This document shows, piece after piece, positions 1 to 33,512 of a stretch of 33,512 nt of DNA. Origin of the DNA: Spirochaetales bacterium (lineage in GTDB: Bacteria > Spirochaetota > Spirochaetia > Treponematales > Treponemataceae); contig QKDA01000205.1 of assembly GCA_003246765.1 (NCBI GenBank), positions 1-33,512 of the forward strand, in the 5' to 3' direction. The position numbers were made by a program, and so were the translations under genes. How positions within the stretch are numbered: position 1 is the first letter of the stretch; the number at the start of each line of letters is the position of its first letter. The notes under the pieces are model-generated. The model made no database searches. It was not told the DNA's origin and saw only the letters and a list, made by a program, of their open reading frames with translations.

Positions 1-279
1 TGTTCCGCCTTTACCGCCTCGGGAGACCAAAGCCTTACCCGGTCCCGGTTCCTTTACGGGGCGCATTTCTTTCCCGAGGGGGAACGGCTGGTCTTCGAGA
101 TCTCGGCCAACGCGTTTTTATGGAAGATGGTGCGGTCCATCACGGGTACCCTGGCGGATCTGGACGCCCGGGGGGCGGATCCCTCGGAATTCCGGAGAAT
201 TCTCGAATCCCGGGACCGCCGAAAGGCGGGACCGACGGCTCCACCCCAAGGGCTTTTTCTCTGGGACGTGCGGTACTGA
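1..279 (+). CDS. truA: tRNA pseudouridine synthase A, C-terminal part (5' end outside window)
   Basis: This is the last 92 codons of a reading frame that enters from the left edge and stops with TGA at 277-279. TruA converts uridines 38-40 of the tRNA anticodon arm to pseudouridine in the cytoplasm. The visible part includes CSAFTASGD, the core ISANAFLWKMVRSITGTL, which matches the conserved C-terminal SANAFLxxMVR segment of TruA, and the closing AGPTAPPQGLFLWDVRY, typical of the family's AGPTAPxxGLxL end. The catalytic aspartate lies outside the window. It converges on priA with one base between the two stop codons, and no terminator fits there. The identification is firm; the N-terminal two thirds cannot be judged. 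Confidence 0.93.
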   Translation, partial: CSAFTASGDQSLTRSRFLYGAHFFPEGERLVFEISANAFLWKMVRSITGTLADLDARGADPSEFRRILESRDRRKAGPTAPPQGLFLWDVRY

Positions 280-280
280 G

Positions 281-2248
281 CTAGAGCAGGGCCACGGGGT
301 CCACGTCGACCTCCACGTGGAGCTTCGGCGGGGAACGGTATTCCGCGAGAAATATGCGAACCGCCCGGGCCATCGGCGGGATGGAGGGGCCCCGCAGCAG
401 GATCTGGTGACGGCTGTTTCCGGCGATCACCGAGATGGGGCATTCCGAGGGTCCAAGGATCTCCGCCTCCTTGGGCAGAAGCTCCCCAATGATTGCGGCC
501 GCCCCGGAGGCTCCCTCTTCCGCCACCCGGGCGTCCTTGCTCCTGAAAACGAGCCTGATAAGGCGCGAGAAGGGGGGGAATCCCAGTTCCCGGCGCTGGG
601 AAAGCTCCCATTCATAGAAGCCCTCCACGTCGCCCCGGCTGGCGAAGGCGATGGCGGGGTTTCCGGGACTCCAGGTTTGGATAATGACCCTCCCGTCGGG
701 GAAAAAGCGGCCTGCCCGGCCGGCTACCTGCAGGATCAAGGCGAAGGTACGCTCCGCTGCCCGGAAATCGGGCATGTGAAGGCCCGTGTCCGCCAGGGCG
801 ATTCCGACGAGCCTTACCCCGGGAAAGTTTAACCCTTTGGCGACCATCTGGGTTCCCAGGAGAATATCGATCTTTCCCTGTCGAAACTCCTCCAGGGCAT
901 CCTTAAGGTCGTCGCTTTTCTTAAGGGAATCCGTGTCAACCCGCCGTACGCTCATGCCCGGAAAGGTTCGGCGGACCTCGTCCTCGATAAACTCCGTACC
1001 GAAGCCGGCGTACCCCACGTCCAGGGATCCGCAGGAGGGGCATTGGGAGGGGGGCTGTACCTGCCAGCCGCAGTAATGGCATTTCATGTATCCCTGGGAG
1101 CGGTGCCAGGTTACTGGCACGGAGCAGTTTCGGCAAAGGAGTTCGTGACCGCAGGTGGCGCAGCGGAAGTAATGGCTAAACCCCCGGCGGTTAAGGAATA
1201 TGATGGACTGCCGCTTCGCCTCAAAGGCGGCCCGCAATTCCGAAACCAGTTCGTCGGAAAGCGCGGTCCCCGAGGCCCCGACGCTCACAACCCGTATCTC
1301 CGGCGGGGCCCCGCCCGAAAGCCTGCGGGTGAGGGGGTACATCGTAATGGAACCCTCGCGGATTTGGTGCCAGGCCTCAAGGGAGGGGGTCGCGCTTCCC
1401 ATCACGAGGCGGGCGCCCGAGTCGGCGCAACGGCGCATGGCCACCTGCCGGGCATGGTAGCGGGGAGTGTTCCCCGATTTATAGGAACCGTCATGCTCCT
1501 CGTCGATGATAACGAGCCCCAGGTCGGGAAGGGGCGCGAAGACTGCGCTCCGGGCCCCGACGACGATTTTAGCCTCGCCCCGGCGGATCCTCATCCATTC
1601 CGTGAGCTTTCGGCTTCCCGTGAGACCCGAATGGAGAACCGCGGCCCGGGACCCGAATCGCTCCTTCACCGCGTCGATTACCTGATGGGTAAGGGCGATC
1701 TCGGGCACCAGGTAGATGACCCCCTTACCCTGGGCCAGCACCGATTCGGCGGCCTGCAGGAAAACCTCGGTCTTTCCCGATCCGGTCACGCCGTAAAGGT
1801 ACGTAGGGGCAGGGGAGGAGAGTATTCCCCCAATCGCGGCGGTTTGCTCCGCAGAGAGTTCTACCGCCTCTGAAGCAAGGCTTTCCTCCCCGAAATCTAT
1901 TCCCATGCCGGCGCTTTCCCTCTTTCCCGAGGGCAGCATCGCCGACAGGGCTTCTCCCTCGGAACAAAGGTAAAAGGAAGACATCCAGCGCGCCAGAAGC
2001 ACGTGATCCTGACCGTAGAGGGGTTCCTTGTCCACTACCCGAAGAACCGGCTTTATTTCCTTTTCGCTTAGGGGAAAATCCGTGGGCAGGGCTTCCCTGG
2101 CGGCGGTCACGAAACCGATGAGAACCCGGCTGCCGAACCGCACCTCTACCCGCTTGCCGGTAAGGTTTTCTTCCGGCGCCGGGTTCGCGTAGGTGAAGGA
2201 TCGAAAGACGGGAAGGTTGAGGACAACCTCGAGCCAGGGGTAACTCAT
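281..2248 (-). CDS. priA: Primosomal protein N' (PriA replication-restart helicase)
   Basis: PriA is a 3'-to-5' DNA helicase that recognises stalled forks and D-loops and reloads the replisome. The 655-residue product has the usual family layout: an N-terminal DNA-binding part, a Walker A motif GVTGSGKT near residues 153-160, a DEEH Walker B box at about 249-252, SAT at 285-287, and an insertion with eight cysteines in CxxC pairs (about 363, 366, 372, 375, 390, 393, 403 and 406) that would bind two zinc ions. The helicase C-terminal segment GTQMVAKGLNFPGV and QVAGRAGR follow. The length is slightly below that of the E. coli protein (732). It lies downstream of the uracil-DNA glycosylase gene in the same direction with a 9-base gap, so the two probably share a transcript. 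All expected motifs are present. Confidence 0.96.
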   Translation of the reverse strand: MSYPWLEVVLNLPVFRSFTYANPAPEENLTGKRVEVRFGSRVLIGFVTAAREALPTDFPLSEKEIKPVLRVVDKEPLYGQDHVLLARWMSSFYLCSEGEALSAMLPSGKRESAGMGIDFGEESLASEAVELSAEQTAAIGGILSSPAPTYLYGVTGSGKTEVFLQAAESVLAQGKGVIYLVPEIALTHQVIDAVKERFGSRAAVLHSGLTGSRKLTEWMRIRRGEAKIVVGARSAVFAPLPDLGLVIIDEEHDGSYKSGNTPRYHARQVAMRRCADSGARLVMGSATPSLEAWHQIREGSITMYPLTRRLSGGAPPEIRVVSVGASGTALSDELVSELRAAFEAKRQSIIFLNRRGFSHYFRCATCGHELLCRNCSVPVTWHRSQGYMKCHYCGWQVQPPSQCPSCGSLDVGYAGFGTEFIEDEVRRTFPGMSVRRVDTDSLKKSDDLKDALEEFRQGKIDILLGTQMVAKGLNFPGVRLVGIALADTGLHMPDFRAAERTFALILQVAGRAGRFFPDGRVIIQTWSPGNPAIAFASRGDVEGFYEWELSQRRELGFPPFSRLIRLVFRSKDARVAEEGASGAAAIIGELLPKEAEILGPSECPISVIAGNSRHQILLRGPSIPPMARAVRIFLAEYRSPPKLHVEVDVDPVALL

Positions 2249-2257
2249 GGGATGGGA

Positions 2258-2974
2258 TCAAACCCCGGCAAGGGAGTCGAGTCGGGCCCTGAATTCCTTG
2301 AGATCCTCCCAGGCGGGACGCTTAAGGCCTTCGTTCCTGAGGAGGGCGCTGGGATGGTAGGTCGGAAGCACGGGAATGCCCCGGTACTCCCTCCAGGTAC
2401 CCCGGAGGGATGTGATGCCCTCGGAGGTGGAAAGAAGGCTCTGGGAAGCGGTACGTCCCAGGGCAAGAATTAGGGTGGGTCGTAGAAGGCCGATCTGGGC
2501 TTCCAGAAAGGGACGGCAAGCGGAGGCTTCCTCGGGCTGGGGTTCCCGGTTGTCGGGGGGACGGCATTTGACCACGTTGGTGATGTAGCAGTTTTCCTGC
2601 CGGGACAGGCCTATGGCGCCCAGCATCCTGTCCAAGAGTTGACCGGCTTTTCCGACAAAGGGACGGCCGCTGGCGTCTTCGTCGGCGCCGGGACCCTCGC
2701 CGACCACAAGGACCCGCGCGTTTCGGCTGTCCTGAGGGCCCTCTCCGGGAACCGTGAGCGTTCGAGCCGCCGCGAGGGGACAGGCGCTGCAGCCCATGAC
2801 CGCCCGCTCAACTTCCCCCAGGGACGCGAACCGGCCCGTTTCCGGGCACGATGGGCTGCCGGGAGCGGGATCGTCGCGAAACTCCGCCGCGGGGCGGGCT
2901 TTTCGGTGTCCATCCAGGGAGTCCTCCGCGGCGTTAAGAAAGGCATAGAGGATTTGTTTGTCGCTGCCGGTCAT
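2258..2974 (-). CDS. Uracil-DNA glycosylase, family 4 (Fe-S cluster type)
   Basis: This protein would remove uracil from DNA to start base-excision repair. The frame is open to 3046, but I chose the ATG at 2974, which gives MTGSDKQILYAF and 238 residues, because the extra N-terminal residues (MRRMRWDDYTTLL...) would run into the opposite gene's promoter. No strong Shine-Dalgarno sequence decides it. Family markers are GEGPGADED at about 93-100 (the GExPGxxED uracil-binding motif), the VGKAGQLLDRML helix, and HPSALLR near the C-terminus. Four cysteines at about 62, 65, 137 and 153 have the spacing expected for the 4Fe-4S cluster of family 4 enzymes. The N-terminal 55 residues are variable, as is common in this family. 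It is divergent from the glycosyltransferase at 3061 and precedes priA. Confidence 0.9.
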   Translation of the reverse strand: MTGSDKQILYAFLNAAEDSLDGHRKARPAAEFRDDPAPGSPSCPETGRFASLGEVERAVMGCSACPLAAARTLTVPGEGPQDSRNARVLVVGEGPGADEDASGRPFVGKAGQLLDRMLGAIGLSRQENCYITNVVKCRPPDNREPQPEEASACRPFLEAQIGLLRPTLILALGRTASQSLLSTSEGITSLRGTWREYRGIPVLPTYHPSALLRNEGLKRPAWEDLKEFRARLDSLAGV

Positions 2975-3015
2975 GCAAAGGATAATAGCAGGTATTCCAT
3001 CAACCTTCAATAACG

Positions 3016-3024
3016 TGGTATAAT
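3016..3024 (+). promoter_or_regulatory. Extended -10 promoter for the glycosyltransferase/Wzi-like cassette
   Basis: TGG followed by a perfect TATAAT (3019-3024) forms an extended -10 element about 35 bases before the start codon at 3061. No good -35 hexamer lies 16-18 bases upstream, as is usual for extended -10 promoters. A second TGnTATAAT element precedes the other glycosyltransferase (10162-10170). Confidence 0.6.
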
Positions 3025-3060
3025 CGTCCCAACGCATACGTCGCAATGGGGCCGCACCGA

Positions 3061-4272
3061 ATGAAGATTGTCATGTTCACCGACGCGTACTGGCCAAGGG
3101 TCAACGGGGTCACCGTTTCGGTAGAGTCCTTCTCCCGCGCCCTTATCAAGGCAGGGCATCAGGTCGTCATCGTTTGCTCCTTCTACCCGGAATCCCAGGC
3201 AGTGGACCGCATGTCCAGTCCTACCATGGACCGCAGGGAGACGATGGACGATCCCGTGGTAATACGGGTTCCCTCCTATCCCCTGCCGATCTCGAAAGAG
3301 GATCGCCTGGCGAAATTCCACAAGTGGTTTTGGGTATCCAAGCAGCTCAACAGCTTCGATCCCGACATAATTCACGTTCAGACGGAATTCATTATCGGGG
3401 AGTTCGGCTTTTACTACGCGAAGCTCCATAACCTTCCGGTTACCTATACCTTCCATACCCTTTGGGAAGACTACGTGGCGAACTACATACCCTTCGCCCC
3501 GGAATTCCTCATGCGCTTCATTGCCCGCCGCATCGTCAAGCACATGGCGAAAAGGGCCGACGCCATCATCGCCCCCAGCGAGCAGATTCGCGAGGTCCTG
3601 GTCCGCTACAAGGTGAAAAAACCGGTGCATCTCCTTCCCACGGGCATCGATCCCTCCCTCTTTACGCATCCCCAGGAGGAAGTCGAGGCCTTCCGGTCCT
3701 CCCTGGAGAACCGGTATCCCGTGATACGGGGTAAGCGGATTTTGCTTTTTGCCGGGCGGGTAGGAAAGGAAAAGAACCTGTCCTTTCTCCTCTCCTGCGC
3801 CCCGGAGATCTTCCGGCGCTGCGGGGATACGGTCTTGATCCTGGCGGGCAACGGCCCCGACCTTCCCCAGTTCATGGAAGAGGCGGAAGAGCTGGGCATA
3901 GCCGACCGCTGCGTCTTTCCGGGCTACCTTGACCGAAAGGACCTTTCCCTGCTGTATCCCCTGGCCAGGGTGTTTACCTTCCCCTCGGTCACGGAAACCC
4001 AGGGCCTGGTAACGATCGAGGCCATGCTTTCGGGAACCCCGGTAGTGGCCATCGGCGCCATGGGAACCATCACGGTGATGGGGGGAGACCACGGGGGATT
4101 CATGGTGGGCCATGACCGGGAGGAATTTACCCGGCGGGTGCTTGAGCTTCTCGAGGACGATGCCCTGTGGGCCAAAAAGTCCGCGGAGGCCCGGGAACAC
4201 GCCAGGGACTGGACTATCGACACCATGACCTCCAGGCTCGAGCTCATATACCAGGAAATTCGCAGGCTATGA
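3061..4272 (+). CDS. GT4-family glycosyltransferase, probably diacylglycerol glucosyltransferase-like
   Basis: This is a GT-B fold retaining glycosyltransferase of about 403 residues. The start MKIVMFTDAYWPRVNGV is the characteristic glycine-rich first strand-loop of GT4 enzymes acting on lipid acceptors. An ATG 15 bases earlier (3046) is possible, but the family alignment favours 3061. The second domain shows LLFAGRVGKEKNL (nucleotide-sugar domain start), the AGNGPDLPQ loop, and ETQGLVTIEAMLSGTPVVA, which carries the ExxxxxxxE donor-binding pair. The general pattern resembles bacterial 1,2-diacylglycerol 3-alpha-glucosyltransferases. That substrate is inferred from family likeness and from the next gene, an MGDG-synthase-like enzyme whose start overlaps this stop (ATGA). 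The product probably works at the cytoplasmic face of the inner membrane. Confidence 0.88.
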   Translation: MKIVMFTDAYWPRVNGVTVSVESFSRALIKAGHQVVIVCSFYPESQAVDRMSSPTMDRRETMDDPVVIRVPSYPLPISKEDRLAKFHKWFWVSKQLNSFDPDIIHVQTEFIIGEFGFYYAKLHNLPVTYTFHTLWEDYVANYIPFAPEFLMRFIARRIVKHMAKRADAIIAPSEQIREVLVRYKVKKPVHLLPTGIDPSLFTHPQEEVEAFRSSLENRYPVIRGKRILLFAGRVGKEKNLSFLLSCAPEIFRRCGDTVLILAGNGPDLPQFMEEAEELGIADRCVFPGYLDRKDLSLLYPLARVFTFPSVTETQGLVTIEAMLSGTPVVAIGAMGTITVMGGDHGGFMVGHDREEFTRRVLELLEDDALWAKKSAEAREHARDWTIDTMTSRLELIYQEIRRL

Positions 4273-5405
4273 GTCAGCAGAGAATCGCTTTCCTGTACCT
4301 AAACACCGGGGGCGGGCACGTAGCGCCCGCCCGGGCCCTCTCCCGCCGCATAAGCGAGCGGTATCCCCAGGAGTGCGAGACCTTTCTTTTCAACGGCTTC
4401 AGCGACCGCATGAAGCTCTCCCGCTTCATGTTCGAGGACGGATACAGGATCGCATCCAACTACTTCCAGCCCGGGTACGTCTTGTTTTATCAGGTAACGT
4501 CCAATGCCCTGAGCATCCGCGCGGGGAATTACCTCATATCCCTCAAGGGGCTTCCCTATCTGGTCGATTTTTTGCGGGACCAGGGGATAACCAAGGTCGT
4601 ATGCCTTCACGAGGTCCTTATCATCATGGCCCGCCGTGCCATCGACCGGGTGAACAGGAATATCAAGTTGGTTACCCTGGTAACGGATCCCTTTACGGCC
4701 CATCCTCTCTGGTTTCACGTAAAGAACCAGGACTTGGTGGTATTTTCGGAAAAGCTCAGGAAAGAGGCGGTAGAACGCTACGGGTTCCCCCGGGATAGGG
4801 TGAGGTCGTTCCCCTTTATCCTCAATCCCATCTTTGAGAGGCGCTATTCCGAAGACGAGAAGGCGGCAGTCCGGCGGAGGCTCGGGATTCCCGCCGCCAA
4901 CCCCGTGATACTCATAGCCGGGGGAGGGGAAGGGCTCCAGGGAGCGGAATCGCTTATCCGCCTTTTTTTACGCATGGGCAGAACCGAGACGCTCATCGTG
5001 GTATGCGGCAGAAACCGCCTCCTGCGGCGGCATGCCCGATCCATGACGGAACGTTCCGGAGCCAAAAACGTCATCGTGTTCGGCTTCGTGGACTTCATGT
5101 GCGACCTGGTCAACGTGGCGGACGCAGTTATTACCAAGGCCGGGGCTTCCACGGTACTCGAGATCCTCGCGGCGGGAAAGCCCGCCATCTTCTCAACCTA
5201 TATCAGGGGCCAAGAACTCGGGAACGTGCTTTACGCTGTTTATAACCGAGTCGCCTGGTACATAAAGAAGCCCAAGGAAATTTTGGAAAAGGCCTTCGAG
5301 CTGACGGGAAACCCGGGGCTGCGCGGCGAAATCAGGCACCGAATCGACGCTCTCGGCATACGGAACGGCCTTGAAGACATGGCGGAGTACATACATGACC
5401 TTTGA
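4269..5405 (+). CDS. GT28-family, MGDG synthase/MurG-like glycosyltransferase
   Basis: A 378-residue enzyme of the UDP-sugar:diacylglycerol glycosyltransferase type. The ATG at 4269 overlaps the preceding stop (ATGA) and gives MSQQRIAFLYLNTGGGHVAPARAL, the glycine-rich GGGH loop of the MGDG-synthase N-terminal domain. The C-terminal GT28 domain has LIAGGGEGLQGAESLI, VVCGRNRLLRR, and ADAVITKAGASTVLEILAAGKPAI, the TKxGxxTxxE nucleotide-binding segment. I infer that it extends or parallels the glycolipid made by the overlapping upstream GT4 enzyme. The sugar and acceptor cannot be read from sequence. Translational coupling on both sides (ATGA before, 11-base overlap with the next gene) suggests one functional unit with the outer-membrane proteins downstream. 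Confidence 0.87.
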   Translation: MSQQRIAFLYLNTGGGHVAPARALSRRISERYPQECETFLFNGFSDRMKLSRFMFEDGYRIASNYFQPGYVLFYQVTSNALSIRAGNYLISLKGLPYLVDFLRDQGITKVVCLHEVLIIMARRAIDRVNRNIKLVTLVTDPFTAHPLWFHVKNQDLVVFSEKLRKEAVERYGFPRDRVRSFPFILNPIFERRYSEDEKAAVRRRLGIPAANPVILIAGGGEGLQGAESLIRLFLRMGRTETLIVVCGRNRLLRRHARSMTERSGAKNVIVFGFVDFMCDLVNVADAVITKAGASTVLEILAAGKPAIFSTYIRGQELGNVLYAVYNRVAWYIKKPKEILEKAFELTGNPGLRGEIRHRIDALGIRNGLEDMAEYIHDL

Positions 5406-7083
5406 AATACGGCCTTCCCGTCCCTTGGCAATTCTCTTCGCGGTCTTTTTCGCGTGCGCGGGAGGCCTTCCAACGCCCCTTTCGGCGCAAGGAGCGCCCG
5501 GTGTCCCCGGTTCCGGCCGGGGCGCTGTGAACGGTGCTTCCCTGGTCCCGACGGGTTCCAGGGTTTACGACGCGGTGGATTATCTGTCGGTTCTCTCGGG
5601 ACGGGCAAACCTTTTAGTTCGCGCTCCCGCCTCGGAAAACGAGATTCTCGGCGCCCTCCGGGGCATGGACCTGCCCGAAGGGGGCCCCCTTTCGCGATTG
5701 GAGGAGTCTATTCTCCGCCGTCTCGAGTCGGGCGCTCCGCTGCTCTCGGTTCCCGCCGCGGATAAAGGCGCCTTCCTCTCGGTAGATCCCTCCTTCTCCC
5801 TGGGCCTCGCCCTGCCCGGGGGGAGGAAGGCGCTGTTATTGCCGGACCTTTCCGACCTTCACCGGGGCACGGAATCCGCGGTGGATCTGCCCCTATCGAT
5901 CAGTCTCGCCGATACCTGGGCGGCCTTTGCCAACTTCAACCTGCGCCGGGGGTATTGGGCCTCGATAGATTCCGAAACCTGGACAACCCTGCCCCTGTCT
6001 TCAAGCGATGTGGACATGAATATGCCCTCCGACGCGTGGGTGTCCTCGGGAAGTTCCTGGTATACTTTTTCGATAGGGAGGGGAAGCCTCTCCGCGGGGT
6101 CGCCCCTGTCGGGAAGCATGATCCTCTCGGATTCCAACGACCGGTACGACTGGGCTTCCCTGGTACTGCACGGCGGCCGATTCCGGATTGAAATCCTGCC
6201 GGTGGAATTGACTCCCACCCGGTTTCTCTACTTTCACGGTCTGGCCTTTATCCCCCATCCCAGCTTGGGAATACACCTTTCCGAGGCGGCCTCGGTCAAT
6301 TCCACCCTGGACCTTCGGTATCTCAACCCTGCCATGGTCTGGCATAATTACGCCGGGTGGAAGGATAAGGCTTCTTACGGAACCGAAGTAACTCCCGTGG
6401 GTACCCAGTTCGGCCTTTCGATAGACTGGATTCCCCTGAAGGGTCTTAAGGTCTACGGCCAGTACGCCATGAACCAGTTTCAAACCACCTATGAGCTGGA
6501 AAACTTTGCCGGCGCGGGCTACATACCCAACTCCATCGGCGCCCTGGGAGGGCTTGAGTACGTGACTCCCTGGAGGGAGGGTTTTCTCGTGCTCGGCGCC
6601 GAGGGTTTGTATTCGAATCCCTGGCTCTATATCCTTGAAAACGACCTCATCAGCTGGCAGTGGTCCCGGCGGGAGCTGGTGGCCCCCAAGGGCCATACTA
6701 CCGACTGGATCCGGGGCTGGACGGGGAATCCCTACGGGCCCGATACCCTCAGCGCGGTCCTTTCCGCCCGTTACGACATCCCCTTTTCCCATCGCATCGA
6801 CTGTTCCTACCGGCTGGTGGTTCAGGGGGATAACGGCCTGGGATTCCTTAATCACCTGGACGGCGAGACCGGAACCGCCTACTATCCCGAAACCCTCGCG
6901 GAAACCACCAAGGCCGCGCCCTCGGGCTACAGCCGGACCCAGCATTCCTTTCTCCTCTCCGGCATCGCGGTGCTATCCCGCTCCCTTGAGATTGGAGGCA
7001 ATCTCGGCTATTATTACGTGCCCGGCGCGCAGAGCGCCTCATCGGTCCTGGCGGGAATCACGGCTACCGTGAGTCTTCGCTAA
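5395..7083 (+). CDS. Putative outer-membrane beta-barrel protein, Wzi-like (first of pair)
   Basis: A 562-residue exported protein. The ATG at 5395 lies inside the end of the preceding gene and gives a short charged N-region, the hydrophobic core LAILFAVFFACAGG and a probable signal peptidase I site near LSAQG. After a helical segment of roughly 80 residues (VYDAVDYLSVLSG...LRRLESG) the protein alternates hydrophobic and polar residues in aromatic-rich strands. A central stretch, LYFHGLAFIPHPSLGIHLSEAASVN followed by LRYLNPAMVW, has the layout of Wzi-family capsule-assembly barrels (a strand ending in H, a glycine/serine E pair, then YLNP). The family assignment is by pattern only. It ends in LR, not the C-terminal aromatic residue common in barrels. 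It is coupled to two glycosyltransferases and followed by a similar gene. Confidence 0.65.
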   Translation: MTFEIRPSRPLAILFAVFFACAGGLPTPLSAQGAPGVPGSGRGAVNGASLVPTGSRVYDAVDYLSVLSGRANLLVRAPASENEILGALRGMDLPEGGPLSRLEESILRRLESGAPLLSVPAADKGAFLSVDPSFSLGLALPGGRKALLLPDLSDLHRGTESAVDLPLSISLADTWAAFANFNLRRGYWASIDSETWTTLPLSSSDVDMNMPSDAWVSSGSSWYTFSIGRGSLSAGSPLSGSMILSDSNDRYDWASLVLHGGRFRIEILPVELTPTRFLYFHGLAFIPHPSLGIHLSEAASVNSTLDLRYLNPAMVWHNYAGWKDKASYGTEVTPVGTQFGLSIDWIPLKGLKVYGQYAMNQFQTTYELENFAGAGYIPNSIGALGGLEYVTPWREGFLVLGAEGLYSNPWLYILENDLISWQWSRRELVAPKGHTTDWIRGWTGNPYGPDTLSAVLSARYDIPFSHRIDCSYRLVVQGDNGLGFLNHLDGETGTAYYPETLAETTKAAPSGYSRTQHSFLLSGIAVLSRSLEIGGNLGYYYVPGAQSASSVLAGITATVSLR

Positions 7084-7117
7084 CGGCTGAGCAACATACC
7101 TTTTCAGGACGTGACTC

Positions 7118-8848
7118 ATGAAGATCAAATCCCTGCTTGCCGCCCTGCTTTTAGCGCTTTTCGCCGCCGCGGTCCATTCCCAGGTGTCCTGCGATCCCCT
7201 GGATTATTTTTACGACGACCTTGAGGTGTGGGAGGCCTCGGGCTTGGTCAATAATCTGCCCGCCGCCCGTCCCTATCCGCTCCCGCTGGTCCGCTCTATC
7301 CTGGAACAGGTGCTTGCCAGGGGGGATACTACCCAGCGCCGCATTGCCCAATCCCACTTTGACCGGTTTTTTTCCAGGAGTTTCACCTGGGGCTACAAGA
7401 CCGAACTGGCCACGGATACCGCAAAGCAGCGCAAGGAAATGGCCCTGGCCCTCTCCATGGACATAAACCTGAAGATCGAGGAACTTGTAACCGCCTCCGC
7501 ATCCATTGACGGCTGGGCCGTGAACAAGCTGCCCGCCCAGGAACTCAGGGCCGCTGCGGAAGGTTCTCCCCGGGATATAATCGAGGACAACGCGAAGGTC
7601 GGTCCCTTTTGGATACTCCCCTCCATGAACTCCTCCGTGGCGGTGGGCACCGAGGAATACTATCTCAACGCGGGCCTCATGCGGGGCTCTTTCGGTCCCT
7701 TCCGGGACGGCGTTGTCGTCGGGGAACAATCCCTCCATTCAGGGCAGTATTCCTTCGCCGCCAACCAGGAACTTTGGGGCTTTGACCTCTCCCTGTATTC
7801 CATCACCGCCACCGACGGCGAGGCGGACAAAACCTTCCCCGCGAAGTACGTGACGGTGCATAACTTCGTCTGGCGGCCGGTGCCCTGGTTTAACGTGTCC
7901 CTCCTGGAATCCATCGTTTACGGAGGCCGCTTCGAGCCGATCTACCTGCTCCCCGTCTCCCCGTTCATGGTGAGCCAGGGACTCACGGGCTTTGGCGACA
8001 ACAGCTGGCTCGGGGGCGTGTTTACGCTGAAACCCTTCCCGGGCTTAAAGATCGACGGCGTTCTATACGCGGACGACCTGAGCTTTAACGACATTGTGCG
8101 CCTTAACTTCGATACAAAGTGGCGCCTCGCGGGCCAGATCGGGGTGCAGTGGGCTTCGCCTAAGTCGGGAATACTTACCCTTTCATCGTTGGACTATACC
8201 ATGGTAACCCCCTATACCTATTCCCATAAGAACGGGGACCCTATGGACCTTTCTGCGGCGAACTACCAGAACTATACCCATTACGGCGAGAACTTCGGTT
8301 CCGCCCTGGACCCGAATTCTGACAGGGTCAGCCTGAAGGTCAGGCTTCGCCCCTTGGAAGGCGTGGATGTCGATCTTTTGGGGACCCTGATGCGCCATGC
8401 CAACGTGAACGAGGGGATGCCGCAGAAGTGGGTATACGAATACCTGTCCAAGGAGGGAGCCTACGACACGAGCGGTTCCATCCTCAACTCGTCGGGCACT
8501 ATCGACGCGGGACACGCCTATAACTATTCCACCCCGCTGTTGACCCAGGACCACGTGCAGTACGTATGGCAAACCGGATTCGACGCCATCTGCCGCCTTC
8601 CGGTGCTTAAGACCGGGGGGTATATCGTCTTCCGGTTTGGGTATCGGTTCGAGTACCTCACCAATCCCGGAATCGACGAGAACATCTATACATACGCGGT
8701 TTCCGTGGCTGATCCTGACAATCTTACGCCGGCGGAGGAAGCTGCCCTCGAGGCCGCTGCCCGGGACCAGCTTGCCGCCTGGAAGGATCAGCTGGGCAAC
8801 CCGGTTATGAATAACTACATCCGGGCCGGCTTCGAGTACCATTACTGA
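7118..8848 (+). CDS. Putative outer-membrane beta-barrel protein, Wzi-like (second of pair)
   Basis: A 576-residue exported protein with a clear signal peptide (MKIKSLLAALLLALFAAAVHSQ). The N-terminal soluble segment (DPLDYFYDDLEVWEASGLVNNLPAARPYPLPLVRSIL) resembles the helical start found in Wzi-type proteins. Next come many amphipathic aromatic strands and the stretch VTVHNFVWRPVPWFNVSLLESIVYGGRFEPIYLLPVSPF, which is strikingly like the 'H-R-x-P-W-x-E-VYGGR-x-P-YL-P' core of Wzi proteins. The C-terminus FEYHY ends in an aromatic residue, as barrel substrates of BamA usually do. An AGGA ribosome-binding site precedes the start, 34 bases after the previous stop. It shares architecture with its upstream neighbour and is probably an old paralogue. 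A role in anchoring or exporting a surface glycan is an inference from context. Confidence 0.68.
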   Translation: MKIKSLLAALLLALFAAAVHSQVSCDPLDYFYDDLEVWEASGLVNNLPAARPYPLPLVRSILEQVLARGDTTQRRIAQSHFDRFFSRSFTWGYKTELATDTAKQRKEMALALSMDINLKIEELVTASASIDGWAVNKLPAQELRAAAEGSPRDIIEDNAKVGPFWILPSMNSSVAVGTEEYYLNAGLMRGSFGPFRDGVVVGEQSLHSGQYSFAANQELWGFDLSLYSITATDGEADKTFPAKYVTVHNFVWRPVPWFNVSLLESIVYGGRFEPIYLLPVSPFMVSQGLTGFGDNSWLGGVFTLKPFPGLKIDGVLYADDLSFNDIVRLNFDTKWRLAGQIGVQWASPKSGILTLSSLDYTMVTPYTYSHKNGDPMDLSAANYQNYTHYGENFGSALDPNSDRVSLKVRLRPLEGVDVDLLGTLMRHANVNEGMPQKWVYEYLSKEGAYDTSGSILNSSGTIDAGHAYNYSTPLLTQDHVQYVWQTGFDAICRLPVLKTGGYIVFRFGYRFEYLTNPGIDENIYTYAVSVADPDNLTPAEEAALEAAARDQLAAWKDQLGNPVMNNYIRAGFEYHY

Positions 8849-8940
8849 GGAAGTTGTTCCCGAACGCACCGGGCCGGACGGGGGCCTTGAGAGGGATGCT
8901 TCCGGCCGGGGCCCTTGCTGGGCTTTCCCGGCCGCTCCCC
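8849..8940. other. Short convergent intergenic gap
   Basis: Ninety-two GC-rich bases separate the Wzi-like gene from the helicase stop codon. Several GGCCGG/CCGGCC stretches could pair, but there is no T-run on either strand, so I do not call a terminator. Confidence 0.4.
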
Positions 8941-10131
8941 TTAGTCCTCAGCGTCCTCTTCCTGCTCGGGGGTCCTCACGGCCCCTCCCCACAGAATTTT
9001 CGGATAAATGACGATGCCCAGCCTTTTCTCGACCCGAGCCAGTTTTCTTAGCTCTACCTCATCCCCGAATACCGCGTTGATTCCCGACTTTCCCGCCCGG
9101 GCGGTACGGCCCGCGCGGTGGACGAAGAAATCCTCGTTTTCGTTCACGTCCAACTGGATAACGTGGGTGATGTCGGGTATGTCGAGGCCCCGGGCGGCAA
9201 GATCGCTGGTAACGAGGACCTGAATCCTGCCGGCGCGAAAGTCGTCTATGGCCTTCTTCCTGCCTACCTTGTCGAGCTTTGCGTGGAGCCCGGCGCAGGA
9301 GACCTTCCGGTGCGCGAGCCGGGCGGCGATGTTTTCGACCTGACCCACGATGGAGGTAAAGACCAGCGCCTTAGCGGGATTCTCCGCCACCAGGAACTTA
9401 CGCAAATTCTCGATCTTGTCGCGGCCCTCGCTGAAGAAGGCCCAATGGGTGATGTTTCGTTTAAGCACGTCCTCAGGGGGCAGGTCCACCGAGGCGATTT
9501 CCCGCTGCTTTCCGTCTTCTCCCGGTGGAAGCATGGCGGAAAGGAGATTCGCGTGGTACTTGCTCAAGGTTGCCGAACAGGCGATGTACTGAGCCTCCCG
9601 GGGAAGGGTTGATAGAATTTCGCGAAGGATATCCCTCATCTCGGGGGCAAGCATGCGGTCGGTTTCGTCCAGGACAACGGCCTTAACCCGGGAGGCGTGA
9701 AGTTTTTTAAGCCGTATAAGCTCCAAAAGCCTCGCGGGCCCCCCCACGACCACCGCGGGTTTGGCCTTCAGGGTCTCGATCTGCCTCTTGAGGGGGGCTC
9801 CCCCGATGAGGAGTCCCGCTCCGCCGTCGATGCCGGCGGCCTTGGTCAGGGCTCCCGCTTCGCCCTTGATCTGGGAGGCTAGCTCGTGGGTCGGGGCGAT
9901 AATGAGCATCCAGGGGGATATTTTCTCCCCTTCCGCGAGGTAGCGGGTAAGGGTCGGGAGCAGGTAGCACAGGGTCTTGCCCGTACCGGTTTCGGACCGG
10001 AAAAAAACGCTGGACCCGGAGGAAAGAATCGGGATAACTTCCTTCTGGACCTTGGTCGGGGCGGTTATGCCCCGGGATGCGAGGTGTTCCGCGAGGACGG
10101 GGGAGATGTCGAGTTCTGAAAAGCTTGTCAT
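8941..10131 (-). CDS. DEAD-box family ATP-dependent RNA helicase (DETD variant)
   Basis: A 396-residue SF2 helicase likely to remodel RNA in ribosome assembly or mRNA decay. The start is the ATG at 10131 (MTSFSELDISPVLAEHL), which places the Q motif (FSEL...TKVQ) at the N-terminus; the frame is open further upstream but lacks family likeness there. Motif I SETGTGKT is at about 46-53, Ia PTHELASQ at 81-88, motif II is DETD at 155-158 in place of DEAD, motif III SAT lies at about 186-188, and ARGLDIPD and HRAGRTARAG follow as motifs V and VI. The C-terminal tail is short, so substrate-specific domains such as those of DbpA or CsdA are missing. It is divergent from the glycosyltransferase at 10210. 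Confidence 0.93.
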   Translation of the reverse strand: MTSFSELDISPVLAEHLASRGITAPTKVQKEVIPILSSGSSVFFRSETGTGKTLCYLLPTLTRYLAEGEKISPWMLIIAPTHELASQIKGEAGALTKAAGIDGGAGLLIGGAPLKRQIETLKAKPAVVVGGPARLLELIRLKKLHASRVKAVVLDETDRMLAPEMRDILREILSTLPREAQYIACSATLSKYHANLLSAMLPPGEDGKQREIASVDLPPEDVLKRNITHWAFFSEGRDKIENLRKFLVAENPAKALVFTSIVGQVENIAARLAHRKVSCAGLHAKLDKVGRKKAIDDFRAGRIQVLVTSDLAARGLDIPDITHVIQLDVNENEDFFVHRAGRTARAGKSGINAVFGDEVELRKLARVEKRLGIVIYPKILWGGAVRTPEQEEDAED

Positions 10132-10161
10132 GACCGCAGGATAGCACAACGGGGGGATAAG

Positions 10162-10170
10162 TGCTATAAT
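10162..10170 (+). promoter_or_regulatory. Extended -10 promoter for glycosyltransferase at 10210
   Basis: TGC followed by TATAAT (10165-10170) is an extended -10 element 40 bases before the TTG start codon. The -35 region is poor. It sits in the 78-base divergent gap with the helicase gene. Confidence 0.55.
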
Positions 10171-10209
10171 TAGAAAAAGCTTTTCAGCCCACAATACGGA
10201 GGGGTTTCC

Positions 10210-11343
10210 TTGAAAGTCGGCATCAATACCTTCGGTTGCGACCACGGGCGGTCGGGCTTCGGTTCGTACATTCATTCCCTGGTCAGGAACATACCGGATA
10301 CAGGCCACAAAGTGGAGCTCTTCGGTCCGGAACTGGACCGCTTCACCTATACGTCCGGGATCGACGGAGTGGAGTACTCCGGGTTAGCGGTATCTGACAG
10401 CCTCTTGGCGGAACGGGCCTGGCACGTAACGGGGTATCCCTCTTTCGTCCGAAAGCAAAAATACCAGGCGGTTCTCTTTCCCGCGGGAATCAGGCTCCTC
10501 CCGCTAAAATTCGAGGCGACTCCGGTGGTCGTGGTTCAGGACATCCTCTCTGACATGTACCGAACCTCGGATCAGGGTTTGCTGTCGGGTCTTTTCCGGA
10601 TGCAGCTCAAGAAGATTCCCGGAATCATCGCCGCCAGCGGCTATATTCGGGACGATCTCGTCGCCCTGGGCGTTGACGAATCCAGAATTCGGGTCATCTA
10701 CAACGGCATCGATACGACCCTCTTTTATCCCCGTCAGCAAACCAATAACGAAGCGGTTCTCATTCATCCCTTTTCGATCCGCCGCCCCTACATCATCTAC
10801 GCCTCCCGGGTCATCTATCCGTCAAAATGCCATGTGGAGCTCATCCGGGGTTTCGAGATCTTCAAGAAAAGGACCGGCGCTCCCCACAGGCTGGTTATCG
10901 CCGGTTCCGACGGAACCAACGCCGAGATCGTCCACCGCGAGGTGATCAAGTCATCCATATCCTCGGATATTCTTCTCACGGGCTATTTTCCCCACCAAAG
11001 CCTGCCGGAGCTGTACTCCGCGGCGGACGCCTGCGTGTTTCCCGCCGCGTCGGAAGGGGTGGGGCTGCCGGTGCTCGAGGCGATGGCCTGCGGAATTCCC
11101 GTAGCCTGCGCGAGTTCCGGCGCGCTCCCGGAAATCGCGGGGGACGGGGCTTTGTACTTCGACCAGGGGGATCCCGAGGCTATAGCCGACGCGATATCCA
11201 GGGTGGTACGGCTTTCGTCGGGAGAAAACGATTCCTTCAGGAAGGAACTTACGGACCGGGGCATGGCATGGGTCTCCCGCTTTAACTGGGCCCGCTGCGC
11301 CGAGGAGACCTTCCGCTACGTCGAGGAAACCCTCGGTCAATAA
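10210..11343 (+). CDS. GT4-family glycosyltransferase, mannosyltransferase-like
   Basis: A 377-residue retaining glycosyltransferase. Translation probably starts at TTG 10210 because GGAGGGG lies directly upstream (about 10199-10205) and the product then begins MKVGINTFGCDHGRSGFGSYI, the glycine-rich N-terminal loop of the GT4 fold. The second domain has the YASRVIYPSKCHVELIRGF start, RLVIAGSDGTN, LTGYFPHQSLPELYSAADACVFPAASEGVGLPVLEAMACGIPV (with the ExxGLPxLE donor-binding signature) and SGALPEIAGDGALYFDQGD. This C-terminal block is typical of mannosyl- and rhamnosyl-type enzymes that build O-antigen or exopolysaccharide, but the sugar is not readable. The gene is monocistronic, with its own extended -10 promoter and a bidirectional terminator after the stop. 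Confidence 0.88.
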   Translation: MKVGINTFGCDHGRSGFGSYIHSLVRNIPDTGHKVELFGPELDRFTYTSGIDGVEYSGLAVSDSLLAERAWHVTGYPSFVRKQKYQAVLFPAGIRLLPLKFEATPVVVVQDILSDMYRTSDQGLLSGLFRMQLKKIPGIIAASGYIRDDLVALGVDESRIRVIYNGIDTTLFYPRQQTNNEAVLIHPFSIRRPYIIYASRVIYPSKCHVELIRGFEIFKKRTGAPHRLVIAGSDGTNAEIVHREVIKSSISSDILLTGYFPHQSLPELYSAADACVFPAASEGVGLPVLEAMACGIPVACASSGALPEIAGDGALYFDQGDPEAIADAISRVVRLSSGENDSFRKELTDRGMAWVSRFNWARCAEETFRYVEETLGQ

Positions 11344-11344
11344 A

Positions 11345-11380
11345 AAAAGGCCGCCATGACAAAACGTCAGGCGGCCTTTT
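11345..11380. terminator. Bidirectional intrinsic terminator
   Basis: The arms AAAAGGCCGCC(A)TGAC and GTCAGGCGGCCTTTT pair over 15 bases with a single bulged A and an AAAAC loop. A-run and T-run flank the stem, so it can stop the glycosyltransferase transcript (plus) and the clpX transcript (minus). Confidence 0.88.
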
Positions 11381-11402
11381 CGTTAACCGGATGCCCGAGG
11401 GC

Positions 11403-12647
11403 TCACGCGGTTTTCTGCTCTATTTTACGTACTTCCGGCTTTGATGCCCGACTCACGTTGTCCTTGGTTATCACCACCCGTTTGTCGCCTTCCATGGAGG
11501 GCAGCTCGAACATCAGCTCCATCATCATCTTTTCCACGATGGCCCTCAGTCCCCGGGCCCCGGTATTCTGGGCGATGGCCAGGTCGGCGATGGCGTCGAT
11601 GGCGTCGTCCTCGAAGTCCAGCTCCACCTTGTCGATGGCCATGGAGGCCTTGAACTGGCGTACGATGGAATTGCGGGGCTCCGTGAGGATCCTCTTCAGG
11701 TCGTCTCGGTAGAGCTCGTTCAGGGATACAGTGATGGGAAGGCGACCGATAAACTCGGGAATCATCCCGAACTTGATAAGGTCGTCCGGCCCGAGGGCCT
11801 CGTAGAGTTCGGCGAGGCTCCGATCCTTCTTTGCCTTAATGTCCGCGCCGAAACCCATGGGGTGCTGGGCGACCCGGGTTTCCACCATCTTGTCGAGGCC
11901 CACGAAGGCGCCGCCGCAGATAAAAAGTATATTGGTGGTGTCGATGCGGAGCATCTCCTGGTTCGGGTGCTTCCTTCCGCCCTGGGGCGGCACTGAGGCG
12001 GTGGTTCCCTCGATGATCTTGAGGAGGGCCTGCTGCACCCCTTCGCCGGAAACGTCCCGGGTGATGGAGACGTTCTCGCCCTTCCTCGCTATCTTGTCGA
12101 TCTCGTCGATGTAGACGATGCCCCGTTCCGCGGCGGCGATATTGCCCCCCGCGTTCTGGATGAGCTTGAGGAGGATATTCTCCACGTCCTCGCCTACGTA
12201 GCCCGCCTCGGTGAGGGTGGTGGCGTCGGCGATGGCGAAGGGAACCTTCATCTTTTGGGCGATGGTCCGGGCGAGTAGGGTCTTGCCCGAGCCGGTGGGG
12301 CCAATGAGGAGCACGTTGGACTTCTCGATCACCACGTCGTCGGGGGTTTTCGAGGGGTTGGCGATGCGCTTGTAGTGGTTGTAGATGGCCACCGAAAGGG
12401 TTTTCTTCGCCTGTTCCTGCCCGATGATGTACTGGTCAAGGTGTTCCTTGATTTCCTTCGGGGTGGGAATGTCGCCGGTAAACTCCGTGGAAAGCTGCTG
12501 GTTCTCCTCTTCGAGAATTCCCTTGCAAACGTCCACGCAGTGGTCGCAGATAAATACGCCGGGCCCGGCTATAATCTTTCTCGATGAGTCGCCGCTCTTC
12601 CCGCAAAAGGAGCAAATCTGCTCCTTCTCATTTTTCAGTCTTGCCAT
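11403..12647 (-). CDS. clpX: ATP-dependent Clp protease ATP-binding subunit ClpX
   Basis: ClpX is the hexameric AAA+ unfoldase that feeds tagged substrates to ClpP. The 414-residue protein starts with the zinc-binding domain (CSFCGKS...CDHCVDVC, about residues 12-40), then [14 protein letters not shown]-type entry ([19 protein letters not shown]), Walker A GPTGSGKT, the pore-proximal AGYVGEDVE segment, Walker [11 protein letters not shown], and the [15 protein letters not shown] box. The C-terminal domain contains IPEFIGRLP and [12 protein letters not shown], the sensor-2 region. The length is normal. The start codon overlaps the end of clpP by 20 bases, so translation is probably coupled. 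It is the last gene of the tig-clpP-clpX unit and ends at the shared terminator. Confidence 0.98.
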
Positions 12648-13245
12648 GTTTCCTCCGGATCATCACGTCGTCAACGATCCCGTACTCCCGGGCTTCCTCG
12701 GCGGACATGAAGAAATCCCTCTCCATGTCCTCGGCGATCTTCTCGCCGGTCTTGCCCGTGTGCCACGCGAAATACTCAATGGTCAGCTTTTTCAGTCGGA
12801 GAATCTCCCTGGCCTGAATCCCGATATCCACAGCCTGTCCCTGGACTCCGCCCCAAGGCTGATGGATCAGCACCCGTGAGGAGGGCAGGGCGTGCCGTTT
12901 TCCGGCGGAGCCCCCCGCGAGGAGAATGGCCGCCATGCTCGCGGCCTGGCCGAGGCAGTAGGTCTGGATGTCCGAGCGGATCTGCTGCATGGTGTCGTAG
13001 ATCGCGAGCCCCGCGGTCACTGACCCGCCGGGGCTGTTGATGTAAAGGTTGATGTCCTTTTCGGGATTCTGGGAATCGAGAAACAGGAGCTGAGCCACGA
13101 CGAGATCCGCGGTTGCGTCGGTGATTTCGCCGTCAATGAACACGATCCGGTCCTTGAGGAGACGGGAGAAGATATCGTACGAGCGCTCGCCGTTGCCGGT
13201 CTGCTCGATTACGTAGGGAACCAGATTGTTCATTTGCTCGTTCAT
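12628..13245 (-). CDS. clpP: ATP-dependent Clp protease proteolytic subunit ClpP
   Basis: ClpP forms the tetradecameric serine protease chamber that partners ClpX. The 205-residue product has the catalytic serine in [14 protein letters not shown], the catalytic histidine in [11 protein letters not shown] and the [19 protein letters not shown] segment containing the catalytic aspartate. The N-terminal loop ([27 protein letters not shown]) is the usual axial-loop sequence. The start may be 13245 or 13233 (MNNLVP); the first leaves one base after the tig stop. It is located between tig and clpX, an arrangement seen in many bacteria in which chaperone and protease are co-expressed. Confidence 0.98.
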
Positions 13246-13246
13246 G

Positions 13247-14608
13247 TCACTGTCCGTCCTTGAAGAGGTCCGCGAAGGCGGTTTTCTTGCCCTTCGCCAG
13301 GGTGCACTTCTCGAGGAGCTCCGCGTACAGGCGCTGCTCCTTGATGTCGTCTATAAGATACTCCTTCCTCCGGGGATCCGCATAGTGCTTTTTAACCTCA
13401 TCCACGGTCACTCCGGCTCCCTCGGCCATTTTGGCGTACTCCGCCTCCACGTCTTCGGGGGTAACCTTGATGTCCCGGTCCTTGAGGAGCAGTTCAACGA
13501 TAACCCGGCTCTTGAGGAGCTTTTCTGCCTCGGGCTTCCAGGAGGCGAGCATGTCGGCCTTGGACTGGCCGGAGGCGGCCATGAGCTTCTCGAGCTGCTC
13601 CACGTCGGTGCGGAAGCGCTGGGCCATCATCTGCCAGCGGGACTCGAGTTCCGCCGCCACCATGGATTCGGGAAGCTCGAAGGGGTTCTTCTCGATAAGC
13701 TTCTCCAGGAGGGCGTTGCTCTTGAGTTCCTTGAGCTTGTTCTCCAGGGCGGTTTCCATGTTTTTCTTGATATCCGCCTTAAGGTCGTCAAGGTTCTTGT
13801 ACTTTTCGCTCACGTCCTGGGCAAGCTCGTCGTCCAGGTCGGGGAGGTTGCGGGCCTTAAGGGCGGTAAGGGTAACCCTGATCTTCTTGGTGGTTCCGGC
13901 GATGTCCTTGTCCTCGAAATCCGCGGGGAATTTCTTGGTGAAATCCTTGGTCTCGCCCTTTTTCATTCCCGTGATCTCGTCGTCGAATTTGAAGACGTTG
14001 TAGCCGGTGCCGATGGTGAACACGAAATCCTGGCGCTCAGTGCCGGGAATAACGGCCCCCGCTTCGTCGAGCTCGGAATAGTTAACCGTGGCGATGTTGT
14101 CCTTGGCGGCCTTGTCTCCGTCGTTGCGGTCAACCACGACGGCGTTCCGCTCCCGGATCGCCTCGAGTTCTTCCTTCATCTCCGCGTCGCCGATGGCCAC
14201 CACGGGCACCTCGATCTTGAAGCCCTCGACGGTTCCGAGCTTGACCTCGGGGAAGGTATCGTAGGTTACGGAAAAGGCCATATCCTTCTCGAGGTCGAAG
14301 GAGGGAACCGAGTCCATGACGGGCTGGGAGTAGGGAAGGGGTCGCTCGAATTCGGTGGCGGCCTCGAAGATCTCCCCGAGGGCCTTTTCCATGATGTCTC
14401 CGGCCACGTCGCCCTTGAGGGCCTCGCCGTATTTCTGCTCCAGAAGCTTTACGGGCGCCTTTCCCTTGCGGAAGCCGGGAATCTGGATTGACTTGGCGTA
14501 TTTCTGGAGCAGGGACTGATAGGAGGAGGCGAGCTCCTCCTTGCCGATGGTCACGTCGAGCTTAACCCGGGACTTGTCGAGTTTGGTGAACTTCTTGGTA
14601 AGGTTCAT
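13247..14608 (-). CDS. tig: Trigger factor, ribosome-associated chaperone/PPIase
   Basis: Trigger factor binds the ribosome exit tunnel and folds nascent chains. I place the start at ATG 14608, preceded by AGAGGA, giving 453 residues starting [25 protein letters not shown]. This N-terminal domain ends with the segment [19 protein letters not shown], where the FRKGKAP loop is the ribosome-binding signature (canonical GFRxGKxP). The middle FKBP-like domain follows ([20 protein letters not shown]...[18 protein letters not shown]), then the long helical C-terminal substrate-binding arms. The length is typical. It is the first gene of tig-clpP-clpX and lies 99 bases below the tRNA terminator, so it needs its own promoter; I did not find a convincing -35/-10 pair there. 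Confidence 0.96.
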
Positions 14609-14707
14609 GTGCGTATCCTCTTCACTTGAAGGTGGTATTGGCCTCCCCGAAGGCCGCGGCGTAGGCGGCATCGGGGCGGGCGGCTCGTTGAGCCGTACTT
14701 GAAATGC

Positions 14708-14746
14708 AAAAAAAAAGCGATCCGGATTTTACCGAATCGCTTTTTT
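14708..14746 (-). terminator. Intrinsic terminator after the tRNA cluster
   Basis: On the minus strand a stem with arms AAAAAAGCGATTCGG and CCGGATCGCTTTTTT (one mismatch, TAAAAT loop) runs into nine U residues. It lies five bases after tRNA-Gly and separates the tRNA transcript from tig. Confidence 0.88.
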
Positions 14747-14751
14747 GGAGA

Positions 14752-14822
14752 GCGGGAAACGGGAGTCGGACCCGCGACATCCACCTTGGCAAGGTGGCGC
14801 TCTACCACTGAGCTATTCCCGC
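14752..14822 (-). tRNA. tRNA-Gly (GCC anticodon)
   Basis: A 71-nt cloverleaf with a perfect 7-bp acceptor stem (GCGGGAA/TTCCCGC), D-arm AGCTCAGTGGTAGAGC, anticodon loop TTGCCAA and T-loop GTCCGAC. The 3' CCA is not encoded. It lies 34 bases after tRNA-Leu with no room for its own promoter, so it is probably processed from the same precursor. Confidence 0.97.
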
Positions 14823-14856
14823 AAAATCACTACTGTGTCTTGCCTCTTGGCCGACT

Positions 14857-14935
<79 letters not shown>

Positions 14936-14974
14936 TCACTCTTACGTGACCGCTTGCGGTTAGCAAGTTTTAGT

Positions 14975-15003
14975 AGTCTATCGAAACCACTTTAGCCTGT
15001 CAA
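14975..15003 (-). promoter_or_regulatory. Sigma-70-type promoter for tRNA-Leu/tRNA-Gly
   Basis: On the minus strand, TTGACA (14998-15003), a 17-base spacer and TAGACT (14975-14980) lie 40 bases before tRNA-Leu. The -35 is a perfect match, and the -10 matches TATAAT at four positions. Confidence 0.75.
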
Positions 15004-15024
15004 GGGCCGCCGTTTTTTCGATCT

Positions 15025-15096
15025 GAGCCATGAAGGGATCGAACCTTCGACCCACAGATTAAGAGTCTGTTGCTCTACCAGCTGAGCTAATGGCCC
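15025..15096 (-). tRNA. tRNA-Lys (CTT anticodon)
   Basis: A 72-nt cloverleaf: acceptor GGGCCAT/ATGGCTC with one G-U pair, D-arm GCTCAGCTGGTAGAGC, anticodon arm ACAGA-CTCTTAA-TCTGT (CUU), T-arm GAAGGTTCGATCCCTTC. No CCA is encoded. A promoter lies about 100 bases upstream at 15197-15225. Confidence 0.97.
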
Positions 15097-15196
15097 GTTT
15101 GAAAATCAATTTCTTTCGAAATCTCTTTTCGCTTTCTTGGTAAACCGTTGCAAGGTTTGCTGTTTGTTAGCGTCTCTTGCGTCGGCAACGAAATCT

Positions 15197-15225
15197 GTTA
15201 TACCCGATTCCGTTTTCTTTGTCAA
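15197..15225 (-). promoter_or_regulatory. Sigma-70-type promoter upstream of tRNA-Lys
   Basis: Minus-strand TTGACA (15220-15225), a 17-base spacer and TATAAC (15197-15202) make the best housekeeping promoter in the window. It gives tRNA-Lys an unusually long 5' leader of about 95 bases, which contains a small AAACC/GGTTT hairpin. Confidence 0.8.
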
Positions 15226-15255
15226 TCCGTTTTACGGGATTTCCAATTTTTTTTT

Positions 15256-15328
<73 letters not shown>

Positions 15329-15348
15329 ATTCCCGACAGTCAAAGCTT

Positions 15349-15381
15349 CTTCCGGCGGACAGTTTTGCCGTCCGCCGGAAG
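15349..15381. repeat. 12-bp perfect stem-loop between tRNA-His and tRNA-Arg
   Basis: Arms CTTCCGGCGGAC (15349-15360) and GTCCGCCGGAAG (15370-15381) flank a nine-base loop. Neither side has a U-run, so it looks more like a processing or stability element in the tRNA precursor than a terminator. Confidence 0.7.
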
Positions 15382-15387
15382 GCAACG

Positions 15388-15460
15388 GGTGGGTGATGGG
15401 GGTCGAACCCACGACAACCAGATCCACAATCTGGCGCTCTACCTCTGAACTACACCCACC
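15388..15460 (-). tRNA. tRNA-His (GTG anticodon)
   Basis: A 73-nt cloverleaf starting GGTGGGTG, which includes the extra 5' G (position -1) diagnostic of tRNA-His and paired with the discriminator C. The anticodon loop is TTGTGGA and the T-arm is GTGGGTTCGACCCCCAT. The CCA is not encoded. It is the first tRNA of the cluster. Confidence 0.97.
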
Positions 15461-15476
15461 AAAACTGACGAAGGCA

Positions 15477-15505
15477 ATAGTGCCAGATGGAGTAAAAAAA
15501 GTCAA
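15477..15505 (-). promoter_or_regulatory. Probable promoter of the tRNA cluster (before tRNA-His)
   Basis: Minus-strand TTGACT (15500-15505), a 17-base spacer and CACTAT (15477-15482) lie 17 bases before tRNA-His. The -35 is good and the -10 weak (three of six), so confidence is moderate. Confidence 0.5.
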
Positions 15506-15536
15506 GGACGGCCGGTTCATTTTCAATCTTGAAAGC

Positions 15537-15563
15537 TACAGTTTCCTAATGGGATACCGATAA
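15537..15563 (+). promoter_or_regulatory. Sigma-28 (FliA) promoter of the flgN-flgK-flgL-fliW-csrA operon
   Basis: TACAGTTT (15537-15544), 11 bases, then ACCGATAA (15556-15563) differs by one base in each half from the FliA consensus TAAAGTTT-N11-GCCGATAA. It lies 25 bases before the flgN start, with AAGGAG between. Confidence 0.82.
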
Positions 15564-15587
15564 TGAGCTGAAGGAGTACGGCCAGAA

Positions 15588-16085
15588 ATGGAAGAACGTC
15601 GAGAGTATACGATGAGGATTGAATCCAGCCTAGACGAGGAGATCGCCGCACTCATTGATCTCCATGCCTGCCAAAAGCGCATGTACGATACGGTGATCCG
15701 GCGCGACTGGGTATCCCTTCAGCGGGAGACGGAAAACCGAGAGGAGTTAGCCTCGGCGATTGAAGCCTGCGAGGCCGCCCGCAGGTGCGACATGAATGCC
15801 CTTTTCCCCGACGTTAAGGATTCCGACGATTTCTACAGGATGACCGCCGGACTCGGGAACGAGGTCCGCACCAGGCTTAACGGAAAGTACCGGGAGCTCA
15901 AGAGGCTGGTTTTGCTTTCAAAAAGCGAGAATGACCTCTTTGAATCCTATTTATCCCATTCCCGCACATTACTCTCTAATCTAATCGAAACCTTCGTTCC
16001 GGCCCGCCGGAGCAGGATATACGCCAAGAACGGCTCCCTCCGCTCGGGACCCGTGGAAAGCCTGGTCTTAAACCGGTCTTTCTGA
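15588..16085 (+). CDS. flgN: FlgN-family flagellar export chaperone
   Basis: A 165-residue, highly charged helical protein immediately upstream of flgK, the position of FlgN, which escorts FlgK and FlgL to the export gate. It shows the FlgN pattern of a long N-terminal helix (LDEEIAALIDLHACQKRMYDTVI), a WVSLQRETENREELASAIEACE segment and a C-terminal helix (KSENDLFESYLSHSRTLLSNLIETFVP). The start at 15588 has AAGGAG 11 bases upstream; an alternative ATG is at 15612. A sigma-28-like promoter directly precedes it. Sequence likeness alone is moderate, but position, size and helical content make the call good. Confidence 0.82.
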   Translation: MEERREYTMRIESSLDEEIAALIDLHACQKRMYDTVIRRDWVSLQRETENREELASAIEACEAARRCDMNALFPDVKDSDDFYRMTAGLGNEVRTRLNGKYRELKRLVLLSKSENDLFESYLSHSRTLLSNLIETFVPARRSRIYAKNGSLRSGPVESLVLNRSF

Positions 16086-16107
16086 CATACGCGATACAGG
16101 AGCAGCC

Positions 16108-17982
16108 ATGTCTACCTTTTCCGGAATCGAGATGGGCAAGCGAAGCCTCTTTGCCCACACTCAGGCCATCCAAACCGCCGGCCATAACCTTTCGAACTCT
16201 TCAACTGAAGGATATTCCCGGCAGAGGGTGGAACTCAAGGCCACGGACCCCCTGTACCGGCCGGACCTGGCCCGGGCCGAAACCCCCGGACAGATAGGTC
16301 AGGGGGTTTCGATTGAGTCTATCCGGCGTCTCCGGGACGAGCTTTTGGACGGACGCATCGTGGCTCAAAGCAACGGCGAGGGATATTGGCAGTCCCGCAA
16401 CGATTACCTGCTCCAGCTTGAACAGCTCTACAACGAACCCGCCGACACCTCGGTACGGTCCAGGCTGGACCAGTTTTGGGACTCCTGGCAGGAGCTGTCG
16501 GTGTACCCCGAGTCCAAGGCCGCCCGGGAGGCAGTGCTCACCCGGGGTGAAACCCTGGTAGACGCGATCCATCAGCAGTACAACGGACTCAAGGGAATCC
16601 GGGACATGGTGGAAGGGGATATCCAGGCCGTTACCCGCCAGGTTAACGGGATCACCACGGAGATCGCGGCCCTGAACGAGGAAATCGTCAAGGTTAAGGC
16701 CATGGGCGACAACCCCAATGACCTCATGGACCGTCGTGACCTCCTTACCGAGAGGCTCTCCAAACTCATCGATATTACCGTGGATCAGCAGGATCCGGAC
16801 GAGTACGTCATTCATACTGCGGGGTACGAGCTCGTGCAGGGTCGGACAAACCGCCTGTTCAGCCTTGAAACCGGAATCGATAACGACGGTTACGCCAAGG
16901 TAACCTGGGCCGACATCGGTAGGGAAGCGCACTTCGCCGGGGGAAAGCTCGGCGCCCTCCTGGAACTACGGGACGGGGACCTGCGCGACGAGATTCGGAG
17001 CCTCGACACCCTTACCATGAGCTTCGTGGACCTGGTTAACGACGTTCACCGGGACGGAACCGGGGCGAACGGCAAGACAGGGGTGGATTTCTTTACGGAG
17101 CAGCCCTTTATCAACAACGTGGCGGGTAATTACGACCGTTCCGGCGACGGGGTTGACGATTCCTCCTATATTTACCGGCTCACCGGGGCGAATGCCCTCA
17201 GCCCCCGGGAACAGATCGGGCTTGAGGGAACAATCACCCTCTCCTCCTCCGACGGAACCGTGGACGTTCCCTACAGGGCCAACGACATGGTGGCGGACGT
17301 GGTGGAGCGGATAAACAATTCCGGAGCGGAAGTGACCGCGAGCCTCGACCGGGACGGCCGTCTCGTTCTGAAGGGTACGACCTCCGCGGATAAAGCCAAT
17401 CCCGACTTCGTGATCCGGTCCGTGTCGGATTCGGGTCAGTTTCTCGCGGGATACTCGGGAATCCTCAGGGGCCCCGGAGAGGCTAACGGCTACCGTTGGG
17501 ATCAGGCGAACGCAGTGGACGGGCTTGCGGGCGGCGACATGCGCTATGCCGTGGCTCCCATCGCCCATCCCTCGGGCTGGATGGAGATCAACCAGGTCAT
17601 CAAGCGGGACGTACAGACCATTGCGGCGGGGTTTACCGACGATGACGGCGTCCTTCAAGTCGGCGATAACCGGGCCGCTGCGGCCATTGCCTCCATTCGA
17701 AATACCCCGGTGATGGTCGGAAATTCCCGGACCTTCGACGACTTTTTCGCCGAGGCGGTCACCAACGTAGGGCTCAAGGGTGAGCAGGCCCAGAGGGCGC
17801 TGGAAACGCAGTTGGCCATCATGCAGGACCTCAAGAATGCCCGGGACGCCATTTCCGGGGTTAACATAGACGAGGAACTGTCGGATATCATCAAATTCCA
17901 GCACGGCTACAACGCCGCGGCGAAATTCGTCTCGACGGTAAATGAAATGCTCGACACCATCATTAACCGCCTGGGCGTGTAA
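16108..17982 (+). CDS. flgK: Flagellar hook-associated protein 1 (FlgK)
   Basis: FlgK forms the first hook-filament junction ring. The 624-residue product begins MSTFSGIEMGKRSLFAHTQAIQTAGHNLSNSSTEGYSRQRVEL, which matches the conserved FlgK N-terminus (helix, then the NxNTxGYSRQ-type motif). It has coiled-coil-forming terminal segments, with FWDSWQELSVYPES typical for the family, and ends in LSDIIKFQHGYNAAAKFVSTVNEMLDTIINRLGV, the C-terminal helix shared by rod, hook and junction proteins. It has an AGGAG ribosome-binding site and follows flgN by 22 bases. The length is within the spirochaete range. It is probably expressed from the sigma-28 promoter upstream of flgN. Confidence 0.97.
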   Translation: MSTFSGIEMGKRSLFAHTQAIQTAGHNLSNSSTEGYSRQRVELKATDPLYRPDLARAETPGQIGQGVSIESIRRLRDELLDGRIVAQSNGEGYWQSRNDYLLQLEQLYNEPADTSVRSRLDQFWDSWQELSVYPESKAAREAVLTRGETLVDAIHQQYNGLKGIRDMVEGDIQAVTRQVNGITTEIAALNEEIVKVKAMGDNPNDLMDRRDLLTERLSKLIDITVDQQDPDEYVIHTAGYELVQGRTNRLFSLETGIDNDGYAKVTWADIGREAHFAGGKLGALLELRDGDLRDEIRSLDTLTMSFVDLVNDVHRDGTGANGKTGVDFFTEQPFINNVAGNYDRSGDGVDDSSYIYRLTGANALSPREQIGLEGTITLSSSDGTVDVPYRANDMVADVVERINNSGAEVTASLDRDGRLVLKGTTSADKANPDFVIRSVSDSGQFLAGYSGILRGPGEANGYRWDQANAVDGLAGGDMRYAVAPIAHPSGWMEINQVIKRDVQTIAAGFTDDDGVLQVGDNRAAAAIASIRNTPVMVGNSRTFDDFFAEAVTNVGLKGEQAQRALETQLAIMQDLKNARDAISGVNIDEELSDIIKFQHGYNAAAKFVSTVNEMLDTIINRLGV

Positions 17983-17994
17983 GGGGAGTAAACC

Positions 17995-19239
17995 ATGAGG
18001 CGCATAAGCACCGGCATTCAGCATGACGACATTCAAGGGGCCCTCCGGCGGCAGGAATCCAGGGTCAACGGCCTTAACAATCAAGTATCGAGCCAAAGAA
18101 AAATACAGAACCTGAGGGACGATCCCCTGGCGGCGGGGCACAGCGTACGCTACCAATCGTTCCTGGCCCGGCTCGAGCGGTTTGACCGAAACACCAAAAC
18201 CGTAAGCGATCAGTTCAAGATTGCCGAGGGATACATGAACCAGTCCATGCAGGTTCTCCAGCGGGTGCGGGAGCTGGCCGTGCAGGGGGCTAACGGAACC
18301 TACACGAAAGACGACATGCGCAATATGGCTTCCGAGGTAGACGAGTTGCTGAAGGAGCTGGTGGATACCGGAAACGCCCTAGGCCCCGACGGGAACCGGG
18401 TTTTCGCGGGGACGAAAAGCTTTACCGTGCCCTTCGAGACGGTTCTCGGCGACGTGGACGGGGCGGGAAACCCCATGATCATGCAGGTTCGCTACAACGG
18501 CAACCTGGACCCGAAATCCCTGGAAGTGGATGAGGGATCCTTTATCCGCTCGGACAACGCGGGAAACCGGACCTTCTGGGCCGAACGCCAAAGCCTTTTC
18601 TCGGAAGTCGACGCCACCGGCTTCACGGTGCAGACGGATACCTCCATTCAGGTAGACGGGGTGGATATACCCCTGGCCGCCGGGGATAACGTGTACGCCA
18701 TAATCTCGAAGATTAACGATTCCGGCGCGGCGGTCAAGGCGACCTTGGACCCCGTTACCAACGGGCTTAACCTTGAAACCACCGATTCCCGCCAGCTGTG
18801 GCTGCGTGATTCGGAGGGGGGGAACGTGCTTTCCTCCCTCGGGCTCATTAAGGAAGGCCAACGGCCGCCCTATAACATAGCTCCCTCCGTGAGGCTCTCC
18901 GGGGGGTCTATGTACGATGCCGTGATCGCCCTGAGGGATTCCCTGCTTCAGGGCGACCAGGACGCCATAAGCGGCAGGGTTTTAGGCTCCGTGGACGCCT
19001 CGGTTTCCAATCTGGCCGACCGGTTAGCGGGCATCGGCGCCCGTTACGAGCGCGCCCAGGCGGCTATGGCCAAAACGGAAAACCAGATTCTCAACGTCAC
19101 CGCCGCGGAATCCCGGGAAGGGGACCTTGACTTTACCAAGGCAATAACGGATCTTAAGATGCTTGAGTACACCCAGCAGGCGACGTTAAGCACCGCGGGA
19201 AAGCTCTATTCGAACACCCTGCTTAACTACATCAAATAA
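17995..19239 (+). CDS. flgL: Flagellar hook-associated protein 3 (FlgL)
   Basis: FlgL is the second junction protein, between FlgK and the flagellin filament. The 414-residue protein shows the flagellin-like N-terminus MRRISTGIQHDDIQGALRRQESRVNGLNNQVSSQRKIQNLRDDPLAAGHSVRYQS and the VRELAVQGANGTYTKDDM segment seen in flagellins and FlgL. The C-terminal helix is LDFTKAITDLKMLEYTQQATLSTAGKLYSNTLLNYI. The centre is a variable domain with an extended beta region. GGGGAG precedes the start, 13 bases after the flgK stop. It lies directly before fliW. Confidence 0.96.
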   Translation: MRRISTGIQHDDIQGALRRQESRVNGLNNQVSSQRKIQNLRDDPLAAGHSVRYQSFLARLERFDRNTKTVSDQFKIAEGYMNQSMQVLQRVRELAVQGANGTYTKDDMRNMASEVDELLKELVDTGNALGPDGNRVFAGTKSFTVPFETVLGDVDGAGNPMIMQVRYNGNLDPKSLEVDEGSFIRSDNAGNRTFWAERQSLFSEVDATGFTVQTDTSIQVDGVDIPLAAGDNVYAIISKINDSGAAVKATLDPVTNGLNLETTDSRQLWLRDSEGGNVLSSLGLIKEGQRPPYNIAPSVRLSGGSMYDAVIALRDSLLQGDQDAISGRVLGSVDASVSNLADRLAGIGARYERAQAAMAKTENQILNVTAAESREGDLDFTKAITDLKMLEYTQQATLSTAGKLYSNTLLNYIK

Positions 19240-19242
19240 GGT

Positions 19243-19695
19243 ATGAAGGACATGGAATTACAGACAAAGGCGATGGGCACCGTATCCATCGTAGAACGCC
19301 AGATCATTGAGCTCCCCAACGGGTTTTACGGCTTTGAGCCGTTTAAGCGTTTTGCCCTGCTTGACGCCCCCCAAAAACCCTTTATTTGGGTACAGTCCCT
19401 GGACAAAAAGGATCTTGCCTTCCTGGCCCTTGACCCCTTTTTATTCAGGGAGGATTACGAGATCGACATCGACGATTCCCTCTTGAAGCCCCTGTCCATC
19501 GCCTCTCCCTCGGACGTCCTCGTTTTCGCCCTCGTGACGGTTCCATCCGACGGCTCGCCCGTTACGGCGAATCTCCAGGGGCCGCTTATCATCAACCGGG
19601 TAAACAATCTCGCCATGCAGGTTATCCTCTCGGACCCGAAGTGGAAGACCAAGCATGATCTCGTAGCGGAAACCGCCGCACTGCGGGGCCGCTGA
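19243..19695 (+). CDS. fliW: Flagellar assembly factor FliW, CsrA antagonist
   Basis: FliW binds CsrA and flagellin alternately. When flagellin is exported, free FliW sequesters CsrA and relieves repression of flagellin mRNA (established in Bacillus subtilis and Campylobacter). The 150-residue product has [19 protein letters not shown], the FliW signature near the N-terminus, followed by [23 protein letters not shown] and [20 protein letters not shown], the PLvIN...Q segment. The start may be ATG 19243 or, preferably by family length, ATG 19252 (MELQTKAMG), for which GAAGG lies just upstream. It follows flgL by three bases and overlaps csrA (TGATG), so FliW and CsrA are translationally coupled. 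Confidence 0.96.
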
Positions 19696-19922
19696 TGCTG
19701 ATACTGTCAAGAAAGGTAAACGAAAAGATCATGATCGGGGAGGACATATCCCTCACGATCATCGAGATCCGGGGAGATCAGGTCAAGGTAGGCGTGGAAG
19801 CCCCTAAGTCGGTGAAGGTGTTCCGCCAAGAGGTCTATGAGGCCATTCAGAACGAGAACCGGGCTGCCGCGACGTCCGTTCCCAGCCTGGAAAGCCTTCA
19901 GGGCATCATTCCCCAAAAATAG
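19695..19922 (+). CDS. csrA: Carbon storage regulator CsrA (RNA-binding translational repressor)
   Basis: CsrA is a small dimeric RNA-binding protein that binds GGA motifs in hairpin loops, usually at ribosome-binding sites. The 75-residue protein starts [18 protein letters not shown] and carries [25 protein letters not shown]4 and the arginine of VFRQE, the two residues central to RNA contact, are both present. The C-terminal tail extends about 15 residues beyond the E. coli protein, as in other CsrA proteins paired with FliW, where that extension contributes to FliW binding. Its ATG overlaps the fliW stop. Candidate targets lie in this window: the leaders of both flaB genes. It converges on the HD-GYP gene with 11 bases between stops and no obvious terminator. 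Confidence 0.98.
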
Positions 19923-19933
19923 GACGCGCTCCC

Positions 19934-21100
19934 TCAGTCCGTTACGTCCGACATGTCAATGTCGGCATTGAGGGGAGGGGCCGCGTCGGTGTCTTTCAAC
20001 CGGTCCCAGATGTCCGCGAAGTCGCCGTGAATTTCCGAGAATACCCTGACGATGGTCGGGTCGAACTGGGTTCCCCCGGCTGCCATGATACGCTCCAGGG
20101 CTTCTTCGTGGGTAAACTCCCGTTTATAGGTCCTTTTCATTCTCAGGGCGTCGTAAACGTCCGCCACGGTTACTATCCGCGCCGAAAGGGGGATCATTTC
20201 CCCTTCCAGCTTGAAGGGATATCCCCCGCCGTTCCACCATTCGTGGTGGCTCAAGGCTATTTCCTTCGCCATGGGGTTCGGGTAAGACGAAAGGATAAAG
20301 GTTCCGTTTATCGTGTGCTCCCGCATTATGTCCCATTCAAGGTCGCTCAGCTTTCCGGGTTTTTGCAGGATATAGTCCGGGGTCCCGATCTTGCCTACGT
20401 CATGCATCATGGATAAAAACTCAATGTTGTCGATGAAGTCCGGGTCGATTTGGGGGAAGAGCTGCTTTTCGTAGAGCCGTTCCGCGATCCGCTTAGAGTA
20501 AAAGCTTACCCGCTCGTTATGCTGTCCCGTGTCGTTGTCTTTCAGCTTTGCCGCCTCCAGAATGCTGCTGAAGGTGGTTCTGAGCCGGCTGTTGTATTTA
20601 TGGGTCACGTTTTCAAAGTGTACGATGTAGCCGAGAATGGTGCGATTGGCCGAAAAGAACGGGTTAATGACCGTTCGGGTCAAGAGGGTACGCAGGGTAG
20701 GGTTCTTGTGCTGCAGGGTTCCGCTCCATGAATATCCCCGGTCGGGGGATTTCAGGGACATGATCAGTATCCTGAGCTCGGCGGTTCCCAATGGCTGGCG
20801 GAAAACGTTGAAAAAGGGCTTTTGCTGGATTCTGTAGTACTCTGAGAAGAGCTCGATCGCCGCGGGACTTACGTAGCGGATTATGAGGTTTCCGTCCAGG
20901 ATGATCTGGGAGAGCCTGGGGTTTTGACCCAGTTGGAGCATGGTCTCAAACTCCTGGGCTTCCTCCTCGGATCGCGGGGAGGCCTCAAGGATTTCGACCG
21001 GCTCCGGGCCTATCTCGCTCAGTTCCTCGCTGGTGTCGATGTCGGCATCTTCAAGTCCCTGAGGTGTTTCTTCTTTGGTCTGCCTCAATCTCTGCGTCAC
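19934..21100 (-). CDS. PAS-HD-GYP protein, probable cyclic-di-GMP phosphodiesterase
   Basis: A 388-residue cytoplasmic protein. After an acidic 45-residue tail comes a PAS-like sensor (about 55-170, including SQIILDGNLIIRYVSPAAIELFS), then an HD-GYP domain (about 175-370). Key residues are HNERV (about 194-198), HDVGKIGTPD (233-242), EHTINGTFIL (261-270), HHEWWNGGGYP (285-295) and ARIVTVADVYDALRMKR. HD-GYP enzymes hydrolyse cyclic-di-GMP; the GYP signature and metal-binding histidines are intact. The start is GTG 21100 with GAGG upstream, overlapping the tsaB end by 50 bases. With the PilZ gene upstream it gives this operon both a candidate c-di-GMP hydrolase and a receptor. I expect a role in motility control by location only. 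Confidence 0.9.
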   Translation of the reverse strand: MTQRLRQTKEETPQGLEDADIDTSEELSEIGPEPVEILEASPRSEEEAQEFETMLQLGQNPRLSQIILDGNLIIRYVSPAAIELFSEYYRIQQKPFFNVFRQPLGTAELRILIMSLKSPDRGYSWSGTLQHKNPTLRTLLTRTVINPFFSANRTILGYIVHFENVTHKYNSRLRTTFSSILEAAKLKDNDTGQHNERVSFYSKRIAERLYEKQLFPQIDPDFIDNIEFLSMMHDVGKIGTPDYILQKPGKLSDLEWDIMREHTINGTFILSSYPNPMAKEIALSHHEWWNGGGYPFKLEGEMIPLSARIVTVADVYDALRMKRTYKREFTHEEALERIMAAGGTQFDPTIVRVFSEIHGDFADIWDRLKDTDAAPPLNADIDMSDVTD

Positions 21101-21746
21101 TTTTCCTCACGTATACCGGGCCGGCATGGTCGGGTACAGTTCTAGTATAGTCCCCATTACGGGTCTGCGCAAGAAAAAGGAGCTCCCTTGAGGCGCCCGC
21201 CTTGAAGGCAGTAATCGGCGTGACCGACAGAAGCGGGTTTTCCTGACCTATCCCTTCAGCGAAGAGCGCCGAATCGGGTCCGACGATGAGCGGCGATTCC
21301 TCCGCGTCCAGGTACTTCCCGATCTCGCCGGGATGGATATCCATCGCCTCCGTTACCGGCTCTCCCTTGCGGAACACCCGGACGTAGAATCGGTTTTTTT
21401 TGGCGTCCAGTACCGATACGACGGCGCCTGGCCACGATTTATAGGGCAGGGCGAAGACGTCGAGGGTAGGCACGCTAACGATGGATCCCTCAGAAGCCAT
21501 GGCGATGGCCTTCGCGGCTGCCCAGGCTAGGCGAAGGCCCGTAAAGGATCCCGGACCCTCATGTACGGCGATCATCTCGGTTTCGGGGGCGGTAAATCCC
21601 GAACGTTCCATGGCCTCGGCTATATATCCTACAAGGGAGGGGGCATGCTGACCGCCCTCTTCAACTGAGAGGGTAACGGTACCCGAAGGCCCTTGGGCTG
21701 TGACGGACAGGGCGCCCGTAATGGTATCGATGGCGATGCAGTTCAC
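21051..21746 (-). CDS. tsaB: tRNA threonylcarbamoyladenosine biosynthesis protein TsaB
   Basis: TsaB is the inactive Kae1-like partner of TsaD in making the t6A37 modification of ANN-decoding tRNAs. The 231-residue protein begins MNCIAIDTITGALSVTA, the ASKHA-type first strand, and contains SLVGYIAEAM, the GPGSFTGLRLAWAAAKAIA signature (the most conserved TsaB segment) and SVLDAKKNRFYVRVF. Translation starts at GTG 21746, overlapping the tsaE stop (GTGA), so TsaE and TsaB are probably made in step; TsaE, TsaB and TsaD work together. The C-terminal tail (SDAEIEADQRRN) is variable and overlaps the next gene by 50 bases. Confidence 0.94.
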   Translation of the reverse strand: MNCIAIDTITGALSVTAQGPSGTVTLSVEEGGQHAPSLVGYIAEAMERSGFTAPETEMIAVHEGPGSFTGLRLAWAAAKAIAMASEGSIVSVPTLDVFALPYKSWPGAVVSVLDAKKNRFYVRVFRKGEPVTEAMDIHPGEIGKYLDAEESPLIVGPDSALFAEGIGQENPLLSVTPITAFKAGASRELLFLAQTRNGDYTRTVPDHAGPVYVRKSDAEIEADQRRNTSGT

Positions 21747-22177
21747 GGATGTAACGCTCCATAAGGCCAGTTATCGATGGTAATGTGCCTGAATCCGGTA
21801 TCTTCGGCCTCAAGCCGGATTATTATCGTTTCTTTCGGAAGAACTTCCATTACCTTTTCGCTCCATTCCACCACGCAAACGCCGTCGCCGTAAAGGAGTT
21901 CTTCTACCCCCAAATTGAGAAAATCCTCGGTTGAATCGAGGCGGTATACGTCCATGTGATAGAGGGGAAGCCGGGCCTTGTATTCGGATATCAGCGTGAA
22001 CGTGGGGCTCGTTACGGTCTCGGATACCCCGAGGGCGCTGGCGATTCCCTTGGTGATAGTCGTCTTGCCCGCCGCCAGGGTCCCCTGAAGGGCGATTATA
22101 TCCCCTTTCTTCAGGGCCTTCCCAATGGAATACCCAAGGGAAACGGTCTCCTCAGGGCTATGCGTAGTCAGTTCCAT
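21743..22177 (-). CDS. tsaE: tRNA threonylcarbamoyladenosine biosynthesis ATPase TsaE
   Basis: TsaE is the P-loop ATPase that resets the TsaBD complex in t6A synthesis. With ATG 22177 as the start the product has 144 residues and begins MELTTHSPEETVSLGYSIGKALKKGD, exactly where family members start; a TTG at 22213 would add 12 residues. Walker A is GTLAAGKTT, where most family members have GxLGAGKTT, but the functional GxxxxGKT pattern is intact. Further motifs are VTSPTFTLISEY, LYHMDVYRLDS and VCVVEWSEK. The stop overlaps tsaB. It lies in a motility operon, and that neighbourhood, tsaE/tsaB after fliD, is one I recall from Treponema genomes. Confidence 0.93.
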   Translation of the reverse strand: MELTTHSPEETVSLGYSIGKALKKGDIIALQGTLAAGKTTITKGIASALGVSETVTSPTFTLISEYKARLPLYHMDVYRLDSTEDFLNLGVEELLYGDGVCVVEWSEKVMEVLPKETIIIRLEAEDTGFRHITIDNWPYGALHP

Positions 22178-22223
22178 GAGTGAAAAGTAGCGGAATATGG
22201 CCGGTTCGGTCAATACTGCGGGA

Positions 22224-22484
22224 TCAAGGGAGCTTGCCCTCGTAGTCCATAGACTTTATTAGTTCCTTGAGGGCTTGGATTATCGGGAGGAGGGGATATT
22301 CAACCGAATCTACCAGCCTGACGGTAATGTCCTTTTTTCCCGTAGGCTCTGTTTCGATCGTGAATTCAATCTTGCCCTCCCGTTTTCCGTCGGGGAGATC
22401 GTATATCGCTCGGGCATGAAACTCCCGCCGGTAATAGATAAAGTTTTCCTTTCGGGTTATGTCGAGTAAATCTGAGATGGTCAC
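22224..22484 (-). CDS. Small conserved-looking protein between PilZ and tsaE genes, unknown function
   Basis: I do not recognise this 86-residue protein. It starts at GTG 22484, three bases after the PilZ gene stop, with GGGGAG upstream. The product looks like a compact soluble domain: an N-terminal helix (TISDLLDITRKE), then alternating strands (NFIYYRREFHARAIYDL, KIEFTIETEP, DITVRLVDSVEYPL) and a C-terminal helix (LLPIIQALKELIKSMDYEG). There is no signal peptide or membrane segment. Its tight fit between flanking genes and clean amino-acid composition argue that it is real. It could be a partner of the PilZ protein or an unrelated passenger. Confidence 0.75.
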   Translation of the reverse strand: MTISDLLDITRKENFIYYRREFHARAIYDLPDGKREGKIEFTIETEPTGKKDITVRLVDSVEYPLLPIIQALKELIKSMDYEGKLP

Positions 22485-22487
22485 GAA

Positions 22488-23648
22488 TCAGCGCTCCCCA
22501 TAGTCGTAAATATAGGTGAAAATCCGGTTAAGGGTAACCCTCGGCATCTTGGCGAACCGGATATGCATGACCGTTGTGCCCCTGGCCTCGCCGGGATTCA
22601 GCTTGACCACCTTCCCGATCATGGAATCCTCGGAACTGCCCACAATAATTGCGTTTATCTCGACGTACTCCCCTTCGGGGACCGGGGTGGCGGTTACCAA
22701 ACTGCAGCCCCCGGCGGAGATGTCCAGCATAGTGGCCAAAAAAGCCTTGCCCGAGGGATAGAACCGGTGCTCAGTGTGGCGTCCGTTTACTATGTTCGCC
22801 ACGGTTACCCTGCTGAAATTGGCGGGAGTACGTACTTGCTTCCTGTTATGGCGCCGATTTGGAAGGGCCCTAACCTTTTCGGTATGCCGGAGCATCATCA
22901 AGGTCGCCGTATGGGCCGAAATAAACCGGGAGATCCTCGTGGAAAAGCTGTAGGACTGCCCGGAACCTGAGTAAAAAAGTACCGTCAGTTTGGAAAGGAT
23001 GGGCATCCTCAGCTCGTTTCCGAAAACGTCCCGGGGAACCGGCAGGATAAGGCCTCCCTGATTGTTCTCGTGAAGAATGGCGGAATAATGCTCGTTGCTC
23101 CTGGTGATAACGGTCATTTCTATGCCGTCGTTAATCGATCTCGTGGATGTTATGAGTTTGGAGTACCGTTTTCGGTTTTCTATGGCTTCGCGAATCGTGA
23201 ACAGCAGGGTTTTTGAATTCTCCGCCTCCCGGGCCACGTGCCCCGGGGTCTCAAGCTGGTGATAGGTCCTTCGGAATAGCTCGTCCAGCTGGCGGGAATT
23301 GCGGACTAAATGCAGGGGGCTGGAAATATTGTTTTCCGAGCAAAGCTCGAAAAAGAATTCGCTTTGGGCGGGGGTAAAACCGAATTCCGCCGCTACCGCC
23401 TTCATTTCCCTCCTGTCCGTCGGCACGTGAAGCCGGCTGATGGGGACAGCCTCCACCGTTTTTTCCGAGTATACCGGTTTATGGCCCTTTGGCGCCTGCC
23501 TTCGCACGGGGCGGGTAGGGCGTTTTTTCGACTCCTTCCAGGCGTTGTATGAACGGAGGGCAATCACCCCGACGATCAGCACGACAAGGATGATGAAATA
23601 GGATGGGTCAACGTTGGTTTGATAGGCGAAAACCGGTGTCTGGTTCAT
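22488..23648 (-). CDS. Membrane-anchored PilZ-domain protein (cyclic-di-GMP receptor)
   Basis: A 386-residue protein with one transmembrane helix near residues 17-33 (SYFIILVVLIVGVIAL) followed by a basic linker, so it is probably anchored in the inner membrane with its bulk in the cytoplasm. Residues 180-260 form a YcgR-type N-domain (SNEHYSAILHENNQGGLILPV...LTVLFYSGSGQSYSFSTRI). The C-terminal PilZ domain has both c-di-GMP motifs intact: RKQVR (about 269-273, RxxxR) and DISAGG (309-314, D/NxSxxG). The order YcgR-like plus PilZ is that of flagellar brake proteins; here a membrane tether is added. The start is ATG 23648 with AAGGGGG upstream. It lies in the fliD operon, with an HD-GYP gene four genes downstream. 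Confidence 0.88.
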   Translation of the reverse strand: MNQTPVFAYQTNVDPSYFIILVVLIVGVIALRSYNAWKESKKRPTRPVRRQAPKGHKPVYSEKTVEAVPISRLHVPTDRREMKAVAAEFGFTPAQSEFFFELCSENNISSPLHLVRNSRQLDELFRRTYHQLETPGHVAREAENSKTLLFTIREAIENRKRYSKLITSTRSINDGIEMTVITRSNEHYSAILHENNQGGLILPVPRDVFGNELRMPILSKLTVLFYSGSGQSYSFSTRISRFISAHTATLMMLRHTEKVRALPNRRHNRKQVRTPANFSRVTVANIVNGRHTEHRFYPSGKAFLATMLDISAGGCSLVTATPVPEGEYVEINAIIVGSSEDSMIGKVVKLNPGEARGTTVMHIRFAKMPRVTLNRIFTYIYDYGER

Positions 23649-23657
23649 CTTTCCCCC

Positions 23658-24251
23658 TTAGCTGATGGAGCAAAGCGCCGCGCCGATCTTCTCGATCCGA
23701 GGCGCGAGCTCATACTCTGAAAGGTCCCCTACGAGTATCGTGTCCTTGTTCTTCAGGGCGCTGAGGAGCTCCTCCAGGATGGGAGAAAGATCCCCGGGGA
23801 CGTCCGTGAGGGGGCTGTCCTCGACCAATGGCTGTCCTTCGGGATACCCTGCTATGGGCAGCAAAGGGAGGAGCCGGTAAAGGTTTTGGAGCTGTACCGA
23901 AAACCGGTTGATCGTTTCCATTACCGCCATTTCCTTCCCCGTCTGAAGTTGGACCGGAATCTCGAGAAGGGGCCCGACGCAGAGGGAGAATTCCGAACCG
24001 AGGTCGTGAAGCATGGAAATAACGTCCTGTCCGTTGATCGTCTCGAGGGAAACCACCGAAACCTCCTCGGGGGAACGGGAAAAATAGGCGTCCAGCTCCT
24101 CTGCCGCCAAGCGGGTGCCGTCGACGCTGATGCCCGTTATCGTCATTCCAGCCTTCTCGCAGGCCGATTCAAGGGAACCGAGGATTTCTCCCAGGGATTT
24201 TTCGCCCTCTCGAATATACTCAATAGTAGCGCCGTTTATCAGGATGTCCAT
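23658..24251 (-). CDS. Unrecognised flagellar-operon protein after fliD, possible export chaperone
   Basis: The 197-residue acidic protein directly follows fliD by 21 bases. It shows no family motif I can name. The N-terminal half reads as a beta-rich fold (MDILINGATIEYIREGEKSLGEIL, GMTITGISVDGTRL, SVVSLETINGQDVI), the C-terminal half as helices rich in leucine (MAVMETINRFSVQLQNLYRLLPLL, LSPILEELLSALKNKDTILVGDLSEYELAPRIEKI). In many bacteria fliS or fliT sit immediately after fliD, and neither is visible elsewhere here, so an export-chaperone role is a reasonable guess, but FliS proteins are much shorter (about 130 residues) and all helical. AAAGGAG precedes the start. It is probably co-transcribed with fliD and the PilZ gene. 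Confidence 0.8.
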   Translation of the reverse strand: MDILINGATIEYIREGEKSLGEILGSLESACEKAGMTITGISVDGTRLAAEELDAYFSRSPEEVSVVSLETINGQDVISMLHDLGSEFSLCVGPLLEIPVQLQTGKEMAVMETINRFSVQLQNLYRLLPLLPIAGYPEGQPLVEDSPLTDVPGDLSPILEELLSALKNKDTILVGDLSEYELAPRIEKIGAALCSIS

Positions 24252-24272
24252 AGCTTTTGCTCCTTTACCTAC

Positions 24273-26225
24273 TTAATTCCCGCCGCTGTTTTGTTTTGAG
24301 AAATTGCTTATCGCGTTGGACTGGCTTTGGAGATTCCCGAGGGTACCCTCCATTTGCCCGTATTTGGCCTTGAGATTCGCCTCTTTGTCCGCCAGCTGAA
24401 CGTCCAATTGGGCAATCTTCTTGTTGGTGGATTCTATCTTGGTGTTCAATGTGGCGGTTCGCATGGCGAAGATGCCCCCGGTTTGAGTATAGGGCGTGAG
24501 GGCCGTGTCGAGCTGTTTGGCAACCCCGGAATCCACGATGAGGTCGCCGTCGGAATCGAAACCGAAGAGGTTTTTTACCTGCTCCATTTTCTTGCTGAGG
24601 GCCTCGTCGAGCTTCTTTTCGTCGATTTCCAGGTATCCCCTAAGCCTAGCGGTGTCTACCCCCGCCCCGGCGGTGGCCCTGGTGGAAATTCCAAGCTGGG
24701 CAAGCATGGTTAAGCCGGAATCGCCGTTCTTGTAGGCGTCGGAGGTTATGCGCTGCATGGAGTTCTTTACCCCGTTGAGGGTAGTGTCCCCCATCATCAT
24801 CCCGAGTTTTTCTTCCTCCGCCTTTTTTTCGTCCGGCGTGAGGTATTCGAGCTCCGTGATGACCTCGGGTTTGTTTTGGGTCAGTATGTTTAATTCCGCC
24901 ATGGCCCGGTTATACTTGGCCACGAATTCGATTATCGAGTTTTTGGCGCGCTCTTGATCGGGCTCTACCTTAAGGGTTTCGGTTTTTCCCGTGGCTTCAT
25001 GGAGATTAAGGGTAACCCCGGGGATCAGGTCCCCGATTTCATTGGTGTCCCGGCTGATGCGGATTCCCTCATATTTCAGTTCGGAGTTTTGCGCGACCGA
25101 TACGGGATTCACCGGTACGTATTCCCCCGCGGCCCGGGGATCGACGATGCGGATGTCTGAAATCGTCACTACCCTGGACGTATTGCGGTTATTGAGCAGA
25201 ATTCCGTCCACGTCCCCGTATTCGGCCAAGGAGAGGGAAACCTCGGTTTCCCCTGAAGTTTCGGGGATTTCGGGCAGTGGAATGGCAATTCCCCGCACTG
25301 AGCGCAGGGAGAGCACGGCGGGATCTTTCACCGGGGTCGCGGGGACTTCGGGAATCTCTTCGGTAAGGGCCGTTTCCGGCGGGGCGTTTCGTATTGTAAT
25401 GCCCTGCCATGTCAGGGATCCGGGGTCTCCCGTATCGGGTCCCGGGGGAACCGCGTCGGGGGCTTCTTCAGGCAGGTCTTCTACCTTCAACGTATAGGCG
25501 AGGGTGAGTCCGTCTTTGGCCTTGGCGGCGGAGGAGAAGCCAATGGCGCCGTTGGATTTCGGCTGGACCGTATAGGATTCCCTATCCGCCGCGATACCCC
25601 CGGTGTCCTGTTTTTTGACGATCTTATGCTCAATCGCGAAGGATAGGGCATCGTCGGAAAAACTGAGGCGGTTCTTTTGCCCGGTTTTTTGGGATTCGAT
25701 GAGCAGCGACTGCGTATCGGGACTGATCTGTATAAGCGACGCCTGAACCACACCGGTACCCCGGCGGTTTAGGGCATTAATGAAATCCCGGTAGCTGCCC
25801 CCCTTCCATTGAAAGCTGACGGCGGAATCCCCCACGGTAAAGGTGTAGTTTCCCGCGGGAACCTTATCGTTTTTGGCGATCGGCTCGGATAAAAATGAAT
25901 CCGCCTCCGCCAGCTGGTTTACGCTTACCTTAAAGCTTTGTTCCCGCGCCTCGCGGGTAACCTCGGCGGTTACCGCCCTCTCGTCCGTGGAAGAAGCGGT
26001 TTTTTCGGAAAAGGGATTGTCGAAGGAGTAGAGGGAGCGGGCTACCTCGCGCAGGGTAGAGGTTTGCTGATTGACGTCCCGCCAGGCCCCCTGCTGCTTT
26101 TTATAACCCTCAAGATCCTCAGCGGCGCGGTCCCTGGGAAGGCGCTCGACCTTCATGAGGCCCTGGATGAGTTCGTCGGTTTTATACTTGCTCGTCGTAA
26201 CGCCCGGTATGCTTATGTCGGACAA
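24273..26225 (-). CDS. fliD: Flagellar filament cap / hook-associated protein 2 (FliD)
   Basis: FliD caps the growing filament and guides flagellin folding. The 650-residue protein begins MSDISIPGVTTSKYKTDELIQGLMKVERLPRDRAAEDLEGYKKQQGAWRDVN, the FliD N-terminal helix signature, and ends with the coiled-coil FAMRTATLNTKIESTNKKIAQLDVQLADKEANLKAKYGQMEGTLGNLQSQSNAI. The segment YNRAMAELN and GMMMGDTTLNGVKNSMQRI are typical for the D1 domain. The length fits spirochaete FliD, which is longer than the enterobacterial protein. A proline-rich linker (EIPEVPATPVKDP) lies near residue 290. Translation starts at TTG 26225 with GGGGAGG five bases upstream. It follows flaG by 57 bases and is transcribed with it. 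Confidence 0.96.
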   Translation of the reverse strand: MSDISIPGVTTSKYKTDELIQGLMKVERLPRDRAAEDLEGYKKQQGAWRDVNQQTSTLREVARSLYSFDNPFSEKTASSTDERAVTAEVTREAREQSFKVSVNQLAEADSFLSEPIAKNDKVPAGNYTFTVGDSAVSFQWKGGSYRDFINALNRRGTGVVQASLIQISPDTQSLLIESQKTGQKNRLSFSDDALSFAIEHKIVKKQDTGGIAADRESYTVQPKSNGAIGFSSAAKAKDGLTLAYTLKVEDLPEEAPDAVPPGPDTGDPGSLTWQGITIRNAPPETALTEEIPEVPATPVKDPAVLSLRSVRGIAIPLPEIPETSGETEVSLSLAEYGDVDGILLNNRNTSRVVTISDIRIVDPRAAGEYVPVNPVSVAQNSELKYEGIRISRDTNEIGDLIPGVTLNLHEATGKTETLKVEPDQERAKNSIIEFVAKYNRAMAELNILTQNKPEVITELEYLTPDEKKAEEEKLGMMMGDTTLNGVKNSMQRITSDAYKNGDSGLTMLAQLGISTRATAGAGVDTARLRGYLEIDEKKLDEALSKKMEQVKNLFGFDSDGDLIVDSGVAKQLDTALTPYTQTGGIFAMRTATLNTKIESTNKKIAQLDVQLADKEANLKAKYGQMEGTLGNLQSQSNAISNFSKQNSGGN

Positions 26226-26282
26226 ACCGACCTCCCCGTGTCATTTTGGCCGGATGCGTCGCTTTCGGGCCCTATCGAATCG

Positions 26283-26654
26283 TCAGATCGACTCGTCGAA
26301 AAGAAGTCCGAGGGTCTGCTTGATCCTCAGCTGAAGCTTCTGTATCTCGGCGGAGGGAATTTCCCTGATTACCTTATCGGTTCGGGAATCGATTACCTTG
26401 ACGATTACGTCGTTCAGGTCTCGGTTGATCTGAAACTGCAGCTTCCGGTCAAACATATCGGATATGCTTTGAATTTGCTCGACGATCTTTTGAACCTTCG
26501 CCTCGTCGACTTTTGCCTGCTGCGAACCGCTTTGGGCATCAGACGCGGATTGAAAGGCCTGCGCGGTGGAACGCAGGGACGAATTGACCGTGCCCTCGAT
26601 TCGGCGGTCCTTCGCCGAGAACTGCTGACCGATGCCGGTAATTTCCATACCCAT
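26283..26654 (-). CDS. flaG: FlaG-family flagellar protein
   Basis: FlaG proteins affect filament length and are usually encoded between flagellin and fliD, as here. The 123-residue product starts at ATG 26654 with AAGGAGG six bases upstream (MGMEITGIGQQFSAKD). The C-terminal domain LQFQINRDLNDVIVKVIDSRTDKVIREIPSAEIQKLQLRIKQTLGLLFDE is the FlaG signature (LxFxxxxxxxxxVVxVxDxxTxEVIRQIPxE). The frame is open a further 51 codons upstream, but that stretch is repeat-derived, lacks a ribosome-binding site and has no family counterpart. The ribosome-binding site lies in a CsrA-like context (UACAAGGAGG). Confidence 0.93.
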   Translation of the reverse strand: MGMEITGIGQQFSAKDRRIEGTVNSSLRSTAQAFQSASDAQSGSQQAKVDEAKVQKIVEQIQSISDMFDRKLQFQINRDLNDVIVKVIDSRTDKVIREIPSAEIQKLQLRIKQTLGLLFDESI

Positions 26655-26658
26655 CGGT

Positions 26659-26811
26659 GACCTCCTTGTAGCTTCCCTGGCACAATGCCTGCCGGCACAA
26701 TGCCTTGTAGCCTCGCTGGCGTAAAGCCCTGAAGCGCTCTGTTGCGTTAGCTTAGGAAGTAGTACTGGCTTTCTGGCTCTTCTGCGTGCATGCTTCCCCT
26801 CATCCATGAGG
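26659..26811 (-). promoter_or_regulatory. Candidate CsrA-binding sites in the flaG-fliD leader
   Basis: In the mRNA sense, UACAAGGAGG overlaps the flaG ribosome-binding site and shares UACAAGGA with the CsrA selected consensus RUACARGGAUGU. About 140 bases upstream CCUCA-UGGA-UGAGG (26798-26811) forms a 5-bp hairpin with GGA in the loop. Inference from motif only. Confidence 0.45.
26664..26711 (-). repeat. Interleaved short direct repeats in the flaG leader
   Basis: CCTTGTAGC occurs at 26664-26672 and 26703-26711, and GGCACAATGCCT at 26679-26690 and 26694-26705. On the mRNA they read GCUACAAGG twice and (A)GGCAUUGUGCC twice; the latter can each fold into a small GGCA/UGCC hairpin. The downstream GCUACAAGG copy merges with the flaG ribosome-binding site. 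Confidence 0.75.
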
Positions 26812-26957
26812 AAAAGCGTTATGTCTTCCCGTACTGGACGGGGAGTGTTAGGTGGAAGAAGAAGGGCGCTTCTTCTTCTTCCGGAACGATAAACCCTTGC
26901 CGTTTCGGGAGAGATGACGTCCAGAATTCTCTCTTTGAAACCTTAAGGGGTCCCCGC

Positions 26958-27809
26958 TTACTGCATCAGCCTGAGGACTGACTGCGGCTGCGAGTTGGCC
27001 TGCGCGATCATCGCGTTTCCAGCCTGCGCAAGGATCTGGTTCTTGGTGAAGTCGACCATTTCCTTGGCCATATCGGCATCGCGAATGCGCGATTCCGCGG
27101 CCTGCAGGTTTTCGGAGGCGATTGAAATCCCCTTGTACGCCATTTCGAACCGGTTCTGGTAGGCGCCGAGGTCGGCGCGCTGCTTGGAAACGGTCTTGAG
27201 GGCAGAGTCGAGGGACGCGATGGCCATATTGGCGCCGTCAACAGAAGACAATGAAATCATGGAAGTGGTTCCCTGGGTTCCGGTGAGACCGAGTGACTCT
27301 GCAGTCATGGTCCCGATAAAAATCTTCTCGTTCTGGTCCACATTGGCTCCAACCTGGAGCTGCATGGCTCCCGTGGCGGATCCGGAGGCAAAACGACCGG
27401 TCAGGATGTTCATTCCGTTGAACTGCGCGTGGCTAGCGATGCGGTTAACCTCATCGACGAGCTGGGAGACTTCAACCTGAATCTGCATTCGATCCTCGGT
27501 GGAGTACACTCCGTTCGAGGACTGGATGGCAAGTTCGCGAAGCCTTTGGATGATGTCGGTCGTCTCGTTCAGGTAACCTTCGGTTGCCTGGATGAAAGAC
27601 ACGCCATTTTGGATATTCTGCCCGGCCTGGTTAAGGCCGCGGATCTGACTCCGCATCTTTTCAGATACGGCCAGTCCGGAAGCGTCGTCTCCAGCACGGT
27701 TGATGCGCTGCCCGCTCGAGAGCTTCTCTATATTCCTGCGCAGGTCGGCCTCGTTGACGCCGGTCTGCCTCTGGGAATACATAGCGCTCATGTTGTGGTT
27801 TATAACCAT
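26958..27809 (-). CDS. flaB: Flagellin FlaB (second copy), periplasmic flagellar core protein
   Basis: A 283-residue flagellin. I start it at ATG 27809 because GGAGGG lies directly upstream and [69 protein letters not shown] is the classic spirochaete FlaB N-terminus. The D0/D1 helices are complete at both ends (closing [44 protein letters not shown]), with only a short central domain, as in FlaB core proteins of periplasmic flagella. FlaB carries no signal peptide and is exported by the flagellar type III system. It differs clearly from the other copy ([26 protein letters not shown]), so the two subunits may play separate parts in the filament. It lies 312 bases downstream of the first copy. 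Confidence 0.97.
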
Positions 27810-27814
27810 TATGA

Positions 27815-27855
27815 CCCTCCTTGAAGTCTTTGGTAATCCGGCAATCCTTGCCAGA
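27815..27855 (-). promoter_or_regulatory. Twin candidate CsrA-binding sites in the flaB2 leader
   Basis: In mRNA sense an 8-bp stem UCUGGCAA/UUGCCGGA (one G-U pair) presents a GGA triloop (27837-27855) inside CAAGGAUUG. Thirteen bases later CAAGGAGGG (27815-27823) is the ribosome-binding site. The two GGA triplets are 27 nt apart. CARGGA is the core of the CsrA consensus. Binding itself is inferred. Confidence 0.62.
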
Positions 27856-27918
27856 AAACCGTACTGCATTGTTCCTTCGCCCGGGTCGAGAGAGCGCCTC
27901 TCCGTTCCGAAACGACGT

Positions 27919-27978
27919 ACACAGTACGTACCATTTGCCTCGCCAAGTTACGAATAAGACAAATGGTCCATACTGTGT
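27919..27978. repeat. 19-bp inverted repeat in the flaB1-flaB2 spacer
   Basis: Arms at 27919-27937 and 27960-27978 (ACACAGTACGTACCATTTG and the near complement of it) pair at 17 of 19 positions in DNA and 18 of 19 in the minus-strand RNA, where one mismatch becomes G-U. The loop is 22 bases. It would be a large hairpin in the flaB2 5' leader about 110 bases before the start codon. Confidence 0.8.
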
Positions 27979-27985
27979 CATGCAC

Positions 27986-28005
27986 AACCCAAGGAGGGTT
28001 TTTTT
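27986..28005 (+). terminator. Terminator-like hairpin on the plus strand with GGA loop
   Basis: AACCC-AAGGA-GGGTT followed by TTTTT (seven T in a row in total) is a short intrinsic-terminator shape on the plus strand, where no gene is known. The stem is only five pairs and may be chance. Confidence 0.35.
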
Positions 28006-28071
28006 CAAAGATCCGTCGCCCGGCTAAGGCGCGGCTTGCGGTTGTATGAACCGCCAACCGAATGGAGAAGG

Positions 28072-28095
28072 GCCGAATTCCTTGCAGAATTCGGC
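28072..28095 (-). terminator. Stem-loop after flaB1 (possible terminator or stabiliser)
   Basis: A perfect 9-bp stem GCCGAATTC/GAATTCGGC (28072-28080 with 28087-28095) with a six-base loop lies 26 bases after the flaB1 stop. The following CCUUCUCC is pyrimidine-rich but is not a U-run, so efficient termination is uncertain. Confidence 0.5.
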
Positions 28096-28110
28096 TTACT
28101 CCTTCATCCG

Positions 28111-28139
28111 ATTATACTACGTTATCTCAGAAGAGACAA
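28111..28139 (-). promoter_or_regulatory. Sigma-70-type promoter candidate for flaB2
   Basis: On the minus strand TTGTCT (28134-28139), a 17-base spacer and a perfect TATAAT (28111-28116) straddle the flaB1 stop codon. It would give flaB2 a leader of about 295 bases. No sigma-28 site was found for flaB2. Confidence 0.55.
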
Positions 28140-28982
28140 TACTTGCTGGCTGTTTGTGTTGGCCTGGGCAAGCATCGCAGTACCGGACTGCGAAAGAACC
28201 TGGTTCTTCGTGTACTCGACCATGGCCTTGGCCATGTCCGTGTCACGGATGCGGGATTCCGCGGCGGTCAGGTTTTCGGCGGCGATATTGAGCCCGCCGA
28301 CCGCGTGGGTCAGCCGGTTCTGGTACGCGCCGAGGTCGGCCCGCTGCTTGTTGACGGTCTTCAGGGCGCTGTCGATGACACCGATGCTGCGGTTAGCGGA
28401 ATCGGCGTTCTCGAGGGTCATGATGCTACCGTCACCCACGCTCCGAACCCCAAGGGCTGCGGCAGTCATGGTACCGATGTAAACGCGGACCCGCTGGTCC
28501 ATGTTCGCACCGATGTGGAACCACATGGAGCCTGTAACCATGTTTTCGCCGGTTTCCCGGGCGAAACGGCCGGTCATCATGTTCATTCCGTTGAACTGCG
28601 CGGCGCTGGCGATTCTGTCCACTTCCGCCACCAGCTGAGAAACCTCGACCTGGATCTGCATGCGGTCTTCGGCGGAATAAATTCCGTTCGAGGACTGCAC
28701 CGCGAGTTCGCGGATGCGCTGCAGAATGTCGCTGGTCTCCTGGAGGTAGCCCTCGGTGGCCTGGATAAAGCTGATACCGTTCGAAGCGTTCTGGGAAGCC
28801 TGGTTCAGTCCGCGAACCTGGCTCCTCATCTTCTCGGATACCGCAAGACCCGAAGCATCGTCACCGGCTTTGTTGATCCGCATTCCGGACGACAGCTTGG
28901 CGACGTCGTTCTGAATACTGTCGTTGGTGACACCGAGCGTTCGCTGAGCGAACATGGCAGAGAGGTTGTGGTTGATAACCAT
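28122..28982 (-). CDS. flaB: Flagellin FlaB (first copy), periplasmic flagellar core protein
   Basis: A 286-residue FlaB flagellin starting at ATG 28982 (GGAGG upstream) with [69 protein letters not shown]. Both terminal helical domains are intact (ending [44 protein letters not shown]). The central segment [39 protein letters not shown] is characteristic of treponemal FlaB. It has a sigma-28-like promoter about 170 bases upstream and a structured leader with two canonical CsrA-type hairpins, one covering the ribosome-binding site. It is first in the order flaB-flaB-flaG-fliD. Confidence 0.98.
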
Positions 28983-28985
28983 AGT

Positions 28986-29033
28986 CATTCCTCCGTGGAA
29001 TGTTGTTTTCCGGGAAGCATCCATGTTTCCCGG
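28986..29033 (-). promoter_or_regulatory. Twin canonical CsrA-binding hairpins in the flaB1 leader
   Basis: In mRNA sense the upstream hairpin is CCGGGAA-ACAUGGAUGC-UUCCCGG (29010-29033): a perfect 7-bp stem with ACAUGGAUG in the loop, close to the CsrA consensus RUACARGGAUGU. Seven bases later CAUUCC-ACGGA-GGAAUG (28986-29002) is a 6-bp stem whose loop GGA is the start of the GGAGG ribosome-binding site, three bases from the start codon. The two GGA triplets are 28 nt apart, which suits bridging by one dimer. The layout parallels the two CsrA sites of the B. subtilis hag leader. Confidence 0.75.
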
Positions 29034-29151
29034 TCGGAAACCAAAAAAAGGGTATTAAGTCCTTCTCCGGGCTTCCGATAGTGAAGATAGGGGCCGACTT
29101 CATCGTATGCCCGCTCGGGCAGCGTTGGGGCCGACACCAACTCCGGTATAT

Positions 29152-29179
29152 TTATCGGCAGGGCGGGAGAGGGACTTGA
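29152..29179 (-). promoter_or_regulatory. Sigma-28 (FliA) promoter of flaB1
   Basis: Minus-strand GCCGATAA (29152-29159) is a perfect FliA -10 box. TCAAGTCC (29172-29179) lies 12 bases upstream and matches TAAAGTTT at five of eight positions. Transcription would begin near 29145 and give a leader of about 160 bases. The -35 half overlaps the start codon of the divergent methyltransferase gene. Confidence 0.75.
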
Positions 29180-29871
29180 GCGAAAATAAGCGAAATAATG
29201 ACGATTTCTGCCTTTTATGCGGCGAAAGCCCTTCGGAAGCCCTTCCGGTCGCCGAGCGGCTTTATTACCGGTGTCCTGCCTGCGGAAGCGCCTGGCTGGA
29301 CCGGGATGAGGCCCTCTGCGAAGAGGCTGAACGTCAAAGGTACCTCCTGCATGACAATTCCCTGGAAAACACGGGTTATCGAAACTATCTCAACGGGATT
29401 CTAGAAACCGTACTCGCGGGTATAGGGCCCGAAATAAAGGAAATTCGCCGGGTTTTCGACTACGGATGCGGTCCTTATCCCGCCCTGGTAAGGCTATTCG
29501 CTGAACGGGGTTACGATTCCCGGGGTTGGGATCCCCTCTTTCAGAGCGGCGTTCTTCCCTTCCCCGGGGGGGCGGATTTGAGTACCTGCGTTGAGGTCGT
29601 AGAACATTTCCTCGATCCGGAAAGCGGATTCAAGGGACTAGCCGAAGCAACGAAAATTGGGGGGTACTGCGCCATAGCGACCCAACTCATACCCTTCGAA
29701 CGGGATGAGTTTTTGCGTTTCTTCCCCTCCTGGTGGTATCGGCAGGATCCTACCCACGTAACCTTCTATACTCCCGAAGGACTTAAGACTGCCGCGGCCC
29801 GCGCGGGACTTCGGTTCCTGTCGGCTCTCTCCCCGACGTTACTTCTATTTAGAAGAGACCTGTTCCAATAG
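29176..29871 (+). CDS. Zinc-ribbon class I SAM-dependent methyltransferase
   Basis: A 231-residue protein. I favour TTG 29176 (preceded by GGGAGAGGGA) giving MSENKRNNDDFCLLCGE; the frame is open upstream from an ATG at 29107, but that part contains the flaB1 promoter. Residues 11-40 form a CxxC...CxxC zinc ribbon (CLLC, CPAC). The Rossmann methyltransferase follows: VFDYGCGPYPALVRLFAERGY (motif I), GWDPLF, LSTCVEVVEHFLDPESGF (the EVVEH pattern of methyltransferase family 23) and GGYCAIATQLIPFER. The substrate is unknown. Its head-to-head placement with flagellin invites the idea of flagellar protein methylation, but nothing in the sequence demands it. Its 3' end overlaps rdgB by 27 bases, converging. 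Confidence 0.83.
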   Translation: MSENKRNNDDFCLLCGESPSEALPVAERLYYRCPACGSAWLDRDEALCEEAERQRYLLHDNSLENTGYRNYLNGILETVLAGIGPEIKEIRRVFDYGCGPYPALVRLFAERGYDSRGWDPLFQSGVLPFPGGADLSTCVEVVEHFLDPESGFKGLAEATKIGGYCAIATQLIPFERDEFLRFFPSWWYRQDPTHVTFYTPEGLKTAAARAGLRFLSALSPTLLLFRRDLFQ

Positions 29872-30438
29872 GCGGGAGATGGCCCTTCCAGCCTTTCCCC
29901 GGTGGGAACACAGGTCTTTCTCGTCCGCGGAGAGTTCCGCGACGCTTTTACCGAATTCCCTCACGAAGACAATCGGGTCGTAGCCGAAACCGCCTTTCCC
30001 CCGGCTCTCCCGAAGCAATTCGCCCTCCAGCGTTTCCTGGACGGAATAAAAACGTTCGGGCCCGAGATAGAGAACCATATTGCATACGAATCGGCAGAAC
30101 CGGTTGTCCAGCGACGAGGTCATGGATAGGAGGAGATCGTTTCGGGCGGAAGAATCCAGATTTTTCCCCCCTTCGGAACCGAATCGAGCGGATTTGATTC
30201 CCGGCGATCCTCCCAAGGCATCCACGCAGAGGCCTGAATCGTCCGCTAAAACCGGTTGGCCCACCACCTTCCATAGGCTTTCAGCCTTGATGTAGGCATT
30301 GCCGAAAAAGGTGTCGGCGGTTTCTTCAGGATCAAAGTCGATCCCTTCGTCCAGGGGAATCACCACCTGATGGTTGGGGAATATTCTCGCCATTTCGTCC
30401 CGTTTATGGGTATTGCCGGATGCAAAGTAGATCTTCAT
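29845..30438 (-). CDS. rdgB: Non-canonical purine NTP pyrophosphatase (RdgB/HAM1)
   Basis: This enzyme hydrolyses dITP, ITP and XTP to monophosphates, keeping deaminated purines out of nucleic acids. All HAM1 motifs are present in the 197-residue product: FASGNTHKRDEM (SGNxxKxxE) at the N-terminus, LADDSGLCVDALGGSPGIKSARFG (catalytic aspartates and specificity loop), GGFGYDPIVFV and LCSHRGKAGRAI. The length is normal. The start ATG overlaps the stop of the upstream sigma-like gene (TGATG-type overlap), so its expression probably depends on that gene's sigma-54-type promoter. The 3' end overlaps the convergent methyltransferase. Confidence 0.96.
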   Translation of the reverse strand: MKIYFASGNTHKRDEMARIFPNHQVVIPLDEGIDFDPEETADTFFGNAYIKAESLWKVVGQPVLADDSGLCVDALGGSPGIKSARFGSEGGKNLDSSARNDLLLSMTSSLDNRFCRFVCNMVLYLGPERFYSVQETLEGELLRESRGKGGFGYDPIVFVREFGKSVAELSADEKDLCSHRGKAGRAISRLLEQVSSK

Positions 30439-31340
30439 GATGGATCAGAATACCCGGTCATCCGGGAGGACGCAAGGGTGGAGTCCACGGTTCCCCGGGG
30501 AATGCCGAGAATCCGCGAAAGAAGTCGGTTGCTCGGGCTTCGGATGTGCCGCCGGGCCGCGGCCCTCGCGGTCTGGAGCCTTTTCTCGCAGGTGGAGCAT
30601 TCCCTCTGGAGTTCCCTGTACCGGCTTGAATCGGAATCAAGGTAACGCATCTCGTAGCGGCACCGTCTGAGCCTGTGATAGAGGGTATTGATTCGCTCTC
30701 CTGTCCGTTTGACCGTTTCCTCCCGCTCCGCAGACTCGGAACGGATCCTGTCTACCAGCTCCCGAAGATGACCTTGAGATAGTCCCGTTTCTTGGGCTAT
30801 GAGGGCAAAGTGTCCGTCCTCCAGGAGTGAACAGGCCTTACAGGCCAATAGCAGCACGGTTCGGGCGCGAATTTCCCGCCTTTTTTCCGTCAGGGCAGGT
30901 TTGACGCTCTCTCCCTGATCTCTACGGCTCATCCCCCTGCAAAACCGGTTGGATGTTTCATCGTCGAGGTGAACCCCGTAACGGTTTTCCGCTTCCATGG
31001 CAAGGAAGGTATCCCTCTCTTCCTGTTCGATTACCTTTCTTCGGGCTTCCTCGCTGAAACGGGAACGGATGAAGCTCTTCCATGCCATCCTGACGTTCCA
31101 GTAGAGATAGGTACCGAAGGAAGCCCTTCCGGGATCGAATTTTACGAGAATTCGGGAAAATTTCGGGTAGAGCCAGAGAAAAAAATCCCCTTTCCGGTCT
31201 TCGTCGATCCAGTCGAGCCGGTATCGTTCCATATTCCCGTACAAATATTCAGCGGTGTCGGAAACTAGACCCTCAAGCAGGGTTTCCTCTTTTTCTGCGG
31301 CCCAGCGGGTGACGGATTCGGATAATGATTCAAATGTCAT
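30435..31340 (-). CDS. Divergent sigma-factor-like protein with C-terminal region 4 helix-turn-helix
   Basis: I cannot name this 301-residue protein, but its two ends look like a sigma factor. Residues about 47-95 (DRKGDFFLWLYPKFSRILVKFDPGRASFGTYLYWNVRMAWKSFIRSR, read with gaps) resemble sigma-70 region 2: a helix, then FDPxRASFxTYLYxxVR. The last 34 residues contain NRLLSRILGIPRGTVDSTLASSR, matching the region 4 pattern LGIPxGTVxSxLxxAR. Between them lie about 170 unusual residues: a basic stretch, a possible second helix-turn-helix (FALIAQETGLSQGHLRELVDRIR, about 178-200) and a long arginine/glutamate-rich helix with four cysteines overall. GGAGG lies seven bases before ATG 31340. A sigma-54 promoter sits directly upstream. 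It overlaps rdgB downstream. Confidence 0.7.
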   Translation of the reverse strand: MTFESLSESVTRWAAEKEETLLEGLVSDTAEYLYGNMERYRLDWIDEDRKGDFFLWLYPKFSRILVKFDPGRASFGTYLYWNVRMAWKSFIRSRFSEEARRKVIEQEERDTFLAMEAENRYGVHLDDETSNRFCRGMSRRDQGESVKPALTEKRREIRARTVLLLACKACSLLEDGHFALIAQETGLSQGHLRELVDRIRSESAEREETVKRTGERINTLYHRLRRCRYEMRYLDSDSSRYRELQRECSTCEKRLQTARAAARRHIRSPSNRLLSRILGIPRGTVDSTLASSRMTGYSDPS

Positions 31341-31363
31341 GGGATAACCTCCATCAGGACTGA

Positions 31364-31380
31364 TGCAAGTTATGTGCCAA
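31364..31380 (-). promoter_or_regulatory. Sigma-54 (RpoN) promoter of the sigma-like gene
   Basis: On the minus strand TTGGCAC-ATAAC-TTGCA (31364-31380) matches the sigma-54 consensus TGGCAC-N5-TTGCA at every defined position. The predicted start site is near 31353, leaving a 13-base leader that consists essentially of the GGAGG ribosome-binding site before ATG 31340. Confidence 0.82.
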
Positions 31381-31452
31381 ATTGTAAATCAGGGATTTCT
31401 TCCCAAAAAACAGGGGTATTTTGGAGATTCGCGATGTAATGACAGTGTACTA

Positions 31453-31538
31453 ACCGGTTGAATTTCTTATAAATCTGAAGGATTGCTCGGATTCAGGGAG
31501 GAAAGACAGCTTGTTGGCGGAATGTACCGGTTGAATTT
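31453..31538 (-). promoter_or_regulatory. Direct repeats, candidate activator-binding sites for the sigma-54 promoter
   Basis: ACCGGTTGAATTT occurs at 31453-31465 and again at 31526-31538. The copies are 73 bp apart (about seven helical turns) and lie roughly 100 and 173 bp upstream of the predicted sigma-54 start site, a usual range for enhancer-binding proteins. Weaker likeness continues downstream of each (TTA, then T-C/T-GAAGG). The intergenic region 31341-31559 has no gene. Confidence 0.6.
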
Positions 31539-31559
31539 TACGGCAAAGTCCGAAGGTTC

Positions 31560-32540
31560 TCAGGGTTTGAGTCCCGGGAATTGGGTCGAGAATGCCTCGA
31601 CAAATCTCGGAATCAGTTCCTCTATCTTGCCGGGAATGCTTAGTCCTGAGGCTTGCCGGTGCCCGCCGCCGCCGAAGGAGGATGCCACGACGCTCACGTC
31701 GACCCTGTCCAAAGAGCGGAACCCTACGGTACAGTTTGTCTCGGATTCCTGCCGCACGATCACAATGGCTTCAACCCCGCTGATGCTTTGGATGAGTTGG
31801 TAGAGAATGTCGGAATCACGGCCCTCCAGGCCGAATTCCATGGTGTCTTCCAGGGTTTCCCAGGAAACTACCAGTTTTCCGTCGTACCACCGCTGCATTC
31901 TCGTCAGGATTCGGGCTATGAGGAGCCGGGATTCATAGGATTTGCCGCCGTTCATCCGGGCAAAGGTCTTTTTAGGATTGGCTCCCGCCGCTACTAGCCT
32001 TGAAGCCGAGGCGAAGCTTTCCGCACTGCGATCGTCCAGATGGCGGAAAAAACCAGTGTCCGTGCACAGGCCGAAGAGGAGCATTTCCGCTTCCTCCCGG
32101 GAAACCTCAAGGGTACAAGCCTCGATGATGTTTTGAACGAGCAGGGTAGTGGATGGGGCCCCGCTCTCTACGTAATCGAAAGGACCCGCCCCTTCGTTGG
32201 TCGCGTGGTGGTCTATGATCGCGGTTGGATACCCGTCAAGGGAAGGGGCCGCGTCGCCGGTTCGAGCCGCATTGGAACAGTCAAGAACGAGAACCGCTAT
32301 CTTTCCGGGGAGGAGCTCGGGCTTTGCCGCGGGGAGAAAGAGTCGCTCGTATTCCCGAATTTCTATTCTTTTGAAGGGCCCCGCGGATACCAGCTGCGAT
32401 TTTTTTCCGAACCTTTCGAGAAAGGAGGCCATGGCAAGACAGCTCCCTATGCAGTCGCCGTCGGGTTCTTTATGGCCTGCCACGATGAACGAGTCATGGT
32501 CGTTGATAAAGGTAATCAGCGATTCGGGAACCGGATTCAT
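31560..32540 (-). CDS. DHH/DHHA1 phosphoesterase, NrnA-type oligoribonuclease/pAp phosphatase
   Basis: A 326-residue protein of the bifunctional NrnA family, which degrades short oligoribonucleotides (including pGpG in many species) and dephosphorylates pAp. The N-terminal DHH domain has GHKEPDGDCIGSCLAM (the DxD metal site), VLDCSNAARTG, and AIIDHHATN (the DHH box), followed by LLFGLCTDTGFFRHLDD. The DHHA1 domain closes with VASSFGGGGHRQASGLSI, the GGGHxxAxG substrate-binding motif. AGGAG precedes ATG 32540, nine bases after the M24 peptidase stop. If it cleaves pGpG, it would complete the breakdown of cyclic-di-GMP begun by EAL-type enzymes; this is inference. Confidence 0.93.
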   Translation of the reverse strand: MNPVPESLITFINDHDSFIVAGHKEPDGDCIGSCLAMASFLERFGKKSQLVSAGPFKRIEIREYERLFLPAAKPELLPGKIAVLVLDCSNAARTGDAAPSLDGYPTAIIDHHATNEGAGPFDYVESGAPSTTLLVQNIIEACTLEVSREEAEMLLFGLCTDTGFFRHLDDRSAESFASASRLVAAGANPKKTFARMNGGKSYESRLLIARILTRMQRWYDGKLVVSWETLEDTMEFGLEGRDSDILYQLIQSISGVEAIVIVRQESETNCTVGFRSLDRVDVSVVASSFGGGGHRQASGLSIPGKIEELIPRFVEAFSTQFPGLKP

Positions 32541-32549
32541 GGTTGCTCC

Positions 32550-33512
32550 TTAGAGGGTCAAGAGGCGGCGTTGGACGCCGGGACCGGAAACGACCGGCCT
32601 ACCGCCGCGGATGGAGATATCGATTTCCGTCCTGAAACCGAAGTCGTCGAAATAGATACCGGGCTCTACGGAAAAACAACTGCCTTCCAAAAGGTAACGG
32701 CGGTCTGGAAACTCCACCGAATCCAGGTTAACCCCCGAGCCGTGACAGTCCGTATCGATACCGTGGCCGGTACGGTGCCTGAGCGCGGCGGCAGGGAATC
32801 TCGCGAGGAGGTAGTCCCTCACCCGGGCATCCAATTCGGCGCCGGTTACGCCCTTACCCTCGGCAAAGGCAGCCTCGATGGCGATTTTTACCTGATCCCG
32901 GGCAGCCAGAAGTTCCTCGAAGGTGCGGGAGAGTTCCGGCGGGGGCGAAGAGCCCAAAAAACCCACCCAGGAAATATCCGCATAGATACCCCCCGGGTAT
33001 TTTGCCCAGATGTCGAACTGCAATACCTCGCCTCTCCTCAGGGGTTTCCCTTTGCCCCGAACCGTGTAGTGGGGATCCGCCGAGGAGCTGCCCCCCGCGA
33101 CAATGGGGGGATGGTCTGTCTCGAGCCCCTCCCTGGCAAGGGCGGTGAGCATGAACTCGAGGACATCCCCCTCCGTGAGGGCTTTGTCCTCCCGAAAGGC
33201 CATGCCCACGAAATCCCAGGCGTCATGGACGATTTTATGCAGGGCATCGGCTGCCCTGTCATGGGACGTAAAGCCTCTCGCATCCAGGAGCCCCTTTGCC
33301 CTCTGCATGAGCGGGGCGGCGGATACCAAACGGGCTCCCGATTCTCTGACCAGGTTCCAGGAAGCGGCATCCATGGTGGACAAAACCTGGATAAAGGGAT
33401 CCGAAAGCACCGCTAGCCGTTTATCATTAAGAATCGAGAGGATAGTCTCCAGTTCCTCCCTGGATGAGTAGATCCGCGGGATTCCTGGCAGGGAATCGAG
33501 AATGCCCTGCTC
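32550..33512 (-). CDS. M24-family metallopeptidase (Xaa-Pro aminopeptidase-like), 5' end outside window
   Basis: The reading frame is open to the right edge, so this is the C-terminal 320 residues of a longer protein; a GTG at 33410 is internal. It has the pita-bread fold ligands of the M24 family in order: aspartates in LQFDIWAKYPGGIYADISWVG, histidine in HRTGHGIDTDCHGSGVNLD, and glutamates in CFSVEPGIYFDDFG and FRTEIDISI. M24 peptidases of this kind cut N-terminal residues, often before proline. The loop GHGIDTDCHG departs from the common GHGIG(L)xxHE: the catalytic-loop glutamate after the second histidine is replaced by G, so Xaa-Pro specificity is not certain. It precedes the DHH gene by nine bases. 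Confidence 0.85.
   Translation of the reverse strand, partial: EQGILDSLPGIPRIYSSREELETILSILNDKRLAVLSDPFIQVLSTMDAASWNLVRESGARLVSAAPLMQRAKGLLDARGFTSHDRAADALHKIVHDAWDFVGMAFREDKALTEGDVLEFMLTALAREGLETDHPPIVAGGSSSADPHYTVRGKGKPLRRGEVLQFDIWAKYPGGIYADISWVGFLGSSPPPELSRTFEELLAARDQVKIAIEAAFAEGKGVTGAELDARVRDYLLARFPAAALRHRTGHGIDTDCHGSGVNLDSVEFPDRRYLLEGSCFSVEPGIYFDDFGFRTEIDISIRGGRPVVSGPGVQRRLLTL

Follow-up and report, generated by a model that had tools for sequence, protein, structure and literature searches.

The flagella of spirochaetes lie inside the cell envelope and contain several flagellins, whose synthesis is thought to be controlled partly after transcription (PMC3757020). The locus described here raises the question of how such control might be written into a flagellin mRNA. 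In the window, the whole 33,512-nucleotide stretch of Spirochaetales DNA that was analysed, the flagellin gene flaB1 is preceded by two short hairpins, each with a GGA in its loop, and the second GGA opens the Shine-Dalgarno (SD) sequence. Is this leader a target of the RNA-binding protein CsrA, as an earlier note on this DNA proposed, and how widely is the arrangement shared?

Layout of the flaB1 leader

The gene flaB1, the first tandem flagellin gene, lies on the minus strand (28122..28982; ATG at 28982-28980) and encodes 286 amino acids with Flagellin_N and Flagellin_C domains (scan from residue 7). Seven bases separate the ATG from the SD, GGAGG (28990..28994, minus strand). Further upstream on the same strand is hairpin 1, CCGGGAA-ACAUGGAUGC-UUCCCGG (29010..29033), which in the DNA consists of CCGGGAA (29033-29027), ACATGGATGC (29026-29017) and TTCCCGG (29016-29010). 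It is followed by a linker of 7 nt, AAAACAA (29003..29009), and then by hairpin 2, CAUUCC-ACGGA-GGAAUG (28986..29002), made up of CATTCC (29002-28997), ACGGA (28996-28992) and GGAATG (28991-28986). The two hairpins are thus exact to the base as first described, with perfect stems and the 7-nt gap. The GGA of the hairpin 1 loop occupies 29022-29020 and that of the hairpin 2 loop, which is also the first GGA of the SD, begins at 28994; the spacing of 28 nt between the triplets is likewise borne out.

The sigma-28 consensus is TAAAGTTT/GCCGATAA, and a search with it places a sigma-28-like promoter of flaB1 at 29152..29179 on the minus strand (TCAAGTCC, 12 nt, GCCGATAA). Sites of this kind occur in 56 of 77 flaB1-clade upstream regions, against 3.15 expected from mononucleotide shuffles, which keep single bases only. 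The predicted leader would be about 160 nt long and, with the promoter at 29179-29152, both hairpins should therefore lie within the mRNA. The AUG at the end of hairpin 2 (28988-28986) is not kept, many relatives having GGAATA or GGAAAA there. An in-frame upstream start at the AUG of loop 1 (29024) was considered and rejected, since AAGG, ACGG or AGGG stands at that place in many relatives.

Some minor features of the region deserve mention. Folding of the leader gives a long hairpin in its upstream part, and the 131-nt fragment at 28950-29080 has a z-score of -4.23. On the plus strand, hairpin 2 (28986-29002) and the TTGTTTTCC after it obtain a terminator-like score, which the hairpin itself probably accounts for. 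Matches to the Rfam families His_leader, RNaseP, miRNA and sRNA fall far below their cut-offs and were set aside as chance.

Conservation and covariation of hairpin 1

We collected 189 distinct flagellin-gene leaders, of which 187 were placed in three clades of a flagellin tree; the tree is without two second-gene leaders (L049 and L057), whose proteins are cut short. The clades are named here flaB1 for the first tandem gene (79 leaders), flaB2 for the second tandem gene (73) and flaB3 for the orphan gene (35). In T. denticola, FlaB1 is TDE1477, FlaB3 is TDE1475 and FlaB2 is the separate TDE1004 (PMC9481697). Because of the gene order and the CCAAAGGAGTAG leader, the second tandem flagellin, our flaB2 clade, would correspond by its tandem place to flaB3 in the T. 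denticola naming.

The same detector was run throughout on the leaders and on 100 dinucleotide shuffles. A hairpin with GGA in its loop upstream of the SD is present in 76 of the 79 flaB1-clade leaders, where shuffles gave a mean of 7.6 and a maximum of 13. The second tandem clade has such a hairpin in 66 of 73 leaders (shuffles, mean 7.4, maximum 14) and the orphan clade in 8 of 35 (mean 1.6, maximum 6), 27 being without it. The GGA stands in an A-N-GGA context in 75 of 76 flaB1-clade hairpins, in all 66 of the second tandem clade and in five of the eight orphan hairpins. Among the flaB1-clade leaders, 64 of 76 have the two GGAs 22-29 nt apart.

Three flaB1-clade leaders failed the detector (L009, L011 and L115), and L102 passed but lacks the A of the loop; the set in which covariation was counted, alignment A1, is therefore 75 of 79. 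In L009 and L011, two relatives of the same genus, the loop is intact and stem 1 is mismatched; in L115 the hairpin is present, placed further upstream. In A1, where the 75 hairpins are in register, the loop A-N-GGA is invariant. Its stem cells are paired in 92.4% of cases, as against 60.1% when the 3′ letters are dealt anew and at most 49.7% when they are slid. All eight stem pairs change on both sides, with 182 such cells against 55 expected, a count that, like all our covariation counts, takes no account of the tree. The members of A1 were picked by a detector that requires a stem, yet they make up nearly the whole clade. An alignment of the leader across relatives had been suggested as a check on the proposal, and for stem 1 it returns covariation with an invariant GGA. 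With 33 nt of coding sequence in the fold, hairpin 1 of this genome has a pair probability of 0.99. Its loop fits the consensus published for CsrA, RUACARGGAUGU (as quoted in PMC8668096).

Hairpin 2 and the Shine-Dalgarno sequence

For hairpin 2 the evidence is thinner. An SD hairpin is found in 57 of 79 flaB1-clade leaders, a weaker excess than that of hairpin 1, as shuffles have a mean of 41 and a maximum of 48. In an alignment of 43 leaders from the window's own family (A2, 35 of them distinct), hairpin 2 is 88.1% paired against 82.7%; three inner pairs are invariant, one pair varies on one side and two change on both sides. One outer pair switches jointly between A-U and U-A, in 16 and 12 of the 35 distinct leaders. 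Among 37 distant leaders the stem is 79.6% paired against 70.6%, with two-sided changes at four pairs, but these leaders are the matches of a model that itself contains the hairpin 2 stem. It is because of these respective enrichment and covariation counts that we regard hairpin 1 as strongly supported and hairpin 2 as moderately supported, its covariation resting on few variable pairs. Covariation expected in both stems thus appears in full in stem 1 (eight of eight pairs) and in a few variable pairs in stem 2.

An alternative is that hairpin 1 is the one structured CsrA site, with the GGAGG of an unstructured SD providing the second contact; the stem of hairpin 2 would then be a by-product of a conserved UUCC together with GGAA, and the SD of this genome would pair with codons 6-8. 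We consider this possible but rather doubtful. It agrees with the modest excess of hairpin 2 over shuffles and with the folds. When almost no coding sequence is included, both flaB1 hairpins form. For hairpin 2 of this genome, the pair probability drops from 0.98 when 6 nt of coding sequence are included to 0.26 with 33 nt, since CCUCU in codons 6-8 then pairs with GGAGG. In the two nearest relatives, the values with coding sequence are 0.05 (L004) and 0.04 (L032), and the median over 33 flaB1-clade leaders from outside the family is 0.01. Against it, 32 of the 43 own-family leaders keep hairpin 2 at a probability above 0.5 with coding sequence included. The A-U/U-A switch of the outer pair and the four two-sided changes in distant, model-selected lineages also speak for a stem that is maintained. 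Finally, the UUCC arm does not have to serve as an SD, but among 41 family leaders its sole departure is UUUC, in four of them.

The reading in which both hairpins serve as CsrA sites therefore has to be qualified. The claim that hairpin 2 sequesters the SD holds in that the SD is inside a short hairpin, but in this mRNA that is not the preferred fold once coding sequence is included; the SD is predicted to be partly paired under either fold. Likewise, the sequence does contain two sites of the CsrA type, the second of them at the ribosome-binding site, while the stability and the covariation of hairpin 2 are weaker than had been stated.

csrA and fliW

The window also encodes the candidate regulators, as the earlier note had read from the sequence and as matches to the two chains of a solved structure now confirm. 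The gene fliW, for the proposed CsrA antagonist, lies at 19243..19695 on the plus strand (best solved relative 5dmb_A, FliW, 4.4e-27), and csrA lies at 19695..19922 on the same strand (5dmb_D, 1.2e-17). The latter is the only copy found in the assembly, which is 91% complete. Both genes come after flgN-flgK-flgL in one plus-strand cluster.

Across the phylum sample, csrA was found in 267 of 281 flagellin-bearing genomes and in none of the 15 flagellin-less genomes. This cross-table of csrA and flagellin was made by hand, and nine genomes count in it as csrA-less because the csrA list does not include them; of the 14 flagellated genomes without csrA, 10 are under 90% complete and one that carries the motif (G018) is listed at 99%. 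We also built a covariance model of the hairpin pair, R1, from an alignment (A3) of the 43 family leaders that leaves out L022 and L111, which have long linkers. Among flagellated genomes, R1 shows no association with csrA, matching 98 of the 267 that have the gene and 4 of the 14 in which it was not detected; it matches none of the 15 flagellin-less genomes.

The second tandem flagellin and Termite-flg

The second tandem flagellin of the window, which the earlier note had not included, carries a hairpin pair of its own. The gene (26958..27809, minus strand) is assigned to the flaB2 clade by its flagellin domains and the tree. Its hairpin 1, UCUGGCA-AGGAU-UGCCGGA, lies at 27837..27855 on the minus strand, and a possible SD hairpin, GACUU-CAAGGA-GGGUC (27813..27828, minus strand), is absent from the minimum free energy fold of a 101-nt fragment.

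The same leader matches the Rfam family Termite-flg (RF01729) at 27831..27936 on the minus strand. Since its 24.9 bits are below the gathering score of 40, we regard the leader as related to RF01729 and do not file it as a member. A same-genus relative (L012) reaches 32.7 bits in the same leader, the sole match at E ≤0.1 among 17 loci, and the flaB1 leader has no RF01729 match up to E 5. Within the order, 90 of 390 genomes have an RF01729 match above the cut-off. Matches at E ≤0.01 occur in 109 genomes, all of one family (f5) except for one genome each of f1 and f4, both below the cut-off. In all 30 loci of the best matches (L115-L144), a flaB gene starts just downstream and an A-N-GGA stands 22-60 nt before the ATG.

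As defined, Termite-flg was known from the termite hindgut only, and was judged certain to be an RNA, probably cis-regulatory and probably not a riboswitch (PMC2864571). The main text of that paper does not contain the word CsrA, and we found in it no function assigned to the element. No other paper using the name or the accession was found in the literature searched. The 3′ hairpin of RF01729, GGCA-AGGAU-A-GCC, falls on the GGA hairpin of the second tandem leader and stands before flaB; we therefore propose the 3′ hairpin of Termite-flg as a candidate CsrA site. This hairpin is the same as hairpin 1 of the second tandem flagellin; Termite-flg differs in having a long 5′ domain. In most of L115-L144, the apical GGCGCGAAAC loop of that domain contains CGAAAC, the complement of a GUUUCG close to the 5′ end. 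A pseudoknot, absent from the Rfam structure line shown, might form by this pairing, and the complementarity is missing from some loci (such as L135, L136 and L137).

Seven of the 73 leaders of the second tandem clade fail the hairpin detector. In five of these seven (L076, L077, L079, L085 and L105), a stem is kept at the place of hairpin 1 and the GGA of the loop is replaced by AUGAA, CGAUG or AGAUG. CsrA binding at that place therefore cannot be general, and in some gut treponemes the site has apparently been lost or has another role. A purely structural role of the stem would allow such loops, and the hairpins could then be docking sites for another RNA-binding protein, or a device for mRNA stability, rather than CsrA targets. 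We think this very unlikely, given the fit of the loop to RUACARGGAUGU and the co-occurrence of csrA and flagellin across the phylum sample.

The orphan flagellin and other sites in the genome

A third, orphan flagellin is encoded elsewhere in the assembly (G000:C44), with CGGC[AGGGAU]GCCG some 60 nt before its ATG. Its leader (G000:C44:3251-3313) has this hairpin, a second GGA (AAAGGAUAC) and an AAAGGAG SD, and may offer three CsrA contacts. With hairpins in the flaB1, second tandem and orphan leaders, the three flagellin genes found in the assembly all carry an ANGGA hairpin. The orphan-clade leaders of gut Treponema (such as L050, L052 and L099) are of another type, sharing a CCACCAUGUGUUUUAUC block and a AAGGAGAUUAUUAUGG start and having no hairpin pair.

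Further strong double-element targets were not found in this genome, in which R1 matches only flaB1 at E up to 1. The pattern GCANGGATGC occurs at 29 sites, against 14 for the reversed pattern used as a control. Two or more outer pairs can form at seven of the 29, and one of the seven, the site ahead of the third flaB, has an SD-led open reading frame after it. These searches speak to strong sites, and weaker ones may exist.

A proposed mechanism

CsrA is a dimer with two RNA-binding faces, and one dimer can bridge sites about 10-60 nt apart. Several features that mark a CsrA-repressed leader of the hag/flaB type were found at this locus: two GGA sites, the downstream one overlapping the SD; an upstream ANGGA hairpin with a covarying stem; a distance between the sites, 28 nt, within the range that one dimer can bridge; and genes for csrA and fliW. 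The best explanation is, very probably, that CsrA represses flaB1 by means of a two-site switch in the leader and that FliW relieves the repression. CsrA would most likely contact the ANGGA in the loop of hairpin 1 and, 28 nt downstream, the first GGA of the SD, and by bridging the two it would block access of the ribosome. While flagellin is being exported, FliW would be free to take CsrA off the leader, and flaB1 would be translated. When flagellin builds up in the cytoplasm it would hold FliW, and the CsrA thus released would stop translation. Hairpin 1 is conserved and covaries, its GGA is invariant in the aligned flaB1-clade leaders, and csrA and fliW are present; binding, bridging, repression and the feedback between FliW and flagellin are what we infer from the sequences.

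Could the leader work without a protein, as an RNA thermometer or an intrinsic lock on the SD? Hairpin 2 would then open with temperature and hairpin 1 would be structural, and the position of the SD within a short hairpin is in keeping with this. Such a device, however, leaves the invariant ANGGA loop, the covarying stem 1 and the narrow spacing unexplained, and we give it only a slight probability. That the hairpins are chance inverted repeats is hardly credible, and for hairpin 1 is contradicted, given the enrichment and covariation over many genomes, even if the 75-nt leader is unremarkable in free energy (z -1.27, with 17 of 200 shuffles folding equally well).

Relation to known CsrA-controlled leaders

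The earlier note supposed that such a layout had gone undescribed for periplasmic spirochaete flagellins. This does not stand, as CsrA control of flagellin genes is published for Borrelia and Leptospira and has been proposed for T. denticola; since it is in print, the mechanism suggested for flaB1 is of a known kind. In B. burgdorferi, also a spirochaete with a periplasmic flagellin, CsrA is reported to repress flaB at its leader (Sze et al. 2011, PMC3212630), and flaB has been classed among the CsrA targets in which several sites surround the SD (PMC4066749). A 2021 study of Leptospira describes a GGA hexaloop near the SD, as here: CsrA gave a gel shift with the L. interrogans flaB4 leader, and that of L. 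biflexa flaB3 was lost when GGA was changed to AAA (PMC8668096). It differs in describing one site per leader and in that csrA overexpression in L. interrogans raised flaB transcripts, unlike the repression proposed here (PMC8668096). For T. denticola, which has the same flgN-flgK-flgL-fliW-csrA cluster, CsrA sites near the SD of flaB1 and flaB2 were stated in 2022 as found, in a main text that does not use the words hairpin or stem (PMC9481697). T. putidum, a relative of T. denticola, falls in the family of the window (G093 and L046, the same place).

The comparison drawn with the hag leader of B. subtilis also holds. That flagellin leader, too, has two CsrA sites, the second of which reportedly covers the SD and blocks ribosome binding. 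BS1 (A51-A55) and BS2 (C75-G82) are about 24 nt apart (Yakhnin 2007, quoted in PMC8523840), close to the 28 nt of flaB1. The differences are that B. subtilis is of another phylum and that binding, repression and FliW antagonism were measured there, whereas our case is made from sequence. Sites have likewise been predicted for fliC of C. difficile, TGACAAGGATGT and CTAAGGAGGG (PMC8523840). In a search limited mainly to openly readable main texts, we found no description of a covarying pair of hairpins that recurs in many families and on several paralogues. The ANGGA hairpin on all three flagellin genes of this genome and the identity of the Termite-flg 3′ hairpin were not found described either.

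Reach across the phylum

R1 matches 102 of 296 genomes of the phylum, including 48 of 49 in the window's own family. Outside the order, R1 matches 49 genomes, 40 of which were read, at one place each. By tblastn, 36 of these places have a flagellin right downstream, and a further one (L260), where the sequence ends after MIIN, was counted as the 37th flagellin place. All 37 flagellin leaders have A-N-GGA at the place of hairpin 1, as expected given the model. The three other places precede FlgN (L267), an AraC-type regulator (L258) and nothing clear (L269).

Twelve genomes of the same class that R1 mostly or wholly misses were looked at separately, and 11 of these have a relative of FlaB1. Among the 20 distinct leaders of those 11, an ANGGA hairpin with at least four pairs is present in 18, and with at least five pairs in 17. 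Five of the genomes, small ones that are Borrelia-like in size and sequence, are not among the R1 matches and have a wider spacing of the sites than here; they carry the upstream hairpin GACAA[AUGGAU]UUGUC (three genomes) or a variant of it (two), and their SD reads ACGGAGG in four and AUGGAGG in one.

It is tempting to propose, though with rather less than even confidence, that the two-hairpin CsrA switch is ancestral and phylum-wide, that its variants on the different paralogues help to set the make-up of the filament, and that Termite-flg is its elaborated form on the second tandem flagellin, a CsrA hairpin to which a conserved 5′ RNA domain has been added. A covarying element at flagellin starts in many families provides a map of where CsrA is expected to act, for uncultured species and for each paralogue, and suggests, for part of Termite-flg, a function that can be tested.

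The R1 match at L267 is of a different kind, its double element (G511:C60, near 101-150) standing before an flgN gene (PF05130, 2.4e-21). As flgN heads the cluster flgN-flgK-flgL-fliW-csrA elsewhere in spirochaetes, CsrA may control its own cluster at this place.
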